Positions 1-64,000 of a stretch of 64,000 nt of DNA are shown here, one piece after another (position 1 is the first letter of the stretch; each line of letters begins with the position of its first letter). This DNA comes from Hymenobacter pini. Lineage in GTDB: Bacteria > Bacteroidota > Bacteroidia > Cytophagales > Hymenobacteraceae. Position numbers and translations under genes: made by a program. The stretch is from positions 310,001-374,000 of the forward strand of contig NZ_JAIZZH010000005.1 of assembly GCF_020421205.1 (NCBI RefSeq), read 5' to 3'. A model generated the notes under the pieces. That model did not search any database, was not told the origin of the DNA, and worked only from the letters and a program-made list of their open reading frames with translations.

Positions 1-50
1 AATACGCAGCCCACTATGCGGATGCTACTGCATAATGATGTGAGGGTGCT

Positions 51-182
51 AGAGCTTAGAATTGAGAACTGAGAGCCTAGAGTTGAGAAGTGGACGCGGG
101 CCTGGTTCTTATGTTCAGCCTGTGTTCACCTTTTGTTTCTAGACCCTCGGTTCTCAATTCTAAGTTTTCAATTCCAAGCTCT
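51..182. repeat. Inverted heptad array, copy 1 (AGANNTG type)
   Basis: Six 7-base units run without a break from 51 to 92: agagctt, agaattg, agaactg, agagcct, agagttg, agaagtg. The complement of about 139-182 reads as a second array of the same kind (agagctt, ggaattg, aaaactt, agaattg, agaaccg, agggtct), so the two arrays face each other as arms of a long imperfect hairpin. The right arm ends on the stop codon of the histidine kinase gene. Four further copies lie at 7874-7964, 33181-33267, 44343-44418 and 54051-54135. The unit structure is read directly; any function (terminator, mRNA end protection, recombination scar) is inference. Confidence 0.85.
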
Positions 183-3100
183 CACACAGGCACGCTCAAT
201 TGCAGCGTGGTTCCCTGGCCGGGGGCCGAATGAATGGTGAGTTGGCCCCGCATGGCCGCGGCCCGGGCGCGCATATTGACTAGGCCGTTGCCGCTGCCCC
301 GCGCCGGTGCAGTCGGGTCGAAGCCCACGCCGTCATCGTGCACGGTGAGTAATAGTCTTCCCTGTTCATATTCCAGGGTAATGGTAGCGTGCTGGCAGCG
401 GGCGTATTTTACCAGGTTGTTGAGGGCTTCCTTGAACAGCAGAAAAAACTCGCGGCGGGTGCGCATATCAAACCGCAGGCCCGGCAGCACCGCGTCATCG
501 GCCCGGAAGGTTAGCTCCACTCCCGCCGCTTCCAGCATTTCGGAAGCCAGCCGCCGCATACGGGCAGTTACATCGTCGAGGCCATCGTGGGCGGGGTTGA
601 TGGCCCACACAATATCGTCCATGGCATCCAGCATCCGGCGCGACGATTCTCCTATTTGCTCCAGCACGGCGGCGGCCTGCTCGGGCCGGTGCTGGCGCTG
701 GTGGTTGCGGGCAATCTGGCTCAGGATGGAGATGCTGCTGAGCGTGGAGCCCATATCGTCGTGCAGGTCGCGGGCAATACCGTGGCGCACCCGCTCTAGG
801 GCCAGCAGCTGGCGCACCCGAAGCCGGTACAACAGAAAGAGTCCCGCCAGCACTATCCAGCTCAGTCCAATCCGAAACCACCAGGTTCCGTACCAGGGTG
901 GGTCTACTAAAATGCGCAGGCTGGTTCCCACCGGGCTCCATACCCCGTCGTTGTTAGCGGCCCGCACCCGAAAGGTGTAGGTGCCGGGGTCGAGGTTGGT
1001 ATAGGTAACCTCATGCCGGTTGCCCGCCTCAATCCAAGCGGGGTCAAAGCCTTCCAGCCGGTAGGCATACCGGTTTTTCTCGGGCTGCCGATAGTTGAGC
1101 GCCGCAAATTCCAGCGTAAATACATAGTCCTCGGGGGCCAGGCGCAACTTGCGCCGCTCGGTGATGGTAGTATCGGCTAGCTCTACGGGCTGGTTGAAAC
1201 GCCGCAGGGCCGTGAGTACCACGGGCGGCGGCACCGGGTTGGTACGCACAGCTTCGGGTCGAAAAGCCACCACCCCGTTCACTCCCCCAAAGTACAAGCT
1301 GCCCGCCGCCGAGCGGTGGCAGGCTGCGGCGTTGAACTCATCCTGCAGCAGCCCGTCGCGCGAGTCGAACGTGAGAAACTGCCGGGTGCGGGGCGTGAAG
1401 CGGGCCAGCCCTTGGTTGGTAGCCAGCCACAGGTTACCCCGGGCGTCTTCCAGCATGCTGTACACCACGTCATTGGGCAGGCCCTGGGCTTCCCGTAAAG
1501 TGGTGAAGCGGCCCCGCACCGGGTCGTCGAGCCGGGCAAAGCCGCCCCCTTCCGTGCCCACCCACAACGTGCCCTGCCGGTCCTGCAACACGCTGCGCAC
1601 CGAGTTGCTGCTTAGCCCGTTGGCAGTGCGCTCATCTACCCGAAAAGTGGTAAAACGGCCCGTAGCGGGGTTGAAGCGCGAGAGTCCGCCGCCTCCGGTA
1701 GCCACCCAAAAACGCCCCTGCCGGTCCTGCAGCGTGGCCCGCACGTAGTTGTTCGGCAAACTGCCGGGGTTGGCGGGGTCGTGGCGGAAGGCGGTGAAGC
1801 GGCCGGTAGCCGGGTTATAACACGACAGCCCGCCGCCATTGTGCCCCACCCACAGCTTGCCCTGCGGGTCCTCGTACACCGATTGAATTAGGTCATCGGC
1901 CAGTGAATACGGGTTGGCCGGATCGTGACGAAAACGCACAAACCGCTTGCTACCCGGCTCCAGGCAGTTGAGCCCCTGGCTTTGCGTGCCCACCCACAAC
2001 CGGCCACGCCGGTCGAAACACAGCGCCCGCACATAGTCCTGGCTGAGGCTGCCTGGGTCGGTGGGGTTGTGCCGAAACTGCTGCTGCTGGCCCGTAGCGG
2101 GGTCGTAGCACAGCACGCCCTGCTGCTCGGTGCCCAGCCACACCCGGCCGGCAGCATCGGAGGCTATGGCCCATACCGGCCCGGTAGCCACGGCGGTGGG
2201 CACGCTCCCAAACACGGACGGACGCAAATCGGCCCGGCTCAGACCGGCTTCCGTGCCTACCCACAGCATCCCGGCCTGATCCTGAAATATCGCCTGCACC
2301 GTGTTATCGGGCAGACTTTGGGGGTTACGGGGTTGGTGCTGCTGAAACCGGAACGTGCCAGTTGGCGCATCGTAGCGGGCCAGCCCGGCACCTGTGCCAA
2401 TCCACAAGGTGCCGGCCCGGTCTTCAAAAATCGTTTTAATGCTAATGGTGCCTGATTTGCCGCGAGTAACGGCGGCTAGGGTTACCACCCGGGCCGCGCC
2501 TCCCCCGGGAGGCAGGTAGTGCAGCGCCCCGGTTTCGGTGCCTACCCACAGTCCGCCTCGGTGGTCGGCGCACAGTGCTTTGATGGGGCCAGCGGCCGGC
2601 AGGCGGGTATCGGGCACCAGGCAGTTGCGCACGGTGTCCAGCCAGCTCACACCGCCTTCGCCGGTGCCGGCCCACAGCCGCCCGGCCCGGTCTTGGGCCA
2701 GTGCCCGCACCGCATTGCGCCGGACGCTGCCGCCCGGCCCCGCCTGGTGCCGGAACGACGTAAAGCGCTGCGTAGCGGCCTGGAAGCGGTGCAGCCCACT
2801 TTCGGTGCCGGCCCACACGCGCCCTTGCCGGTCGCATAGTACCGTCAGCACAAAGTTGTCGGGCAGGCCGCTGGCGTCGCCGGGGGCGGCCCGAAACGTG
2901 CGAAACCGGCCGGTAGCAGGATCATAGCGCGACAGGCCCCCACCGGTACCGGCCCACAGGTACCCCGCCGAATCCTGACACAACGCCAGCACGAAATTGC
3001 TGCCCAGGCTGGCGGACTGCCGGGCATCGTTCCGGAATGTGCGGAAGCTCACCCCATCATAGCGCGAAAGGCCATCCTGGGTAGCAACCCACAAAAAGCC

Positions 3101-3259
3101 CCGCCGGTCCTGCACCACCGCATACACGCTGTTTTCGGCCAGGCCATCCTGCGCGGTGAGGGTGCGAAATGCCAGCGCCGGCTGGCTTGCCGCGGGCCGG
3201 CTCAGGAGCAGCCCAACCAGCCCGAGCAAAAGCGCACATACAGGAATGAGACGTTTCAT
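182..3259 (-). CDS. Two-component-regulator propeller sensor histidine kinase
   Basis: The 1025-residue product is a membrane sensor kinase. Residues 1-25 form a signal peptide. Residues about 30-680 carry more than ten repeats of the form G-x-LWVGT-x-x-GL-x-R, the periplasmic propeller. A Y_Y_Y domain follows at about 725-795, then one membrane helix at about 800-818. The dimerisation domain is of the HisKA_3 (NarX/LytS-like) type, with the phosphoacceptor His near 833 in RDLHDDMGSTL. The ATPase domain has the N box EALNNLVKYA near 945, DDGVGFD near 975 and GNGLVNM near 990. No receiver or DNA-binding domain is fused, unlike the long Bacteroides hybrid systems, and no response regulator gene lies in the window, so the partner must be elsewhere. 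The ligand cannot be read from sequence. Confidence 0.95.
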   Translation of the reverse strand: MKRLIPVCALLLGLVGLLLSRPAASQPALAFRTLTAQDGLAENSVYAVVQDRRGFLWVATQDGLSRYDGVSFRTFRNDARQSASLGSNFVLALCQDSAGYLWAGTGGGLSRYDPATGRFRTFRAAPGDASGLPDNFVLTVLCDRQGRVWAGTESGLHRFQAATQRFTSFRHQAGPGGSVRRNAVRALAQDRAGRLWAGTGEGGVSWLDTVRNCLVPDTRLPAAGPIKALCADHRGGLWVGTETGALHYLPPGGGAARVVTLAAVTRGKSGTISIKTIFEDRAGTLWIGTGAGLARYDAPTGTFRFQQHQPRNPQSLPDNTVQAIFQDQAGMLWVGTEAGLSRADLRPSVFGSVPTAVATGPVWAIASDAAGRVWLGTEQQGVLCYDPATGQQQQFRHNPTDPGSLSQDYVRALCFDRRGRLWVGTQSQGLNCLEPGSKRFVRFRHDPANPYSLADDLIQSVYEDPQGKLWVGHNGGGLSCYNPATGRFTAFRHDPANPGSLPNNYVRATLQDRQGRFWVATGGGGLSRFNPATGRFTTFRVDERTANGLSSNSVRSVLQDRQGTLWVGTEGGGFARLDDPVRGRFTTLREAQGLPNDVVYSMLEDARGNLWLATNQGLARFTPRTRQFLTFDSRDGLLQDEFNAAACHRSAAGSLYFGGVNGVVAFRPEAVRTNPVPPPVVLTALRRFNQPVELADTTITERRKLRLAPEDYVFTLEFAALNYRQPEKNRYAYRLEGFDPAWIEAGNRHEVTYTNLDPGTYTFRVRAANNDGVWSPVGTSLRILVDPPWYGTWWFRIGLSWIVLAGLFLLYRLRVRQLLALERVRHGIARDLHDDMGSTLSSISILSQIARNHQRQHRPEQAAAVLEQIGESSRRMLDAMDDIVWAINPAHDGLDDVTARMRRLASEMLEAAGVELTFRADDAVLPGLRFDMRTRREFFLLFKEALNNLVKYARCQHATITLEYEQGRLLLTVHDDGVGFDPTAPARGSGNGLVNMRARAAAMRGQLTIHSAPGQGTTLQLSVPV

Positions 3260-3420
3260 AACAGCGGCACCAATCAGCGGCTGAATCTACCGAATTGCCA
3301 GTATGTATGCACCAAGTTCTATATAGTGCATGGTGCGGCGGGTTTTTGACAGTATTCCAGCCCTTGCCACACAGCTTACCATGCCTGAAACCACGACACA
3401 ACAGTATCTACCCTGCGGGG

Positions 3421-3451
3421 TTGGCAGGGTGCTGGCGGCGGCGTACCTTGC
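3421..3451 (+). promoter_or_regulatory. Likely promoter of the PhyH-family dioxygenase gene
   Basis: TTGG at 3421 is followed after 19 bases by TACCTTGC at 3444-3451, close to the Bacteroidota consensus TTTG-N19/20-TAnnTTTG. It lies 23 bases before the ATG at 3475 and downstream of an earlier in-frame start, which supports the shorter protein. The rest of 3260-3420 shows no gene. Confidence 0.45.
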
Positions 3452-3474
3452 TCCCACTCGCATTCCTTTTCTTT

Positions 3475-4542
3475 ATGGCAGCCTCTATATCCCGTTCTAT
3501 CAGCAACAGTCAACCGGCGTCTTCAACTGTCAGTCCGCAGGAAACCGGTGAGTTAGGCATTCAATACCTGAAACATTTCTGGGCGCGCATACTGGCGCAA
3601 CGCAACGGCGAGTTTGTACCGCCCACCGAGCAAAGCTGGCGCTTCGACAATTTGTTGCTGAACGGTTTGGGCCTGCCGCTGGAAGAAACCATGCAGTATC
3701 TGGGACGGCAGGTGCCCAGTTTTTCGGAGTTCGAGCAGTGGATATTGGGGAAGCACAACGGGCAGCTTGATGCGCTCCAGATTGACCGGCTGAACAGCCT
3801 GTTCTCCGGCCAGCCGTACCCAGCAGCCTTGCTGGAAAGCTTACACGAGCTAGAGCAGGAACCCGACGTACTCAGCCCCGACGACCTCGCTTTCTGGGAG
3901 GAAAATGGCTACGTGATAGTACGGGAGGCTATTTTGCGGGAGCAGGCCCAGGCCACGGAGCTGGCCGTCTGGGACGCGCTGGGCATGGACCCGCTCAACC
4001 CGGCTACCTGGTATGAGCGGCCCATTGGGAAGGGTATTATGATGGAGTTCTACCACCATCCTACCCTGCAGGCTAACCGACAATCCAAGCGTATCCACAA
4101 GGCCTTCGCTCAGCTCTGGGGCACCACCGACCTCTGGAAGACTACCGACCGCACCAGCTTCAACCCGCCCGAAACCCCGAACCTGCCTTTCCAAGGCCCC
4201 TATTTGCATTGGGATATGAGCCTGGAACCCCCGTTCCGCTTTGGTACCCAAGGTCTGCTCTACCTCTGCGACACTCCCGCCGAGCAAGGGGCTTTCTGCT
4301 GCGTGCCCGGCTTCCACCGCACGCTGGAATCCTGGCTGAACAGCCTCCCGCCTGGTACCGACCCGCGCCGCGCGAACCTAGATGCGCAAGCCGTACCCAT
4401 TGCCGCTAACGCCGGAGATTTTGTCATCTGGCACCACTTCCTGCCCCACGGCAGCAGCCCCAACCGCGGCACCTACCCCCGCATCGTGCAGTACCTGAAC
4501 ATGTACCCGGTGGAGTTCAAGGAGAATATGGCGTGGCGGTAA
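3475..4542 (+). CDS. Phytanoyl-CoA dioxygenase (PhyH) family protein
   Basis: A 355-residue protein of the non-haem Fe(II)/2-oxoglutarate oxygenase superfamily, PhyH branch. The C-terminal half shows the expected facial triad: HWD in PYLHWDMSLE and a distal His in HHFLPHGSSPNRG, followed by an Arg (TYPR) suited to binding 2-oxoglutarate. The N-terminal 130 residues are helical and not recognisable. I chose the ATG at 3475 rather than the upstream start at 3295, because the upstream extension looks like non-coding sequence and the promoter-like boxes lie inside it. The gene stands alone between a kinase and an unrelated small gene, both on the other strand, so the substrate cannot be inferred. 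Confidence 0.88.
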   Translation: MAASISRSISNSQPASSTVSPQETGELGIQYLKHFWARILAQRNGEFVPPTEQSWRFDNLLLNGLGLPLEETMQYLGRQVPSFSEFEQWILGKHNGQLDALQIDRLNSLFSGQPYPAALLESLHELEQEPDVLSPDDLAFWEENGYVIVREAILREQAQATELAVWDALGMDPLNPATWYERPIGKGIMMEFYHHPTLQANRQSKRIHKAFAQLWGTTDLWKTTDRTSFNPPETPNLPFQGPYLHWDMSLEPPFRFGTQGLLYLCDTPAEQGAFCCVPGFHRTLESWLNSLPPGTDPRRANLDAQAVPIAANAGDFVIWHHFLPHGSSPNRGTYPRIVQYLNMYPVEFKENMAWR

Positions 4543-4578
4543 GTAGATGTTAAAACATCTTGAAGCGTCAGAAGCCGC

Positions 4579-4962
4579 TCATAAGCTTAGATATTCATTG
4601 TATGGAGCTTCGCCCAAGTAATAGATGAACTCGCACTGTCCGAATATCAGTACGATGGCTTCGGTGTACGCTACAATCTCAGCCAGAGCATCTTTGACAG
4701 GCATCTGCCTACCATCTAAAGCTGAGTTGACGGAAATGATGTAACAGGAAGTGATTTGACTACCCTCTATTCGTTTTGCTATTTCTGTTTCAGAATGGCC
4801 TATCAATGGCTTAAGCTTGCCTTTATCAAGATCCTTTCCATGATAAAGCATTTCAAGAAACGTCTTTCTCCGCTTCGGTGACTTAATAAAATCTAGGTAG
4901 CGCTGGCGCTTATTCTTCACCACATATTCGTTGATGAAGGCACTTTCTAAATCAATATTCAT
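4579..4962 (-). CDS. Hypothetical small cytoplasmic protein
   Basis: A 127-residue protein with no signal peptide or membrane helix. It starts MNIDLESAFINEYV, has a basic patch KSPKRRKTF near 30 and a central segment SCYIISVNSALDGRQMPVKDAL, and ends in hydrophobic strands around VLIFGQCEFIYYL. I do not recognise the family. A longer reading starting at 5031 is rejected because its first 23 codons are the strands of a terminator hairpin. Base composition is more AT-rich than the neighbours, which may point to a more recent arrival. The convergent dioxygenase gene ends 36 bases away. Confidence 0.7.
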   Translation of the reverse strand: MNIDLESAFINEYVVKNKRQRYLDFIKSPKRRKTFLEMLYHGKDLDKGKLKPLIGHSETEIAKRIEGSQITSCYIISVNSALDGRQMPVKDALAEIVAYTEAIVLIFGQCEFIYYLGEAPYNEYLSL

Positions 4963-4980
4963 ACACTGAAAGTAATAGAA

Positions 4981-5020
4981 ACAAAAAGCGGCACCTGATG
5001 CATCGGGTGCCGCTTTTTGT
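4981..5020 (-). terminator. Hairpin terminator of the small membrane-protein operon
   Basis: A perfect 15-bp stem (4981-4995 with 5006-5020) around a 10-base loop, with A5 and T5 runs at its base, lies 14 bases after the stop of the gene at 5035-5496. Confidence 0.85.
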
Positions 5021-5034
5021 TGTTCAAGCAATTA

Positions 5035-5496
5035 TCAGGAGAGTTCACCTTCGGTGTAATTCTTTAACCACACCTGCAAGGTTCGTTCATCTACGGCCAG
5101 ATCATCAACTACTAGGCTTTGCAGTTCCATTGTTTTGCTGCCGCGTTGTAGGATAGATAAGCGGTTTGACGTGTTACCTCGGGTACCCACATGTACCTCA
5201 ATCGTTGCAGTAACCTGATGCCAGGTTCTCAGCCCAAGCTTCTCAGTCCATATTCCTGCACGGCCAAACCTTAGGGCTGGTCCAGTAACCTGTGCTCGTT
5301 TTACGGCACGAAATACAGTGAACAATGCAGCCCCACTGAAAAACAGCCCTCCCCAGTAGTTCCCAATTATTGCTATCCAGATATCTATTCCAAGAAAAAG
5401 CAAAGCCAAAATCCCATCAACTACAATGCTACTCCGCGAGTAGTATATCTCGTGCTCGAAAGTCTGCTGCTTACCCTTCCTCGGTTTTTGACTCAT
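5035..5496 (-). CDS. Small two-helix membrane protein, paralogue B
   Basis: A 153-residue protein with a charged N-terminus, two membrane helices at about 27-47 and 51-68, and a soluble C-terminal domain. It resembles the product of 5600-6094: both have a YSR motif before the first helix, then PAL-x(5)-G-[IV]-WT-x(3)-G-x(2)-W-x-QV in the soluble part, and the overall order is the same. This layout recalls PH-like domain membrane proteins of Bacteroidota, but I cannot name a function. Directly upstream is a decayed copy of the aspS 3' end (5500-5605), with its TAA three bases from this start, which shows that the gene arose by tandem duplication. Confidence 0.78.
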   Translation of the reverse strand: MSQKPRKGKQQTFEHEIYYSRSSIVVDGILALLFLGIDIWIAIIGNYWGGLFFSGAALFTVFRAVKRAQVTGPALRFGRAGIWTEKLGLRTWHQVTATIEVHVGTRGNTSNRLSILQRGSKTMELQSLVVDDLAVDERTLQVWLKNYTEGELS

Positions 5497-5499
5497 TGA

Positions 5500-5605
5500 T
5501 TACTTACCCGCTGCCATATCGGCACTAATCCTTAGTACCTTCAGCTGTACGTCCTAAATCGGAGAGAGAATTAATTATCAGGTTGCGGCCGGAATGGTTT
5601 TAGTC
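5500..5605 (-). pseudogene. Decayed copy of the aspS 3' end
   Basis: These 106 bases align with 6101-6208, the last codons of aspS, at roughly 70 percent identity by eye. Both begin (plus strand) ttactt-cccgct and share tccgaaat/tcctaaat and an exact gcggccgga block. A two-base gap near position 61 of the alignment breaks the frame, and a stop codon follows. In the same frame SGRNLIINS corresponds to SGRDVMIDS of AspS. Its TAA at 5500-5502 stands three bases before the start of paralogue B, just as the real aspS stop stands six bases before paralogue A. It overlaps the last six bases of the gene at 5600. Confidence 0.82.
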
Positions 5606-6094
5606 TATTGTCAGATTAACCGCTTCGTGTGGCTGAGAATACTGCTGATACAGCTGTTGCAAACGATGGCCACCAATGGCCAGCTCATACAGTTGCCAAC
5701 GGATATAAGCAGGTTTCACGGACGCATCGACGTAATACAATGATACCGCCCCGTGCCAACGAGCAATTACCAAACTAACCTGGGACCAAGGCAGCCAACC
5801 AGTCTGGGCTGTCCAAACTCCCATTGTGCTCAACTGCAAGGCAGGCTGCGTGGCTTGACGACGTTGGACCCAATGCCACATCTCCCACCCCGCAAAGGCC
5901 GCTGCCAGAATCCACAGCACTAACAATGCATAATTGCGCTGCAGGTCAGCCGCACAAATTACGCAGTACGAGAAAAAGCGGTAGATATCCCAACACACCC
6001 ATACTAAAAACACCACTGCCAGCAGTAACGAGAAGGTTGGTCCGCGCGAGTAGCGCACTTCTGTTACTGCTGGTAATGCTGAACTTCTATCCAC
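5600..6094 (-). CDS. Small two-helix membrane protein, paralogue A
   Basis: A 164-residue protein with membrane helices at about 20-43 and 53-72 and a soluble C-terminal domain containing TMGVWTAQTGWLPWSQVSLV. It starts with GTG, six bases after the aspS stop, so it is probably translated from the aspS message. It is a diverged relative of the protein at 5035-5496. The proteins differ more than the neighbouring aspS tail copies do, which is unusual and suggests fast evolution or later exchange. No function can be assigned. Confidence 0.78.
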   Translation of the reverse strand: MDRSSALPAVTEVRYSRGPTFSLLLAVVFLVWVCWDIYRFFSYCVICAADLQRNYALLVLWILAAAFAGWEMWHWVQRRQATQPALQLSTMGVWTAQTGWLPWSQVSLVIARWHGAVSLYYVDASVKPAYIRWQLYELAIGGHRLQQLYQQYSQPHEAVNLTID

Positions 6095-6100
6095 AACGGC

Positions 6101-7867
6101 TTACTTGCCCGCTACTACATCGGTTTTGATGCTCAGCTCCTTCAACTGCGCGTCCGAAATCTGGGAGGGCGAGTCAATCATCACGTCGCGGCCGGAGTTG
6201 TTTTTGGGGAAGGCAATGAAGTCGCGGATGCTGTCGGCGCCGCCGAAGAGGCTGCAGAGACGGTCGAAGCCGAAGGCAATACCACCGTGGGGCGGCGCAC
6301 CGTACTCGAAGGCGTCGAGCAGGAAGCCGAACTGGGCCTGGGCCTCCTCGGGGCTGAAGCCGAGCAGCCCAAACATCTGAGCCTGCACCGAGCGGTCGTG
6401 GATGCGGATGGAGCCGCCGCCCACTTCCACGCCATTAATCACCATATCGTAGGCGTTGGCGCGCACCTCCCCAATTGTGTCGGGCGAGGCCAGCAGGGGC
6501 ACGTCCTCGGGCTTGGGCGAGGTAAAGGGGTGGTGCATGGCGAAGTAGCGGCCTTCTTCCTCGATGTACTCGAGCAGGGGGAAATCAACCACCCACAGGG
6601 CCGAGAAAGTGTCTTTGTCGCGCAGGCCAAGGCGTTGGCCCATTTCCAGGCGCAGCTCCGAGAGGGCCTTGCGGGTTTTGTTCGGCTCGCCAGCCAAAAT
6701 CAGCAGCAAGTCGCCGGGCTGAGCGTTGAAGGCGGCCTTCCACTGCTGCAGCGCCTCCTGCGAGTAAAATTTATCTACCGACGATTTCACCGAGCCATCG
6801 GCTTCCACGCGGGCGTACACCAGGCCGGTGGCGCCAATCTGGGGGCGTTTTACGTATTCAGTCAGCTCGTCGAGCTGCTTGCGGGTGTAGCTGGCCGCGC
6901 CAGTAGCGCAGATGCCCACTACCAGCCCGGCAGCTTCAAACACCGGGAAGCCGTAGCCCTTGGCCACGTCGTTCAGCTCCACAAACTTCATCTCGAAGCG
7001 CGTGTCGGGCTTGTCGTTGCCGTAGTAGCGCATGGCGTCGGCGTAAGTCATGCGGGGCAGCTGGCCAATTTCCAGGCCCTTCACCTCCCGGAACAGGTAC
7101 TGCACCAGCCCTTCGAAGGTGTTGAGGATGTCCTCCTGCTCCACAAACGACATTTCGCAGTCAATCTGCGTAAATTCGGGCTGACGGTCGGCCCGCAAGT
7201 CCTCGTCGCGGAAGCATTTTACAATCTGGAAGTACCGGTCAAAGCCCGATACCATCAGCAGCTGCTTGAAGGTTTGGGGGCTCTGGGGCAGGGCGTAGAA
7301 CTCGCCGGGGTTCATGCGGGAAGGCACCACAAAGTCGCGGGCGCCTTCGGGCGTACTCTTAATGAGCACCGGGGTTTCCACTTCGATGAAGTCCTGGCCG
7401 TCGAGGTAGCGGCGGGTGGCCTGGGCCACGCGGTGGCGCAGCATCAGGTTCTGGCGCACGGGCGTGCGGCGCAGGTCCAGGTAGCGGTACTTCATCCGCA
7501 GGTCGTCGCCGCCGTCGGTGTCATCCTCAATCAGGAAAGGCGGCAGCTTGGCGGGGTTGAGCACCTCCAGTTTTTCCACCCGAATTTCAATGGCCCCGGT
7601 GGGCATTTTGTCGTTTTTGGAGTGGCGTTCGGCTACTTTACCGGTCACGCACACCACAAACTCGCGGCCCAGTTGCCGGGCCTGCTCGCGCACCTCGGCC
7701 GTTTCCACGCCTTCTTCCAGGGCCAGCTGCGTGAGGCCATACCGGTCGCGCAGGTCCACCCACAGAATACCGCCTTTGTCGCGGGTGCGCTGCACCCAGC
7801 CGCAGAGCGTAACGGTTTGACCAACGTGTTCGGGGCGCAATTCGCCGCAGGTATGAGTCCGGAGCAT
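6101..7867 (-). CDS. aspS: Aspartate--tRNA ligase
   Basis: A 588-residue bacterial-type class IIb aminoacyl-tRNA synthetase that charges tRNA-Asp. The N-terminal OB-fold (residues 1-105, with [20 protein letters not shown]) binds the anticodon. The catalytic core shows PETPQSP-like [16 protein letters not shown], motif 2 [18 protein letters not shown] and motif 3 [10 protein letters not shown]. The GAD insertion domain typical of bacterial AspRS lies between at about 290-410. I start at 7867 ([10 protein letters not shown]); an upstream in-frame ATG at 7921 lies in a repeat. The 5' leader contains an inverted heptad array. Two small membrane-protein genes follow with minimal spacing. Confidence 0.98.
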
Positions 7868-7873
7868 TTCGGT

Positions 7874-7964
7874 AGAACTGAGAAGTGAGACCTTAGAGCT
7901 GAGTAAGCATGTAGTTGGCACAGGTCCGTTACTTCTCTTGCTTCCTATTTCTCAGCTCTGAGTT
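7874..7964. repeat. Inverted heptad array, copy 2 (AGANNTG type)
   Basis: Units agaactg, agaagtg, agacctt, agagctg run from 7874 to 7901. The complement of about 7930-7964 reads agaactc, agagctg, agaaata, ggaagca, agagaag. The element lies between the probable aspS promoter and the aspS start codon, so it should be transcribed as a hairpin in the aspS leader. Confidence 0.85.
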
Positions 7965-7977
7965 CTGGTAAGAATAG

Positions 7978-7985
7978 CGAAGGTA
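7978..7985 (-). promoter_or_regulatory. Possible -7 box of aspS
   Basis: The minus strand reads TACCTTCG, one base from TAnnTTTG, about 110 bases before the aspS start. No clear TTTG -33 box is visible, so confidence is low. Confidence 0.35.
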
Positions 7986-8175
7986 GGCAGGAAAAATAAG
8001 TAGGGTCGGAAAAATTAGGGGCTGTAGCTGCCACACCCGCGCTTTCTCGAAGCTGTAAAAGCCGTATTTCGGCGGCTTACAGTGGTTTTGCGTAAGCTTG
8101 CGCAAAATTGGTACGGAGTATGCAAACAGGCTCTCCTAACCAGCATTCTTTCGTCAACTACCTTCTGTACTCCAT
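7986..8175. other. Intergenic region with a 22-bp dyad
   Basis: Divergent intergenic region between aspS and a secreted-protein gene. At 8086-8107 a 22-bp palindrome has 20 of 22 symmetric positions (ttttgcg-aagctt-cgcaaaa core). A weaker hairpin lies at 8053-8082 (ctgtaa with ttacag). A TACCTTCT box near 8158 may be the -7 element of the downstream gene. No coding potential is seen. Confidence 0.5.
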
Positions 8176-8628
8176 ATGAAACGCCCCGTTCTGCTCGCCT
8201 TGGCCGCCACGCTCCTCTCCTTCTCGGCCGCGCAGGCTCAGACCAAGGTGAAAACCAAAACCAAATCGGCCACCGGCACCGAAGTAAAAACTAAGTCGGA
8301 AGCCGAACCTGTAACGCTCAACGGCCCCATCAAGCGCGTAGAAACGCTGTCGGGTATTGACGTATTTCCGTCGTCGAGTGGGCAAAGCATCATGCTCAGC
8401 TTCACCCAGCAGTTCACCAAGCCCGGCACGCTGGTGATGACCAACTACAAAAAGCAGCCCGTGTACACCACCGCCCTCGACCCGGCTAACAACACCGGCG
8501 AGCCCGTGGACCTGGGCCGCATTCCGGCCGGCACCTACCTCATCGAGGCCAAAACTGGCAACTACGTGTACTGGAAGAAGGTGAGCATCAAGTATCCGTC
8601 GGTGGCTACCACTAAAAAACGCCGCTAA
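8176..8628 (+). CDS. Small secreted protein of unknown function
   Basis: A 150-residue product with a clear signal peptide cleaved after SAAQA near residue 22. A lysine- and threonine-rich stretch follows (KVKTKTKSATGTEVKTK), then a domain predicted as all-beta. The last 70 residues have the cadence of a type IX sorting-domain fold: LVMTNYKKQPVYT, then IPAGTYLIEAKTGNYVYWKKV. It lacks the usual YPNP motif, so I do not call it a cargo protein. The gene is monocistronic and is followed by a long hairpin repeat and a terminator. Confidence 0.8.
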   Translation: MKRPVLLALAATLLSFSAAQAQTKVKTKTKSATGTEVKTKSEAEPVTLNGPIKRVETLSGIDVFPSSSGQSIMLSFTQQFTKPGTLVMTNYKKQPVYTTALDPANNTGEPVDLGRIPAGTYLIEAKTGNYVYWKKVSIKYPSVATTKKRR

Positions 8629-8629
8629 C

Positions 8630-8710
8630 TGTCATTCCGAACGAAGGGAGGAATCTGGGTTTAATACCTGAACGGACTAACCCAGATTCCTCCCTTCGTT
8701 CGGAATGACA
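8630..8710. repeat. GTCATTCCG-type hairpin element, copy 1
   Basis: Two perfect inverted arms of 32 bp (8630-8661 and 8679-8710) flank a 17-base loop. The outer sequence TGTCATTCCGAACGAAGG matches that of the element at 9409-9506. It begins two bases after the stop codon of the preceding gene. Confidence 0.95.
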
Positions 8711-8717
8711 CTGATAT

Positions 8718-8748
8718 AAGCTCCGAGGTCGTTGAGGCCTCGGAGCTT
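8718..8748 (+). terminator. Hairpin terminator of the gene at 8176
   Basis: An 11-bp perfect stem (aagctccgagg with its complement at 8738-8748) and a 9-base loop, followed by a short T run. It lies beyond the repeat element. Confidence 0.7.
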
Positions 8749-8843
8749 TGCATTTGAACGCGGCGGTGCTTTGCCGGCGTTTTCTACTTTCACCCAATCA
8801 CCCTGCGCCCGGCTGCTTGCGGCGGGTTGCGTTACTTTACACC

Positions 8844-9398
8844 ATGAAACTACTTCGTTTTGCCCCGTTGCTGCTGGTGCTGGGGGCGCTGCTGGCCTTC
8901 GCCGGCCCCAAGCTCAAGAAAACCGCCGTGGGCAAGAACATTACCCTCGGCGTGCCCGAGAGCTTTGCCGCTTTGCCCGATGACGGTATTGCCGCCAAGT
9001 ACCCCTCGCCCCGCAAGCCGCTGGCCGTGTTCAGCAACCCCAGTGGCCGCGTGGACCTGAGCGTGCAGCAAAAACCCACCACCTTCACCAACCGGGACTA
9101 CGCCCTGCTGCTGAAAATCTACAAAGCCAGCATTCAGAATATGTACGGCAAGGTGCAGTTCCTGCGCGAGGACATTCAGACGGTGAACAAGCGGGATTTT
9201 GTGGTGCTGGAGTTTGTGTCGACGGTGACCGACAACCGCCGCGGCGGCAACCTCGCCCCCATCCGCAAATACCAGTTGGTGCAGTACGCCATTGAGGGCG
9301 ACCAGCTTTACGTATTCACCTTCGATGCCCCCGCCGACGAGCAGGCCCAGTGGCAGCCCACCGCCCAGGCCGTGATGCAGAGCATTGTGATGAAATAA
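8844..9398 (+). CDS. Secreted protein of unknown function
   Basis: A 184-residue protein with an N-terminal signal or anchor (MKLLRFAPLLLVLGALLAFA). The mature part has an N-terminal strand GKNITLGVPESFAALPDD and a later core around KRDFVVLEFVSTVTDNRRG and IRKYQLVQYAIEGDQLYVFTF, ending with a helix that contains QPTAQAVMQSIV. This pattern resembles PsbP/MOG1-like lipid- or stress-related domains, where a short hydrophobic profile and a final helix recur, but the link is only by shape. I start at 8844 since the signal peptide begins there. TACTTTAC stands just before the start and may be the -7 box. Confidence 0.8.
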   Translation: MKLLRFAPLLLVLGALLAFAGPKLKKTAVGKNITLGVPESFAALPDDGIAAKYPSPRKPLAVFSNPSGRVDLSVQQKPTTFTNRDYALLLKIYKASIQNMYGKVQFLREDIQTVNKRDFVVLEFVSTVTDNRRGGNLAPIRKYQLVQYAIEGDQLYVFTFDAPADEQAQWQPTAQAVMQSIVMK

Positions 9399-9408
9399 TA
9401 ATTGAGTT

Positions 9409-9506
9409 CGTCATTCCGAGCGAAGCCGAGGAATCTCGCGTGCTGATGTTGGGTTTACTTCCATAACGTCAGCACGCGAGATTCCTCGGTTTCGCTCGGA
9501 ATGACG
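9409..9506. repeat. GTCATTCCG-type hairpin element, copy 2
   Basis: Arms of 42 bp (9409-9450 and 9465-9506) differ at two positions only, both of which still allow G-U pairing, around a 14-base loop. The outer 26 bases resemble copy 1 at 8630, while the inner parts differ. It fills the gap between a secreted-protein gene and tadA and contains a false upstream start codon for tadA. Confidence 0.95.
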
Positions 9507-9530
9507 TCTTTTTCCACCTATCACTTCAAC

Positions 9531-9977
9531 ATGACACTCTCCCTCTACTCCGACGAGCAATACATCCGGGAGGCGCTGAAGCAGGCCCGGTATGCATTTG
9601 AGGAAGATGAAATTCCGATTGGGGCCGTGGTGGTGCTGGATAAGCGCATTATTGCCCGCGCCTACAACCAAACCGAGCGGCTGCAGGACGTAACTGCCCA
9701 CGCCGAAATGCTGGCCCTGACAGCAGCAGCTAACAACCTCGGCAATAAATATCTGCAGGAGTGCACTCTGTACGTAACGGTGGAGCCCTGCGTGATGTGC
9801 GCCGGGGCCACGGCCTGGGCCCAGGTGCGCCGGGTGGTATATGGGGCCGCCGAGCCCAAATTCGGGTACCGCCGCCACGGCCAGCTGCTGCACCCCAAGG
9901 CCGAGGTAGTGAGCGGCGTGCTGGCCGATGAGTGCGAGGCGCTGATGCGGGACTTCTTCGCCCGGAAGCGGAAATAA
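9531..9977 (+). CDS. tadA: tRNA-specific adenosine deaminase (nucleoside deaminase family)
   Basis: A 148-residue zinc deaminase that would convert the wobble adenosine of tRNA-Arg(ACG) to inosine. The zinc and proton-shuttle motifs are complete: HAE at 57-59 and PCVMC at 86-90. Length and the EDEIPIGAVVV start fit TadA, though guanine deaminase-like relatives share the motifs. The start at 9531 is chosen because the earlier ATG at 9501 lies in the hairpin repeat. Confidence 0.9.
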   Translation: MTLSLYSDEQYIREALKQARYAFEEDEIPIGAVVVLDKRIIARAYNQTERLQDVTAHAEMLALTAAANNLGNKYLQECTLYVTVEPCVMCAGATAWAQVRRVVYGAAEPKFGYRRHGQLLHPKAEVVSGVLADECEALMRDFFARKRK

Positions 9978-9987
9978 TCTACTTTTG
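9957..9987 (+). promoter_or_regulatory. Promoter of the superoxide dismutase gene
   Basis: TTCG at 9957-9960, a 19-base spacer and TACTTTTG at 9980-9987, which fits TAnnTTTG exactly. The -33 box lies within the end of tadA, so transcription would start about 100 bases before sodA. Confidence 0.6.
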
Positions 9988-10098
9988 GCCGCTTCCGCGT
10001 AACCCTACACCGGGTACAACGGTTGTACATGCGGCGGCGCCCGGCGCTACGCTATGCACGTATTGCTCTCCCTTTTTCACCCCAAACCATTCTGTATT

Positions 10099-10707
10099 AT
10101 GGCTTTCGAACTGCCCAAACTGCCCTACGCCTACGATGCCCTGGAGCCGCACTTTGATGCGCAAACCATGGAAATCCACCACAGCAAGCACCACCAGGCT
10201 TACGTTACCAACCTCAACAACGCCATTGCCGGCACTGAGCTGGAAGGCAAGAGCCTGGAAGACCTGCTGCAGAACATTGCCTCGGCCCCCGCGCCGGTGC
10301 GCAACAACGGCGGCGGCCACTGGAACCACTCGTTCTTCTGGCAGATTCTGAGCCCCAATGGCGGCGGTGAGCCCACCGGGGCCGTTGGCGAGGCCATCAA
10401 TAAGGCTTTCGGTAGCTATGAGAAGTTCAAGGAAGAATTCACCAAAGCCGCCGTAGGCCGCTTCGGCTCGGGCTGGGCGTGGCTGTGCAAGCAGGCCGAT
10501 GGCTCGGTGCAAATATGCTCTACCCCCAACCAGGACAACCCGCTGATGCCCGACTCCGGCTGCAAAGGCACCCCGGTACTGGGCCTCGATGTGTGGGAGC
10601 ACGCCTACTACCTGAAATACCAAAACCGTCGCCCCGACTTCATTGCCGCCTTCTTCAACCTCATCAACTGGGACGAGGTGAACAAGCGCTTCGCCGAGGC
10701 CGCCTAA
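10099..10707 (+). CDS. sodA: Superoxide dismutase, manganese type
   Basis: A 202-residue Fe/Mn superoxide dismutase that turns superoxide into oxygen and peroxide in the cytoplasm. Metal ligands are visible: His in MEIHHSKHH, His in HWNHSFFW, and Asp and His in [11 protein letters not shown]. The metal-discriminating positions favour manganese: Gly before HWNH and Gln in PNQDNPL, where iron enzymes have Gln and Ala or His. The start at 10099 ([12 protein letters not shown]) matches the family N-terminus. Confidence 0.95.
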
Positions 10708-10733
10708 GCGCCCTTTATCACGCCGATTATCAG

Positions 10734-10764
10734 GAAGGCTGCCGCTTCGGTAGCCTTCTTTTTT
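10734..10764 (+). terminator. Terminator of sodA
   Basis: An 11-bp stem with one G-U pair (gaaggctgccg with 10748-10758), a CTT loop and a following T6 run. Confidence 0.88.
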
Positions 10765-10826
10765 GCCCCGTGGGCCCGGCCGCTGGAGCCGGCCCGGGCG
10801 GGTAATTTTTCTTATCTTGCTTGTCT

Positions 10827-11096
10827 ATGGATACGCAACTGGTGGCCAAATCGGCCGGAGCATTAGCAGATAAGTACCGGCTCAATATCGTATTGGCCCT
10901 CAGCCAACAAGACCAGCTGGCCTTTGCCGAAGTACAGGAGCTGACGGGCCTCTCCCAGCCCTGCGTATCGCACCACCTCAAGATCTTGGCCGACAGCGGG
11001 CTGGTGCAAACTCAGAAGTGTGGCCGGTGCGTGAACATTACCCTGAACCGGGAGGCTCTGCGCGGGCTGGCCTCGTTTTTCGACACGTTGGGCTAG
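10827..11096 (+). CDS. ArsR-family transcriptional regulator
   Basis: An 89-residue winged-helix regulator. The recognition helix LSQPCVSHHLKILADSGLV (about 48-66) follows the ArsR/SmtB pattern. The usual metal site ELCVCDL is absent. Cysteines occur at the recognition helix (PCVSHH) and in the wing as KCGRC, so thiol or redox sensing is possible. It is read in the same direction as the Old Yellow Enzyme gene 84 bases downstream, which makes that gene a likely target. ATG at 10827 is preferred over a TTG two codons earlier. Confidence 0.9.
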   Translation: MDTQLVAKSAGALADKYRLNIVLALSQQDQLAFAEVQELTGLSQPCVSHHLKILADSGLVQTQKCGRCVNITLNREALRGLASFFDTLG

Positions 11097-11137
11097 CCGC
11101 AAAAAATTTCCCCAAACCCATCGAAACATTTCAATTA

Positions 11138-11175
11138 GTTGATGCTTTATAGCCGCGTTAACCCTCAGCATCAAC
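11138..11175. promoter_or_regulatory. Inverted repeat ahead of the Old Yellow Enzyme gene
   Basis: GTTGATGCT at 11138-11146 and its exact complement AGCATCAAC at 11167-11175 flank 20 bases, ending five bases before the start codon. It could be an operator for the ArsR protein encoded just upstream or a hairpin in the leader. Confidence 0.5.
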
Positions 11176-11180
11176 TGCAC

Positions 11181-12290
11181 ATGGCAACCAAGAAGCTCTT
11201 CTCGCCCGCCAAACTGGGCAACCTCACGCTCCAGAATCATATTGTAATGGCCCCCATGACGCGCAGCCGCGCCCTGGGCAACGTGCCCGGCCCCCTAGAA
11301 GCCGAATATTACGCCCAGCGCGCCACGGCTGGCCTCATCGTTACGGAAGGCACCTCGCCCTCAGCCAACGGCCTGGGCTACGCCCGCATCCCCGGCTTGT
11401 TCTCGCCTGAGCAGGTAGCGGGCTGGAAGCTGGTAACCGACGCCGTGCACGCCAAGGACGGCCGTATCTTCGTGCAAATGATGCACACGGGCCGCATTTC
11501 GCACCCGCTGAACATGCCCGAGGGTGCCGAGATTATTGCCCCCTCGGCCGTGGCCGCCGCCGGCGACATGTGGACCGACCAGCAGCAGATGCAGCCCCAG
11601 CCCACTCCGCGCGAGCTGACCACCGCCGAGGTGAAGGAAGTGGTGCAGGAGTACATCAACTCGGCTAAGCTGGCCGTGGAAGCGGGTTTTGATGGCGTAG
11701 AAATCCACGCCGCCAACGGCTACCTCATCGACCAGTTCCTGAACCCCAAGAGCAACCAGCGCACCGATGAGTATGGCGGCTCCCTCGAGAACCGGGCCCG
11801 CTTTGTGCTGGAAATTGCTCAGGGCATGGTAGCCGCCATCGGGGCGGAGCGCGTGGGCATCCGCGTATCGCCCTACGGTGCCTTCAACGATGTAGCCCCC
11901 ACCTTCGACGACATCGACGCGCTGTATCTGCACCTGGCCGCTGAGCTCCAGAAGCTGAACCTGGTGTACCTGCACATCGTGAACCACGAGAGCATGGGCG
12001 CGCCGGCCGTACCGGCCAGCATCATTGCCGGCCTGCGCGAGAAGTTCACCAACACGCTCATCCTGAGCGGCGGCTACGACGTGGACCGCGCCGAAGCCGA
12101 CCTGCAGAGCGGCCGCGCCGACCTCGTGGCCTTTGGCCGCGCCTTCATTGCCAACCCCGACCTGGTAGCTCGTCTGGAGCAGGGTGCCGAACTCACCCAG
12201 CCCGACCCCTCTACCTTCTACGCTCCCGGCCCCGAAGGCTTCCACCAGGGCTACACCGATTACCCCGCGCTGGCGACGGCTCAGGCCTAA
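11181..12290 (+). CDS. Old Yellow Enzyme family alkene reductase
   Basis: A 369-residue FMN-dependent NAD(P)H oxidoreductase of the NemA/OYE class, which reduces activated alkenes and N-ethylmaleimide-like electrophiles. The barrel fold begins LFSPAKLGNLTLQNHIVMAPMTR. The substrate-binding pair appears as HAANGYLIDQFL, the next motif as R-x-D-x-YGGS-x-ENRARF, and the phosphate-binding end as LVAFGRAFIANPDLV. The gene follows an ArsR regulator, suggesting induction by electrophiles. Exact substrate is unknown. The start at 11181 fits family length. Confidence 0.93.
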   Translation: MATKKLFSPAKLGNLTLQNHIVMAPMTRSRALGNVPGPLEAEYYAQRATAGLIVTEGTSPSANGLGYARIPGLFSPEQVAGWKLVTDAVHAKDGRIFVQMMHTGRISHPLNMPEGAEIIAPSAVAAAGDMWTDQQQMQPQPTPRELTTAEVKEVVQEYINSAKLAVEAGFDGVEIHAANGYLIDQFLNPKSNQRTDEYGGSLENRARFVLEIAQGMVAAIGAERVGIRVSPYGAFNDVAPTFDDIDALYLHLAAELQKLNLVYLHIVNHESMGAPAVPASIIAGLREKFTNTLILSGGYDVDRAEADLQSGRADLVAFGRAFIANPDLVARLEQGAELTQPDPSTFYAPGPEGFHQGYTDYPALATAQA

Positions 12291-12455
12291 GCCCACTCGG
12301 GGCCTGTCGCTTCAGCTGCCCTCCGGCCTTCGGGTTGGGGGGCAGTTTGCGTTCTGGACATTCTTACAGCCCGTCGGGGCGAATTTTCACCGCAGAGAAT
12401 TCTTGTATCTTTAGGTTTCAAATTGTGTCCCCCCACTTTTCCCAACAGTAGTTAC

Positions 12456-13751
12456 ATGAGTACCAAGTTGCGTCTCACTATTCTGAGCTTCCTGCAGTTT
12501 TTTATCTGGGGCTCATGGCTGATAACTATCGGCGCGTACTGGTTCCAGACGAAGCAATGGTCGGGGGCGCAGTTTGGGGCCATTTTCTCCACGATGGGCA
12601 TTGCCTCCATCTTCATGCCCTCCATTATGGGCATCATTGCCGATAAGTATGTGAATGCCGAGAAACTCTACGGCATCCTGCACATTCTGGGCGGGATAGT
12701 GCTGTGCACGGTACCCATGGTAACGGACCCCGGCACCTTCTTCTGGGTGATTCTGCTGAACATGATTTTCTACATGCCCACGCTGGCCCTCAGCATTGCC
12801 GTATCGTACTCGGTGCTGAAGCGCCAGGGCCTGGATGTGGTAAAGGACTACCCGCCCATCCGGGTGTGGGGCACCATCGGCTTCATTGTAGCTATGTGGA
12901 CGGTGAGCTTGCTGGGCTTCGAGAAATCGGCCAGCCAGTTCTACGTGGCCGCCGCCGCGGCTTTTGCGCTGGGTATCTACTCGTTTACGCTGCCCGCTTG
13001 CCCGCCCACGGCCAAAGACACGCCCAGCCGCTCATTGGTTGATGTGATGGGCCTGAAGTCGTTTGCGCTGCTGCGCGACACCAAGATGCTCACCTTCTTC
13101 CTGTTCGCGCTGCTGCTGGGTGCCGCCCTGCAGCTCACCAACGCCTACGGCGACACCTTCCTGCACGATTTCGACAAAGTACCCGCCTACAAGGACACGT
13201 TTGCCGTGAAGTACCCGGCTATCATCATGTCCATCTCGCAGGTATCGGAAACGCTGTTTATTCTGGCTATTCCGTTCTTCCTGCGCCGCTTTGGTATCAA
13301 GCAGGTAATGCTGTTCAGCATGATTGCCTGGGTGCTGCGCTTCGGCCTGCTGGCCTTCGGCACCCCCGATTTCCCCGGCATCACGCTGGTTATCCTCTCG
13401 TGCATCGTGTACGGCATGGCCTTCGACTTCTTCAACATCTCGGGCTCGTTGTTCGTGGAAACCCAGACGGCTTCCAGCATCCGGGCCAGTGCCCAAGGCC
13501 TGTTCATGATGATGACCAACGGTTTCGGGGCCGTGCTGGGCAGCTCGGTGAGCGGCATCGTCATCGAGAAATACTTCACCGCCGCCGATGGTGTAACCAA
13601 GGACTGGCAGGGCATCTGGCTCACGTTTGCCGCCTACGCCCTCGTTATTGCCGTGCTGTTCGTGCTCCTGTTCAAGCACAAGCACACGCCCCAGGAAGCC
13701 ACCACTGATGCCGAGCACGTAGAGCCCGTTCTGAGCGTAGAAAACGCCTAA
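12456..13751 (+). CDS. Nucleoside:proton symporter-like MFS transporter
   Basis: A 431-residue inner-membrane protein with about twelve helices. The N-terminus (LRLTILSFLQFFIWGSWL, then GAYWF) and the FDFFNISGSLFVE motif in the second half match the nucleoside permease branch (NupG/XapB-like) of the major facilitator superfamily. The gene faces ndk, a nucleotide kinase, in convergent order, which fits but does not prove a nucleoside role. A TATCTTTA box near 12408 may be its -7 element. The stop codon lies inside a long palindrome shared with ndk. Confidence 0.88.
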   Translation: MSTKLRLTILSFLQFFIWGSWLITIGAYWFQTKQWSGAQFGAIFSTMGIASIFMPSIMGIIADKYVNAEKLYGILHILGGIVLCTVPMVTDPGTFFWVILLNMIFYMPTLALSIAVSYSVLKRQGLDVVKDYPPIRVWGTIGFIVAMWTVSLLGFEKSASQFYVAAAAAFALGIYSFTLPACPPTAKDTPSRSLVDVMGLKSFALLRDTKMLTFFLFALLLGAALQLTNAYGDTFLHDFDKVPAYKDTFAVKYPAIIMSISQVSETLFILAIPFFLRRFGIKQVMLFSMIAWVLRFGLLAFGTPDFPGITLVILSCIVYGMAFDFFNISGSLFVETQTASSIRASAQGLFMMMTNGFGAVLGSSVSGIVIEKYFTAADGVTKDWQGIWLTFAAYALVIAVLFVLLFKHKHTPQEATTDAEHVEPVLSVENA

Positions 13752-13940
13752 ATCACAGATTTAGACGGATGTTGAGGATGACACGGATTTGTATAACCGC
13801 TGCGCCTAACAATAATGTAGAACAACAAAAAGCCCGCTTGCAGCAGCAAGCGGGCTTTTTGTTGGCAGACTTTTCAGACAAACCACGAATCCAGAACGAA
13901 TCCGTGTCATCCTCAACATCCGTCTAAATCCGTGATTTAG
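13748..13940. repeat. Long palindrome spanning both stop codons of a convergent pair
   Basis: Arms 13748-13789 and 13899-13940 match over about 42 bp with one mismatch. The TAA of the transporter (13749-13751) and the TAA of ndk (13937-13939) sit at mirror-image positions in the two arms. The core reads atttagacggatgttgagg in the left arm. A separate terminator hairpin is nested in the 109-base interior. Confidence 0.93.
13823..13864. terminator. Bidirectional terminator between transporter and ndk
   Basis: A perfect 19-bp stem (13823-13841 with 13846-13864) with tetraloop AGCA and A/T runs on both sides, able to end transcription from either direction. Confidence 0.92.
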
Positions 13941-14356
13941 AATTGCTCGTCGGCGGTGAAATAGAAGTCACCTTCGATTTTGGCGTTTTCATCGGAATCC
14001 GAACCGTGTACGGCGTTGGCTTCGATGCTCTTAGCGTACTTCTTCCGGATGGTGCCTTCGGCGGCCTGGGCGGGGTTGGTAGCGCCAATCAGGGTGCGGA
14101 AATCAGCCACGGCGTTGTCTTTTTCGAGAATAGCCGCTACGATGGGGCCCGACGACATGTATTTCACCAGGTCGCCGTAGAAGGGACGCTCTTTGTGTAC
14201 GGCGTAGAACTCACCGGCGCGCTCGGGGGTCAGCTGTACTTTTTTCAGGGCTACGATGCGGAAGCCGCCCTCCTCAATCATGCTCAGGATACCACCAATG
14301 TGGTTGTCCTGGGTGGCGTCGGGCTTAATCATCGTGAATGTGCGGTTCGTGGCCAT
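13937..14356 (-). CDS. ndk: Nucleoside diphosphate kinase
   Basis: A 139-residue enzyme that moves the gamma phosphate between nucleoside triphosphates and diphosphates through a phosphohistidine. The catalytic His is residue 117 in NAVHGSDS. The N-terminus [12 protein letters not shown] and the full length match the bacterial family. The start at 14356 is the family start; an upstream in-frame start adds 15 unrelated residues. The -7 box TACTTTTG lies about 66 bases upstream. Confidence 0.98.
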
Positions 14357-14421
14357 GGGCTTCGTATAGTTGGGGTTGAAATGAATGCGGTTGCAGTGCA
14401 AACGGCAGGCGTTTGCGGCCG

Positions 14422-14429
14422 CAAAAGTA
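14422..14429 (-). promoter_or_regulatory. -7 box of ndk
   Basis: The minus strand reads TACTTTTG, an exact TAnnTTTG. The -33 region is not clear. Confidence 0.5.
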
Positions 14430-14630
14430 CGGAATGAATTGATGGAATACGGTAGAGCTGTTTACCGCAGCCGGCTGGTCACCCATCTTTTTTCATCTTT
14501 GTCAGCGCATTGAGTAGTACACTGCTCATATTCAACTCCACATTTCCCATATTTTTTCAGCCCCGGAACATTCCCACGGCCGGCAACCTTACAGTCGTCT
14601 ACATTGCGGCTGCACCTTTCTGCAAGCCGT

Positions 14631-14662
14631 TTTGTTGAAAGCCAGAATATTTCCGACTTTTG
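14631..14662 (+). promoter_or_regulatory. Promoter of nrnA and the FKBP gene run
   Basis: TTTG at 14631-14634, a 20-base spacer and GACTTTTG at 14655-14662 (one mismatch to TAnnTTTG). Spacing is that of the Bacteroidota housekeeping sigma factor. The start codon lies 54 bases after the -7 box. Confidence 0.65.
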
Positions 14663-14716
14663 CCGCCTTTGTACGCGGCCTAACCGACCGAAATTCAGTC
14701 ACCTACCCCGTAGGCA

Positions 14717-15760
14717 ATGTCCACAATATCTGAGCTGAAGGAGCTGCTGGCGCAACCCCGACAGATTTTCATCACCACCCACCACAAGCCCGACGCTGAC
14801 GCCCTGGGCTCCTCGCTAGGCCTGGCCGGCTACCTCCGCAAGAAGGGCCACAGCGTAACGGTGGTTACCCCTTCCGACTACCCCAACTTCTTGGCCTGGA
14901 TGCCCGGCAACGAGGAAGTGGTGGTGTACGAGCCCCGCCAGAACGACGCCCAGGTGCGCGACATCATTGCGCGGGCTGAGGTGCTGTTCTGCCTCGACTT
15001 CAGCTGTCTGGGCCGCATTAACGAGTTGGGCGAGTACGTGCGCAACGCCAAGGGCACCAAGGTGCTCATTGACCACCACCAGGAGCCCGAGGACTTCGCG
15101 CAGCTCGATTATTCCAACCCCAAAGCCGCCGCTACGGCCGAGCTGGTGTTTGAGGTAATCCGCGACCTGGGCGACCAGGACCTGATTGACACTGGTATCG
15201 GGGAGTGCCTGTACGCGGGCATTATGACGGATACCGGTTCATTCCGCCACCCCAGCACCTCGCGCAACGTGCACCTGATTATTGCCGAGCTGCTCAACGC
15301 CGGCATCAACCTCTCCGATGTGCACCGCCGCATCTACGACTCGCACTCTGAGGAGCGGCTGCGCTTCCTGGGCTTTGTGCTGAAGGATAAGCTGACGGTG
15401 CTGCGCGAGTACAACACGGCCTACATTGCCATTACGGCCGACGAACTGCGCCAGTATCACTCTAAAACCGGTGACACTGAGGGGCTTGTAAACTTCGCCC
15501 TGAGCATCGAGGGCATTGTGTTTGCCGCCATTCTGATTGACCGCACTCAGGCCGTGAAAATTTCCTTCCGCTCGGTGGGCGACTTCTCGGTAAGCGAGTT
15601 TTCGCGCCGTCACTTCAACGGCGGAGGCCACCACAATGCTGCTGGCGGCATCAGCCACGACTCGCTCAACAGCACTGTGGAGCGTTTTCTGAGCTTGCTG
15701 CCCGAGTATCAGACCCAACTTGTGACGGCCCCGCTGGCTCCGGTAGCACCATCGGTATAA
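14717..15760 (+). CDS. nrnA: Bifunctional oligoribonuclease/PAP phosphatase (DHH family)
   Basis: A 347-residue DHH/DHHA1 phosphoesterase. NrnA-type enzymes degrade two- to five-base RNA fragments and dephosphorylate 3'-phosphoadenosine 5'-phosphate. Metal-binding motifs are present: HHKPDADALGSSLG at 22-35, D94 in CLDFS, DHH at 119-121. The DHHA1 domain carries GGGHHNAAGG near 303-312. It heads the run of FKBP genes, 50 bases before the first. Related DHH proteins include GdpP and cyclic-dinucleotide phosphodiesterases, but this one lacks membrane or GGDEF parts. Confidence 0.94.
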   Translation: MSTISELKELLAQPRQIFITTHHKPDADALGSSLGLAGYLRKKGHSVTVVTPSDYPNFLAWMPGNEEVVVYEPRQNDAQVRDIIARAEVLFCLDFSCLGRINELGEYVRNAKGTKVLIDHHQEPEDFAQLDYSNPKAAATAELVFEVIRDLGDQDLIDTGIGECLYAGIMTDTGSFRHPSTSRNVHLIIAELLNAGINLSDVHRRIYDSHSEERLRFLGFVLKDKLTVLREYNTAYIAITADELRQYHSKTGDTEGLVNFALSIEGIVFAAILIDRTQAVKISFRSVGDFSVSEFSRRHFNGGGHHNAAGGISHDSLNSTVERFLSLLPEYQTQLVTAPLAPVAPSV

Positions 15761-15810
15761 TTCGGTGTAACTTGGGCGCTCATTCTGTCTTCTAACCCGC
15801 AAACCCGTTC

Positions 15811-16866
15811 ATGTCCTTTACCCGCAACTTTCTGAGCCTGGCCCTCGCTGCCGGCGTTCTGGGCCTCGCCTCCTGCAATAAAGGCGGTGATTTCAGCAAG
15901 ACCAAGTCAGGAATCGAATACAAAGTTTTCAAGAGCAACGGCAAGAGCTACGACGCCCGCGAAATTGGGGCTGAGGGCGACGCCACCTACAAGGAGCGCA
16001 TCGGCAAAATCATGGCCCTGCACGTAGAGTACCGTACGGCTAAGGACTCCATCCTGTTCAACTCGCGCAAGCAGCAAATGGGCTTCCCGGTGCGCGTGCC
16101 CCTGGATTCTATCCGCAAGCAGCAGCGTGGTGGTCTGGAAGAGGCCATCAGCCTGCTGCAACCCGGCGACTCGGCCGTATTCCGCTTCAACGTGGATACC
16201 ATCTTCGCCAAGTCGTTCCGTCAGCCGGTGCCGCCATTCATGCAGAAAGCCGGCAAGACCATGACCATGTACGTGAAGGTGGACAAGGTGCAGACCCGCG
16301 ACGAGGCCATGGCCGACGTGCAGAAGATGCAGGTGGAGCAGGCAGCTAAAATGAAGCTGCACGCCAAGCAGCAACTGAAGGCTGACGATGCGAAGCTGCA
16401 GGAGTACATCAAGAAAAACAACCTGACGGCCCAGCGTGATACCTCAGGCGTGTACTACGTGGTGACTTCGCCCGGCACCGGACCAAAGCCGAAAGTTGGG
16501 CAGGTGGTAGCGGTACAGTACAAAGGCACGCTGCTGGAGAACGGCAAAGAGTTTGACTCTTCGGCCAAAGGCAACGGTGGCAAACCAATTGAATTCCCGA
16601 TTGGTGTAGGCCAAGTAATTCCGGGCTGGGACAAGGCCATTCCGATGCTGAACAAAGGCTCGAAAGCGGTTCTGCTGATTCCGTCGTCGCTGGCCTACGG
16701 GCAGCGCGGGGCTGGTGCCGACATTCCGGCTGACGCCATCCTGCGCTTCGACGTGGAACTGGTAGACATTAAGGATGCTCCCAAGCAACCCCAGGTAAGC
16801 CAGGAAGATATTCAGCGCCAGCTCCAGGCCCTGCAGCAGCAAGCCCAGCAGCAACAGGGCAAATAA
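15811..16866 (+). CDS. Two-domain FKBP-type prolyl isomerase lipoprotein (FKBP 1)
   Basis: A 351-residue lipoprotein with lipobox LASC near residue 24. Residues about 65-165 form a diverged FKBP-like domain (PGDSAVFRF, then PVPPFMQKAG). A charged helical linker follows, then a canonical FKBP domain at about 225-330 with FDSS, VIPGWDKAI, LAYG and FDVELVDIK, so the catalytic pocket is intact. The tail is Gln-rich. It should help fold envelope proteins in the periplasm; GldI of gliding bacteria is a lipoprotein of this class. It is the closest relative of the gene at 19187. Confidence 0.93.
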   Translation: MSFTRNFLSLALAAGVLGLASCNKGGDFSKTKSGIEYKVFKSNGKSYDAREIGAEGDATYKERIGKIMALHVEYRTAKDSILFNSRKQQMGFPVRVPLDSIRKQQRGGLEEAISLLQPGDSAVFRFNVDTIFAKSFRQPVPPFMQKAGKTMTMYVKVDKVQTRDEAMADVQKMQVEQAAKMKLHAKQQLKADDAKLQEYIKKNNLTAQRDTSGVYYVVTSPGTGPKPKVGQVVAVQYKGTLLENGKEFDSSAKGNGGKPIEFPIGVGQVIPGWDKAIPMLNKGSKAVLLIPSSLAYGQRGAGADIPADAILRFDVELVDIKDAPKQPQVSQEDIQRQLQALQQQAQQQQGK

Positions 16867-16897
16867 GCGCACGATTGGCGCTAGCCCGTTGTTACGT

Positions 16898-16936
16898 AAA
16901 AGCCCCCGACCCGGTGCAACCGAGCCGGGGGCTTTT
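16898..16936 (+). terminator. Hairpin terminator after FKBP 1
   Basis: An 11-bp perfect stem (16898-16908 with 16926-16936) that ends in T4. It suggests that FKBP 2-6 have partly separate transcription. Confidence 0.8.
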
Positions 16937-16969
16937 GACTCTTCATCTCAGCACTAATTCGCGTTTCTT

Positions 16970-17485
16970 ATGGTAGCGTCTCTTTTTCGTCGGCCGGTAG
17001 CTGGCCTTGGGTTGTTTTTGCTTACGCTGGGCGGCGTCCTCACTGGCTGCCAGAAAACCGACACCCCCGCGCTGGATACCACCGATTATACCCAGAAAGA
17101 CGAAGACCTGATTACTGCCTACATCAAGGACAACAACCTGACTGGCTTTAAGAAGGATACGCTGGGCCTCTACATTGCGGTAACGCAGCCCGGCAACGGC
17201 GTAAAAATCAACAAACGCCAGAGTGTATCGGCCCTGTATACGGGTATGCTGCTGGATAACCGGGTGTTCGACTCCACCGGCAGCCGCAACAACCAGCCTT
17301 TTACCTTTACCATTGGTATCGGCCAGGTAATTGCGGGCTGGGACCTAGGTTTTGCGCGGCTGAGCAAAGGTGCCAAGGCCACCCTGCTGGTACCCTCCCG
17401 GTTGGGCTATGGCCCTTATGCCGTTGGGCCTATTCCCCCAAACTCCGTGCTGCGGTTTGATGTGGAGGTGAAGGATGTTCAATAA
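16970..17485 (+). CDS. FKBP-type prolyl isomerase lipoprotein (FKBP 2)
   Basis: A 171-residue lipoprotein with lipobox VLTGC near residue 27 and one FKBP domain at about 80-171. Pocket residues are kept: VFDS, VIAGWD, LGYGPY, VLRFDVEVKDV. A short helix before the domain (DLITAYIKDNNLTGFKKDTLGLY) is shared by FKBP 1, 3, 4 and 6, which marks the group as a set of gene duplicates. Its role is probably folding or quality control of envelope proteins. Confidence 0.92.
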   Translation: MVASLFRRPVAGLGLFLLTLGGVLTGCQKTDTPALDTTDYTQKDEDLITAYIKDNNLTGFKKDTLGLYIAVTQPGNGVKINKRQSVSALYTGMLLDNRVFDSTGSRNNQPFTFTIGIGQVIAGWDLGFARLSKGAKATLLVPSRLGYGPYAVGPIPPNSVLRFDVEVKDVQ

Positions 17486-17509
17486 CCGCCCGCCTTTTTT
17501 ACTACCCCT

Positions 17510-17998
17510 ATGAAGTTTCGCTTTGCTTACTTTTTCCTGCTGCTGTTTGGCTTGACAGCCGCTTTGCTCACGGCCTGCAAGGATAAAGAAACGCCAACCC
17601 CTGACTACACCGCTCAGGACGACGCTACTATTCAGCAGTACATCAAAGACAAGAACCTGACGGGCTTTACCAAAGACACTTCGGGTGTGTACGTGAGCAT
17701 TACGCAGCCCGGTACCGGCCCCAATGCAGTTCGGAAGCAGGTAGTGAAAGCCCTATACACGGGTACTCTGCTGGACGGCACCGTATTTGACAGCAACCTG
17801 ACTACGCTGGGCCTACCGTTTGTGCTGGGCCAGGAGCGCGTTATCATGGGTTGGGACAAGGGCTTTCAGTATTTCAACAAAGGCGCCAAAGGAATTCTAC
17901 TAGTTCCGTCGAAGCTGGCTTACGGCTCAAACGCTACCGGTAAAATTCCGGCCAATGCCATTCTGCGCTTTGACGTTGAAGTAGTTGACATCAAATAA
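17510..17998 (+). CDS. FKBP-type prolyl isomerase lipoprotein (FKBP 3)
   Basis: A 162-residue lipoprotein with lipobox LLTAC near residue 23 and a single FKBP domain. The pre-domain helix IQQYIKDKNLTGFTKDTSG is almost the same as that of FKBP 2, making the two a recent tandem pair. The pocket has VFDSN, VIMGWDKG, LAYGSN and LRFDVEVVDI. The segment between the first strands is shorter than in FKBP 2. It starts 24 bases after FKBP 2. Confidence 0.92.
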   Translation: MKFRFAYFFLLLFGLTAALLTACKDKETPTPDYTAQDDATIQQYIKDKNLTGFTKDTSGVYVSITQPGTGPNAVRKQVVKALYTGTLLDGTVFDSNLTTLGLPFVLGQERVIMGWDKGFQYFNKGAKGILLVPSKLAYGSNATGKIPANAILRFDVEVVDIK

Positions 17999-18026
17999 AT
18001 TACCGCTGACTTTAGTTGAGCTTGGC

Positions 18027-18572
18027 ATGAAAAAATTTGTTTTAAATGCAGCGCTGCTGCTGGCTGGTTTCAGCGTACCGGCCCTTACCAGCTGCAACAC
18101 GGAGCCTTCTTACGTGAAGCAAGCCCGAGAAGTAGAGGAAGCCCAGAAGAAAACGGACGACTCCAACATTCAGGCTTACCTCACGCGCCGCGCCATCACC
18201 AATTATACCCGGCTGGAATCGGGCATCTACCTAATTCCTATTACGGATGGCCCTGCTTCTAATCCACTTATCAAAGCGGGCCAGAAAGTAACGACCAACT
18301 ACGTGGGACGGTTTATGCTGGCCGAGAACGACGGACTGGTTTTCGATGCTTCCAGCAACAACCACACCACCTGCGGGTGTCTGGGCTTTATCAATGGTTC
18401 CGGACAACTGGTAAAGGGCTGGGACCAAGCCACGCTGCAAATGCGCAAAGGTGACCGGAAAATAGCCCTGATACCGTCGTATCTGCTGCTGACCAGCTCG
18501 GGCGGCTTCCTAATTAACGCCTCCACCTATCAGCCGCTAGCTTTCGATATTGAAATCCTCAACGTAGAGTAG
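18027..18572 (+). CDS. Diverged FKBP-like lipoprotein (FKBP 4)
   Basis: A 181-residue lipoprotein with lipobox LTSC near residue 22. The FKBP fold is visible (VTTNYVGRF, VFDASS, LVKGWDQA, FDIEILNVE), but the loop that normally has LAYG reads SYLLLTSSGGF and the IPPNA motif is replaced. An extra Cys pair occurs in NHTTCGCLG. Isomerase activity may be weak or lost, leaving a binding role. The start at 18027 is chosen by the signal peptide; the longer reading overlaps FKBP 3. Confidence 0.88.
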   Translation: MKKFVLNAALLLAGFSVPALTSCNTEPSYVKQAREVEEAQKKTDDSNIQAYLTRRAITNYTRLESGIYLIPITDGPASNPLIKAGQKVTTNYVGRFMLAENDGLVFDASSNNHTTCGCLGFINGSGQLVKGWDQATLQMRKGDRKIALIPSYLLLTSSGGFLINASTYQPLAFDIEILNVE

Positions 18573-18580
18573 CTTTTCCG

Positions 18581-19075
18581 ATGGCCGGTTCCTGCGTAAT
18601 GCGTTACGGTATAGCTGCGTTGTGTATGCTGCCTCTGCTGGGCCGGGCGCAACGCACCCTCACCACCACGGCCATACCCGCCACCACTGACAGCCTGCTG
18701 AGCCGGGCCATTACTACGGCATCGGGCCTGCGCTACGCTATCCGGCAGCCGGGTACCGGCCCCCTCCCCCAACCCGGCGACCGGGTAACGGTGCATTACA
18801 CCGGGCTGCTGGCCGCCGATGGACGCATCTTCGACACCTCGGTGCAGCAAGGCGGGCCGTTAAAGCTGAAAGTTGGGCGGGGCGAGGTTATCAAGGGGTT
18901 TGATGAGGCGCTACTGCTGCTGCCGGTGGGTAGCCGGGTGCGCGTCTGGATTCCGGCGGCGTTGGCCTACGGCGCCAAGGGCCGCCCCGACCCCGATGAT
19001 GAAGCCGGTAAGCGTTACCTGATTCCGCCCAACGCCGATCTTATTTTCGAGCTCGAAGTTTTGAAGATTAAATAA
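18581..19075 (+). CDS. Secreted FKBP-type prolyl isomerase (FKBP 5)
   Basis: A 164-residue product with a signal peptide ending GRAQ and no lipobox, so it is probably a soluble periplasmic enzyme. The FKBP domain (about 65-164) is canonical: VHYTGLLAADGRIFDTS, VIKGFDEAL (Phe in place of the usual pocket Trp), LAYGAKG and a 9-residue charged insert PDPDDEAGK before LIPPNADLIFELEVL. This form resembles soluble FkpA/Mip-like proteins more than FKBP 1-4. The start could also be the ATG six codons later. Confidence 0.88.
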   Translation: MAGSCVMRYGIAALCMLPLLGRAQRTLTTTAIPATTDSLLSRAITTASGLRYAIRQPGTGPLPQPGDRVTVHYTGLLAADGRIFDTSVQQGGPLKLKVGRGEVIKGFDEALLLLPVGSRVRVWIPAALAYGAKGRPDPDDEAGKRYLIPPNADLIFELEVLKIK

Positions 19076-19077
19076 AC

Positions 19078-19107
19078 CCGGCCTCTTCCGTGACAGGAAG
19101 GGGCCGG
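19078..19107 (+). terminator. Hairpin terminator after FKBP 5
   Basis: A 12-bp stem with one G-U pair (ccggcctcttcc with 19096-19107) and a 6-base loop; the T run is poor. Confidence 0.6.
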
Positions 19108-19186
19108 CTTCGTTTAAAGCGTTGGGGCACAAGTGTCGGGTATCCTTGCCATCTTGCTGCCATTCTTCGATTTGCTTTCCTATCTG

Positions 19187-20167
19187 ATGCTTTCTTTTGC
19201 CCGTTTTCTGAGTGCAGCGGTGTTTTCCTTGACGGTGGTCTGCTGGCCATCGGGGGTTGCCCGCGCACAAACCGTCCCACCCGCTTTCAATCGGCTTAGC
19301 TCGAGGCTCGAATACCGCATTTATCGCCCCGAAAACGGCCGTTACGCGCTGCAACCGGCCCTACCGGCCACCGGCAACCCCGCGTATTCAGCCCGTATCG
19401 GGCAGATACTAAGCGCCCATCTGCAGTTCCGGACGGCTACCGACTCGGTACTGATGCACTCGCGCCGCCAGAACCGCAACCAGCCTGTGCGCATTCCGCT
19501 GGATACGGTGCGCCGGCAGCAGCGCGGCACGGTGGAAGAAGCCCTTTCCCTGCTACAGCCCGGCGACTCAGGGGTGTTCCGGCTGAACCTGGATACTGTG
19601 TTTCTGAAGTCGTTCCGGCAGCCGGTGCCGCCGTTCATTCGCCGGGCAGGCTCTACGCTCACGGTGCTGGCGAAGGCAGAGAAGATCCAGACGCAGGAAC
19701 AGGCCATGCAGGATTTCCAGCAGGAGCAGCTGCGGGCCCAGCAAGAGGCCAAGAAACAGGCTGCCGCGCTGGCCCTCAAACAGGACGCTCAGATTCAGGC
19801 CTACCTGAAGCAGAATAAGCTGAAAGGCATCAAAACTCCCAGTGGGCTGTATTATGCTATTACCAAAGCCGGTACCGGGGCCAAGCCCAAAGCCGGTCAA
19901 ACAGTATCGGTGCTGTACACGGGCATGCTCCTAAACGGCAAAGTATTCGATGCTTCCTCGCGTAATGGCAACAAGCCCATTGAGTTTCCCCTGGGCCAGG
20001 GCCGCGTTATTCCGGGCTGGGACCAGGGTATTGCCCTGCTACCCAAAGGCTCCAAAGCAGTACTCCTGATTCCCTCGGCGCTGGCTTACGGCCCCCAGGG
20101 CGCAGGGGGTGATATCCCGCCCAACAGCATTTTGCGCTTCAATGTGGAGCTGGTGGGCGTGAAATAA
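19187..20167 (+). CDS. Two-domain secreted FKBP-type prolyl isomerase (FKBP 6)
   Basis: A 326-residue protein with a signal peptide ending ARAQ. It repeats the design of FKBP 1: diverged N-terminal FKBP-like domain (RTATDSVLMHSRRQ, LLQPGDSGVF, RQPVPPFIRRAG), a Gln/Ala-rich coiled linker, and a canonical C-terminal domain (VFDASS, VIPGWDQGI, LAYGPQGAGG, LRFNVELVGV). Identity with FKBP 1 is high through both domains. FKBP 1 is lipidated but this one is not. A GTG at 19133 would add 18 residues; the ATG at 19187 gives a better signal peptide. Its last codons lie inside a terminator palindrome. Confidence 0.9.
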   Translation: MLSFARFLSAAVFSLTVVCWPSGVARAQTVPPAFNRLSSRLEYRIYRPENGRYALQPALPATGNPAYSARIGQILSAHLQFRTATDSVLMHSRRQNRNQPVRIPLDTVRRQQRGTVEEALSLLQPGDSGVFRLNLDTVFLKSFRQPVPPFIRRAGSTLTVLAKAEKIQTQEQAMQDFQQEQLRAQQEAKKQAAALALKQDAQIQAYLKQNKLKGIKTPSGLYYAITKAGTGAKPKAGQTVSVLYTGMLLNGKVFDASSRNGNKPIEFPLGQGRVIPGWDQGIALLPKGSKAVLLIPSALAYGPQGAGGDIPPNSILRFNVELVGVK

Positions 20168-20221
20168 GCAAGAAGGGGTGGCAGTGTAGTACTGCCGCCC
20201 CTTCTTGCTTATTTCACGCCC
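20155..20221. terminator. Bidirectional terminator palindrome between FKBP 6 and recO
   Basis: Arms of 31 bp (20155-20185 with 20191-20221) with a single G-U position and a 5-base loop. The left arm includes the last codons and stop of FKBP 6; the right arm touches the stop of recO. Confidence 0.92.
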
Positions 20222-20949
20222 TACAACTCGGCCAATACCTCCGACAGTACGGCCAGGGAGCGGACGTCGCCGAGGTGCTCCACGTGCAGCTGGTAGTAGC
20301 GAATGAGCACATCCAGCAGCTCGCGCCGGATGCGGCCGTTTGGAATAGCCGCAGCACCAGGCTGGTGTAGCAGCGCATCAAAATACTGCTCAAACTCCTG
20401 AAAACGCATAGCAGCCGGAGTGTGGCGCACAACTGAGGTACTGTTGCCACCTTCGGCGGCAAACGCAACCTGCGAGGTAATTTCCTCACCGGTTTCGGGG
20501 CCAAAACCCAAATAGTGGCTGAGTTGTAGCAAAAACTCCAGCGCAAAATTCTCAAAGCCGGTTTCCTGCTGGTCGAATGCTTGGATGGCGTCGTGCAAGA
20601 AGGCGAAAAGTGGTTCGTTCTGCTCTTCTTCCTGCAATACCCGCCCCACAATTTCTGATAGAAAAAGGGCCACACTGCTCTTGCGCACATCGTAGGGCAG
20701 GGTGCGGAACGGCTCGGAGCACCGGTACTCAGAGAGCCGGGTGAGGCCACCGCTCCGGGAGGTATAGGCCACCAAATCGAGCAGCGTGAACGGTTGAAAC
20801 AGGGCAATGCGGCCGGGGGGCTTGGCTTTGCGCACCCCATTCACCACGTAGCTCTGCAGCCCTAACTGCTCGGTGTACACGCGGGCAATGATGCTGGTTT
20901 CGCGGTAACGCAGGTAGCTGAGCACAATGCCCCGGGTTTTGATGAGCAT
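20221..20949 (-). CDS. recO: DNA repair protein RecO
   Basis: A 242-residue protein that helps load RecA at single-strand gaps (RecFOR pathway). The N-terminal OB-fold is seen as MLIKTRGIVLSYLRYRET, then ARVYTEQLGLQSYVVNGVR, and a helical domain follows with LFLSEIVGRVL and ENFALEFLLQLSHYLGF. The zinc-type cysteines found in some RecO proteins are absent, as is common in Bacteroidota. It lies 62 bases downstream of porZ on the same strand and may be co-transcribed with it. Confidence 0.95.
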   Translation of the reverse strand: MLIKTRGIVLSYLRYRETSIIARVYTEQLGLQSYVVNGVRKAKPPGRIALFQPFTLLDLVAYTSRSGGLTRLSEYRCSEPFRTLPYDVRKSSVALFLSEIVGRVLQEEEQNEPLFAFLHDAIQAFDQQETGFENFALEFLLQLSHYLGFGPETGEEITSQVAFAAEGGNSTSVVRHTPAAMRFQEFEQYFDALLHQPGAAAIPNGRIRRELLDVLIRYYQLHVEHLGDVRSLAVLSEVLAEL

Positions 20950-21011
20950 ACCGAAACGGATGGAAAGAGGGAAAAGAACGTAACAGCGCTACGCGGCTTT
21001 TAATTTCGGGT

Positions 21012-23360
21012 TTACCGCTCTACCACCGCTATTTTGCTCACGCACCCGTTCTTGCCATCCGCATCCGACGACAGCACCAGATACACGCCTGATTGCACGC
21101 GGCGGCCGTTGTAGTCCTGCAGATTCCAGGTAACGGCTCCACCGTTGGCACGGGTCTGGTACACCAGCTTGCCAGCTACGTCGGTGATTTTGATGGTGCC
21201 GTTGTTGGCCAGCCCGGTAATGCCCACCTGGCCCGCAAAATCGGTGCGCACGGGATTGGGGAATACTTTGGCGCAGCTGGGTTTGCCCTCCGTCACGGTA
21301 GCGTCGCCGCGGTAGGATACGGTGCCGGCATCCGTCACCACAAATACTTCCCCGGTTTTGTCGTTGACTTCCACATCCACAATCTGGTTGGAAGGCAGCG
21401 GGCTGTTATCGGTGGTGAAGTGCAGCAGGGCCTCACTGGCGTCGTTATTGAACAGCCACAGGCCCCGGTCGGTGCCAAACCATTTGCGGTTACCGCCATC
21501 CACGCCAATAGCCCGAATCCGCTCATTAAACAATGCCGGAAAGCCCGTACCAGCCCCACGGCGCACGTAGGGCAAGCTGAATTTCAGGTCGAGGCTGGGC
21601 TGGAACACGCTGGCAGCATCGTTGAATACCACCGGGCCTTTGTCAGTAGCCACCCAGATGTTACCGGTGCGGTCTTTCACGATGTCATAAGCCTCCCGCA
21701 TGTTGGTGGAGGTGTTATCGAAACCGTACGCCTCACTGAAATAGCGCACTTCTTTGGTAGTAGGCTGATAGGCTACCGTGCCCGTGCCGCTGCGGCGGCT
21801 ACCAGTGGCCCACAACGTGCCGGCATCATCCAGCACCAGCCGCTCCAGGTTTTCACTGCCCCCGAAGTAATCCTGCACCTGCCACGTGCTGGTGGCCGGG
21901 CTAAACACGTACACCCCCGACTGCCCGGCTATCTGGTGGCGGTTGAGTACCCACACGTTGCCCTCTACGTCGGTAGTTAGGTCGGGTACGCGGGTATAGT
22001 TGGGGTCCGAAATGGCGCTTTTCAGCGGGTTAGGCTGGTTGGTGGTGGGGTTGAACAGCCGAAACTCCCCGGGGCCTTTCCACTCCAGCAGGCCATTACC
22101 GTAACTGCCCACGTACAAGGTGCCATCGGGGGTGCGGGTACCGCGCGTGAGGTCCTTGGGGTTGGGGTACTGGGCTGGGCTGGGCTGCGTTGCCGAGGTT
22201 ACGTTGGTCCAGCGGTTGCCGGCGTACTCCGCAAAGCCCCGGTATAAGTCGCTTTGCACGTAGTTTTCGCCGTAGCCGCCCGTAAACAGGTTCACCTTAC
22301 TGGAGCGGGCATCGGCCAGTACGCTGAAAGCCTGGGCAAAAGCCGGGGCGTTGGTTGTAAACTGCTCGGCTTGGGTGCCATCGGTAGTCCGGAGCAGGCC
22401 GTTGGCGTAATCGGCCAGGTAGTAGCTTCCGTCGCGGCTGCGCAGGGCCGCCTGCGGGTTGAGCAGCTGCGCCGGCCGCAGCACCCGGCTGGCCACACCG
22501 GTGGTCAGGTTCAGTACGGTTACCTGCCGGTTATCGGTGATGAGCAGGCCGACCCGGGAAGGCGTCAGCATCCGATATTCCACGCCGGTGGGGGCTCCGG
22601 CCACCGTTTGCCAGCCGCTGCCAGCCACATAGGTAGCCAGCCGCTCCCCGTTGATGCCCGCCACCACCCGACCATCCTGCACGGTCAGCGTGCGGTACGG
22701 GTCACCACCACGGGCGGGCAGGTCGGTAGTCCAGTTGCGGTAATCGAGAGGGTTAGCGCTGAGGCTGGTGCGCATCAGCCCATTGGAGGTAGCCGCAAAC
22801 AGCGTCCCATTAGCAATGGCCGTGGCATATACCCGCACCACTGCGCCAGCTGGGCCAATGTTGGTGTAAGAGTCTCGGATTTCGTGCTTGTCTAGGTCCA
22901 CCACCACAATGCCGAAGCTGGTAGCCAGATAGGCCCGCCGGGCATTGATGTAGATGTGGTTGATGGTTTTCGCGCCGCTGATTTCCTTGCGGGTGATGTC
23001 GCTGAGGTTGATAATGGCCCCATCCTTCAGCCGCAGAATATCCAAGTTGGTGCTACGGTACGCTACTACCAGTTGCTGACTCACCGAATCGTAGGCCAGC
23101 GTACTCACGCCGGCATCGTTCAGGCCGTCGCGCTTCGACAGCAGCTGCGTCGTGTTCAACTGCTTATCGAAGTAAAACAAAGCGTTTTCGGCCGCTACGT
23201 ACACGCGGTTGCCGGCTTCGGCCAACGCGCGGGCCTGGTTGGTGGGCAGGTGCAACTGCCAGTCGCCGTAGCCCACGGGGTCCTGCGCCTGAACGGTGGC
23301 GGCAGTCAGCAGGAAAGCAGCAAGGCAGGTTCCGCGCAGCAGGCGTAGCACTGAAATCAT
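21012..23360 (-). CDS. porZ: Type IX secretion protein PorZ homologue
   Basis: A 782-residue secreted protein. After a signal peptide ending VQAQ the N-terminus reads GYGDWQLHLPTNQARALAEA, then YVAAENALFYFDK and LSKRDGLNDAGVSTLAYD, the profile of the PorZ first propeller. Two further propeller-like domains follow with repeats such as NRKWFGTDRGLWLF. The C-terminal 80 residues are a sorting domain (CAKVFPNPV at its start, GVYLVLSSDADGKNGCVSKI at the end). In Porphyromonas gingivalis PorZ stays on the cell surface and works with sortase PorU to attach cargo to lipopolysaccharide; porU lies 38 kb away in this window. I start at 23360 at the signal peptide. Confidence 0.88.
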   Translation of the reverse strand: MISVLRLLRGTCLAAFLLTAATVQAQDPVGYGDWQLHLPTNQARALAEAGNRVYVAAENALFYFDKQLNTTQLLSKRDGLNDAGVSTLAYDSVSQQLVVAYRSTNLDILRLKDGAIINLSDITRKEISGAKTINHIYINARRAYLATSFGIVVVDLDKHEIRDSYTNIGPAGAVVRVYATAIANGTLFAATSNGLMRTSLSANPLDYRNWTTDLPARGGDPYRTLTVQDGRVVAGINGERLATYVAGSGWQTVAGAPTGVEYRMLTPSRVGLLITDNRQVTVLNLTTGVASRVLRPAQLLNPQAALRSRDGSYYLADYANGLLRTTDGTQAEQFTTNAPAFAQAFSVLADARSSKVNLFTGGYGENYVQSDLYRGFAEYAGNRWTNVTSATQPSPAQYPNPKDLTRGTRTPDGTLYVGSYGNGLLEWKGPGEFRLFNPTTNQPNPLKSAISDPNYTRVPDLTTDVEGNVWVLNRHQIAGQSGVYVFSPATSTWQVQDYFGGSENLERLVLDDAGTLWATGSRRSGTGTVAYQPTTKEVRYFSEAYGFDNTSTNMREAYDIVKDRTGNIWVATDKGPVVFNDAASVFQPSLDLKFSLPYVRRGAGTGFPALFNERIRAIGVDGGNRKWFGTDRGLWLFNNDASEALLHFTTDNSPLPSNQIVDVEVNDKTGEVFVVTDAGTVSYRGDATVTEGKPSCAKVFPNPVRTDFAGQVGITGLANNGTIKITDVAGKLVYQTRANGGAVTWNLQDYNGRRVQSGVYLVLSSDADGKNGCVSKIAVVER

Positions 23361-23492
23361 GGGCAGAAAGTAGCGGCGAGACGAAGGAAAGCGGCAAGAT
23401 AACGCCACTGGCCGGGCTTTAGTGCGAAGCCCGGAGCCAGTCAGATTTCTGTGCGGCCAGCTTTTCCCTTTGCCTTGATTATCCGGGCTGGC

Positions 23493-24122
23493 TTAGGCGC
23501 CGCGCAGGGCTTTCTCTACGGCGGGCTCGGTAGTTTTTTCCTTCATGCCCTCCTGAAAGCACACCCGGCAGCGGGCCTCGTAGGCGTCGGTTTCGCCCAG
23601 CAGAATTTTGTCTTCGGAAGCCGTTACGCGGAAGGAGTACGAGGCCAGCTCGCCGCAGCACACGCAAATGGCGTGTACTTTGGTCACAAACTCAGCCACG
23701 GCCATCAAGGCGGGCATGGGGCCAAAGGGCTGGCCCTGAAAGTCCATATCCAGCCCGGCCACAATTACGCGGGTGCCCCGGTTGGCCAGCTGCACGCACA
23801 CTTCCACCAGCGACTCATCGAAGAACTGGGCTTCGTCCACACCCACCACGTCGCAGCCGGCGGCCAGCAGCAGCATCTCCTGAGCCACTGGTACCGGGGT
23901 GGAGCGGATGCTGTTCTGGTTATGCGACACCACATCTTCGGCGTGGTAGCGCGTATCCAGCGCGGGCTTGAAGATTTCCACGTGCTGGCGGGCAATTTTG
24001 GCCCGGTTCAGCCGCCGGATCAGCTCCTCCGTTTTGCCCGAAAACATCGAGCCGCACACTACCTCAATCCAGCCCCGGCGTGCCACGCCGGAGCCCGTAA
24101 TAACGCGGGGTTCAATGAACAT
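23493..24122 (-). CDS. tdk: Thymidine kinase
   Basis: A 209-residue type II thymidine kinase that makes dTMP from thymidine for the salvage pathway. The P-loop [15 protein letters not shown] is at about 24-38, the Walker B-like DEAQFF near 95, and four zinc cysteines appear as CVCC and CRVC. The lasso region with its Tyr-Glu pair appears as ETDAYEARC. The N-terminus ([24 protein letters not shown]) matches Bacteroidota Tdk. Confidence 0.96.
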
Positions 24123-24273
24123 AGACTAGGAGAAGTTGCGACGAAAAAAGCGGGTGAGTATCCTTCAAAGTACGGGGTTCAGGCGGTTCGCTCCAACCCC
24201 CTTTTGTGTATTCAGGAACCCCTATTTTTCTAGCTTGCTGACTGTGAACCGGCTACCGGAGTCAATTACTGCA

Positions 24274-24594
24274 TTAGATGTACTGAACGTGCGGAAGCTG
24301 GGTGGCCAGGGGCACGCGCACCGTAACGGAACCCTCGGGCAGCCGGGCTTGGCAGGTAAGACGCTCATTAGGCAGCAGGCGGCCAGCCTCCCGGTAACGC
24401 AACTCGGCGGGGGTAAGGGGCGTTAGGAGGTCGAGCCCACCGAGCACCTGCACCCGGCAGGTGGTGCAGCGGCCCCGGGCCCCACAGGCGTGCAGCCAGT
24501 CGTGGCCGGCGGCCTGAATGGCGGCCAGCAGCGTGGCGCCGGAGGGCACCGAAATAGCCCCGGAAGGCAGATTTTCAATCAGTAGAGTGGGCAT
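24274..24594 (-). CDS. 2Fe-2S ferredoxin (plant-like fold)
   Basis: A 106-residue electron carrier with CGARGRCTTC (Cys-x5-Cys-x2-Cys at about 37-46) and the fourth Cys in RLTCQARL near 81. The spacing fits the class fused to oxygenase reductases and to chlorosome or adenylate cyclase-linked ferredoxins. It has no electron-transfer partner next door. It diverges from the gene at 24630, with only 35 bases between them. Confidence 0.92.
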   Translation of the reverse strand: MPTLLIENLPSGAISVPSGATLLAAIQAAGHDWLHACGARGRCTTCRVQVLGGLDLLTPLTPAELRYREAGRLLPNERLTCQARLPEGSVTVRVPLATQLPHVQYI

Positions 24595-24629
24595 CTTTCC
24601 CTAACTTGCCCGCCAGAATCAGGCATTCA

Positions 24630-25862
24630 ATGAAGACCCAATATAGCCACGCCAAGCGTGAACAATACGGCCGCCTGCTGGCTGCGCTGCTCTGCGACGA
24701 TTACTTCGGGGCCCGCCCCACGGCCACTCTCGACGGGCCAGCGGTACTGCGCTTCACCCCCATCCGGCAGGTAAACCTGTTTGTAGTGCAGCAGCTGTTG
24801 CAGAAGTGGACGGCCGAAATGGCCCAGCTCCGCAGCCCATATTTCGATTTTGAGGATGCGGACGTGCGCCAGGCGCTCACGCAGTTCATGAACGTACTGT
24901 CGAGGCGCATCAAAATCAGCCGGCCCGCTTTCGAGCCGCTGTTGGCTGAGGCCATTACCGATACGCTGAACGGCTGCCTCGACCCGACCGATACCTTTGC
25001 CCGCAAGCTGCTGGGCGACTCTACCGGCCATACTCCCGAAAAGCTCCGCGAAGCCCTGCGCTACCTCGATATAAATAAGTCAGTGTTCGAAGGCTTTTTG
25101 AGTGCTTTGCCGGCGGGCCAGGAGATGGAGCGGGATTATCTGCTGAGCCGGTTCCGGTTGCATTGCGAGTCCGATCAGCAGCTTCACCCCGTCACGTCGC
25201 TGGTGGAACAGTTCAACGAACTGCTCCCACTCACGGAGGAGGAACTGTACGAAAACCGCCCCGCTGAGCAAGCAGCCCCAGCAGCTGCGCCAACTGCAGC
25301 TACCCCACCGGCTGCAGCTCCAGTTGCGGCCGCAGCTGCGCCGGTGCCAACTCCGGAGGCCTCGGCTACTCCCGAAGCTCCCGCCACAGAACCGGAACCT
25401 GCAAAGCCCGCTCAAGCCATCAACCCACTGCCCGCCGAGCAGCCAGCGCCTACCCCAGCAGCCCCGCCGGCGCCGCAACCGGAGCCAGCCGCTTCTCAGC
25501 CTGAAGCCGCCCCGGACAACGTACCGCTGTACCAGAAGCTGAAAGCCGAGCAGCCAGCTGCACCTTCCCTAAGCGAAACTCTGCGCCAGGAGCGCGCCGC
25601 CACACTGGCCGACAAAGCACCCAAAGTAGAGTCGCTCCGCGAGGCCATTTCCATCAATCAGCGGTTCAGCTTTATCAATGAGCTGTTCAACGGCGAGAAC
25701 ATGGAGTATCACGCCGCTATTCAACATCTGGACACCATGCCCAACGCGGATTTGGCCCGCCAGTACGTGACGGAGGATTTGGCTGGTAAATACCAGTGGG
25801 TACGCAAGGATGAGCACGTGGCCAAGCTCCTGAAGCTCATTGACCGAAAATTCAACGGGTAG
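24630..25862 (+). CDS. Hypothetical protein with Pro/Ala-rich linker
   Basis: A 410-residue cytoplasmic protein without signal or membrane segments. Residues 1-205 are mainly helical (MKTQYSHAKREQYGRLLAALL at the start). Residues about 210-320 are a linker of Ala, Pro, Glu and Gln of low complexity. Residues about 325-410 form a compact domain with EAISINQRFSFINELFNGEN and LARQYVTEDLAGKYQW, a pattern I know from conserved Bacteroidota hypothetical proteins. The organisation suggests a scaffold or an adaptor. TAACTTGC at 24602 could be its -7 box, overlapping the divergent ferredoxin start. Confidence 0.85.
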   Translation: MKTQYSHAKREQYGRLLAALLCDDYFGARPTATLDGPAVLRFTPIRQVNLFVVQQLLQKWTAEMAQLRSPYFDFEDADVRQALTQFMNVLSRRIKISRPAFEPLLAEAITDTLNGCLDPTDTFARKLLGDSTGHTPEKLREALRYLDINKSVFEGFLSALPAGQEMERDYLLSRFRLHCESDQQLHPVTSLVEQFNELLPLTEEELYENRPAEQAAPAAAPTAATPPAAAPVAAAAAPVPTPEASATPEAPATEPEPAKPAQAINPLPAEQPAPTPAAPPAPQPEPAASQPEAAPDNVPLYQKLKAEQPAAPSLSETLRQERAATLADKAPKVESLREAISINQRFSFINELFNGENMEYHAAIQHLDTMPNADLARQYVTEDLAGKYQWVRKDEHVAKLLKLIDRKFNG

Positions 25863-25885
25863 GCTTTTCTGAACCGCTTGTACTT

Positions 25886-25914
25886 CCGCCGTCCGATGTT
25901 ACATCGGGCGGCGG
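25886..25914 (+). terminator. Terminator of the linker-protein gene
   Basis: A 13-bp stem with one G-U pair (25886-25898 with 25902-25914), a TTA loop and a following tgtttt run. It overlaps the 5' end of a longer reading of the next gene and so argues for the later start at 25944. Confidence 0.82.
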
Positions 25915-25943
25915 AGTTGTTTTGGTGGCTTACCTTGCAGCAT

Positions 25944-27005
25944 ATGGTACCTGCTGTTTCGTTGCGCTGGCCCCGGTGGCTGGTGGTGTATGTGCTGGCG
26001 CTGGGGCTGGTAGCCGGCCCGGCTTATACCATGTACGTGCACTATAATTTCTCCCACTCCCTGGATACCCGCAGCTACTTGAGCATGGCGCGGGGGCAGT
26101 TTGACGGGGTAAGTATTACGCGGCGCTACCGGGTGCTGGTGCCCGCCGCCGCTGCCACCGTAGCATGGCCCATAGAGCAAGTGTACGGCCGAATATGGCC
26201 CCAGCGCGCCACTTCCGAGTGGCCCTTGCGGCTGGCTTTTTACATGGTGAACTGCCTGCTGATGGCTGGGGTAGGCTTGGTACTGTTCCGTACGTGCCTA
26301 CTGTACGGGGCCGCGCCTCCGGCCGCAGTGCTAGCCGTAGCTGCCGTGCTGGCGAGCCGCTGGGCCGTGTATATGGCGGGGTTGCCTCTGGTGGACAGCT
26401 TGTACCTGCTAGTATGTGCGCTGGCCTTCTACGGGGTGAAGGCCCGCTCCGCGGCAGCGCTGGTTGCCGTGTATCTGCTGGCTCCGCAGGCCAAGGAATC
26501 GGCTGTTTTCTTGGTGCCGTGGCTGCTGCTGTACGGCCGGCCGGCGCTACGGTGGCCGGCGCAGCTGGCGTGGCTGGCGGTGGGCGGCGCAGCGGCGGTG
26601 GCCGTGCGGTTCTGGATTGACAACCAAGTAGGAGCCCCACCCGCCGAAAGCGTGCACAACGCCCTGGCTCATATCGAGAACCTCACGTACTCGCTACGGC
26701 GGCTGGCTTCGGTGAAAGGAATAGGCGAAATCTTCAGCATTTTCGGGTTTTTCAGCCTGGTGCTGGTGGCGGGTGGGCGCTCGGCAAGCAGCCGGCAGCA
26801 CTGGATTCCGGCCCTGGGTTGGCCGGGGCTGGGCGTGGTACTGGTGGTGGGCGTGCACATGCTGCTCTCCGGCGACCTGGGCCGGATGGGCTACCTCGCG
26901 GCCCCGGTGTTTGCCGTAGCCTGTGCCCGCATTCTCACCTACGACCCACTATTCCGCTGGTTGAGTAGCACGCCGGACGCTACACCCGGCCAAGATGCCT
27001 CGTAG
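25944..27005 (+). CDS. Multi-pass membrane protein, GT-C-like
   Basis: A 353-residue membrane protein with about nine helices. After the first helix comes DTRSYLSMARGQFDG, a short luminal loop with an acidic residue as in GT-C glycosyltransferases such as ArnT, then YRVLVPAAA. Conserved QAKESAVFLVPWLLL recalls membrane glycosyltransferases too. No substrate can be named. The start at 25944 is preferred because the upstream starts lie in the terminator of the previous gene and TTACCTTGC just before 25944 looks like a -7 box. Its 3' end overlaps the convergent neighbour by 26 bases. Confidence 0.78.
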   Translation: MVPAVSLRWPRWLVVYVLALGLVAGPAYTMYVHYNFSHSLDTRSYLSMARGQFDGVSITRRYRVLVPAAAATVAWPIEQVYGRIWPQRATSEWPLRLAFYMVNCLLMAGVGLVLFRTCLLYGAAPPAAVLAVAAVLASRWAVYMAGLPLVDSLYLLVCALAFYGVKARSAAALVAVYLLAPQAKESAVFLVPWLLLYGRPALRWPAQLAWLAVGGAAAVAVRFWIDNQVGAPPAESVHNALAHIENLTYSLRRLASVKGIGEIFSIFGFFSLVLVAGGRSASSRQHWIPALGWPGLGVVLVVGVHMLLSGDLGRMGYLAAPVFAVACARILTYDPLFRWLSSTPDATPGQDAS

Positions 27006-28332
27006 CTGGCAGCCCCGCCCCGGCAGCCGCCAACAGCAGTGGCAGTATCGGTACAACAAACCGGGCGGCCCCTAGCGGCCCCGTGAGCAGGGCCACATAG
27101 GCCACCAGTCCCAGTATTACCAACCGCATGGCCCGCGGGTACACCCGCGTCAGCCCAAACCGGATTATCAGCCCCAGCCGCGCTACGTTTGCCAAAAATA
27201 TCAACCCCAACCCCAGCAGTAGGCCCACCGGCAATTGCTGCAGTTGTTGCGCGGCCGCTATGTACTGGCCTTGGTTGAGTAGGCGCAGAAGACTCGTGGT
27301 AGTGGGTTGCGACAGACGCAGAAAGTGTACGGCGTCAAAGCGGCCGGGGTCGAGCAGCAGCGTGAGCATACCTCGTAGGTGCTGACCGGTATAGGCCACC
27401 GGATGGCGCAACAGCGCAGCCATACCAGCGTGCTGCACATACTGCTGCTGCTCGGCAAATGTGGGCCGTTGATTGGCGGCAGCCAGCGTGCCATGCACGA
27501 ATTTCTCGGCGGCAGCCGGGCCTTCGGTAGTTTGCAGCACGCCCCGCACGTTGTAGCGCAGCAGGTTGATTTCGGTGATGCTAGAGAAGTGGAAATAGCC
27601 GGTACGGGCTTCGTTGCGGGCCATCCATCCCAGCGTTGCTACCACCGGCAAGGCAGCTACCACTACCAGCCACGGCCGACGCTGCCGCCAGCTAATTACC
27701 CCTACCAGCACCAACAACAGCAGCGCAAATGGGCCGAACACTGGTTTGGTGAGTAGTGCCAGCATGGTGGCCCCCGCCGCCCAAGCCAAGTGCCGAGCCT
27801 GCCAGCCCTCCGTACAGAAAGCCACCAAACTCAGCCATAGTCCCACCACTGCCGTTTGCAGCAGTACTTCGCTCATCAGTACATTAGCGTAGATGAACTG
27901 TGCCGGGGCCGCGGCAGTCAGCAACAGCACCAACGCCCACTGCCGCTGGTTTAGGCCGCCGGTTTGTGCTACCAGCCACCGTAGCGCCAAACCCAGGTTT
28001 AGCAGGCTCAGCAGGTTTTGTAGCAACAGTGTCCCCCACGGAAAGCCCTGGCCCGCCCCACCTGTCAGCCACAACCACACCGGGTAAGCTGGTGGGCGGA
28101 TGCTGTACTCCTGTAACTGCAGAGGCTTCTCACTGAGCGGCAGCGCGTACAGCACGCCTGCGTCGCGCAGGTTACGCGCCGCCTGCACGTACCGGTCAGA
28201 ATCCGGAAAAAAGGGCTGCCGATGGCAGAGCTGCCACCCCAGCGCCAGTAGATGCAGCAGTACCAGCCAGCCCCACACCCAGCGGGGCACGGCCGGCCGG
28301 CAAGCACACAGCGGCAAGGAAGTAGCAGTCAT
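26980..28332 (-). CDS. GT-C family membrane glycosyltransferase (ArnT-like)
   Basis: A 450-residue protein with about eleven membrane helices. The first loop has FFPDSDRYVQAARNLRDAG and then SIRPPAYPVWLWL, the pattern of the dolichyl/undecaprenyl-phosphate-mannose transferase superfamily (PMT_2/glycosyltransferase 39), which moves a lipid-linked sugar to a glycan or protein on the periplasmic side. It is convergent with another GT-C-like protein and lies 71 bases from rodA. An ATG 16 codons upstream is possible. Confidence 0.85.
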   Translation of the reverse strand: MTATSLPLCACRPAVPRWVWGWLVLLHLLALGWQLCHRQPFFPDSDRYVQAARNLRDAGVLYALPLSEKPLQLQEYSIRPPAYPVWLWLTGGAGQGFPWGTLLLQNLLSLLNLGLALRWLVAQTGGLNQRQWALVLLLTAAAPAQFIYANVLMSEVLLQTAVVGLWLSLVAFCTEGWQARHLAWAAGATMLALLTKPVFGPFALLLLVLVGVISWRQRRPWLVVVAALPVVATLGWMARNEARTGYFHFSSITEINLLRYNVRGVLQTTEGPAAAEKFVHGTLAAANQRPTFAEQQQYVQHAGMAALLRHPVAYTGQHLRGMLTLLLDPGRFDAVHFLRLSQPTTTSLLRLLNQGQYIAAAQQLQQLPVGLLLGLGLIFLANVARLGLIIRFGLTRVYPRAMRLVILGLVAYVALLTGPLGAARFVVPILPLLLAAAGAGLPATRHLGRV

Positions 28333-28403
28333 GCTTGCAAAGAAACAGCCCAGAATGAGAAGCTGTGAATTACATTTCACCCCAAGCTTCGGCCCTGCCC
28401 TTC

Positions 28404-29702
28404 CTAATACCGCTCCAAGTCCTGCTTGCGGTAGGCATCAATGGCCAGCAGGATGAACAGCAGCGTGGTGAACGACCAGAGCGAGGAGCCGCCGTAGCTG
28501 AAGAACGGTAGCGGAATACCTACCACCGGGGCCAGCCCGATGGTCATCCCAATATTCACGCAGAAGTGAAAGAAGATGATACTGGCCACACAGTACCCGT
28601 AGGTTCGGCCGAATACCGATTTCTGCCGCTCGGCTACGTACACAATGCGCGCCAGCAGCACCATGAAGAGGACTATGGTTACGGTAGTACCCAGCCAGCC
28701 CCACTCCTCGCCTACCGTGCAGAAAATGAAGTCGGTACTCTGGGCCGGTACGAAGTCGAACTTGGTTTGGGTACCCTGCAGAAAGCCCTTGCCGGCAAAC
28801 CCGCCCGAGCCAATAGCAATTTTCGACTGTGTGACGTTCCAGCCCACGCCCAGGGGGTCGGCTGAGGGGTTGATAAGCACTTCAATGCGCTTGCGCTGGT
28901 GCGGCTGCAGTACGTTGTTAAAGAAAAAGTCAACCCCGAACACCATCCCAATCACCACCGCCCACACGCTCAGTGACAAGGGTAAATGGTGCCGCCACAG
29001 TTTGGAGTTGAAGCCAAAGGCTACCGCCAGAATCAGGGTAAACGTCCCAATCAGCCATAGCTTGGGTACCAGCAGCGCCAAAATCAGGATAACTCCGCCG
29101 GCGGCCAGAATCACCAGAATCAGCGGCGACATACCTTCCCGGAAATAGGCCAGCAGAAAGGCGGCAAATACCAAGGCCTGCCCGGTTTCGTTGGCGGCCA
29201 GGATGAGCAGCGGGGGCAGCAGTGTGATGCCGGCCAGCACCAGCTGGTCGCGGAAGTTCTGCTGGCGCAGGTTGATGCTGGCCATGTAGCGCGAGGCCGC
29301 CAGCGCCGTAATAAACTTGGCAAACTCGGCCGGTTGCAGGCGCATGGGTCCCAGCTCCAGCCAGGAGCGGGACCCTCCTATGGGCCGGGCAATAAACGGC
29401 GTGATGATGAGCAGCACAATCATGCCGCCATACAGCGCGAAGGCAAACGTGTCGTAGGCTTTATAGTTGATAACCAACAATATCACAATGAGTGCCACGG
29501 CAGTAGCAACCCACAGTATCTGCTTAAACCAATCGTAGGCCATCAGCTCCGAAAAGCCCAAGCTGCTCAGAGGGTTAGCGGGAGCATCAGGCGAGTAGCT
29601 GGCCGCGTACACGTTCAGCCAGCCCACGCCTACCATAACCAGGTAAATGAGCACCGTTACCCAATCGATGCTGCGGCTATAACGGGCAGGAGAAGTTGGC
29701 AT
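28404..29702 (-). CDS. rodA: Rod shape-determining protein RodA (SEDS glycosyltransferase)
   Basis: A 432-residue SEDS-family peptidoglycan polymerase with ten helices. Typical motifs are GGSRSWLELGPMRLQPAEFAKF and, near the C-terminus, GEEWGWLGTT, then IGLAPVVGIPLPFFSYGGSS. It works with PBP2 in lateral wall synthesis under MreB control. It is the last gene of the mreB-mreC-mreD-PBP2-rodA set and lies 87 bases after PBP2. Confidence 0.97.
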   Translation of the reverse strand: MPTSPARYSRSIDWVTVLIYLVMVGVGWLNVYAASYSPDAPANPLSSLGFSELMAYDWFKQILWVATAVALIVILLVINYKAYDTFAFALYGGMIVLLIITPFIARPIGGSRSWLELGPMRLQPAEFAKFITALAASRYMASINLRQQNFRDQLVLAGITLLPPLLILAANETGQALVFAAFLLAYFREGMSPLILVILAAGGVILILALLVPKLWLIGTFTLILAVAFGFNSKLWRHHLPLSLSVWAVVIGMVFGVDFFFNNVLQPHQRKRIEVLINPSADPLGVGWNVTQSKIAIGSGGFAGKGFLQGTQTKFDFVPAQSTDFIFCTVGEEWGWLGTTVTIVLFMVLLARIVYVAERQKSVFGRTYGYCVASIIFFHFCVNIGMTIGLAPVVGIPLPFFSYGGSSLWSFTTLLFILLAIDAYRKQDLERY

Positions 29703-29789
29703 AGGAGAACGTCATTCCAAGGTAAGCAAGAAGCCAGGGTGTACTGCTTTGCAAGCGGCTTAGAAGCCCGGCTATACCTGGAGTATCAG

Positions 29790-31628
29790 TTAATGATGTT
29801 TAACAAATCGTTCGGCGGGGCCGGGCAGCCACTCTTCCCAGCGGTGTCGCCAGGGGGCCACTTTGCCGCGCAGGTATTTTTCCATGACCAGCGAGGCCAG
29901 TGGCGCGGCCGAGCTACCCCCAAAGCCGGCGTTTTCGATGAAGACCACAATAGCAATCTTGGGGTCCTCGGCCGGGGCAAAGGCGGCAAACGTAGCGTGG
30001 TCGTCGCCGTGGGGGTTTTGCACGGTACCGGTTTTGCCGGCTACTGAAATACCTACATCGAGCAGGCTGGCGGCGCTGCCCGTACCGCCGCGGCCGTCCA
30101 CTACGCCCTGCATACCGGGAATAATTTCCTCGAAGTGGATGGGGTCGACGCCCACGGTATGTTTCACCTGGAATTGGGGTAGCGGCCCGCCCTGCCCAAT
30201 GCCTTTCACGAAGTGCGGGGTGTAGTACCAGCCCCGGTTGGCAATGGTAGCCATTACATTGGCCATCTGCAGGCCCGTAATGCCCACCTCGCCCTGCCCG
30301 ATGCTGAGTGAGTACACCGTGCGGAAGTTCCAGCGGTGGTAGCCGTTGCGCTTGTCGTAGAAGTCGGAGGACGGAATCAGGCCCTTCTTCTCCTGCGACA
30401 TATCCACGCCCAGCTTCTCGCCCAGCCCAAACTTCATTACCTGCCGCCGCCACTCGGCCAGGCCCAAGCGGGCATCCTCGAAGCGGTTGGTGGAGCGCCC
30501 GCGCATCACGGCGGTGCGCATCACCTGGTAGAAATAGGGGTTACAGCTGTTTTTGATGGCAATGCCCACGTTGCTGGGGTACTCGTGGCGGTGGGTGCAG
30601 CGCACCAGCTTCCAGTTGCACGGAAACCCGGTTTGCGGCGATACCACGCCCATCTGCAGCGCCACCAGCTCGTTCACCAGCTTAAAGGTGGAGCCGGGCG
30701 GGTAGGTGGCCATGAGGGGACGGTTGAACAGGGGCCGCTCGGGGTTATTAAGCAGCTCCATGTACCGGTTGCCCATACCCTTGCCCGACAGCGTAGCGGG
30801 GTCGAACGACGGGGCCGACACAAACACCAGGATTTCGCCGGTTTTGGGGTCGAGGGCTACCACGGAGCCCCGCTTGCCGGCCATCAGCTTCTCAGCATAC
30901 TCCTGCAGCTCTGAGTCGAGGCTCAGGTGCAAATCCTGCCCGGCTACCGACAGCGTATCAAACTCGCCGCCCCGGAAGGCGCCTTTTTCGATGCCCCGCA
31001 CGTTCACCATACGGTACTGCACGCCGCGCCGGCCCATCAGCTTATCCTCGTAATACGACTCCAACCCCGTGATGCCTAGAAACTCGCCGGGCTGGTACTT
31101 GGCGTACTTGGGCTTCTCCAGGAAGGCTGGGGTAATGGCGCCCACATAGCCCAGAGCGTGGGCCATGTTGTGGGTGTTGTAGGAGCGGGCCATGCGGGCT
31201 TTCACGCTGAAGCCCGGAAAGTCGATAAGATTGTCCTGAATGGCGGCCAGCTCGGGCGTGCTCAGGTTTTGCACCAGCGGTGAGGCTTTCACCCGGCTGA
31301 AGGCTTTGGCAGCTTTCAGGCTTTCGCGCACCTCCTCCACGGGCAGCTGCAGCAGTTGGCAGAAGCGGGCGGTATCCAGCTGTTTCACCTCGCGGGGCAC
31401 CACCATCAGGTCGTACACCGGCGTGTTCTGCACCAGAATCTGGCCCTTCCGGTCGTAGATGAGGCCCCGGTAGGGCGTTTGCACAATACGCTGGAGCGTG
31501 TTGCGGTCGGCGGCTAGCTTGTAGCTACCATCCAGCACCTGGATATAAAAGAGGCGGGCCGCAAACACCAGCGCGACGGTCAGGAAGATTGCCTGAACTA
31601 CGTACTTGCGGCCTTCAAGGTATTGCAA
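29790..31628 (-). CDS. mrdA: Penicillin-binding protein 2 (transpeptidase)
   Basis: A 612-residue class B penicillin-binding protein that cross-links peptidoglycan during elongation. One N-terminal membrane helix (about 10-30) is followed by the pedestal with RGLIYDRKGQILVQN. Transpeptidase motifs are STFK at 313-316, SCN at 361-363 and KTG at 532-534. The start codon is TTG (31628); MQYLEGRKYV agrees with the family, and no ATG fits. A hairpin and a -7-like box precede it, so it may have its own promoter in addition to reading from mreB. Confidence 0.96.
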   Translation of the reverse strand: MQYLEGRKYVVQAIFLTVALVFAARLFYIQVLDGSYKLAADRNTLQRIVQTPYRGLIYDRKGQILVQNTPVYDLMVVPREVKQLDTARFCQLLQLPVEEVRESLKAAKAFSRVKASPLVQNLSTPELAAIQDNLIDFPGFSVKARMARSYNTHNMAHALGYVGAITPAFLEKPKYAKYQPGEFLGITGLESYYEDKLMGRRGVQYRMVNVRGIEKGAFRGGEFDTLSVAGQDLHLSLDSELQEYAEKLMAGKRGSVVALDPKTGEILVFVSAPSFDPATLSGKGMGNRYMELLNNPERPLFNRPLMATYPPGSTFKLVNELVALQMGVVSPQTGFPCNWKLVRCTHRHEYPSNVGIAIKNSCNPYFYQVMRTAVMRGRSTNRFEDARLGLAEWRRQVMKFGLGEKLGVDMSQEKKGLIPSSDFYDKRNGYHRWNFRTVYSLSIGQGEVGITGLQMANVMATIANRGWYYTPHFVKGIGQGGPLPQFQVKHTVGVDPIHFEEIIPGMQGVVDGRGGTGSAASLLDVGISVAGKTGTVQNPHGDDHATFAAFAPAEDPKIAIVVFIENAGFGGSSAAPLASLVMEKYLRGKVAPWRHRWEEWLPGPAERFVKHH

Positions 31629-31653
31629 AGCGGAAAAGTCTGAAAAGAAATGA

Positions 31654-31685
31654 GTTCCGACGCTTCCGTCGGAACCACAAAGATA
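31654..31685 (-). promoter_or_regulatory. -7 box and leader hairpin ahead of PBP2
   Basis: The minus strand reads TATCTTTG (31678-31685), an exact TAnnTTTG, without a clear -33 box. It is followed by a perfect 9-bp stem with tetraloop GAAG (31654-31675). Confidence 0.45.
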
Positions 31686-31705
31686 CTTCAGGAAGTGATG
31701 AGCAC

Positions 31706-32242
31706 CTACCGGCTCCGGCGCCGCGTGGGGAAGAATACCAACTGAATAATCAGCAGCGTGAGGCCGGTGTAGAGCGTACTCACCACAATTTTGGCCAGCG
31801 TAATACCCGGCACGCGGAAAGAACCCAGCTCAAGCAGAAAAAATGCCACGTGGTGAATACTTATCAGCATCGCCAGGTACACCACCATCCACTGCCAGCC
31901 CATTTGGTGGATGTTCACCGCATCCTGGGAGTCGTACCCGTCGCGGGGCGTAAGCAACCGCAACACCCAGGGCCTCAAGTACATAATCAGCACGGCGGCG
32001 GCCGCATGTACGCCCCCGGTATCAAATACGGTATCCAGAGTGATGCCCGTGAGGAAGCCCAGCAGCAGCTGTACCACAATGGGCGTATTGATAGGCAGAA
32101 ACAGCAAAAAGCCCAGATAAATCAGGCACCAGCCCAGGTTGAACAGCACAAAATCGGTGCCGCTGATGAGCAGCACATAGAGCGCCAGGTACAGAATACC
32201 CCGGCCGGCCTGCCACAATATTTCCAGTACGCCGCCTCTCAT
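31706..32242 (-). CDS. mreD: Rod shape-determining protein MreD
   Basis: A 178-residue membrane protein with five or six helices that links MreC to the elongation machinery. Identified by position, length and hydropathy, and by segments such as FLLFLPINTPIVVQLLLGFLT. Its ATG overlaps the mreC stop (ATGA), which points to translational coupling. Confidence 0.92.
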   Translation of the reverse strand: MRGGVLEILWQAGRGILYLALYVLLISGTDFVLFNLGWCLIYLGFLLFLPINTPIVVQLLLGFLTGITLDTVFDTGGVHAAAAVLIMYLRPWVLRLLTPRDGYDSQDAVNIHQMGWQWMVVYLAMLISIHHVAFFLLELGSFRVPGITLAKIVVSTLYTGLTLLIIQLVFFPTRRRSR

Positions 32243-33165
32243 GGTCGTTCCTCTGCTTCGGGTTTAATGCCGGCCCGGGCTTCTACCGTATCTCGCTCGG
32301 CCTTGGGGCGACTGGTTACCAGGTACACATACGTCAGGCGGGAGAAATCCACGGCCAGCCGCACCTGCACCGTCCAAAAGTTCTTATCCGGCTCCTTCAC
32401 AAACGACTCAATAGTGCCGATGCGTACGCCCTCCGGGAATACGGCATTGTAGCCCGAGGTAACCACCGTGTCGCCGCGCACCAGCTTGTTCTGGCGGGGT
32501 ACGTTGTCGAGCAGCACGTGCGTGGGGTCGTCGCCCAGCCAGCGTACGGTGCCAATCGTACCATCACGCTGAATGCGGGCCGAAATAGCTGATTTAGAAT
32601 GTAGAACTGAGGTAATGGTAGTGTAGTGCGGGGACGCTACTTTCACGCGGCCCACTACGCCCTCAGCCGATATCACCCCCATGCCCAGTTTCACGCCATC
32701 TACCGTGCCCACATTCAAGGTTAGGTAGTTATCCACGCGGCGTTGCGTGCTACTTACCACCCGGGCCGGAATCAGCGGGTAGTCGGGGTCATGAGCGGCC
32801 AGCTGGCGCAAGCCCAGCAATAATGAGTCAGGACGGCCCAGCAACCGCAGGCGGGCCTGCGTTACGCTGTCTTTGCTAACCGGCAGCGAATCGGCTTGGC
32901 GGCGGCCTAAATCAGAAGGGTACAACTGTTGGCGCAGGCGGGCATTTTCGTGCATCAACTCCCGGTTCACGTCAATCAGCCGGAAATAGTCCTGCACCTG
33001 CGTGCGCCAATCCAGCACCTGCCCTACATAGGCGTTGGCCGAGTTGAAAAACGCCGCCCGCTGGTAGGAGCTGTTGCGCACCAGCAGGTACAAGCTCAAT
33101 ACTTCCAGCACCGCAAATACCAAGATGCCCCGGTAGCGAAACAGAAAGTTGAGCAGGTTATTCAT
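32239..33165 (-). CDS. mreC: Rod shape-determining protein MreC
   Basis: A 308-residue bitopic protein. One N-terminal helix (about 12-28) and a coiled segment (DVNRELMHENARLRQQL) precede the beta-barrel domains, with VISAEGVVGRVKVASPHYTTI and GDTVVTSGYNAVFPEGVRIG typical of the family. MreC binds PBP2 and activates wall synthesis. It is separated from mreB by an inverted heptad array. Confidence 0.96.
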   Translation of the reverse strand: MNNLLNFLFRYRGILVFAVLEVLSLYLLVRNSSYQRAAFFNSANAYVGQVLDWRTQVQDYFRLIDVNRELMHENARLRQQLYPSDLGRRQADSLPVSKDSVTQARLRLLGRPDSLLLGLRQLAAHDPDYPLIPARVVSSTQRRVDNYLTLNVGTVDGVKLGMGVISAEGVVGRVKVASPHYTTITSVLHSKSAISARIQRDGTIGTVRWLGDDPTHVLLDNVPRQNKLVRGDTVVTSGYNAVFPEGVRIGTIESFVKEPDKNFWTVQVRLAVDFSRLTYVYLVTSRPKAERDTVEARAGIKPEAEERP

Positions 33166-33180
33166 GGAAATGAGACATAA

Positions 33181-33267
33181 GACAGTGAGAAGTGAGAAGT
33201 GAGACTTCGTTCAACCACTCCCACACGGGAACCGGAACGAAAATCTCACTTCTCACTTCTCACTGTC
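33181..33267. repeat. Inverted heptad array, copy 3, inside the mre operon
   Basis: Arms 33181-33204 and 33244-33267 are perfect 24-bp complements built from the heptad agaagtg, around a 39-base spacer. The element fills the mreB-mreC gap and should form a hairpin in the shared message. Confidence 0.93.
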
Positions 33268-33278
33268 TCGCTTCTAAA

Positions 33279-34304
33279 CTACGTCAGCAGTACGCTGCGG
33301 AAGGCGGGGATATTTTTGATGGCGGCACCGGTGCCGCGCACTACGGCGCGCAACGGGTCCTCGGCAATGTGAATGGGCAGCTTGGTTTTGGCCGCCAGGC
33401 GCTTATCCAGCCCGCGCAGCAACGCGCCACCACCGGTCAGATGAATCCCGTTTTCGTAGATGTCGGCCGACAACTCGGGCGGCGAAATTTCCAGGGCCTT
33501 TAGTACGGCTTCCTCAATTTTGGCCACCGATTTATCCAGGGCAATGGCAATTTCCGAGGAGGTTACTTTGATAACCTTCGGAATACCCGTCATCAAATCC
33601 CGGCCGCGCACTTCGAAATCGGGGGGTGTTTGCTCCAGCTCGGTGAGGGCCGCGCCCACTTCAATCTTGATGCGCTCGGCGGAACGCTCGCCGATGAGCA
33701 GGTTGTGCTGGCGGCGCATGTAGTCCAGAATATCCTGGTTGAATACGTCGCCGGCGGTTTTGATGCTCTGGTCGCACACGATACCCGACAGGGCAATTAC
33801 CGCAATTTCGGTGGTGCCCCCTCCTATGTCGATAATCATGGAGCCCACGGGCTGCTCCACGTCGATGCCGATGCCGATGGCGGCGGCCATGGGCTCCTGA
33901 ATCATCCACACCTCCTTGGCCCCGGCGTGCTCCGCGGAGTCACGCACGGCGCGCTTTTCCACCTCCGTAATACCGCTCGGAATGCAGATAACCATACGGT
34001 GGGAAGGCTGGAACAGGCGGGTGCGGGTGTCAATCATCTTGATGAGCCCCTTGATCATCTCCTCCGCGGCGTGGAAGTCGGCAATTACGCCGTCCTTCAG
34101 CGGGCGGATGGTTTTGATGTTGTCGTGGGTCTTCTCGTGCATCTGCTGCGCCTGCCGACCCACGGCAATTACTTTATTGGTAGTGCGGTCTTTTGCAATG
34201 ATGCTCGGCTCATCCACCACGATTTTATCGTTGTGAATGATGAGCGTGTTGGCCGTGCCCAGGTCAATGGCTATGTCGCTGGTCAGAAAATTGAAGAAAC
34301 CCAT
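33279..34304 (-). CDS. mreB: Actin-like cell shape protein MreB
   Basis: A 341-residue actin homologue that guides lateral wall synthesis. It has the phosphate 1 loop DLGTANTLI, phosphate 2 loop IDIGGGTTEIAVI, and the adenosine motif LTGGGALLRGLD near the C-terminus. The start at 34304 (MGFFNFLTSDIAIDLG) is the family start. A -7 box TACTTTTG lies at 34358-34365 on this strand, 54 bases upstream. Confidence 0.98.
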   Translation of the reverse strand: MGFFNFLTSDIAIDLGTANTLIIHNDKIVVDEPSIIAKDRTTNKVIAVGRQAQQMHEKTHDNIKTIRPLKDGVIADFHAAEEMIKGLIKMIDTRTRLFQPSHRMVICIPSGITEVEKRAVRDSAEHAGAKEVWMIQEPMAAAIGIGIDVEQPVGSMIIDIGGGTTEIAVIALSGIVCDQSIKTAGDVFNQDILDYMRRQHNLLIGERSAERIKIEVGAALTELEQTPPDFEVRGRDLMTGIPKVIKVTSSEIAIALDKSVAKIEEAVLKALEISPPELSADIYENGIHLTGGGALLRGLDKRLAAKTKLPIHIAEDPLRAVVRGTGAAIKNIPAFRSVLLT

Positions 34305-34671
34305 CGAGTTACGGCAAGTGAATGAGAACGGGCTGGTTGCGCCCGTTAAAAGTGGGGCAAAAGTAAGCAAGTTTCAGCGAAGCTGCAGCCTGAGTTTCTG
34401 CACGCTGCCACGCTGGCGGATGCTATAACGCTGCTCGGCGCCGTATATGACATTTCTCACTCTTATTTAGTGTACAGCCAGTTGCCAGCTGCTCATAATG
34501 TCATCAGTTTTATTTCTTAAATCATATTTCAACATTTTTAAACAACACGTCAGTAACTCGTAATATATACTAATCAAGCCGCTCTATTTCCACTGACCAT
34601 AGTGGAGATTATCTGGGGTTTGTCCAAAGAAAAAGGTGGTAGCTTTACTACTCACCATTTTTGATTTTTTC
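34305..34671. other. AT-rich divergent region between mreB and a PKD lipoprotein gene
   Basis: About 367 bases without a gene, with an AT-rich stretch at 34440-34600 unlike the rest of the window. It contains the mreB -7 box (34358-34365, minus strand) and, for the lipoprotein gene, TTTG at 34619 with TAGCTTTA at 34640, spaced 17 bases. Confidence 0.6.
34358..34365 (-). promoter_or_regulatory. -7 box of mreB
   Basis: The minus strand reads TACTTTTG, an exact TAnnTTTG, with no clear -33 box. Confidence 0.5.
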
Positions 34672-34992
34672 ATGAAATCTCATTTCCTCGCCTACGCATT
34701 CGGATCTTTGGTCATCGGCCTGGGGCTGGCAAGCTGCGGCAAAAAACCCGAAGCCTGCTTCACCATTGAGAAAGGAATTCCCAGCTCCAAAGTCAATGAA
34801 ACCGTGGAGTTGAATGCCGGCTGCAGCACGGAAGCCACCTCGTTTGTGTGGGAGTGGGGAGACGGCTCGAGCGACACGGGCATCAAGACCAACCATAAAT
34901 ACAACGCCGCCGGTACGTTCACCATTAAGCTTACGGCCAAAAACGACGATAACTCGGCCAGCACCACCAAACAGGTGGTTATTGTTCAGTAA
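34672..34992 (+). CDS. PKD-domain lipoprotein
   Basis: A 106-residue lipoprotein with lipobox LASC near residue 21 and a single PKD domain at about 30-105. The PKD hallmark appears as VWEWGDGSSD, then HKYNAAGTFTIKLTA. Such a protein would be on the periplasmic or outer side of a membrane and may bind protein or glycan partners. The start at 34672 is taken from the signal peptide. It has no functional partners nearby and converges on purH. Confidence 0.88.
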   Translation: MKSHFLAYAFGSLVIGLGLASCGKKPEACFTIEKGIPSSKVNETVELNAGCSTEATSFVWEWGDGSSDTGIKTNHKYNAAGTFTIKLTAKNDDNSASTTKQVVIVQ

Positions 34993-35004
34993 CGGCCAGA
35001 ACTG

Positions 35005-35090
35005 CCTCCGGGCACCGTAAGCAAACAGCAACGGCCGGCTACCCAATCCAAGGTAGCCGGCCGTTGCTGTTTGCTTACGGTGCCCGGAGG
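35005..35090. terminator. Perfect 38-bp-arm palindrome between the PKD gene and purH
   Basis: Arms 35005-35042 and 35053-35090 are exact complements over 38 bp, with a 10-base loop. The right arm ends directly at the purH stop. It can terminate both convergent genes, though it lacks U runs and is much longer than a normal terminator. Confidence 0.93.
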
Positions 35091-36626
35091 TTAGTGCTTG
35101 AAGTGCCGTACCCCGGTGAGCACCATGGCCATGCCCAAACGGTTGCAGGCGTCGATGCTGTCCTGGTCCTTGATGGAGCCGCCAGGCTGCACCACGGCGC
35201 GGATGCCGGCTTCGCCGGCAATTTCCACGCAGTCGGGGAAGGGGAAGAAGGCATCGGAGGCCATAACGGCTCCTTGCAGGTCGAAGCCGAAGCTGCGGGC
35301 TTTTTCGATGGCCTGGCGCAGGGCATCCACGCGGGAGGTCTGCCCCACCCCCGAGGCGAGCAGCTGACCGGCCCGGGCCAGCACAATAGTGTTGCTCTTG
35401 GTGTGCTTGCACACTTTGAGGGCAAACTCCAGGGCGGCTACCTCGTCGGCGGAGGGGGCCGACTCGGTAACGGTGCGGAAGTCGGCGGCGCCTTCTACCA
35501 CATTATCGAAATCCTGCTCAATCACGCCGTTCAGCAGGGTTTTCACCTGCTTGGAGGGGAACTGCACCGGCTTCTGGCGCAGCAGGATGCGGTTTTTCTT
35601 GCTTTGCAGAATGGGCAGGGCATCCGCCTCAAACTCCGGGGCAATCAGCACCTCGAAGAACAGCTTGCTCAGCTCCCCGGCCGTGGCGGCATCCACCGGC
35701 TTGTTCACGATAATCACCCCACCAAACGCCGATACCGGGTCGCAGCTGAGGGCGTTGAGGTAGGCCTGGTGCAGGCTATCGGCCTGGGCCACGCCGCAGG
35801 CGTTGGTGTGCTTGAGAATGGCGCAGGCGGCGGGGCCGTCGGCCTGAAACTCCTGCATCAGCAGCACGGCCGCGTCCACATCTACCAGGTTATTGTAGCT
35901 GAGCTGCTTGCCGTGGAGCTGGTCGAACAGGGCCGACAGGTCGCCGTAGAAAGTGCCAGCCTGGTGGGGGTTTTCGCCGTAGCGCAGCGGGGTGGCGGGC
36001 TTTTCGGAAAGCTTCAGGGCCGCGCCGCTCAGCTCGGTACCCTGGGCCATGTACCGGAAAATGTGGGTGTCGTAGTGCGAGGTGGCCTCGAAGGCGGCGG
36101 CGGCGTAGTGGCGGCGGTCCTCCAGGTCGGTGGCGCAGCCTTTGGCCTGCAGCAGCTCGGTTACGGCCGCGTACTGGTCGCGGGAGCTGACCACTAGCAC
36201 GTCGCGGAAGTTTTTGGCCGCAGCCCGCAGCAGCGAGATGCCGCCAATGTCAATCTTCTCGATAACGTCCTGCTCGGGGGCACCCGAGGCCACGGTTTCC
36301 TCGAAAGGGTACAGGTCCACAATCACTAAGTCGATGGGCGGAATCTGGTGCTGCTCGGCTTCCTGCAGGTCGCTGGCTTCGTGGCGGCGGTGCAGAATGC
36401 CGCCGAATACGGTGGGGTGCAGGGTTTTGACGCGGCCCCCGAACACGGCCGGGAAGCCCGTGAGGCTTTCAACGGCGGTTACGGGCGCGCCCTGCTCCTC
36501 AATAAACTGCTGGGTGCCGCCGGTGGAGTAGATGGTTACGCCGTGCTCCTTCAGCAGTGCCACCAACGGTTCCAGACGGTCTTTGTAATACACGGAAACA
36601 AGGGCGGAGCGAATGGGCTGCGACAT
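35091..36626 (-). CDS. purH: Bifunctional AICAR formyltransferase/IMP cyclohydrolase
   Basis: A 511-residue enzyme for the last two steps of IMP synthesis. The N-terminal cyclohydrolase domain shows [17 protein letters not shown] and IDIGG; the C-terminal transformylase shows [28 protein letters not shown] and the C-terminal block [24 protein letters not shown]. Length and order are those of the family. It is monocistronic here. A possible -7 box TACCTTCG lies at 36657-36664 on this strand. Confidence 0.98.
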
Positions 36627-36799
36627 GGCAAACGGGCTTTAGAGTGAAACGCTGCGCGAAGGTAGGCAGCCCCAGCCGGGCCGTTGTTACGGAATTATTA
36701 ACTGCGCTTTTGAGCGTACCCCAACAAAACTTCCACTTGAGTTTGGCTCAACCAGTAGCAGAACCGTATAGCATAGCTCCACTATGCCCTTGTGTACGT

Positions 36800-37957
36800 A
36801 TGCTTGAGCCGTTGATTTCCGCTACTTCAGCTACTATATTGAGCCCCTCCGCGGCCGAGTTGGCCGCTGCCGAACTCGCCCCGCGTTTATTCGTCCAAGC
36901 CCCATATACCGACGAGGAAGGCAACTTTCCGCTGGCAGAATTTAACTGGCTGCGGGCAGCGGGCCTGCTGAGTGCCCCTCTGGCACCCGCCCTGGGTGGA
37001 GCCGGGCTGGCTCAGCCCGAGCACACTGCGAGTCTGCTAAGCACACTGCGACATATTGGGCGTGGCAACCTGGCGGTGGGTCGGGTGTATGAAGGCCACG
37101 CAAATGCGCTGCAACTGCTCCAGCGGTATGGCTCAATGGGGCAGCAGGCGCGGTGGGCAGGTGATGCGCTAGAGGGACACTTATTCGGCGTGTGGAACAC
37201 CGAGGCGCAGGACGGGGTGCGACTGGAGCCGCTGCCTAACGGGCGCTACCGGTTGCACGGGCGCAAAACCTTTGCCTCCGGGGCCAGCTTCATCACCCGG
37301 CCCCTGTTCACGGCAGCACTGCCGGATGGCGGTTGGCAAATGCTTATTCTAGCGGTTGATCAGCAGGCACCGGAATATCAGAAGGAGTTTTGGCAACCCC
37401 TGGGTATGCGGGCATCAGCCAGCTTTATAGTGGATTTTACGGGGCTGGAAATTGGCGAGGAGTGTTTGCTTGGGCAGCCCGGCGACTATTACGCGCAGCC
37501 CTGGTTCAGTGGGGGAGCCATCCGGTTTGCGGCCGTACAGCTAGGCGGCGCTGAGGCATTAGTAGACGAAACGCGTCGGTTTCTGCAGCAGCTCGGCCGC
37601 ACCACCGACCCCTACCAGCGCCAACGCTTGGGCGAAATGGCCTTCTTGCTGGGGAGCGGACAGCACTGGCTCACGGCCGCCGCTGCCGTAGCAGCCGCGC
37701 CAGGGGCCGTTGCCGACACGCTAGTAGCCCACGCGAACCTCATGCGTTCGGCCATCGAGGATATGTGTTTGCGGCTGCTGCCGTTGACGGAGCGGTGTGT
37801 GGGGGCCAGGGGCCTGTTGCGGCCGGAGCCATTTGAGCGCCTGCACCGCGACCTGACGCATTACTTGCGCCAGCCGGCTCCTGACGCGGCTTTGGCCGAT
37901 GCAGGTCGCTACGTATTGGAGCGTCAGGAGCCCGCGTACCGGCTGTGGGCTAGCTAG
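36800..37957 (+). CDS. Acyl-CoA dehydrogenase family protein
   Basis: A 385-residue flavoprotein of the acyl-CoA dehydrogenase superfamily. It has the N-terminal helical domain (PAL-GGAG style: LGGAGLAQPEHTASLL), the middle beta domain with KTFASGASFITRPLFTA, and the C-terminal helical bundle. The usual catalytic Glu motifs are not clear, so substrate and direction are uncertain. It is followed by a PIG-L deacetylase 32 bases later and then a methyltransferase, all on one strand, which suggests a joint biosynthetic role instead of beta-oxidation. The start at 36800 is the first ATG that gives family length. Confidence 0.85.
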   Translation: MLEPLISATSATILSPSAAELAAAELAPRLFVQAPYTDEEGNFPLAEFNWLRAAGLLSAPLAPALGGAGLAQPEHTASLLSTLRHIGRGNLAVGRVYEGHANALQLLQRYGSMGQQARWAGDALEGHLFGVWNTEAQDGVRLEPLPNGRYRLHGRKTFASGASFITRPLFTAALPDGGWQMLILAVDQQAPEYQKEFWQPLGMRASASFIVDFTGLEIGEECLLGQPGDYYAQPWFSGGAIRFAAVQLGGAEALVDETRRFLQQLGRTTDPYQRQRLGEMAFLLGSGQHWLTAAAAVAAAPGAVADTLVAHANLMRSAIEDMCLRLLPLTERCVGARGLLRPEPFERLHRDLTHYLRQPAPDAALADAGRYVLERQEPAYRLWAS

Positions 37958-37989
37958 CCGGTTCTGGGCTGTTTGCGTAGTATGGGTGT

Positions 37990-38730
37990 ATGTCTACGTT
38001 TTCCAGCACCCAATACCCTCTATTGCCCGCAGTTACGGCCGCCACGTTAGGCCCAACTGTAGTAATAGCCCCCCACCCTGATGATGAGTCCTTGGGATGC
38101 GGGGGGCTGCTGGCACTGCTGCGGCAAGCGGGCCAGCCGGTGTGGTGCGTGCTGGTTAGCGACGGCACTATGTCGCACCCTAACTCCGTTAAGTTTTCGG
38201 CTCCGGCCCGGCAGGCATTGCGGGAGCAGGAACTGCGCACAGCCTTAACAGCACTTCACGTGCCCGCGGAGGCACTGCTCTGCCTGCACCAACCCGACGG
38301 TGCCGTACCTATGCCCGAGCAGCCGGCCGGAGCCGCTGCCGTTCGGAAGTTGGCCACCTTTCTGCAGCAAACCCAGCCGGCTACCGTGCTGGTGCCTTGG
38401 CGGCGCGACCCACACCCCGACCACCGGGCCACTTTCCAGTTGACTCAGGCGGCCATTCAACACCTCCCCTCGCCTCTCCGCCTGCTGGAATATGTAGTAT
38501 GGGCCTGGGAACGGGCACAACCCGCTGATTTGCCGCAACCCGAGGAGGTAAGTGGCTGGCAGCTGGATATCAGCCCCGTGCTGGAGCAGAAGCAGCAGGC
38601 TATTGCGGCTCACCAGTCCCAATTACCTAGCTCTCCTATCGACGACGACCCCACTGGCTTCACACTGGCTCCGGCCATGCTAGCGCACTTTGCCCAGCCG
38701 ACCGAAGTATATCTGGAAGCTACAATCTGA
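37990..38730 (+). CDS. PIG-L (LmbE-like) family deacetylase
   Basis: A 246-residue zinc-dependent N-deacetylase. The metal and base motif APHPDDESLGCGG is at 28-40 and the second motif PHPDHRAT at about 135-142. Family members remove acetyl from N-acetylglucosamine-containing lipids or thiols (GPI, mycothiol, bacillithiol, teicoplanin pathways). Its neighbours, a methyltransferase and a glycosyltransferase, suggest action on a small glycoconjugate. Twelve bases separate it from the methyltransferase. Confidence 0.93.
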   Translation: MSTFSSTQYPLLPAVTAATLGPTVVIAPHPDDESLGCGGLLALLRQAGQPVWCVLVSDGTMSHPNSVKFSAPARQALREQELRTALTALHVPAEALLCLHQPDGAVPMPEQPAGAAAVRKLATFLQQTQPATVLVPWRRDPHPDHRATFQLTQAAIQHLPSPLRLLEYVVWAWERAQPADLPQPEEVSGWQLDISPVLEQKQQAIAAHQSQLPSSPIDDDPTGFTLAPAMLAHFAQPTEVYLEATI

Positions 38731-38742
38731 TTTTAGTTTTCT

Positions 38743-39345
38743 ATGCAGCCCAATCCGCAACAGCCAAATTCTCTGCCGCCGGCCTATTTCGACGAGGTGT
38801 ACCGCGCCAACGAAGACCCGTGGAAGTTCGAAACCAGCCCTTACGAACGAGACAAGTATGCCACTAGCTTGGCAGCTCTGCCACGGGCTCACTACGCCAC
38901 TGCGTTTGAAATAGGCTGCTCCTTAGGCGTGCTCACCGAGCAACTGGCTAGCTGCTGTGGTCATTTGCTAGCAGTGGATGTGGCTGAGGCTCCCCTGGAA
39001 CGGGCCCGGCAACGGTGTGCCCACTTGCCGCAGGTAGAGTTTCAGTTGATGCAAGTACCCCGGGAGTTTCCGCAGGGGCAGTTTGAGTTGATTGTCGTAT
39101 CGGAAGTAGGGTACTATTTAAGTCCGCAAGATTTAGAATCGGTACGGCAGCAAATCATTCGGGCTCTGCTGCCAGGTGGGCACCTGCTGTTAGTGCACTG
39201 GACGCCCCCCGTGCACGACTACCCTTTAACTGGCGACGACGTGCACGAATATTTTTTGCAGGAAGCTCAGCCACAGGGGTTGCTCACTCATCTGCACGCC
39301 GAACGACACCCCACCTACCGCCTCGATTTACTGGCTCGTACCTAA
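38743..39345 (+). CDS. NodS-like SAM-dependent methyltransferase
   Basis: A 200-residue class I methyltransferase. The start PAYFDEVYRANEDPWKFETS is the signature of the NodS-like family, followed by the SAM-binding motif FEIGCSLGVLTEQLA and the acidic loop LLAVDVAEAPL. NodS methylates the free amino group that remains after a deacetylase has acted on a chitin oligomer. The PIG-L gene just upstream could supply such an amine, so an N-methylation step is a reasonable inference. Its stop overlaps the convergent glycosyltransferase by four bases. Confidence 0.9.
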   Translation: MQPNPQQPNSLPPAYFDEVYRANEDPWKFETSPYERDKYATSLAALPRAHYATAFEIGCSLGVLTEQLASCCGHLLAVDVAEAPLERARQRCAHLPQVEFQLMQVPREFPQGQFELIVVSEVGYYLSPQDLESVRQQIIRALLPGGHLLLVHWTPPVHDYPLTGDDVHEYFLQEAQPQGLLTHLHAERHPTYRLDLLART

Positions 39346-40520
39346 CCCGCCTTCGAGACGACCACCCGCGGCACTACCCGCCGGGTCTGCTTTATCATTC
39401 GCCGAAGTATTTGCACTGCTTCCGACAAGCGTACAGGTGCCGAGGTGGTAGCACGAGTAAGGTACGGCTGACAAGCCTCCCAAAAAGCTCCAAAAGTGCT
39501 GTAACAGGATAATAGTAGCCCTATTTCTTGAGCTAACGCTGAGTGCGCGCTGCTTGGGCGGTTTCGTCGCTCCCACAAGGTGCGTAGCTGCCAACGCAGC
39601 CGGGCCTCGGCAGCCACGCCAGCGGGGTGCGGCACCATAGGTTCCTCGCCCGCTAACTCAGCCCATTCCCGCAGCTGCCAGGATAAGCCTATTGGCACGC
39701 GCCCTTGTCGCCGGGCCGAGGTAAACACCTGTACTGTGGGGCTGTGTCGCACCCGCAAGCCGTGCCGCAACAGAGCCTGATACAAAGCTTCATCCTCTAG
39801 GTATGGCACGACGGGTAGACCGCCCGTGCAACGATAAGCGGCAGTTGTTACAGCCAAGCTAGCCCCGAAGTGCTGATGATGCCGGGGCCAGGGGTCATGA
39901 GAGGTGGGGTCCAGGTGTTGCCGTAGTTGGGTACACAGCAGATGGTAGGTGGCATCCAGAAGCTGGAGGCGCCGCACGGGACAGCCAAAGGTTTTTTCCA
40001 GCATCAGAATCCGTCCTCCCACGGCATCAGCCCCGGCCGCCAGGGCCGCGGCCGTAGCTGCCAGCCACGTTGGCGCTACCAGGGTATCGGCGTCGGTACT
40101 GGCAATGAAGGCATCGGGGGTACCCGCCGTTTCCAGCCGCCGGCAGGCCTCATCCATCAGAATACGCCGGGCCCGGCCCACATGGGCCTCGGCGGCGGGC
40201 AGCGTAATTTCGGCAATGTGTAACACTAGCTCCGGATGCTGCTGGCTCCATCGGTGGGCTACTAGCGCCGTGTCATCAGCGCAGTTATTCACCAGCAACA
40301 GCACCTCGTAGCTTTGTGGTGGCAACGGGTAGCCGTTCAAATCAGTTTGCGCGGCCAGGGCTGCCAGTGTGGCTGCAATAGTAGCACCCTCATTTTTGGC
40401 CGGGATAATGACACTTGCTCGCAGGTCTGATGCGGGAGGTGCAGCTTTATGCCAGCACGAGGCAATTGCGGCACCAGCCGAAGTGACCAAGTGAAAACGG
40501 AGGGGAGTAGCGTGGGACAT
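39342..40520 (-). CDS. Family 2 glycosyltransferase
   Basis: A 392-residue GT-A-type glycosyltransferase. The nucleotide-sugar site is visible as ASVIIPAKNEGATIAATLAAL, and the metal-binding DxD as STDADTLV. The later motif YLEDEALYQALLRHG gives the acidic base. The C-terminal 100 residues are basic and helical without a clear membrane segment. It is convergent with, and overlaps, the methyltransferase gene. Its position next to a PIG-L deacetylase and a NodS-like methyltransferase supports a shared glycoconjugate pathway. Confidence 0.92.
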   Translation of the reverse strand: MSHATPLRFHLVTSAGAAIASCWHKAAPPASDLRASVIIPAKNEGATIAATLAALAAQTDLNGYPLPPQSYEVLLLVNNCADDTALVAHRWSQQHPELVLHIAEITLPAAEAHVGRARRILMDEACRRLETAGTPDAFIASTDADTLVAPTWLAATAAALAAGADAVGGRILMLEKTFGCPVRRLQLLDATYHLLCTQLRQHLDPTSHDPWPRHHQHFGASLAVTTAAYRCTGGLPVVPYLEDEALYQALLRHGLRVRHSPTVQVFTSARRQGRVPIGLSWQLREWAELAGEEPMVPHPAGVAAEARLRWQLRTLWERRNRPSSAHSALAQEIGLLLSCYSTFGAFWEACQPYLTRATTSAPVRLSEAVQILRRMIKQTRRVVPRVVVSKAG

Positions 40521-40604
40521 GTGCCATCTTTTACGGCTAAGTCAACAGCAAAAGCTAATCTGACTGCACAAAAGAACCGAACTGACGAGCTTAAAACGCA
40601 CAAA

Positions 40605-40628
40605 TCCCCGGATTAAGGCATCCGGGGA
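40605..40628 (-). terminator. Terminator of the outer-membrane barrel gene
   Basis: A 9-bp perfect stem (40605-40613 with 40620-40628) and a 6-base loop, 30 bases after the stop at 40658. Confidence 0.6.
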
Positions 40629-40657
40629 CTTGGTAGTGAGTTTCATTGTAAGCTAAC

Positions 40658-41929
40658 CTAGAAGGCTTCGCCAACGGCGAAGATGATACCCGAGTTTCCT
40701 CCGGAACCTACCCCGTAATCGAGGCGAATATTGAGTCGGTCACGGCGGTTAAAGCGGAAGCGGGCACCGGCCCCGCCAGCAAACTTCAACCCATCAAAGG
40801 TGTAGTCACTCAAGGCCGGAGCTACTTCGCCCACGGCGCCAAATACAGCTCCATCAATGCGCCAGAATAACTTCTGACGGATTTCAGCCTGCGCGGTGGT
40901 AAACTGCCGGTCCCGGTAGCGGGCCTCGTAGATACCGCGCATCAGATAGGCGTTGTTGTAGAGCGAACCGCCCAACGTAGCCCCCATGCCGCCCCATTCC
41001 CGGAACGGAACCTGCCCGGTGTGATACTGCCCCAGAAATTGCAGGGCCAGAATAGTATTGTTAGAGCCGAACAGCGGGTTGAAGTGGCGGGCATCCACCA
41101 TATACCGCGTGAATTTATAGTCGCTGCCTAGGCCTTTACCCGCAAACAGCACGTGCGCGTCCACGAAATTACCCCGATACGTGGCCAGCACGTTGTCGCG
41201 GCCATCGTAGAGCAGGGCCGGGCCCACGCCCGAAGTAGTGTAGCCCTTGCGCTGGCTTTCCGGAATGGTATAGTAGGACGCCGGGTTGCCGTCCTGGTCT
41301 TTCAACTTCACCTCGCCCAAATCGGTAAGACGGTAGCGCAGCCCCACAAACAGGTTGGGCACTACTTTTTTCAGCACCTTCTCGTCGAACACCCATAGTG
41401 GGTATTGAATATGCGACTCATCGGCCTTGCTGGTTTCGTTACCGCGGCCGTAGTAGTTGAAGGCCAAGTCGTAGTAGCTCAACTCACCCGAGAAGTAAAA
41501 CTTCTCATCTCTGGTGAAAATAGTGTGCGTGAGCTGCACGGTGGTTTGCTTTTTTTGCGAGAACCACGCAATCAGGCGGGCATTGGATTTTCGTACGGTG
41601 GTGTCCGTACCAAAACGCCACACTGGCAGGATGGCCGCGCCGATGGCAAACCCGGTTTCCTGCTGATAGAAGGCAATAGGCACCGGAATAAAGCTAGGCT
41701 TATTGGGGTCGTCGGGCGTGAGCTTGAACTTGGCTGCTTTCTGCGGGGCTAAGGCTTTGGTAAGCCCTACCGGCGCACCGGTTGCAGGAGTGGCCGCTTC
41801 GGTTTGGGTGAGTGGGGCAGCCGAGGCTACTAAATCGGTGGACTCCGATGAGGCCGGGGTAACCGACTGCGCCTGGGCAGCCGGGGCAACCAGCGCGCCT
41901 AGCGCCAGCAGCGGGTAGAGAAAGCGCAT
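40658..41929 (-). CDS. Outer-membrane beta-barrel protein, BamA/TamA surface-antigen type
   Basis: A 423-residue outer-membrane protein. A signal peptide ending AAQAQ is followed by a Ser/Ala/Pro-rich segment and a barrel of alternating strands that ends in IIFAVGEAF with a terminal Phe. Motifs GPALLYDGRDNVLATYRG and GGAGARFRFNRRDRLNIRLDYG are typical of the C-terminal Omp85 barrel. No POTRA domain is visible, so it is a barrel-only relative and not BamA itself. The start at 41929 is chosen by the signal peptide; the 68 extra upstream residues are not protein-like. Confidence 0.9.
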   Translation of the reverse strand: MRFLYPLLALGALVAPAAQAQSVTPASSESTDLVASAAPLTQTEAATPATGAPVGLTKALAPQKAAKFKLTPDDPNKPSFIPVPIAFYQQETGFAIGAAILPVWRFGTDTTVRKSNARLIAWFSQKKQTTVQLTHTIFTRDEKFYFSGELSYYDLAFNYYGRGNETSKADESHIQYPLWVFDEKVLKKVVPNLFVGLRYRLTDLGEVKLKDQDGNPASYYTIPESQRKGYTTSGVGPALLYDGRDNVLATYRGNFVDAHVLFAGKGLGSDYKFTRYMVDARHFNPLFGSNNTILALQFLGQYHTGQVPFREWGGMGATLGGSLYNNAYLMRGIYEARYRDRQFTTAQAEIRQKLFWRIDGAVFGAVGEVAPALSDYTFDGLKFAGGAGARFRFNRRDRLNIRLDYGVGSGGNSGIIFAVGEAF

Positions 41930-42081
41930 ACGTAGATGGCTTGGGGACAGGATGGTGAATGGAAGAAGCGGGCCGCCCGGCACCTGCGCAAAGTGGGTGT
42001 GCCTGCCGCAGCGCGCGGCCCGTAGCCTCCTAACGCAACAGTTGAGTCTACGGTTGTCGGGGAGCGTAGTGCCAGCCACCG

Positions 42082-43008
42082 CTACATCCACACCATCGAT
42101 AACACGCCGGCCAGCATCAGCCATTTGCACCATGCGCTAAGGCGGGCAAAGTGCTTCCGCCGGTCGGCACGGCGCAGGCGGTAGGCCAGGGCTACCAGCG
42201 GCACCAGTACCAGCAGCAACAACCATCCGCCCGGCAGCCAGTGTCGGGTTGTCAGCAGCTGATACACTGCACCGGCCACCAGTGCCGCCAAGCAGGCCAG
42301 GAAAAATCCGGCCATCCACTTGGTACGCGGCACTCCCCACACGATGGGCAGCGTCCGGCAGTCGTGCTGGGCGTCGCCACGCATGTCTTCCACGTCCTTC
42401 ACAATTTCCCGCACCATGGTCAGCAGGAAGGCCGCCAGCGCGTAGCCCCACACGGCGGGCCGGCCGGTACGGGCCTGTAACTCGGGCAGCAGCACCAAAG
42501 CCGCCGTAAGCAAGCCAATACTGAGGTTACCTACCAGCGCGACCCGCTTAAAGCGCACCGAGTAGCCCCACAGCAGCACGGCCGAAGCCAAATTGACCAC
42601 CCCAACCCACGGGGATACCAGACCACTGAGCACAACGCCCACACCCGAAAGCAGCAAGTGGGCAAGCATAGCGTGCCGACGGTTTACCGCTCGCCCTACT
42701 ACCAGCCGCCCAGGGCGGTTGATGGCGTCAATCTTCACGTCGTAGTAGTCATTAATAATATAGCCGGCCGCCCCGATGCACAACGCGGCCAGCACCAGCA
42801 CCCCAAATTGCGGCGTAAGTATCTGCGGCCCCGAGGCTCCTGGCAACAGCAGGCAGCTACGCACCAGCACCAGGCACAAAGCCATAATCAGCAGGTTGGG
42901 CAGGCGCACCAGCCGGGCCAGGTCGCGCCAGCCACCCGGTTCGGGCACCGGCCGGTCAGCCTCGGTAGGCAGGGAACTGGAAGCGGATGAAGCAGATGCG
43001 TGAGCCAT
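42082..43008 (-). CDS. UbiA family prenyltransferase
   Basis: A 308-residue membrane enzyme with about nine helices. Both aspartate-rich motifs are present: NDYYDVKIDAINRPGR near 95 and DVEDMRGDAQHDCRTLP near 220. Members transfer a prenyl chain to a phenolic ring or, in the GGGPS/digeranylgeranylglyceryl phosphate branch, to a glycerol ether. The Bacteroidota group often carries the name geranylgeranylglycerol-phosphate geranylgeranyltransferase. The substrate is uncertain here. The ATG at 43008 is preferred over the TTG at 43017. Confidence 0.92.
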   Translation of the reverse strand: MAHASASSASSSLPTEADRPVPEPGGWRDLARLVRLPNLLIMALCLVLVRSCLLLPGASGPQILTPQFGVLVLAALCIGAAGYIINDYYDVKIDAINRPGRLVVGRAVNRRHAMLAHLLLSGVGVVLSGLVSPWVGVVNLASAVLLWGYSVRFKRVALVGNLSIGLLTAALVLLPELQARTGRPAVWGYALAAFLLTMVREIVKDVEDMRGDAQHDCRTLPIVWGVPRTKWMAGFFLACLAALVAGAVYQLLTTRHWLPGGWLLLLVLVPLVALAYRLRRADRRKHFARLSAWCKWLMLAGVLSMVWM

Positions 43009-43064
43009 GAAAAACAACTAAATGGGCTGCAAAGATGCGCAGCCAGCACCAGCGCCCACTAAAA

Positions 43065-43093
43065 AAGCCCCGGCCGAAACGTGGCCGGGGCTT
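43065..43093 (-). terminator. Terminator of the cold-shock gene
   Basis: An 11-bp perfect stem (43065-43075 with 43083-43093) and a 7-base loop, followed on the minus strand by a T6 run. It lies 38 bases after the stop. Confidence 0.88.
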
Positions 43094-43130
43094 CTTCATA
43101 CGTGAGCTAAAAACTTGAGTAAACGTGTGT

Positions 43131-43325
43131 TTACAGTTTCTTCACATTCACCGCGTTAACGCCTTTACGGCCTTCCTGAGTATCAAACTCTACGCGGTCA
43201 TTCTGTTGGAGCTGGCCCCCGTTAAGGCCGGTAATGTGGACGAAGAAATCTTCCTTCGTGCCGTCTTCCGTAATGAAGCCGTAGCCCTTCGACTCATTAA
43301 AGAATTTTACGGTTCCTGTTTTCAT
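43131..43325 (-). CDS. Cold-shock domain protein
   Basis: A 64-residue single-stranded nucleic-acid binding protein. RNP1 appears as KGYGFI at 13-18 and RNP2 as DFFVH at 26-30. Length and sequence fit the CspA family, which acts as an RNA chaperone. The start at 43325 is the family start. On this strand TATATTTA at 43362-43369 may be a -7 box, which would give a leader of about 30 bases. Confidence 0.96.
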   Translation of the reverse strand: MKTGTVKFFNESKGYGFITEDGTKEDFFVHITGLNGGQLQQNDRVEFDTQEGRKGVNAVNVKKL

Positions 43326-43389
43326 GAAAAAGAAAAGAATTGGGTTGATGATGGTTGGGGGTAAATATAGAGGGATTTTAGAAAAGCAC

Positions 43390-43420
43390 AACCCCGGCTG
43401 TATTGCGTACAACCGGGGTT
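43390..43420 (-). terminator. Hairpin terminator after the KdsC-like gene
   Basis: A 13-bp stem with one mismatch (43390-43402 with 43408-43420) and a 5-base loop, 44 bases after the stop at 43465. Confidence 0.65.
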
Positions 43421-43464
43421 ATCGAGCCTAAAGCGGGCTTCGCTAATCAGGGCCGGGGCTTCGG

Positions 43465-43968
43465 CTACCAGGTTTGTTGCAGCTTCATTACGGCCTCAAT
43501 CAGCTCGCGCACGGCTCCGTGGCCGCCGGGCAGCGTCGCAGTGTAGTTGCTGATGGCCCGCACATCGGTAGCCGCATCGACAGGGCACGCAGCCACGCCA
43601 CAGCGGCGCATCACTTCCATGTCGGGGATATCGTCGCCCATGTAGGCAATGGTGCCGGGCTCCAGGTGGTAGGTATTCAGCAAGCTATTAAAGATTTTCA
43701 TCTTGTCATCCACGCCTAAGTAGATGTCACGCACATCCAGCGACTCCAGCCGCTTGCGCACGCCCTCCTCCTCACGCCCCGAAATAATGGCTACGCGGTA
43801 GCCCTTCCGGATGGCGTGGCGCACGGCGTACCCGTCGCGGATATGAAACGCCCGCGCCTGCTCACCCGAGTTCAAGGCCAGTAGCGTGCCGTCGGTCAGC
43901 ACGCCGTCCACATCGAAAATAAATACTTTAATAGCCGATAAATCGGGGGTATAATTCAAAGAATCCAT
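43465..43968 (-). CDS. kdsC: KdsC-like HAD phosphatase
   Basis: A 167-residue HAD hydrolase of the type that removes phosphate from 3-deoxy-D-manno-octulosonate 8-phosphate in lipopolysaccharide core synthesis. The nucleophile motif FDVDGVLTDGT has Asp19 and Asp21, the second motif is IISGRE, and the final motif is YMGDDIPDMEVM. Size and lack of a cap domain fit KdsC and the related NeuA-linked phosphatases. It is the fourth gene of a minus-strand run with DUF2520, ferredoxin and IscX. Confidence 0.9.
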   Translation of the reverse strand: MDSLNYTPDLSAIKVFIFDVDGVLTDGTLLALNSGEQARAFHIRDGYAVRHAIRKGYRVAIISGREEEGVRKRLESLDVRDIYLGVDDKMKIFNSLLNTYHLEPGTIAYMGDDIPDMEVMRRCGVAACPVDAATDVRAISNYTATLPGGHGAVRELIEAVMKLQQTW

Positions 43969-44010
43969 GTGCTATGCGATGAAAATGCTGCCTCTGCCTG
44001 GTAGCAGCGC

Positions 44011-44076
44011 AAAGCTCCGGCAAGCCCCGCTTCGCCGCCCAAACCGGGCCAGCAAGGCAAGCCTTACCGGAGCTTT
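44011..44076 (-). terminator. Long-loop hairpin after iscX
   Basis: Arms 44011-44024 and 44063-44076 (14 bp, one mismatch) flank a GC-rich 38-base loop with inner pairing. It may end or weaken transcription between iscX and the KdsC-like gene. Confidence 0.5.
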
Positions 44077-44099
44077 ATGCTTATTACCGGGAGCCGAAG

Positions 44100-44336
44100 C
44101 TATTGATTGTCGCGCCACTCGTACACCCACTTGGCTTGAATCTGCTCCAGGTGACCCTCGTTGGCCTGTTCGCGGGTGCCTTCGAAGTTGGGCAGGCTCA
44201 GCACCCACTCCAGCAAATCGGTGAAGCGGATGCGGTAAATTTTTGCCTCAGAAAAGTCGTCACCGAACTTCTCGTACAGCGCCATGGCAATATCCTCATG
44301 GTCGCTCCACTGCATCGGGGGCTCAAAGTGGTTCAT
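44100..44336 (-). CDS. iscX: Fe-S assembly protein IscX
   Basis: A 78-residue acidic protein. MQWSDHEDIAMALYEKFGDDF, then RFTDLLEWVLSLPNFEG and a C-terminal IQAKWVYEW, match IscX (YfhJ), which binds IscS and frataxin and tunes cluster assembly. In proteobacteria iscX follows fdx; the same order fdx-iscX holds here, supporting the call. The rest of the isc set is not in the window. The start at 44336 could also be the ATG seven codons later. Confidence 0.9.
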   Translation of the reverse strand: MNHFEPPMQWSDHEDIAMALYEKFGDDFSEAKIYRIRFTDLLEWVLSLPNFEGTREQANEGHLEQIQAKWVYEWRDNQ

Positions 44337-44342
44337 AAATCT

Positions 44343-44418
44343 GTTGTCAGTTGCGAGTTGGCAGTTGTCAGGACAGGCATCAGCAAAAACTAGCAACTGA
44401 CAACCTACTACCGACAAC
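44343..44418. repeat. Inverted heptad array, copy 4 (GTTGNCA type), between fdx and iscX
   Basis: Units gttgtca, gttgcga, gttggca, gttgtca run from 44343 to 44370. The complement of 44391-44418 reads gttgtcg, gtagtag, gttgtca, gttgcta. The 7-base period is the same as in copies 1-3 but the unit sequence differs. Confidence 0.87.
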
Positions 44419-44425
44419 TCAAAAA

Positions 44426-44755
44426 TTAGTGGCCCAAGAAGTTCTGGGGTGGAATCTGCACTACAATGTCCTGGTTGCCCTGCACCACGCACTGGCAGCC
44501 CAAGCGGGAGTTGATGCGGGGGTTGATGGCGCGGTCAATGAAATCTTCCTCTTTGTCGGAAATTTCGGGCAGGTCGTTTTCGCCCTGCAGAATGTACACG
44601 TGGCAGGTGCTGCAGCCGCACACGCCGCCGCAGTTGTGCTGCAGCTGAATGTCGTTGTTGAGGGCCACGTCCAGCACCGATTCGCCCTCGGCGGCCACGT
44701 GCGTCTGGTCGGGCTGGCCGTCCTGAAACTTGAAGGTGATATGTACGGCTTTCAC
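44426..44755 (-). CDS. fdx: 2Fe-2S ferredoxin of the adrenodoxin/Isc type
   Basis: A 109-residue electron carrier. Three cluster ligands lie in HNCGGVCGCSTCHVYI (Cys-x5-Cys-x2-Cys), and the fourth is in SRLGCQCVV near 85. The acidic helix EISDKEEDFIDRA fits the adrenodoxin class, which delivers electrons in Fe-S assembly. It lies upstream of iscX on the same strand with a strong promoter. Confidence 0.95.
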   Translation of the reverse strand: MKAVHITFKFQDGQPDQTHVAAEGESVLDVALNNDIQLQHNCGGVCGCSTCHVYILQGENDLPEISDKEEDFIDRAINPRINSRLGCQCVVQGNQDIVVQIPPQNFLGH

Positions 44756-44793
44756 GGCGGAATGCTAGGTAGAACGGGGCAAAAATGAGGCTG

Positions 44794-44824
44794 CAAAGGT
44801 AGGCACGCCGCCCCCCGAATCAAA
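44794..44824 (-). promoter_or_regulatory. Promoter of fdx-iscX
   Basis: On the minus strand TTTG (44821-44824), a 19-base spacer and TACCTTTG (44794-44801) fit the Bacteroidota consensus at every fixed base. The -33 box lies just after the stop of the DUF2520 gene. This is the clearest promoter in the window. Confidence 0.8.
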
Positions 44825-44825
44825 G

Positions 44826-45665
44826 CTACGAACCGGCCGGTTTGTTTGCCGCCTCTTCCTGGGCCGTATGCTGGATGCTGGCGGTCAGCTGCTGATACAA
44901 CCGCTGCCACTCCGGGTGGCGGGCCAGCGCCGCCTCGTGCCGGGCCAGGGTGCTGGCATCGTGGCGCAGGGCGGGGCCGGTTTGGGCTGTGAAAGGCGGC
45001 TGGCTGAGGGCTTTCTCCACGGTTTCCTGAATGAGCGGGTGCAGCAGCTCGCCCGGCAGGTTGGCTTCCTGAAGCAGGGCATGGCTGATTCCCAAGAGGT
45101 GATTGGGAAAGTTGCTGGCCCACACCGCGGCCACGTGCAGCTGCAGCCGCTGAGCCGAGGTAAGCTCCCGCACATCTTGGCTGAGCGAGGCAGCCAGCTG
45201 CCGCAACGTGCGCATACCCGCCGCATCAGCCGCTTCCAGGAACAACGGCACAGTGGCCCAGTTGATGGGGCGGCCGGGGCTGAAAGTTTGGAGCGGATAC
45301 AACACGCCTCCCCTGATATGTGGGTACCCAGCAAACACGCTCAACGGCAGAGCCCCGGCAGTATGCACCACCAGTGCTCCGGCCGGAAACCGGGCCGCTG
45401 CCAGCACTTCGGGCACGGCGGCATCGGGTAGTGGCAATATATATACCTCCGCCGGTGGCAGCGCTTGCAGGCTGGCTAGCACTGGTACGCCGGTAGCCAC
45501 AGCTACTGCCCGTGCCGACGCCAGCGTGCGACTCCAAATACCAACCACCTCATGCCCGGCTTGCTGCAGGGCTGGCAATAGGTGCCCAGCTACTTTGCCA
45601 GTTCCCAGCACTACTACCCGCAAGCTGGTTTGGTGCGGTTGCAAGAACGGTAAGTCAACTTCCAT
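44826..45665 (-). CDS. Rossmann-fold DUF2520 oxidoreductase-like protein
   Basis: A 279-residue protein. The N-terminus LRVVVLGTGKVAGHLLPAL is a dinucleotide-binding loop and the C-terminal domain is DUF2520 (SAQRLQLHVAAVWASNFPNHLLG). It resembles ketopantoate and 6-phosphogluconate dehydrogenase-like proteins, but the reaction is unknown. In Bacteroidota genes of this type often stand next to KdsC-like phosphatases, as they nearly do here, so a link to envelope sugar metabolism is possible. Confidence 0.88.
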   Translation of the reverse strand: MEVDLPFLQPHQTSLRVVVLGTGKVAGHLLPALQQAGHEVVGIWSRTLASARAVAVATGVPVLASLQALPPAEVYILPLPDAAVPEVLAAARFPAGALVVHTAGALPLSVFAGYPHIRGGVLYPLQTFSPGRPINWATVPLFLEAADAAGMRTLRQLAASLSQDVRELTSAQRLQLHVAAVWASNFPNHLLGISHALLQEANLPGELLHPLIQETVEKALSQPPFTAQTGPALRHDASTLARHEAALARHPEWQRLYQQLTASIQHTAQEEAANKPAGS

Positions 45666-45837
45666 GTTACTGCATTAAACGCAATTAAAAAGTGGTTTTT
45701 ATGTCGATTTTACCAGCTTTATGCGCAATATTTGACATCTTGCCACTTCGTGCGTAAGCAGGAAATTTCACCCCGGTGACGAGCTTTCGGCTTCACAACT
45801 ACCCTTCTTTCACTTTTTCTTTTTTTGAGCGTCTTTT

Positions 45838-48561
45838 ATGACACAACTCTACAAAACAACGCATTCCGGTCGATACTGGCGTAAGCTGGCGCTGCTGGGG
45901 CTGCTGGGCCTCGGCTTCCAGACGGCACAGGCGCAGCTTCGCTATCTGCCATCTTCGGCGCAGAACGTAACCGGCACTTATACTGACCTGGGTACTACTG
46001 GCACCGCCATTGCTACGGCTAATACTGACGACGACAACTCGGCCGCTACGCCTATTGGATTCACGTTTACCTACAACGGGCAGTCATTCACCGATTTTGT
46101 ACTGAATACCAACGGTATTCTGCGCCTTGGCACGGCGGCTCCCTCGGTGGCTAACCTGTTTGCCAACTACGAAAACGGCCAGGCTCCCGGTGTGGACCCC
46201 ATCACCAGCACCAGCCCCGCAGATGTTAACCTGATTGCGCCGTTCAACTTTGACCTGGAAGCCGGCTCGGTTGCAGGCGGCGCGGAGTACCGCGTGGCCA
46301 CCACGGGCACGGCCCCCAACCGGGTGTGCATTATTCAGTGGAAAAACGTGAGTGATAAAGCCGGTGGTAATGCTAAGCAGTATGCCAGCTTCAACTTTCA
46401 GGTAAAGCTCTACGAAACCTCCAATACTATTGAGTTCGTATACGGCCCAACCGTAGCGGCTACTACCGGTACCGATATTGCCCGTTTCCCCACGGTTGGT
46501 ATTAAAGGCTCCGGCAGCGCCGCCGGGCAAACCGTCCTGGGCAATAAAACCTCCTCCGCAGGCGCGTGGTCTACTACCGTTTTCATCACGGGTGCCTACG
46601 GTACCTCTACGCACAACTACCGCCGCGCCGTGCCACCAGATGCGGGCCGCACGTACCGCTTCCTGCCCCAGCCCGCCAACGACGCCTCTGTAGCTACCAT
46701 CCACACGCTGGGTAAGTTGGCAGTGCCCTACTCGCTGCCGCACACCGTAGCTGCCGCTGTTACCAACAACGGCTTCAACACGCTCACGAACGTACCCGTT
46801 ACGCTTACGGTAGGCGGTGCTAATACCTTCACCAGCACCAAAACCATTGCTACACTGGCCCCCGGCGCTACGCAGGCGGTTACCTTCGACAGCTACCCTA
46901 CCACCTTGGCTACGGGTACCAATAACCTGACGGTTACTATCCCTGCCGACGACGACAACACGAACAACTCACTGCCCTATACGCAGAAAGTTACCACCAA
47001 CCAGGTAGCCTACATTGATGATACCCAGCCGTTCGTTGGCTCAGTGGGTGTAGGTACGGATGGTGGCATTCTGGCTACCAAGTACAAAAATACCCAAACC
47101 ACTACGGTAAGCCGGATTACGGCGTATTTCCTGGCGGGCACGGCTTCTACCTACCAGTTTGTAGTGCTGGATGCCACGGGTGCTAATGGAACGCCGGGCG
47201 CAGTGCTGTACACCTCCCCAACGCAAACCCGGTCGACAGCCGCCAGCACGGTTAACTTCACTATTCCGCAGCCGGCACCGGTTATTACCGGGGACTTCTA
47301 CATTGGCGTTCTGGAAGTATCCGGCAACGCGGGCATTGCGTATCAGTTGGAGAACCCGCTGCGTGCTGGCACTTTCTACTACCAAACTCCGGGAGCGGCC
47401 TGGACGCCGGTTAATAACACGACGCTGCGCACCCGGTTGGGTGTGGAGGCCACTTTCGCGCCGGTTCCCACGTGCTTGCCGCCGACCAATATTGCCGTTA
47501 CCAACATTACGGCCACCTCGGCTAACGTTACGTTCACGGCAGCCAATGCTAACGGTACTGCCTACACGGTTATCTACGGGCCGCGGGGCTTCAACCCCAC
47601 TACAAGCGGCAGCACGGTTTCAGGCACTACCTCGCCCATCACCATTACGGGCCTGACCTCAGGCATGCCATACGATGTGTACGTGCGCACTGCATGCGGT
47701 ACTGCTGAAACCAGCTATCTGAGCACCGCAGCAGTGAGCTTCACCACGGTATGTGTACCTCCCCAGATTACGGCTTTCCCCTATACGCAGAACTTCGACA
47801 GCGGCACGGGTGCTACCCCGGTCTGTGGTATTACCATTGCCAACGTCAACAACGATGCCCGCACCTGGGTACCGGCCAGTTCCGATGTGCAGGGTGGTGC
47901 TCCGGCTTCGGCTCCGTACCACATGCGCTACATCTACAGCCCCAACTTTGCGGCGGACGACTGGTTCTTCCTGCCTGCTATGACGCTGCAGGCGGGCTAC
48001 TCCTACCAGGTTTCCTTCAAGTACAAAGCCGCCGTGAACAACTCCTCGGAGAAGCTGGAGGTGAAATATGGCACCGCTACCACGCCGGCCGGCCAAACCA
48101 ACCTGCTGTGGCGGAACGAGAGCATCACGAACACCACGTACACCACTACCACCGCCGGTACTGGCGCGGGTCAGGTATTGCCCATCACGCCCACTACTAC
48201 CGGCACTTACTACATTGGCTTCCGCGTATTCAGCGACGCCAACCAGTATAACCTGTACGTGGACGATGTAGCCGTAACGGCTACGGCCATTACTTCGTCG
48301 TCGGCGGCGCTGCTGCGGGCTATCAGCCTGTACCCGAACCCCTCTACGGGCCGCCTGAATATTGAAGTGAGCAATGCCAACGCCCGCAATGGCCTGCAGG
48401 TTGAAGTAACCAACCTGGTTGGTCAGCGCGTGCACACGGCCACCATCCGCGACAACATGACCAACCAGCTGGACCTTTCCGGTCTGGCCAACGGCATGTA
48501 CGTGGTGAAAGTGCGCAACGGCGAGGAGTACATGGTTCGTAACATCTCTATCCAGAAGTAA
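45838..48561 (+). CDS. Type IX secreted multidomain cargo protein
   Basis: A 907-residue cell-surface or secreted protein. After a signal peptide ending AQAQ comes a lectin-like domain (to about 275), a CARDB-like domain at about 285-385, a jelly-roll-like part at about 395-540, an FN3 domain at about 548-640, and a choice-of-anchor (cleaved adhesin) domain at about 650-815 with FPYTQNFDSG and DWFFLPAMTL. The C-terminal 75 residues are a type A sorting domain: LYPNPSTGRLNIEV, then GLANGMYVVKVRNGEEYMVR. An adhesive role is likely; no catalytic site is seen. It is followed by a strong terminator. Confidence 0.93.
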   Translation: MTQLYKTTHSGRYWRKLALLGLLGLGFQTAQAQLRYLPSSAQNVTGTYTDLGTTGTAIATANTDDDNSAATPIGFTFTYNGQSFTDFVLNTNGILRLGTAAPSVANLFANYENGQAPGVDPITSTSPADVNLIAPFNFDLEAGSVAGGAEYRVATTGTAPNRVCIIQWKNVSDKAGGNAKQYASFNFQVKLYETSNTIEFVYGPTVAATTGTDIARFPTVGIKGSGSAAGQTVLGNKTSSAGAWSTTVFITGAYGTSTHNYRRAVPPDAGRTYRFLPQPANDASVATIHTLGKLAVPYSLPHTVAAAVTNNGFNTLTNVPVTLTVGGANTFTSTKTIATLAPGATQAVTFDSYPTTLATGTNNLTVTIPADDDNTNNSLPYTQKVTTNQVAYIDDTQPFVGSVGVGTDGGILATKYKNTQTTTVSRITAYFLAGTASTYQFVVLDATGANGTPGAVLYTSPTQTRSTAASTVNFTIPQPAPVITGDFYIGVLEVSGNAGIAYQLENPLRAGTFYYQTPGAAWTPVNNTTLRTRLGVEATFAPVPTCLPPTNIAVTNITATSANVTFTAANANGTAYTVIYGPRGFNPTTSGSTVSGTTSPITITGLTSGMPYDVYVRTACGTAETSYLSTAAVSFTTVCVPPQITAFPYTQNFDSGTGATPVCGITIANVNNDARTWVPASSDVQGGAPASAPYHMRYIYSPNFAADDWFFLPAMTLQAGYSYQVSFKYKAAVNNSSEKLEVKYGTATTPAGQTNLLWRNESITNTTYTTTTAGTGAGQVLPITPTTTGTYYIGFRVFSDANQYNLYVDDVAVTATAITSSSAALLRAISLYPNPSTGRLNIEVSNANARNGLQVEVTNLVGQRVHTATIRDNMTNQLDLSGLANGMYVVKVRNGEEYMVRNISIQK

Positions 48562-48580
48562 GAAACCCTCTCTCGAACAA

Positions 48581-48606
48581 AAAGGGCCGCCTTCTGGCGG
48601 CCCTTT
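48581..48606 (+). terminator. Terminator of the cargo-protein gene
   Basis: An 11-bp perfect stem (48581-48591 with 48596-48606), a TTCT loop and a T7 run, 19 bases after the stop. Confidence 0.93.
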
Positions 48607-48613
48607 TTTATTT

Positions 48614-48868
48614 ATGTCACAGGCAGTGTAGGATTGCTCAGGCAATCCTACAAGCTTCTCGGCACGAAAGCGCGCTGTGTAGAAAGCATTGGAGCAGCCT
48701 GCGAATGGTGCAGAGAGTATCGTGAGGCCACTCAATGAGGTACGAAATGTACACTCCACGTTTGTCTGTTTCTCTGTTGTTTGCACTGGCATTTATCTGC
48801 CTACACACGATACACCGTTGGTGTTGACAACCTACAAGTCAACAGGCAATACCTCTTTGACCAAACTG
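48614..48868. other. Gene-free stretch between two convergent terminators
   Basis: About 255 bases with no supported gene. It contains a perfect 11-bp hairpin at 48627-48652 (tgtaggattgc, loop TCAG) and a smaller one near 48823-48843 (gttgac with gtcaac). A short unknown RNA is possible but there is no other sign of one. Confidence 0.6.
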
Positions 48869-48914
48869 CCCAATAAAAAGGCTCCGGTAAATCTACCGGA
48901 GCCTTTTTATTGGG
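48869..48914 (-). terminator. Terminator of the ccm cluster
   Basis: A perfect 21-bp stem (48869-48889 with 48894-48914) with loop AATC and A/T runs, nine bases beyond the ccmF stop. Confidence 0.94.
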
Positions 48915-48922
48915 TGGTGCTA

Positions 48923-51514
48923 TTAGGCTACCTGCCGGGGCTTCGCTTTTTGCGCCTTCCGCGGAATAGCCGGAGCAGCTTCTGCACCATCCGCTTCGTG
49001 GCGGCGCTTGTAAATGGCCATGCCGAAGCCCAGGGCCATGAGCAGCGTGCCACTCCACAGCAGGTTAATGAAAGGCTTTTCGACGGCCTTCAGAATGATA
49101 TAGTCCTTCTGGGTGGTGCTTACGCCGAAGGTGAATTTGCTTTGCTGCGGGTCCACGTTCAGGAAGCTCAGACGCAGGCCCAAGTCTTCTACCTCGTCCG
49201 GCACGCGGCCAATCATGCGGTTGCGCACCACAAACACGGGGTGCACGTGGTACTGCTTCTTCTCACCGTACACCAGGAAGTCGCCCTGAATGGCTAAGTC
49301 GCCCTTCTGCAGGCCCAGGCCGGCCGTTTGGTGGGCGGGCTCCACGGCCCGGAACACGGCAAAGTAGTCGTTGAGGTAGATGGTGTCGCCCACGCTCAGC
49401 ACGTGCTCTTTCACCTCGCTCCAGTCCTTCTCCTTATCCACCGGCGGCACGGCGCTGATGTGGGAGTAGATGTCATGGTCGGCAAACTTTTTGATATCGG
49501 GTGAAGCCAGCAGACCGCCCATTTCCTCGTTCACCTGCGCGCGGGGATACAGCGTGAACGTGTCGCCCGACTTCTTGTCCTTGTACTCGACGCGGTAGTA
49601 GGTGTTTTCGGGGTTAATTTCTACCGTGTCGCCGGCTTTGTAATATACCTTGTCGCCGCGCTTAATATCAGCACGAGCCAGGGTTTTGTACTCATCGGCG
49701 GTGCGGTACAGCAGTTGCTTATCCACGTAGCCGGGCACGCCGGGCACGTCCCAGAACTGGCCGGTGTAGCGCACCTCGTACTTGCCCATCGGGGCCGAGT
49801 CGTTGCGCCATAGCAGCACGTTGTCCTGGTTGGTGGTCTGGTCGAACTCGCGGGAGTAGAGCAAGCCGGATACGTTCTGGCTGATGATGTTGGAGTAACC
49901 AGCCGAGGCCAGTACGCCCAACAGCATCAGGGCAATGCCCATGTGGGCCACCCCGCCGCCCGAAAGGCTGGCTTTACGCTTCACCAGTGTGAGCACCATG
50001 CTCAGGTTGGCCAGCACCCCAAACAGGGCCGTCGTCAGCAGCACGATGTAGGTAATGCTCATTTTGTGGCCGAAGTACTGCACCAGCAGAATCACGAGGG
50101 CCGAAATGAGCAGCGTAAGAATAGCCGGCACCGTGAGGGTGCTGGTCAGGCTCGACTTGTCGTTTTTCTGCCACCACATCAGCTGGGCCAGGCCTGAGAA
50201 AAAGGCCACGCCCACACCCATCCACAGCTGGAACTTGGTGTAGTGGGCAATCTGGTCGGCGGGCAGGGCCACGTTGGTTTTCACGCCCAGGAAACCCATG
50301 AATGCGTTGTACACTGGAATGCTGGTAGTGAACAGTACCTGGAAGGCACCCAGGCACAGCACCGTAGCGCCCACAAACACCCACAACTCGGCGTTGTAGG
50401 TAGTCAGCTCTTTCTCCGAAACCGGAATCTGCTTCCAGCGCCACACCAACAGGCCGATAGCCAGCACCACAAAGGCCCCCAGGTAGATTATCAGTTGGCC
50501 CGACAGGCCTAAGTCGGTGAAGGAGTGCACCGAGGCGTTGCCCAGCACGCCTGAGCGGGTGAGGAAGGTAGCGTAGAGTACCAGCAGGAAGGTGGCAATA
50601 ACCAGCACGAAGCTGGTACGCAAAGCCGTGCGGCTACGCTGCCAGAGCACCAGCCCGTGCAGGGAGGCTACCAGCACCAGCCACGGAATGTACACGGCGT
50701 TTTCCACCGGGTCCCAGTTCCAATAGCCGCCGAAGTTCAGCGTTTCGTAGGCCCAGTACGCACCCATCACAATACCCACGCCCAGCACCATACCGCCCCA
50801 CAACGACCAGCGCAGCGCCGGCTTGGTCCACTTGGTCAGTTCACCCTTCCAGAGGCCCGCTACGGCGTAGGCGAAGGGCACCAGCGTGAGGGCAAAGCCC
50901 AGGAACAAAGTGGGCGGGTGAATCACCATCCAGTAATTCTGGAGCAGGGCGTTCAGGCCGGTACCATCTTTGGGCACGAAGTTGGGGTTGGTTTTCCAGA
51001 CCGGCAGGTCGGGCATGAAGTCGCGCAGCAGGATAAACGGCGAGGAGCCGATTTTCAGGTCGCCCAGCACTACGCCCAGAATCATGGACGTGAGGAACAG
51101 CTGCACGCCGGCAAACACGGCCATGACCGGAGCTTCCCAGCGGCGGCCATAGCGCATCAGCACCAGGCCAATGCACACGTGCCAGAAAATCCAGAGCAGG
51201 AAGCTACCCTCCTGCCCTTCCCAGAAGCAGGAAATCATGTAGTACACCGGCAGGTGGTTGCTGCTATGGCTCCAGGCGTAATAGTACTCGTAGCGGTGCC
51301 CGTGGATAATGCCGAACAGGCAGGCAATAACGGATACTACCGCCAGGCTGTGCACTAGGAAAGCCCCCCGGCCCAACTGCAGCCACGAGGCATCGGTGTC
51401 GCCGAGGGCGCGACCCTGGCCGGCTTTGTAATAGGAATACGCCGCCACCGTGGCCGCCACAAACGCTACTATGACACTCAGGTGTCCCGCGTCGCCGATA
51501 AGGGTGTTCAACAT
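48923..51514 (-). CDS. ccmF: Cytochrome c maturation haem lyase CcmF
   Basis: An 863-residue inner-membrane protein with about fifteen helices. The haem-handling tryptophan-rich motif is seen as GGYWNWDPVENAVY, and MISCFWEGQEGSFLLWI and WMVIHPPTLFLGFALTLVPFAYA are also typical of CcmF. It transfers haem from CcmE to apocytochrome c. It is longer than the proteobacterial form (about 650) because of a large C-terminal periplasmic part (about 590-840), as in other Bacteroidota. It overlaps the previous gene by seven bases. Confidence 0.96.
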   Translation of the reverse strand: MLNTLIGDAGHLSVIVAFVAATVAAYSYYKAGQGRALGDTDASWLQLGRGAFLVHSLAVVSVIACLFGIIHGHRYEYYYAWSHSSNHLPVYYMISCFWEGQEGSFLLWIFWHVCIGLVLMRYGRRWEAPVMAVFAGVQLFLTSMILGVVLGDLKIGSSPFILLRDFMPDLPVWKTNPNFVPKDGTGLNALLQNYWMVIHPPTLFLGFALTLVPFAYAVAGLWKGELTKWTKPALRWSLWGGMVLGVGIVMGAYWAYETLNFGGYWNWDPVENAVYIPWLVLVASLHGLVLWQRSRTALRTSFVLVIATFLLVLYATFLTRSGVLGNASVHSFTDLGLSGQLIIYLGAFVVLAIGLLVWRWKQIPVSEKELTTYNAELWVFVGATVLCLGAFQVLFTTSIPVYNAFMGFLGVKTNVALPADQIAHYTKFQLWMGVGVAFFSGLAQLMWWQKNDKSSLTSTLTVPAILTLLISALVILLVQYFGHKMSITYIVLLTTALFGVLANLSMVLTLVKRKASLSGGGVAHMGIALMLLGVLASAGYSNIISQNVSGLLYSREFDQTTNQDNVLLWRNDSAPMGKYEVRYTGQFWDVPGVPGYVDKQLLYRTADEYKTLARADIKRGDKVYYKAGDTVEINPENTYYRVEYKDKKSGDTFTLYPRAQVNEEMGGLLASPDIKKFADHDIYSHISAVPPVDKEKDWSEVKEHVLSVGDTIYLNDYFAVFRAVEPAHQTAGLGLQKGDLAIQGDFLVYGEKKQYHVHPVFVVRNRMIGRVPDEVEDLGLRLSFLNVDPQQSKFTFGVSTTQKDYIILKAVEKPFINLLWSGTLLMALGFGMAIYKRRHEADGAEAAPAIPRKAQKAKPRQVA

Positions 51515-52542
51515 GTGCTGCTGCGTTGAAAGTAAATCAGATTGCCAGATACTCTACCAAACTGATTATGAGTTGTTTTGTCTATCTGAATAGAAACCCG
51601 ATGCCGGCGCATCCGGCCAGCTCGTCGTTCCCACTGTTTTTGTTGCTGCTGCGCTTGCCGCCGGGAGTCCGTTGGCGGTTTCGGTGGTTGCGTGCCCAGC
51701 TTGCTATGGCTAAACCACTGCTGCTGCACCAGTACCGGCGCCATATTATCCTCCGATTCAGCAATTATCTGGTAAAGGTAGCGCCCCGGGGCGGTTACCG
51801 TATCAGTCCAGCTGTAGCTCGGGGCAGCAGTACCGTAGGTGCTGCGGGTTACCTCTACCACGGCCTGGCTGCTGGCCCGAAACGCGGTGGCCTCCCGCCG
51901 CCACACCCGAAACCGCGCCACCGAGCTGACCGAATCAGGCAGAGTCCAGTGCAGCGTAACCACGCGGCTGGCGCTAGGCGCTGCTGGAGCGGGCGGTAAG
52001 CTAGCGGCTGGCAGGCCGTAGGCGGTGCTACTTACTGCCAGGTTGAACCGGCAATAGTCCCGCAGGTAGCCATCCACGTTCAGCAAATACACCTGCCCGG
52101 CTTGCAGGCCTTGCAACGGCACAAACACATCATCCTGACTGCCAAGGGAAGTGCACGACAGGATGCGGTACGTAGCCGGCTGACAGGGAATACCCGTAAG
52201 CACCACCAGTTGTACCCCGCGCGTGTCCCGGCACTGCTGCCCGCTGATATTCACGAAGTAGCTACCCGAAACTGAGGGCGTGAACTCAAACCACTGGTCG
52301 TTGTGGTACTCGATGCATTTGCCCGTCAGGCGCTCGTCCACGCATGGCCACTGCACGGTGCAGTTGGTAGTGGTGGAGGCTACCGGTTTTTCGACCTGTA
52401 ACACCAGCCGCCGGGCAATGTCGTCGTTGGGCACCTGGCAGGTAGCGGTATTATTCTTCAGCAAAAGCAGCGCAGCCAGCAAACCGACCAAAACCCGGAG
52501 TCTGGTTGTTTGCGTGTCTGCTGTTGGTTGCTGCTCCCCCAC
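51508..52542 (-). CDS. Secreted FN3-containing protein inside the ccm cluster
   Basis: A 344-residue protein with a signal peptide (about 16-36), a Cys-rich all-beta domain at about 45-170 (WFEFTPSVSGSYFVNISGQQC, a pre-peptidase C-terminal-like pattern) and an FN3 domain at about 185-270. The final 70 residues are basic and of low complexity. The GTG start lies 14 bases after the ccmE stop, and the TGA overlaps the ccmF start, so the gene is coupled into the ccm message. It is not a known Ccm component. The tail may have been altered by fusion to the neighbour. Confidence 0.72.
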   Translation of the reverse strand: MGEQQPTADTQTTRLRVLVGLLAALLLLKNNTATCQVPNDDIARRLVLQVEKPVASTTTNCTVQWPCVDERLTGKCIEYHNDQWFEFTPSVSGSYFVNISGQQCRDTRGVQLVVLTGIPCQPATYRILSCTSLGSQDDVFVPLQGLQAGQVYLLNVDGYLRDYCRFNLAVSSTAYGLPAASLPPAPAAPSASRVVTLHWTLPDSVSSVARFRVWRREATAFRASSQAVVEVTRSTYGTAAPSYSWTDTVTAPGRYLYQIIAESEDNMAPVLVQQQWFSHSKLGTQPPKPPTDSRRQAQQQQKQWERRAGRMRRHRVSIQIDKTTHNQFGRVSGNLIYFQRSSTC

Positions 52543-52556
52543 TACCCGTGTGCTGC

Positions 52557-52985
52557 CTAGTTAACTGATGCCGTCGCGCCCTTGATATCTTTCTCCACGT
52601 ATTTAGATGGGCACTTCAGCAGAATTTTATCAGCCACGAAGGTGTCGTTGCGCATGGCCCCGGTAATGACCACCTGCTCCGATTTGTCGAAATCCTGGGG
52701 CTTGGGGTTGAAATACACCACGCGCTGGGCAATGCGGTTGGTGTCCACCAGCGTGAAGGCAAAGTAGTTGGGGTCGACGGTGGGGTTGTATTCTAGGCCC
52801 AGGATGTTCTTAGCCCCGTCGCGGGGCAAGCGGCCCACCACGTGCACCTTAGTGAGGTTGCCATCGGCAGCCCGCTCCCGAGCTTCTTTAAAGGAAACGT
52901 ACACGCTGGCATCACCGGCGGTACTCACGATGATGCTGATTGCCACGGCAATAATGGCCATGACGAAAATGTGTGCTTTTTTCAT
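52557..52985 (-). CDS. ccmE: Haem chaperone CcmE, Cys-x3-Tyr variant
   Basis: A 142-residue protein with one N-terminal membrane helix (5-21) and an OB-fold. The haem-binding site, which in Escherichia coli is His130 within His-x3-Tyr, here reads CPSKY with Cys125 and Tyr129. This is the form known from Desulfovibrio and archaea. It takes haem from CcmC and passes it to CcmF. The start at 52985 is the membrane-helix start; upstream residues are unlikely. Confidence 0.93.
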   Translation of the reverse strand: MKKAHIFVMAIIAVAISIIVSTAGDASVYVSFKEARERAADGNLTKVHVVGRLPRDGAKNILGLEYNPTVDPNYFAFTLVDTNRIAQRVVYFNPKPQDFDKSEQVVITGAMRNDTFVADKILLKCPSKYVEKDIKGATASVN

Positions 52986-53156
52986 GTCGATTGTACAACA
53001 GGCGGCCCAACCACAGGGCCAGAGGTCAATTCTGAACAACAAAGTGCGCCGGAAAGGTGCCGGAATGCGCAACTGCGTAAATGCGTGACGGAGTATTTAC
53101 TTTAGCCAGCCGGACGGCACTGATGGCATATGTATTCATCTGCCACTGGCGTTACA

Positions 53157-53396
53157 CTATTCCTGCACTTCCTTTTCCAAGCGCGACAGGCGGCGGTCCA
53201 GTGAAATCAGGAAGAACAGCAGGCCAGCCAGCACCACGGCAATAACGGCCACTACCACGTAGATTTTGCCGCTTTGGCGCAGGGCATCGGCCATTTCGGG
53301 CTGGTCGGCCGTTTGAGCCGATACGCGCAGTACAGGCAGCAACATGGCTACTAGCAGGGCCAGTAAGGGGCGGAGCTTACGCAAGCTGTTTTTCAT
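53157..53396 (-). CDS. ccmD: CcmD-family membrane protein
   Basis: A 79-residue protein with a signal-like N-terminus (ending VSAQ) and a C-terminal membrane helix KIYVVVAVIAVVLAGLLFFLI followed by DRRLSRLEKE. This form, longer than the proteobacterial CcmD, is common in Bacteroidota ccm clusters and may help release holo-CcmE. It overlaps the ccmC stop by 20 bases. Confidence 0.85.
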   Translation of the reverse strand: MKNSLRKLRPLLALLVAMLLPVLRVSAQTADQPEMADALRQSGKIYVVVAVIAVVLAGLLFFLISLDRRLSRLEKEVQE

Positions 53397-54048
53397 ATAC
53401 TTTGAGTTTGAGCAAGGAAACGCGGCTGGCCAGCTGGGCCAGCCAGAACGCCAGCAGCGTCCAGCCAATCACGGCCGGATAGAATACCAGCCGCATGTTG
53501 CTATCAAGGTCGTACTTAGCGAAGGCCGGGTTGCCGCCCGCCCCGGGGTGCAAAGAGTCCGTGAGGCGGGGCAGGATGTAGAACAGCGGCATAGCCGTGG
53601 CAAAGGCGAAGATGTTGTAGATGGCCGATACCCGGGCCCGCTGCTGCTCATCGGTAAAGGAGGAACGCAACACCAGGTAAGCCCCGTAGATGAGCATGGC
53701 AATGGCCGCGCCGTTCAGCTTGGGGTCGTTGGTCCACCACGCGCCCCAGGTGTACTTGGCCCAGATACTACCCGTGGCCAACCCCACAAACCCCATCAGA
53801 ATACCCGTCCGGGCTGATTCGTGGGCCTGGATATCCAGTTCCGGTGTGGGGTTGCGCAGGTAGCGCACCGAGTAATACACCGAAGCCAGCAGGATGAACG
53901 TCATCCCAAACCACATGGGCACGTGGAAATACAGGTTCCGGATACTCTCATTGAGAATAGCCAGCCGGGGCACCGGCATGAGCAGGCCCGCTACTGCCAC
54001 ATACAGCAGCAGTATTACACTAAGAGCTTTCCACCAGTTTTTTTTCAT
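53377..54048 (-). CDS. ccmC: Haem transporter/loading protein CcmC
   Basis: A 223-residue protein with six helices and the tryptophan motif as WGAWWTNDPKLNG. CcmC loads haem onto CcmE. The periplasmic histidines needed for haem appear in LYFHVPMWFG and in the later loops. The start at 54048 follows an inverted heptad array, which separates it from ccmB. Confidence 0.95.
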   Translation of the reverse strand: MKKNWWKALSVILLLYVAVAGLLMPVPRLAILNESIRNLYFHVPMWFGMTFILLASVYYSVRYLRNPTPELDIQAHESARTGILMGFVGLATGSIWAKYTWGAWWTNDPKLNGAAIAMLIYGAYLVLRSSFTDEQQRARVSAIYNIFAFATAMPLFYILPRLTDSLHPGAGGNPAFAKYDLDSNMRLVFYPAVIGWTLLAFWLAQLASRVSLLKLKVYEKQLA

Positions 54049-54050
54049 GA

Positions 54051-54135
54051 GGAGTCAGGAGCTAGGAGCTAAGAGGCGGGAACCAAAAGCCGATGTACAT
54101 CTCTCGGCTTCCGGCTCCTGACTTCTAGCTTCTCC
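54051..54135. repeat. Inverted heptad array, copy 5 (GGAGCTA type), between ccmB and ccmC
   Basis: Units ggagtca, ggagcta, ggagcta, agaggcg, ggaacca, aaagccg run from 54051 to 54092. The complement of 54101-54135 reads gaagcta, gaagtca, ggagccg, gaagccg. The right arm contains the last codons and the stop of ccmB, so the repeat forms part of that gene. Confidence 0.87.
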
Positions 54136-54796
54136 ATAGAAAAGGAAACAACAGGTACGATACTGCCCCAACAATCAGGTTCAGGGCTACCAAGGTCAGC
54201 AGGGAGCTGCGGCTGGCTTCAAAATCTAAACCATCCAGCGCGTTTTTCGATACTTTGATGAGCAGCAGCAGCATGGGCACCATCAGCGGGAAGCCTAGCA
54301 CGGCCATCAGGGTGCTGCTGTTGGTGGCCTTGGCAGCAATGCCCGATACCAGCGTGAGCGTGCTGGCAAACCCCAGGGCCCCCAGCACCACATTGCCCAC
54401 AAACAGCGGCACATCCTGCACGGGGTTGCCCAGCACCACCGAGTACAGCAGCAGCGCCACCAGAGCCAGGCCCAGCAATAGCAAAGCGTTGTAGGCTATT
54501 TTGGCCAGAATGACGGCTTGGGGCCGTACCAGCGTGTAGTAGTACAGCATCCGGCCGCGGCTTTCCTGCAGGAAGCCTTTCGCCACGGCATTCACGGCCG
54601 AAAACAGCAGCACAATCCAGAACAGGGCGTTCCAGGCCGGGGCGGGCAGCTGCCCCCCACGCGAGGAGAAGCTCAGGTAACACACGAATACGGTGCTGCT
54701 TACGTACAGGAGCATCCCGTTCAGGGCCGCGCGCTGCCGCCACTCCAGGCGGAAGTCCTTCTGCATCAGTACCCAAATTTCGCTCAGAAGCGTCAC
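54125..54796 (-). CDS. ccmB: Haem exporter membrane subunit CcmB
   Basis: A 223-residue protein with six helices. LMQKDFRLEWRQRAALNGMLLYV and then KGFLQESRGRMLYYYTLVRP are CcmB signatures. It forms an ABC complex with CcmA, whose gene is not in the window. The GTG at 54796 is chosen because it gives the normal short N-terminus before LLSEIWVLMQKDF; an earlier TTG at 54838 is less likely. Its final residues are encoded by the arm of a repeat element. Confidence 0.88.
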   Translation of the reverse strand: MTLLSEIWVLMQKDFRLEWRQRAALNGMLLYVSSTVFVCYLSFSSRGGQLPAPAWNALFWIVLLFSAVNAVAKGFLQESRGRMLYYYTLVRPQAVILAKIAYNALLLLGLALVALLLYSVVLGNPVQDVPLFVGNVVLGALGFASTLTLVSGIAAKATNSSTLMAVLGFPLMVPMLLLLIKVSKNALDGLDFEASRSSLLTLVALNLIVGAVSYLLFPFLWRS

Positions 54797-54894
54797 GGCA
54801 ACACGGCTGGTAAACAGGACCGCAAAGATACAACCCAACTCCCGGATTAGCCCCCACCCCGGCCGGAATAGTATGCCTACTGCCTACATGAAAT

Positions 54895-54932
54895 AAATCA
54901 GGCGATTTTCCTGTTGGAAAACCGCCTGATTT
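54895..54932 (-). terminator. Terminator of the TolB-like gene
   Basis: A 17-bp stem with one G-U position (54895-54911 with 54916-54932), a 4-base loop and A/T runs, 23 bases after the stop. Confidence 0.9.
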
Positions 54933-54955
54933 GGCACCGTTAGAATAGCTACCGG

Positions 54956-57900
54956 TTAAAAATCGTACCCTAGGGTAACGTACAGCTTCGGCCCTTTGAT
55001 GGAGTATTGCTCCCGGCCCCAAGCCACGTCGCCTTTCACGTAGAAACCCAGCATGGTAGTACGCATGCCCACCCCGTAGCCGTACAGCATGGGGTTAGTG
55101 AAATTGACAACGGTGGCATTGAACGAACCCTCCGACACAGTTTTGGTATTGTTGGAGTTGTTCACGCTGAATGGGTTGGCGCCTGAGTAAGTAGTACCCA
55201 TATCCCCAAAGGCCGTCAACTGCAGGTTACGGAAGAAGCCCGACTCAATGGGCCGGTGCGAGAAGTACTGAATGATGGGCAACCGTAGCTCCGAGTTAAA
55301 CAACACGTACTTCTGGCCAATGCGCTTGCTGTAATTGTACCCCCGCAGGTTGGTTACAAACTGCTGATAGAACATCTGCGTTGGGTCAATGTCGGTGTTG
55401 TTGGTCCCTTTTACTTTGTCAGCGGTGATATACTGGTCGTCATCGTAATTGTAATTCAACCAGTTATCCATACCGCCCAAACGGAAGAAAGGCTGAGCCG
55501 AACCGCCACCGACATACTGCCCAAAACTGGCGCGGTTCGCCCAGATGAGCTGACGGTGCAGCTTTTGGTAGTGGCGCAGGTCGATAAAGATTTTCGTGAA
55601 ACTGGTGTTGTGCCCCGAAATATCGTTCAGGCGCGTTACGCCCGCTTTCATGCGGGTACCCTGCAGCATGTTCACGCCGGTGGCAATGGAGTTATCAAAC
55701 ACTAGTTCACCTTCGCCACCCAGGTAATTGTTTGTACGGTCGGTGGAGTTGGTCAGGTCTGAATATACCTTCCGGCTCACCGTCACGAAACGTGGCCCCA
55801 GCCGCACGCTCAGGTTGTGCGTGAGCGGATAGGCCAGCGTAGGCGCAATTTCGTGCCGGCCGTAGCGTATCCGGCCGTTATCCAAGTCTTGGAAATACGC
55901 TTGTTTTTGATACCGGATGCTCCAGTCGTAGCGGTGCTTCAGGTTGGTATATTCAGCGAAGATATTGCTGGTGCGCAGGTCGGTGAGGGCGAAAATGCCA
56001 GCCTGAATCCGGTGGTCTTCCATCATATCCGACATGTTTACCTGCCCCAGCAATCCTAACCCCTGCAGCGGATCAGAATACAGGGTAGATACCACATTGT
56101 CGATGCTAAAGCGGGTATCGTAGAGGAAAGGCCCGGATACCGACGACGCCTCCGCCGGAGCCGCCTGGGGCAGCGCTACTACGGTAGCCGGCCGCCGCTT
56201 GGGCGTGGTGGGTGAAGCACGAGAGGCTGGAATATCCTCATCAAACTGGTATTCACTGGTATTTACACGCTGGTTTTGTTGGGGAGCAGTTGGAGCCGTG
56301 GCAGCGGGCGCAGTAGCGGCTGGCTGCGCGTTCTGCTGGGCCGCGTTAGCAATGGTTGGCCCGGGCCGGTTGGGAGCGGCGGCTTTAGCCGGCTTCGAGC
56401 GGTCTTCCAGCGTTTCCTGGCGGGCCGTTTTGTAAAGCTTCAAATCTGTTGGCAGCGTGTAGTTGGGGTACAGGTACACACTTTCCCGCCCATCGGCCGC
56501 GGCCACTACGGCCAGCGTTGCGGTAGCCGCGTTGTAATCGTACTCCTTGATATCGGCCAGAAAGCTGGTGACCGGTTGGTACTGCTTAGTGCCCAGCGCA
56601 AGGCGGTACAGGCTGCGCACTCCGCTTTCCTCACTGATATACAGCACTTCGGAATCAGAGATGGCGTGGGGTCGGCCTTCGTTGGAAATGGTGCTGGCCA
56701 ACACTTCTACGGGCTGCGGCCGGCCATCGAGGTGGTACAGGTACAGGTCGTAGTTGTTCACCACGGCCCCGAAACTGCCTTTGGCCGTACCCGCCGAGTC
56801 CAGCCACCGGTTGGAGCTGAACAAAATCCCGCTACCGCCGGGCAGAAATGCCGGCTCCACGTCGTCAAAGATGTCGTTGGTGAGCTTTTCGGGCGTGCGG
56901 CTGCCGGCCCGCAACAGGTAGATGTCGTTTTGCCCGTTGCGCACCCCGCTAAACACCAACGACTTGCCATCGGGCGAGTAGCTGATATCCGTAACCTGCG
57001 AGAACTGCCCGAACAGGGAGTTGCTTCGGCCAAATGTGGGTAGCAGACTTTTCAGGCGGGCCAGCATGTTGGGTACGCCTCCGTTGGCTTCGCGGAGCTG
57101 CAGAGCCAGTTGGCCCTTGCTTTCCTCCACCACCGCTACCTGGCTGTTACCACGCCAGGCCAACACCGGCAACCGGGTTTCCACTTGCTGGTCGGGGGTT
57201 TTGTAGCCGCTCCGGTGGATTTTGGTGCGGCCTTTCCCGTTCTTATTCATCACTAGTACCCGGTAGCGGCCCTGGTCGTTCTGCACAAATGCCAGGCGCT
57301 GGCCGTTAGGGCTAAGCACGGGCTGGCTGTAGAGCACGGCCCGGCGGCTACCACCGGCCACACTGTTTTTATCGTTCAGTTCCTGGTAGGGTGTCAGAGG
57401 CTGGGCATTGAGCTGGCGGTAATAGGCCAACCAGTCCTTCAGGAACACTTTGTAAGGCACATTCAGCGAGGAGCTAATGCCCACTTCCACGTCGCGGGTG
57501 ATGCGCGTCAGGTTCAGAATGTTCTGGACGCTGGTATAGCCGTAGCGCTCCGCAATGTAATTCCACACACTTTGGCCGGCCAACTCCGGGTTGCGCACAA
57601 AGAACGGGGCTGTCCGGTTGCCTTCATATTCTTTGGTCATAGTGCGCATGTAGTTGTCCATCTCCACGCTCCAGCCCTGCGCCGCGTAGGCCGAGGCTCC
57701 GCTGATAAACCAGTCGGGCAGTTGTAGCAGGTAGCTGCTCTGGATGATTTCCTTGAGCGAGCCACCGTACATCATATCGTTGAGCAGCACCTGGGTGATG
57801 CGGTTGCTGAGGTCCTGCTTGAAGCGGGTTTGCTGGCCTTGGAAGGCAATTTGCACCTTTGTCATGCGCAGCAGCGAGGTTTCGCCGCCAGTTTCGTACT

Positions 57901-58261
57901 TATCCGAGGTCAACCCCACGTTGCTCTGGCGCAGGTCGCCCACGGAGTTGTAGAGCATAATGGTGGTTTTGGAGTACGGATAGTACCCAATCAGCCCCGT
58001 AATGCGCTGCAGCTCTTTTTCGGCGTACTCCGCCGCGTGCCGGGCAGCGGCCTCGCCCCCGGCGTAATAGTAGATGTTGAAGTTCTGAGTGCTGAGTTGC
58101 TGCCACCGGAACTCTTTGTACTGGATGCGGACCCGCCCAAATGGCTCCTGCGCCGTTTGGGCCTGGGCAGTACCGCTCACCAACAAACCGCTCAGCAGCA
58201 CAGCTGCCAGGCCAGCTGGCCCTTTCACGCGGGGCCAGAAAAGAAAGGACACGTGCCTCAT
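54956..58261 (-). CDS. TolB-like propeller and outer-membrane barrel protein
   Basis: A 1101-residue secreted protein. After a signal peptide ending AQA, residues 45-290 resemble a peptidase-MA-like domain (TQNFNIYYY, then LPDWFISGASAYAAQGW) without a clear HExxH zinc motif. Residues about 310-620 carry WD40/TolB-like repeats such as SPDGKSLVFSG, then EPAFLPGGSGILFSSNR. A Pro/Ala linker follows (about 635-720), then an outer-membrane barrel that ends LYVTLGYDF with a terminal Phe. It should sit in the outer membrane with the propeller in the periplasm. The function is unknown. Confidence 0.88.
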   Translation of the reverse strand: MRHVSFLFWPRVKGPAGLAAVLLSGLLVSGTAQAQTAQEPFGRVRIQYKEFRWQQLSTQNFNIYYYAGGEAAARHAAEYAEKELQRITGLIGYYPYSKTTIMLYNSVGDLRQSNVGLTSDKYETGGETSLLRMTKVQIAFQGQQTRFKQDLSNRITQVLLNDMMYGGSLKEIIQSSYLLQLPDWFISGASAYAAQGWSVEMDNYMRTMTKEYEGNRTAPFFVRNPELAGQSVWNYIAERYGYTSVQNILNLTRITRDVEVGISSSLNVPYKVFLKDWLAYYRQLNAQPLTPYQELNDKNSVAGGSRRAVLYSQPVLSPNGQRLAFVQNDQGRYRVLVMNKNGKGRTKIHRSGYKTPDQQVETRLPVLAWRGNSQVAVVEESKGQLALQLREANGGVPNMLARLKSLLPTFGRSNSLFGQFSQVTDISYSPDGKSLVFSGVRNGQNDIYLLRAGSRTPEKLTNDIFDDVEPAFLPGGSGILFSSNRWLDSAGTAKGSFGAVVNNYDLYLYHLDGRPQPVEVLASTISNEGRPHAISDSEVLYISEESGVRSLYRLALGTKQYQPVTSFLADIKEYDYNAATATLAVVAAADGRESVYLYPNYTLPTDLKLYKTARQETLEDRSKPAKAAAPNRPGPTIANAAQQNAQPAATAPAATAPTAPQQNQRVNTSEYQFDEDIPASRASPTTPKRRPATVVALPQAAPAEASSVSGPFLYDTRFSIDNVVSTLYSDPLQGLGLLGQVNMSDMMEDHRIQAGIFALTDLRTSNIFAEYTNLKHRYDWSIRYQKQAYFQDLDNGRIRYGRHEIAPTLAYPLTHNLSVRLGPRFVTVSRKVYSDLTNSTDRTNNYLGGEGELVFDNSIATGVNMLQGTRMKAGVTRLNDISGHNTSFTKIFIDLRHYQKLHRQLIWANRASFGQYVGGGSAQPFFRLGGMDNWLNYNYDDDQYITADKVKGTNNTDIDPTQMFYQQFVTNLRGYNYSKRIGQKYVLFNSELRLPIIQYFSHRPIESGFFRNLQLTAFGDMGTTYSGANPFSVNNSNNTKTVSEGSFNATVVNFTNPMLYGYGVGMRTTMLGFYVKGDVAWGREQYSIKGPKLYVTLGYDF

Positions 58262-58271
58262 ATACTGAAAG

Positions 58272-59378
58272 CTAGGAACGGGATGCAGGTAAACCGGCCG
58301 CGGCCGGCGCGGATGGATATAACGAAAGATACCGCCGGATATTGACTTCGGGCCAAGGCTCTACGTCATTTTCCAGCCAGTCGGCCATGAGTTGGGCCAG
58401 CCGGGGTGCCATCATCACTCCTTTTGAGCCAAACCCATTAAACATGTGCACGCCCGGCGTTTCCGGGTGAGTGCCCAGCAAGGGCTTCCGGTCGCGCACG
58501 GCGGGGCGCACGCCCGCCCGCTGCCCCGTCACGCGGAACGGCAGGTCGGTAATGGCCTCCAGCCGCTGCACCAGTTCGGCGCGGGCTTCGGGCGTGGTAC
58601 CGGCCGCAAACGGGGGCCAGCGGTAGGTGGCACCCACGCGTACCTGCCCGCCCATGAGCGGCACCACGTAAGCACCCTTGTTCAGCACGGCACCTTCCGG
58701 TAGATCGGGGCATTCCACGTCCAGTACCTCGCCCTGATTAGGAGTGAGTGGCAGCCAATTGAAAAACGGATTATGAACCGCCGCGGCTCCCTCACAACTG
58801 ATAACGTGCTGGGTATGCACCCGTCCGTCGTACAGGAAGCCGCCGGCTGCATCGGCAACAAGCCGGGCCCAGTCAAAAGTTTCGTGTTGCAGCCATCCTT
58901 CCCGCAGCCCTTGGGCGGTCAGGCGCGTGAGCAGTTCCTCTACCAGCACGTAGCCCCCACCCCGCACCAGCAAGCCGCCAAACTCCTGGTGAATACCGGG
59001 CAGAGCGGGCAGCTCACCGGTAGCTTCCTGCACAAACGGCTGCCACGGTTGGTCGGCGCTGCGGGCCAGTACCGAGTTCTGCTCCTGCACCGAGGAGAAC
59101 AGCTTTACAATGGGCATTTCGCGCAGAATGGGCACCCGCAACTGCTCCTCCAGAGCCCGGTAAAACGGAATGGCCGCATCTAAAAGCTCTTCGGCCCGCC
59201 AGCCCAGGGCAAACCGCTTCCCTGCCACCGGATTCATGAGGCCGGCCGCTACCCGGGAAGCCGAATCCGGCTGAGGCGCATCCAACACCAGCACTTGCCG
59301 GCCCCGGGCGCGTAGCTCAGCCGCCAAGGCCGCGCCGGCAATACCGTAACCTACCAATATATACTCTACTCGTATCAT
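58272..59378 (-). CDS. FAD-dependent amine oxidase-like protein (DAO family)
   Basis: A 368-residue flavoprotein. The FAD-binding loop is YILVGYGIAGAALAAELRARG, followed by SRVAAGLMNPVAGKRFA and, near the C-terminus, GVRPAVRDRKPLLG and FNGFGSKGVMMAP. The pattern resembles glycine oxidase (ThiO), MnmC C-terminal domains and related D-amino acid oxidases. The exact substrate cannot be named. The start at 59378 is the fold start. A TACCTTGC box is near 59392. Confidence 0.9.
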   Translation of the reverse strand: MIRVEYILVGYGIAGAALAAELRARGRQVLVLDAPQPDSASRVAAGLMNPVAGKRFALGWRAEELLDAAIPFYRALEEQLRVPILREMPIVKLFSSVQEQNSVLARSADQPWQPFVQEATGELPALPGIHQEFGGLLVRGGGYVLVEELLTRLTAQGLREGWLQHETFDWARLVADAAGGFLYDGRVHTQHVISCEGAAAVHNPFFNWLPLTPNQGEVLDVECPDLPEGAVLNKGAYVVPLMGGQVRVGATYRWPPFAAGTTPEARAELVQRLEAITDLPFRVTGQRAGVRPAVRDRKPLLGTHPETPGVHMFNGFGSKGVMMAPRLAQLMADWLENDVEPWPEVNIRRYLSLYPSAPAAAGLPASRS

Positions 59379-59552
59379 TGGGGGCAAGGTAGGGGATTTG
59401 ACGGCATGCCCGAATACGGAACCGGTTTGAATAAGGTGCTTCAACCGGAGCACGGGTAGTCCGGCGCAAGACGGCACCTCACTACACTTCCGTAACTTAC
59501 CCGCGCATTTGCGGGCGGACCACACCTGGCCGCCATTCCTCTATAAGCACCC

Positions 59553-60188
59553 ATGACGGTTTCCGGATTTACCTTCAACGCCTTTTCTGAGAATACGTAC
59601 CTGCTGCACGATGCCACCAAGCAGTGCGTGGTAGTTGACCCCGGCTGCTACGACGAGGCCGAGCAACAGGCCCTACAGCAGTTTATCAGCAGCCAGGGCC
59701 TGCAGGTGGTACTGCTCCTGAATACGCACTGCCACATCGACCACGTATTCGGTAATCAGTTTATTCTGGATACTTATAAGGTTCCTTTCCTGATTCATGA
59801 GGCCGATTTGAGCACGCTCCGCTCGGTACCGGCGTACGCGCCCAGCTACGGTTTTCCGCTCTACACGCCTGCTGAGCCCACGGGCTTTCTGACGCCCGGC
59901 GAGCCGGTGCGCTTCGGCGAAACGGAGCTGGAAGTGCGGTTTGCCCCCGGCCACGCCCCCGGCCACGTCATGTTCTACCACGCTCCATCGGGGGTAGTAA
60001 TTGGGGGCGACGTGCTGTTCCGGGGTAGCATTGGGCGCACCGATTTGCCCGGCGGCGACTATGCCACGCTCATCAGCAGCATCCGCACCCAGCTGCTCAC
60101 CCTGCCCGATGCCACGGTAGTATACCCCGGCCACGGCCCGGCTACCACCGTTGGCGAGGAACGGCGCAGCAACCCATTCCTGCAATAA
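59553..60188 (+). CDS. MBL-fold metallo-hydrolase (glyoxalase II-like)
   Basis: A 211-residue metallo-beta-lactamase-fold hydrolase. The binuclear metal motif is THCHIDH at 58-64, followed by APGHAPGH and GGDVLFRGSIGRTD, and the last motif is YPGHGPATT. It lacks the glutathione-binding C-terminal domain of true glyoxalase II. It probably acts on thioesters or related metabolites. pssA follows on the same strand after about 80 bases. Confidence 0.92.
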   Translation: MTVSGFTFNAFSENTYLLHDATKQCVVVDPGCYDEAEQQALQQFISSQGLQVVLLLNTHCHIDHVFGNQFILDTYKVPFLIHEADLSTLRSVPAYAPSYGFPLYTPAEPTGFLTPGEPVRFGETELEVRFAPGHAPGHVMFYHAPSGVVIGGDVLFRGSIGRTDLPGGDYATLISSIRTQLLTLPDATVVYPGHGPATTVGEERRSNPFLQ

Positions 60189-60270
60189 AAGCCCGTAGCA
60201 ATCCGTAAAGCGCTTTGCGGCAAGCTGCGGATTGCTCTCCGGTACTCTGACTTCTACGACTTCTACTTCC

Positions 60271-60969
60271 TTGAAAAGACACCTTCCCAACGCCGTTACC
60301 TGCCTAAACCTGTTTTCGGGCTGCCTGGCACTCTGCCAGATTTTTGCCGGCAACCTCGAACTGGGAGCCTATTTTGTGGTACTATCGGCCGTATTCGACT
60401 TTTTCGATGGCTTGCTGGCCCGGGCCCTGCATGTTTCTTCCCCCATCGGGAAGGACCTGGACTCGCTGGCCGATGTGGTGTCGTTTGGGGTAGTACCGGG
60501 CGCGTTTCTGTACGTCCTACTGGTCCAGAGCGGGGCCGATTTGCCTGATTGGCTGCCGTATGCGGGCTTTATCGTAACAGTATTCTCGGCGCTGCGCCTG
60601 GCTAAGTTCAACAACGACACCCGGCAGTCCGATTCGTTTATTGGTCTGCCCACGCCGGCCTGTACGCTGGTAGTAGCCTCCCTGCCCCTGATTCTGGCAA
60701 ACGACCGGTTTGCGCTCAGTCCGTTCATTCTCAACCCGTGGGTACTGCTGGTGCTCACGCTGGTGCTGTCGGGGCTGCTGGTAGCAGAGCTGCCGCTGTT
60801 TGCGCTCAAGTTCAAGTCGTTCCGGTGGCAGGACAACCAAGTGCGCTTCGTCTTCCTGCTGCTGAGCCTAGGCCTGCTGCTGTGGCTGTGGGCAGCCGCC
60901 GTGCCGGTTATCATTCTGCTATATGTGCTGCTGTCGGTGGTAAGCCCCGCAAAACCGGCGGTTCAATAG
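60271..60969 (+). CDS. pssA: CDP-diacylglycerol--serine O-phosphatidyltransferase
   Basis: A 232-residue membrane enzyme that makes phosphatidylserine, the precursor of phosphatidylethanolamine. The CDP-alcohol phosphotransferase motif is complete: Asp46-Gly47, Ala50-Arg51, Gly60, Asp64 and Asp68 in DGLLARALHVSSPIGKDLDS. It has about seven helices. The start is TTG at 60271, giving MKRHLPNAVTCLNLFSG, which fits the family; an earlier TTG at 60232 is less likely. A short hairpin lies between the two starts and the preceding gene. Confidence 0.93.
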   Translation: MKRHLPNAVTCLNLFSGCLALCQIFAGNLELGAYFVVLSAVFDFFDGLLARALHVSSPIGKDLDSLADVVSFGVVPGAFLYVLLVQSGADLPDWLPYAGFIVTVFSALRLAKFNNDTRQSDSFIGLPTPACTLVVASLPLILANDRFALSPFILNPWVLLVLTLVLSGLLVAELPLFALKFKSFRWQDNQVRFVFLLLSLGLLLWLWAAAVPVIILLYVLLSVVSPAKPAVQ

Positions 60970-61138
60970 CTACATACTAACCTGCGGCACAGTACCCGGT
61001 AACTTCCAAATGGTGTGTTTTTTACGTTACACCCTGCAATAATTCCCGATTTTGGCAGTTAAGTACCGGTGGCTGAACTGTGTTGGGCGGCTACCTGTTG
61101 CACGTCCAACTCTCTGTTTTTCTGTTGCTGTTTTGCGT

Positions 61139-64000
61139 ATGCGTCTTTCTACGTTCCGGTTACTTACGCTCTGGGTACTCAGTATGGCCAGTTTGGCCGC
61201 TCAGGCGCAGTCGGGCCAGGTAGCCCGGGCACGTATTCTATGGACGGGTACTGAGCCAGTTACCATTCGTGGGCAGCAGCGCCGGGTACCGTCGTTTCGG
61301 GGTGCATCCTTCCGCGTGGGGCAACAAGTGGGCGCGTTTCAGATGCGTCTGCCCAGTGCCGCCACCGGAGGCCAGCTACAGGAAACGGTGTACGAGCCCG
61401 TGGCCCCTACCGACGCCAAACAGCTGGATGTAGCTGCCCTACCCACCACGCCCGCACTGGAGTTGATTACGGGCCTGGAAAACCGGCAACCGGTCACGCT
61501 GCTAGCCATTCAGCCGTTGCGACGCAACCCGCAAACGGGCCAGGCTGAAAAGCTGGTTTCCTTTAGCTACAGCTACACGCCCGCAGCCTTTCGGGGCACC
61601 GCCAGCCGCACCTACACGCGCACTTCTGCCCTCAGCCAGGGCGAGTGGTTTAAGCTGGGGGTGGCCAACAGCGGCATCTACAAGCTCGATAAAGCTACCC
61701 TGAGCAGCCTGGGGCTGAATGTGCAGAGCCTCGACCCCGCCCGCCTGCGCCTCTACGGCAATGCCATGGGCACCCTGCCCCAGGCCAACAGCGCCTACCG
61801 CCCCGACGATTTGGTGGAAAACCCCATCCAGTTTGTGGGGGATGGTAACGCCACCTTCGACGACAACGAGTATTTTCTGTTTTATGCCCGGGGCCCGCAC
61901 ACTTGGGCCCGGGAGGGCCAGACGGCCTACTTCCGCCACCAGCAAAATCCCTACGCCGATACGGCCTACTACTTTGTAACCGTGGGCACCAGCGCCGGCC
62001 GCCGCGTGGCCGCCGCGCCAGCCGTCAGCGGCTCGGCGTCGGCCCGTATCAGCACCTTTGCCGAGCGGCAGTTTTATGAGCGAGAACTGCTGAATGTGGC
62101 CAAATCGGGGCGAGTGTGGGTAGGAGAGCTGTTTTCCAGCACCTCCACCCTGCAGCGCGACTTCTCCTTTACAGTTACCGATTTGGTGCCGGGCACCGCC
62201 GCCCGCGTCACGTCTTCGGTGGTAGCCGCTTCACCCAGTGCTACTACTTTCCTAACCAGTATCAATGGCCAGGGTACCGCTACGCAGGTGGTGCTCGGCT
62301 TTAGCTGCACCGGCGGGGGCGGCTGTTATCCGGAGGCTGCCAATACCAACTTCTCGGAGCTGACCTACACGGTGCCGGCTACTGCTCCTTCTGACTTCAA
62401 GGTTAGTTTTTCCTACAATACCGGCTCCGACCCTGCGGCCCGGGGTTACTTAGATTATCTGGAGCTGAATGCACAGCGGCAGCTTCGTTTCAGCGGCAGC
62501 CAGCTAGAGTTCCGTTCCCTAAGCAACGTGGCTCCTAGTGCTATCAGCCAGTTCGACGTTGCCAATGCCAGCACCGGTACCATTATCTGGGATGTTACCA
62601 ACCCGCGCCGGCCGGCCATCGTCAATCACTCCGCTGGCTCTTTTCTGGCTCGCACTGATTCCGTCCGTGAGTATGTGGCGTTTGCTGGCAGTAATTTTCC
62701 CACGCCCCGAGGTTTCGGCCGGGTACCCAATCAGAACCTGCATGCCCTCAACCTCGATGGCAAGCTGGAACTCGTCATTCTGACGCACCCGGCGTTTCTG
62801 GCCGCCGCCAATAAGCTGGCTGCCCACCGCGCCGCCCACGATGGCCTCACGGTGCAGGTTGTCACCACCTCACAGGTGTACAATGAGTTTGGTTCGGGCG
62901 GTCAGGACGTATCGGCCATCCGTGACTTTATGAAAATGGTGTACGACCGGAACACCACCGGCCGCCGCCAGTACCTGTTGCTGTTCGGCGACGCTTCCTA
63001 CGACTACAAAGCCGACCCCACCAACGACCTCACCCAACTACCGGCGTGGTGGAAAGACCGCCAGCCCCTCAACGCCGATAAAATCAACCAAAACTTCGTG
63101 CCGGTGTATGAGTCGGTGGAAGGCTTTGACCTAGTAATGGGTGGGCGCCTTGGCGGTCAAGGTCTCACCTATTCCTCCGACGACTACTACGGCCTCCTCG
63201 ACGACAACGAGGGTGCTTGGTTACCCAACACCAGCAATGAGTTAATGGACGTAGCAGTAGGCCGCTTGCCCGTGCGTACCGCCACCATGGCCCAGGCTAC
63301 CGTTGATAAGCTTATCGGCTACGATGCGGTAGCTGGCTTTGGCAAGTGGCGCAACCGGTTATCGTTTGTAGCCGATGACGGTGACGGTAATCTGTTCACG
63401 GATTATAGTGACCAACTTGCGAATCCGCTGGATACTCTGCGTGCTGCGCTAGGCTACAACGTATATAAGCAGTACCTCGACCTTTTTCCACAAGCCACCG
63501 TAGCAGCCGGGCAACGCTCACCCGCCGCCGAAAAGGCCGTGGACGAAGCATTTGAAAAAGGCTCCTTGATCATTAATTATATCGGTCACGGTAGCCCCCG
63601 CAGTTGGGCCGACGAGCAAATCCTGACCAGCGCCTCAGTACAGAGGCTACAAAATTCTGGTACGCTGCCCTTTCTATTTACCGGTACTTGTGACTTCAGC
63701 ACCTATGATAATCCGGAGTTTACCTCCGCTGGCGAAAGTGCGCTAACAGATATCAGCGGTGGAGCTATTGGTCTGCTGACTACTACCCGCGTGGTGTACG
63801 CCGATAAAAACCAGGCCCTGGCTATTGAGTTCTTCAATGACCTGTTCAAAACCCGCGCCGATGGTACCATGCCTCGTATCGGTGACATCTGCCGCACGGC
63901 TAAGAATGTAGCCGTTGCCGGCGACAACAACCGCAACTACGCCCTGCTCGGCGACCCATCCATGCGCCTAGCTTATCCGCAGCAGGAGGCCGTGGTAACG
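61139..64000 (+). CDS. porU: Type IX secretion sortase PorU (5' part, runs off the window)
   Basis: The first 954 codons of a gene that continues past the window. After a signal peptide ending AQAQ, the sequence shows GEWFKLGVANSGIYKLDKA, LYGNAMGTLPQ and NEYFLFYARGPHTW, then the C25 (gingipain-like) domain with LLLFGDASYDYK. The catalytic pair is His817 in GHGSPRSW and Cys851 in GTCDFSTYD, spaced 34 residues apart as in gingipains. In Porphyromonas PorU removes the C-terminal sorting domain of cargo and attaches cargo to surface lipopolysaccharide. The porZ homologue in this window is its likely partner. No stop codon occurs in frame before the end. Confidence 0.94.
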   Translation, partial: MRLSTFRLLTLWVLSMASLAAQAQSGQVARARILWTGTEPVTIRGQQRRVPSFRGASFRVGQQVGAFQMRLPSAATGGQLQETVYEPVAPTDAKQLDVAALPTTPALELITGLENRQPVTLLAIQPLRRNPQTGQAEKLVSFSYSYTPAAFRGTASRTYTRTSALSQGEWFKLGVANSGIYKLDKATLSSLGLNVQSLDPARLRLYGNAMGTLPQANSAYRPDDLVENPIQFVGDGNATFDDNEYFLFYARGPHTWAREGQTAYFRHQQNPYADTAYYFVTVGTSAGRRVAAAPAVSGSASARISTFAERQFYERELLNVAKSGRVWVGELFSSTSTLQRDFSFTVTDLVPGTAARVTSSVVAASPSATTFLTSINGQGTATQVVLGFSCTGGGGCYPEAANTNFSELTYTVPATAPSDFKVSFSYNTGSDPAARGYLDYLELNAQRQLRFSGSQLEFRSLSNVAPSAISQFDVANASTGTIIWDVTNPRRPAIVNHSAGSFLARTDSVREYVAFAGSNFPTPRGFGRVPNQNLHALNLDGKLELVILTHPAFLAAANKLAAHRAAHDGLTVQVVTTSQVYNEFGSGGQDVSAIRDFMKMVYDRNTTGRRQYLLLFGDASYDYKADPTNDLTQLPAWWKDRQPLNADKINQNFVPVYESVEGFDLVMGGRLGGQGLTYSSDDYYGLLDDNEGAWLPNTSNELMDVAVGRLPVRTATMAQATVDKLIGYDAVAGFGKWRNRLSFVADDGDGNLFTDYSDQLANPLDTLRAALGYNVYKQYLDLFPQATVAAGQRSPAAEKAVDEAFEKGSLIINYIGHGSPRSWADEQILTSASVQRLQNSGTLPFLFTGTCDFSTYDNPEFTSAGESALTDISGGAIGLLTTTRVVYADKNQALAIEFFNDLFKTRADGTMPRIGDICRTAKNVAVAGDNNRNYALLGDPSMRLAYPQQEAVVT

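Follow-up and report, generated by a model that had tools for sequence, protein, structure and literature searches.

A dispersed family of facing heptamer arrays in Hymenobacter gene spacers, with hairpins that appear to be kept while their sequences are replaced

Intergenic hairpins built from two facing arrays of 7-nt units, or of 8-nt units in a minority of cases, form a dispersed, genome-wide family in the Hymenobacter genome analysed here. As judged from the comparison of orthologous sites, related species often have a hairpin in the same place with a wholly different sequence, an indication that what persists is the fold rather than the letters. Our preferred reading, which we hold with about as much belief as doubt, is that these are dispersed hairpin repeats in the spacers and leaders of cotranscribed genes, which would be transcribed, kept for their RNA structure, and remade by slippage, copying between arms and replacement.

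Five facing-array elements in a 64-kb window

The window, meaning the whole 64-kb stretch of DNA that was analysed, is part of a genome of 5.15 Mb in 15 contigs, and its MreB shares 99% identity with the H. metallilatus protein. A sequence-only reading of the window had proposed that five sites share a design of inverted 7-base arrays, with AGANNTG units at three sites, GTTGNCA at one and GGAGCTA at one. The units were correctly assigned, and individual inspection bore out the design, with two facing arrays of ~7-nt units and a loop between them at all five sites. Tandem Repeats Finder gave a best period of 7 at four sites and of 14 at site 1, and a lag scan across the window found eight period-7 regions, every one inside the five sites. 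An Rfam search of the window returned no match. The elements and their neighbours are as follows.

51..182, no strand: element 1, AGANNTG-type facing arrays, core arms 55-81/138-164
182..3259, minus strand: hybrid two-component sensor gene, upstream of element 1 (Pfam Reg_prop, Y_Y_Y, HisKA_3, HATPase_c)
6101..7867, minus strand: aspS, aspartyl-tRNA synthetase, 588 aa, ATG start codon at 7867
7873..7966, no strand: element 2, facing arrays in the aspS leader, core arms 7888-7906/7948-7966
32239..33165, minus strand: mreC, downstream cistron of element 3 (Pfam MreC)
33167..33274, no strand: element 3, AGAAGTG facing arrays occupying the mreB-mreC spacer, core arms 33180-33207/33241-33268
33279..34370, minus strand: mreB, upstream cistron of element 3 (Pfam MreB_Mbl)
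44100..44336, minus strand: IscX-type gene (Fe-S_assembly), downstream cistron of element 4 (Pfam PF04384)
44343..44420, no strand: element 4, GTTGNCA facing arrays in the ferredoxin/IscX-type spacer, core arms 44343-44359/44388-44404
44426..44755, minus strand: 2Fe-2S ferredoxin-type gene, upstream cistron of element 4 (Pfam Fer2)
53377..54048, minus strand: cytochrome c assembly gene, downstream cistron of element 5 (Pfam Cytochrom_C_asm)
54050..54135, no strand: element 5, GGAGCTA facing arrays, core arms 54050-54075/54101-54126

Four of the five sites lie right after a stop codon or within a codirectional gene pair (the sensor kinase end, mreB-mreC, ferredoxin-IscX, and the ORF/cytochrome c assembly pair). 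Element 1 sits immediately 3' of the stop codon of the two-component sensor kinase, and the array of element 5 extends into the upstream ORF and provides its final codons and stop: this ORF ends AGA AGC TAG, where relatives have CGG TCC TGA, and both read R, S, stop. Element 2 had been placed beside a plus-strand ORF; it actually occupies the leader of the minus-strand gene aspS, with a promoter-like TACCTTCGC on one side and, a few nucleotides away on the other, the aspS start codon. Folded as RNA, element 3 (whose arms are 96% complementary) reaches z = -10.0, followed by element 1 at -6.0, element 4 at -3.9 and element 5 at -2.9. Element 2 has the poorest fold of the five (z = -0.4), no better than shuffles.

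Facing arrays far exceed chance across the genome

To count as an element, an array of period p needed an inverted partner that was itself periodic. With this detector, 864 kb of the genome yielded 31 paired period-7 elements, compared with 0 in a Markov shuffle and 0-5 for each of the control periods 5, 8, 9, 10, 11 and 13. Over 1.264 Mb, there were 43 elements at period 7, and 2, 2, 3 and 0 at periods 5, 10, 11 and 13. The sequence-only reading had proposed a real family with a common design and different units, and this held up: period 7 is clearly in excess of shuffled sequence and of other periods, and not at the five sites alone.

After filtering, 49 elements remained in the 1.264 Mb, which extrapolates to about 200 per genome. 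Their median arm is 29 nt and their median loop 33 nt. The expectation that the 7-base period is retained stands for 40 of the 49 and fails for the other nine, which have 8-nt units. One of the 49, L050:4113, belongs to a separate palindrome family and was left out of later tests; this family, GCGAGGACGAAGGACGAAGCAATCC, is itself dispersed (L050:4113-4266 and at least five other loci of the same genome), with copies ~80% identical including the loop.

The elements fit tightly between codirectional genes

With gene calls from a purpose-written simple codon-usage script, whose exact starts may err (it misplaced the aspS start), the element edges lie a median of 6 nt 3' of the stop codon and 8 nt 5' of the start codon, too close for a promoter to fit in ahead of the next gene. 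The arrays occupy 85% of the spacer and end at the gene boundaries. Codirectional genes flank 40 of 47 elements, compared with 324 of 474 spacers in the 60-200 bp range (Fisher p = 0.019), a modest orientation bias, and few elements fall in convergent or divergent spacers. A strong stem is lacking altogether in about two thirds of the spacers between codirectional genes, and such hairpins are therefore not needed generally.

Strong stems are found in 87% of convergent and 2% of divergent spacers, which speaks for intrinsic transcription terminators. As an account of the present elements, however, termination is extremely unlikely: they lie mainly inside operons, between codirectional genes with no space for a promoter before the next start, their loops are long (~33 nt), and the stems at the window sites are not followed by a U-tract.

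The stem persists at the mreB-mreC spacer while its sequence is exchanged

The comparison at mreB-mreC covered 81 spacers, namely the window's own and those of 80 other Hymenobacter-type loci. A strong stem was present in 95% of them, against 39% of the other spacers at the same loci, and the median fold z was -6.3, against -0.9 for the other spacers. A strong gapless stem was missing in 4 of the 81. The units vary (GAATTAA, AGAAGTG, GGAGCTA, the 8-nt ATGGCTGA, GTTATGA, CATTTAA and others) and change even among near-identical species, and some spacers carry an unrelated CGTCAT...ATGACG palindrome instead of arrays. Long, near-perfect palindromes of the CGTCATTCCGAGCGAAG...ATGACG family also occur in the window at 8630-8710 and 9409-9506 and at loci L072, L076, L077, L081 and L089; in relatives, they either take the place of the heptamer hairpin in the corresponding spacer or are nested in its loop.

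Clustering of the 81 spacers gave 11 classes, with at least 34 class changes on the 81-tip gene tree compared to 48.8 when labels were shuffled; turnover at this spacer is therefore rapid yet non-random. Individual cases show how complete the changes can be. For example, the sister loci L093 and L100 are 95-100% identical along most of the length of the mreB and mreC flanks, falling to 82% only in the final 50 nt of mreB, and their hairpins are wholly different from stop codon through start codon. The L093 spacer is 84% similar to that of L120, a more distant species. Similarly, L079 and L091 have a common hairpin, with loops 97% identical, and each is nearer by its genes to species with other hairpins. 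Among pairs separated by <0.30 substitutions/site, the mean core alignment score was 17.5 for the same unit, 7.6 for different units and 6.1 for shuffles. Since different-unit cores score barely above shuffles, the usual event is replacement of the whole element: loop and unit are usually exchanged together, and mostly do not drift in place. The earlier description of the units as "drifting" thus does not fit, as close species mostly replace unit and loop together and unit families have expanded genome by genome.

The same pattern, a kept hairpin with differing units, was seen at the ferredoxin-IscX spacer and in the aspS leader, where the hairpins of relatives are built of different units. 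At the mrdA-rodA spacer, the loops of L071 and L080 appear homologous and the units are related (AAGTAAG / AATTAAG), so some unit drift does happen. An element can also lie within a gene: at L137:4875-4981, in one Hymenobacter MAG, a GTTTCT facing-array element is found in the coding sequence of purH, where it occupies a linker that varies among relatives.

Whole-unit exchange bears on whether the arrays could be binding sites for a translational regulator, as has been suggested for TAACTGA repeats, which are direct heptamer repeats preceding start codons in Beggiatoaceae, Cyanobacteria and a few Bacteroidetes (PMC4679880). In the present elements, a median of 8 nt separates the end of the 3' arm from the start codon, and one Hymenobacter unit family, CAACTGA, is similar to TAACTGA. 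Yet a sequence-specific binder would not tolerate units that are wholly different at the same gene in close species, and we regard this explanation as very improbable. The two systems also share intergenic heptamers just 5' of start codons whose presence varies among relatives at the same spacer, but TAACTGA repeats are direct repeats of one unit, with a single inverted case, whereas the Hymenobacter elements are facing arrays of many units, of which only CAACTGA is similar.

Slippage and mirrored arms in the making of the arrays

At the mrdA-rodA spacer, related species carry near-pure arrays of GAAGTAT x6, GAATTAA x14 and GAATTAT x>10, which show slippage and fresh expansion, and support the replication slippage that had been put forward from the window alone.

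The two arms also tend to mirror one another in the order of their unit variants. In-register unit identity was 0.834, compared with 0.734 when units were permuted (36 of 38 elements of the genome, p = 5e-9; 36 of 39 elements in relatives), in a test that used only the aligned register, omitted the identity permutation, and took the best-scoring register, somewhat favouring the observed order. An earlier shuffle of unit order that allowed the best register had low power per element and gave only a small excess. Mirrored variants fit template switching between arms, or selection on pairing, or both. Hairpin-driven copying between arms, as first proposed, is thus compatible with the data, although selection on the stem predicts the same pattern.

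Independently of the unit, G outnumbers C in the 5' arm of 45 of 48 elements of the genome, and the 3' arm shows the opposite. Stop codons were considered as a purpose of the units. A stop triplet is present in 94% of left arms, only 1.2-fold over column-permuted units, and stops are a minor factor at most.

The main rival to the preferred reading, which we consider somewhat unlikely, is that the elements are neutral spacer filler, in which slippage at ~7 nt and quasi-palindrome template switching build and perfect facing arrays in any unconstrained sequence, with no need for a function. Hairpins can be created and maintained by template switching (PMC8794818), and 7 nt has been proposed as a DNA polymerase slippage length (Mrazek 2007, as cited in PMC4679880). 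The pure expansions, the element in the variable purH linker, and the way that arrays fill the spacer up to the gene boundaries would all be expected of such filler. It does not account for a stem that persists at one spacer across 95% of 81 species when only 39% of the other spacers have strong stems, nor for the scarcity of elements between convergent and divergent genes, and in-place slippage is unable to explain either joint swaps of arms and loop or genome-specific unit families. A mutational bias toward palindromes could be an alternative source of the stem conservation.

Unit families have expanded genome by genome

Exact GTTGTCA pairs were found in 41 of 101 Hymenobacter genomes, with 0 in 60 and a maximum of 19. 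NGTTKCT pairs were found in 12 of the 101, and the genome analysed here tops the list with 21. Reversed-pattern controls for the paired searches gave 0. Unit families expanded in this genome-by-genome fashion point to dispersal. Beyond the genus, an exact GTTGTCA pair occurred in one Bacteroidota genome among those sampled, AATTAAG pairs were confined to the genus in the genomes sampled, and a scan of 20 stretches belonging to further genera of the same order yielded two period-7 candidates, one of them convincing.

Separately, high-GC contigs from a viral collection contain facing GTTGTCA/GTTGTCG arrays, up to several per 10 kb, as well as GTGGAGC and GGATTTT arrays (L308, L309, L313 (IMGVR_UViG_3300043379_000009); L307, L310, L312, L314), so the design extends beyond Hymenobacter. 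Searches of plasmids gave no match with a simple-repeat query that a low-complexity filter may have masked.

Dispersal raises the possibility of a mobile hairpin repeat, MITE- or REP-like, that is moved by a transposase in trans and has the arrays as its terminal inverted repeats. Along with the per-genome expansions, the arms of 45 of the 49 elements in this genome resemble other loci, three Y1_Tnp genes are present, and loops of the GTTGTCA family repeatedly contain the motif GGTCGTTC/GAACGACC (10 of 66 loops, 0.04 expected), with a weaker trend among the genome's own loops (3 of 47, 0.4 expected). However, the loops are mostly unshared between loci, the motif is missing from most elements of other families, and the few filled and empty sites that were compared showed no target-site duplication. 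We therefore judge this second rival unlikely. More speculative, and rather improbable, is the notion that species-specific 7-8-nt facing arrays are written into mRNA spacers by dedicated Hymenobacter machinery, such as a template-carrying polymerase or a nuclease-polymerase that processes hairpins, with both arms changing together at many loci and the hairpin retained as a structural part of the operon.

Relation to known heptamer repeats and palindromes

The sequence-only reading knew of no description of paired inverted arrays of drifting heptamers; to call them undescribed is too strong. Cyanobacterial STRR are usually 7-bp repeats, with possible hairpins between hupS and hupL for which transcript stabilisation or translational coupling was suggested (PMC2670836), and the P6b stem of the Nostoc tRNA-Leu (UAA) intron is made of Class I and Class II heptamers, one class taking the place of the other with the fold retained (PMC4476775).

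Like STRR, the Hymenobacter elements are tandem 7-nt units (8-nt in the minority), intergenic, in many copies and several unit types, and some STRR also form hairpins in operon spacers. One unit, TTGTCAG, is even identical: Nostoc PCC 7120 has 44 copies of ttgtcagttgtcagttgtca, which corresponds to the unit family of site 4 and is recorded as not forming a hairpin (PMC2408588), although 7 nt are too short to show homology. STRR are found in filamentous cyanobacteria, whereas the present family is in Hymenobacter, a member of the Bacteroidota; and apart from the Nostoc array being without a hairpin, neither a systematic facing layout nor replacement at orthologous sites across many species is reported in PMC2670836 and PMC2408588. 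The P6b stem shares the facing-heptamer layout and the swap of a whole unit class with the fold kept, but it is one locus in a group I intron with two classes only, and the Hymenobacter window has no Rfam match.

Other comparisons are more distant. REP elements of the GTAG and CGTC superfamilies are, like the present elements, short extragenic palindromes (PMC3733652) in many copies, but they have a constant short stem with a GTAG or CGTC tag and no tandem-unit arms, and no constant stem or tag was seen in the Hymenobacter elements inspected. With MITEs in mind, arms are common to several loci, but loops mostly are not. The template-switch (quasi-palindrome) process likewise preserves complementarity by copying one arm from the other, but it is a mutation process rather than an element family and yields no 7-nt period. 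A literature search on Hymenobacter intergenic inverted repeats, in which subscription journals were thinly covered, found none. What is new is thus the genome-wide facing layout in Bacteroidota, the many-unit vocabulary and the replacement at orthologous sites; heptamer hairpins themselves were already known.

A possible role as structural RNA

Under the preferred reading, the element would act as transcribed RNA through its structure, the long stem most likely being an mRNA processing or stability element. The duplex might be a substrate for RNase III or another double-strand RNase, might serve as an exonuclease barrier, or both. The hairpin would then let adjacent cistrons differ in level, and coupling of the cistrons may be affected as well. 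We propose that, if the stem works by structure, its sequence would be nearly free. Turnover could have three sources. First, the polymerase may slip within arrays. Second, template switching may occur between the hairpin arms. Third, an element may be replaced wholesale by another, which either arrives by recombination with a different species or spreads from another locus.

This structural-RNA reading is supported by the stem kept with many unrelated sequences at mreB-mreC, and likewise at ferredoxin-IscX and the aspS leader; by the codirectional placement and tight fit between stop and start; and, as to turnover, by the mirrored variants, the pure expansions, the L093/L100 swap and the genome-specific unit families. 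It is weakened by the aspS copy, which folds like shuffles, by the four mreB-mreC spacers without a strong gapless stem, by the many stemless codirectional spacers, and by the modest size of the orientation bias.

The elements offer a natural case of intergenic secondary structure that is seemingly conserved although the sequence behind it is thrown out and written anew, even with near-identical flanking genes, and alignment-based RNA discovery would overlook them. With ~200 loci per genome and more than 100 genomes, they provide a data set for asking why bacterial repeats favour a length of 7 nt, how arm complementarity is kept up, and whether hairpins between cistrons determine the stoichiometry of operons, as might be the case for mreB/mreC.

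Other inverted repeats

The window also has inverted repeats that are not built of heptamers, at 13748-13940 (45 nt, 96%), 20147-20229 (39 nt, 90%), 35005-35090 (39 nt, 100%) and 48869-48914 (21 nt, 100%), the last of which resembles a terminator. Finally, in an 8-nt GGTGAGAT family (L029:2135-2231, L098, L062, L071) the loop GATGTTC...GCGC...GAACATC is conserved across loci and species, unlike in the 7-nt families, and this family looks closer to a classical mobile repeat.
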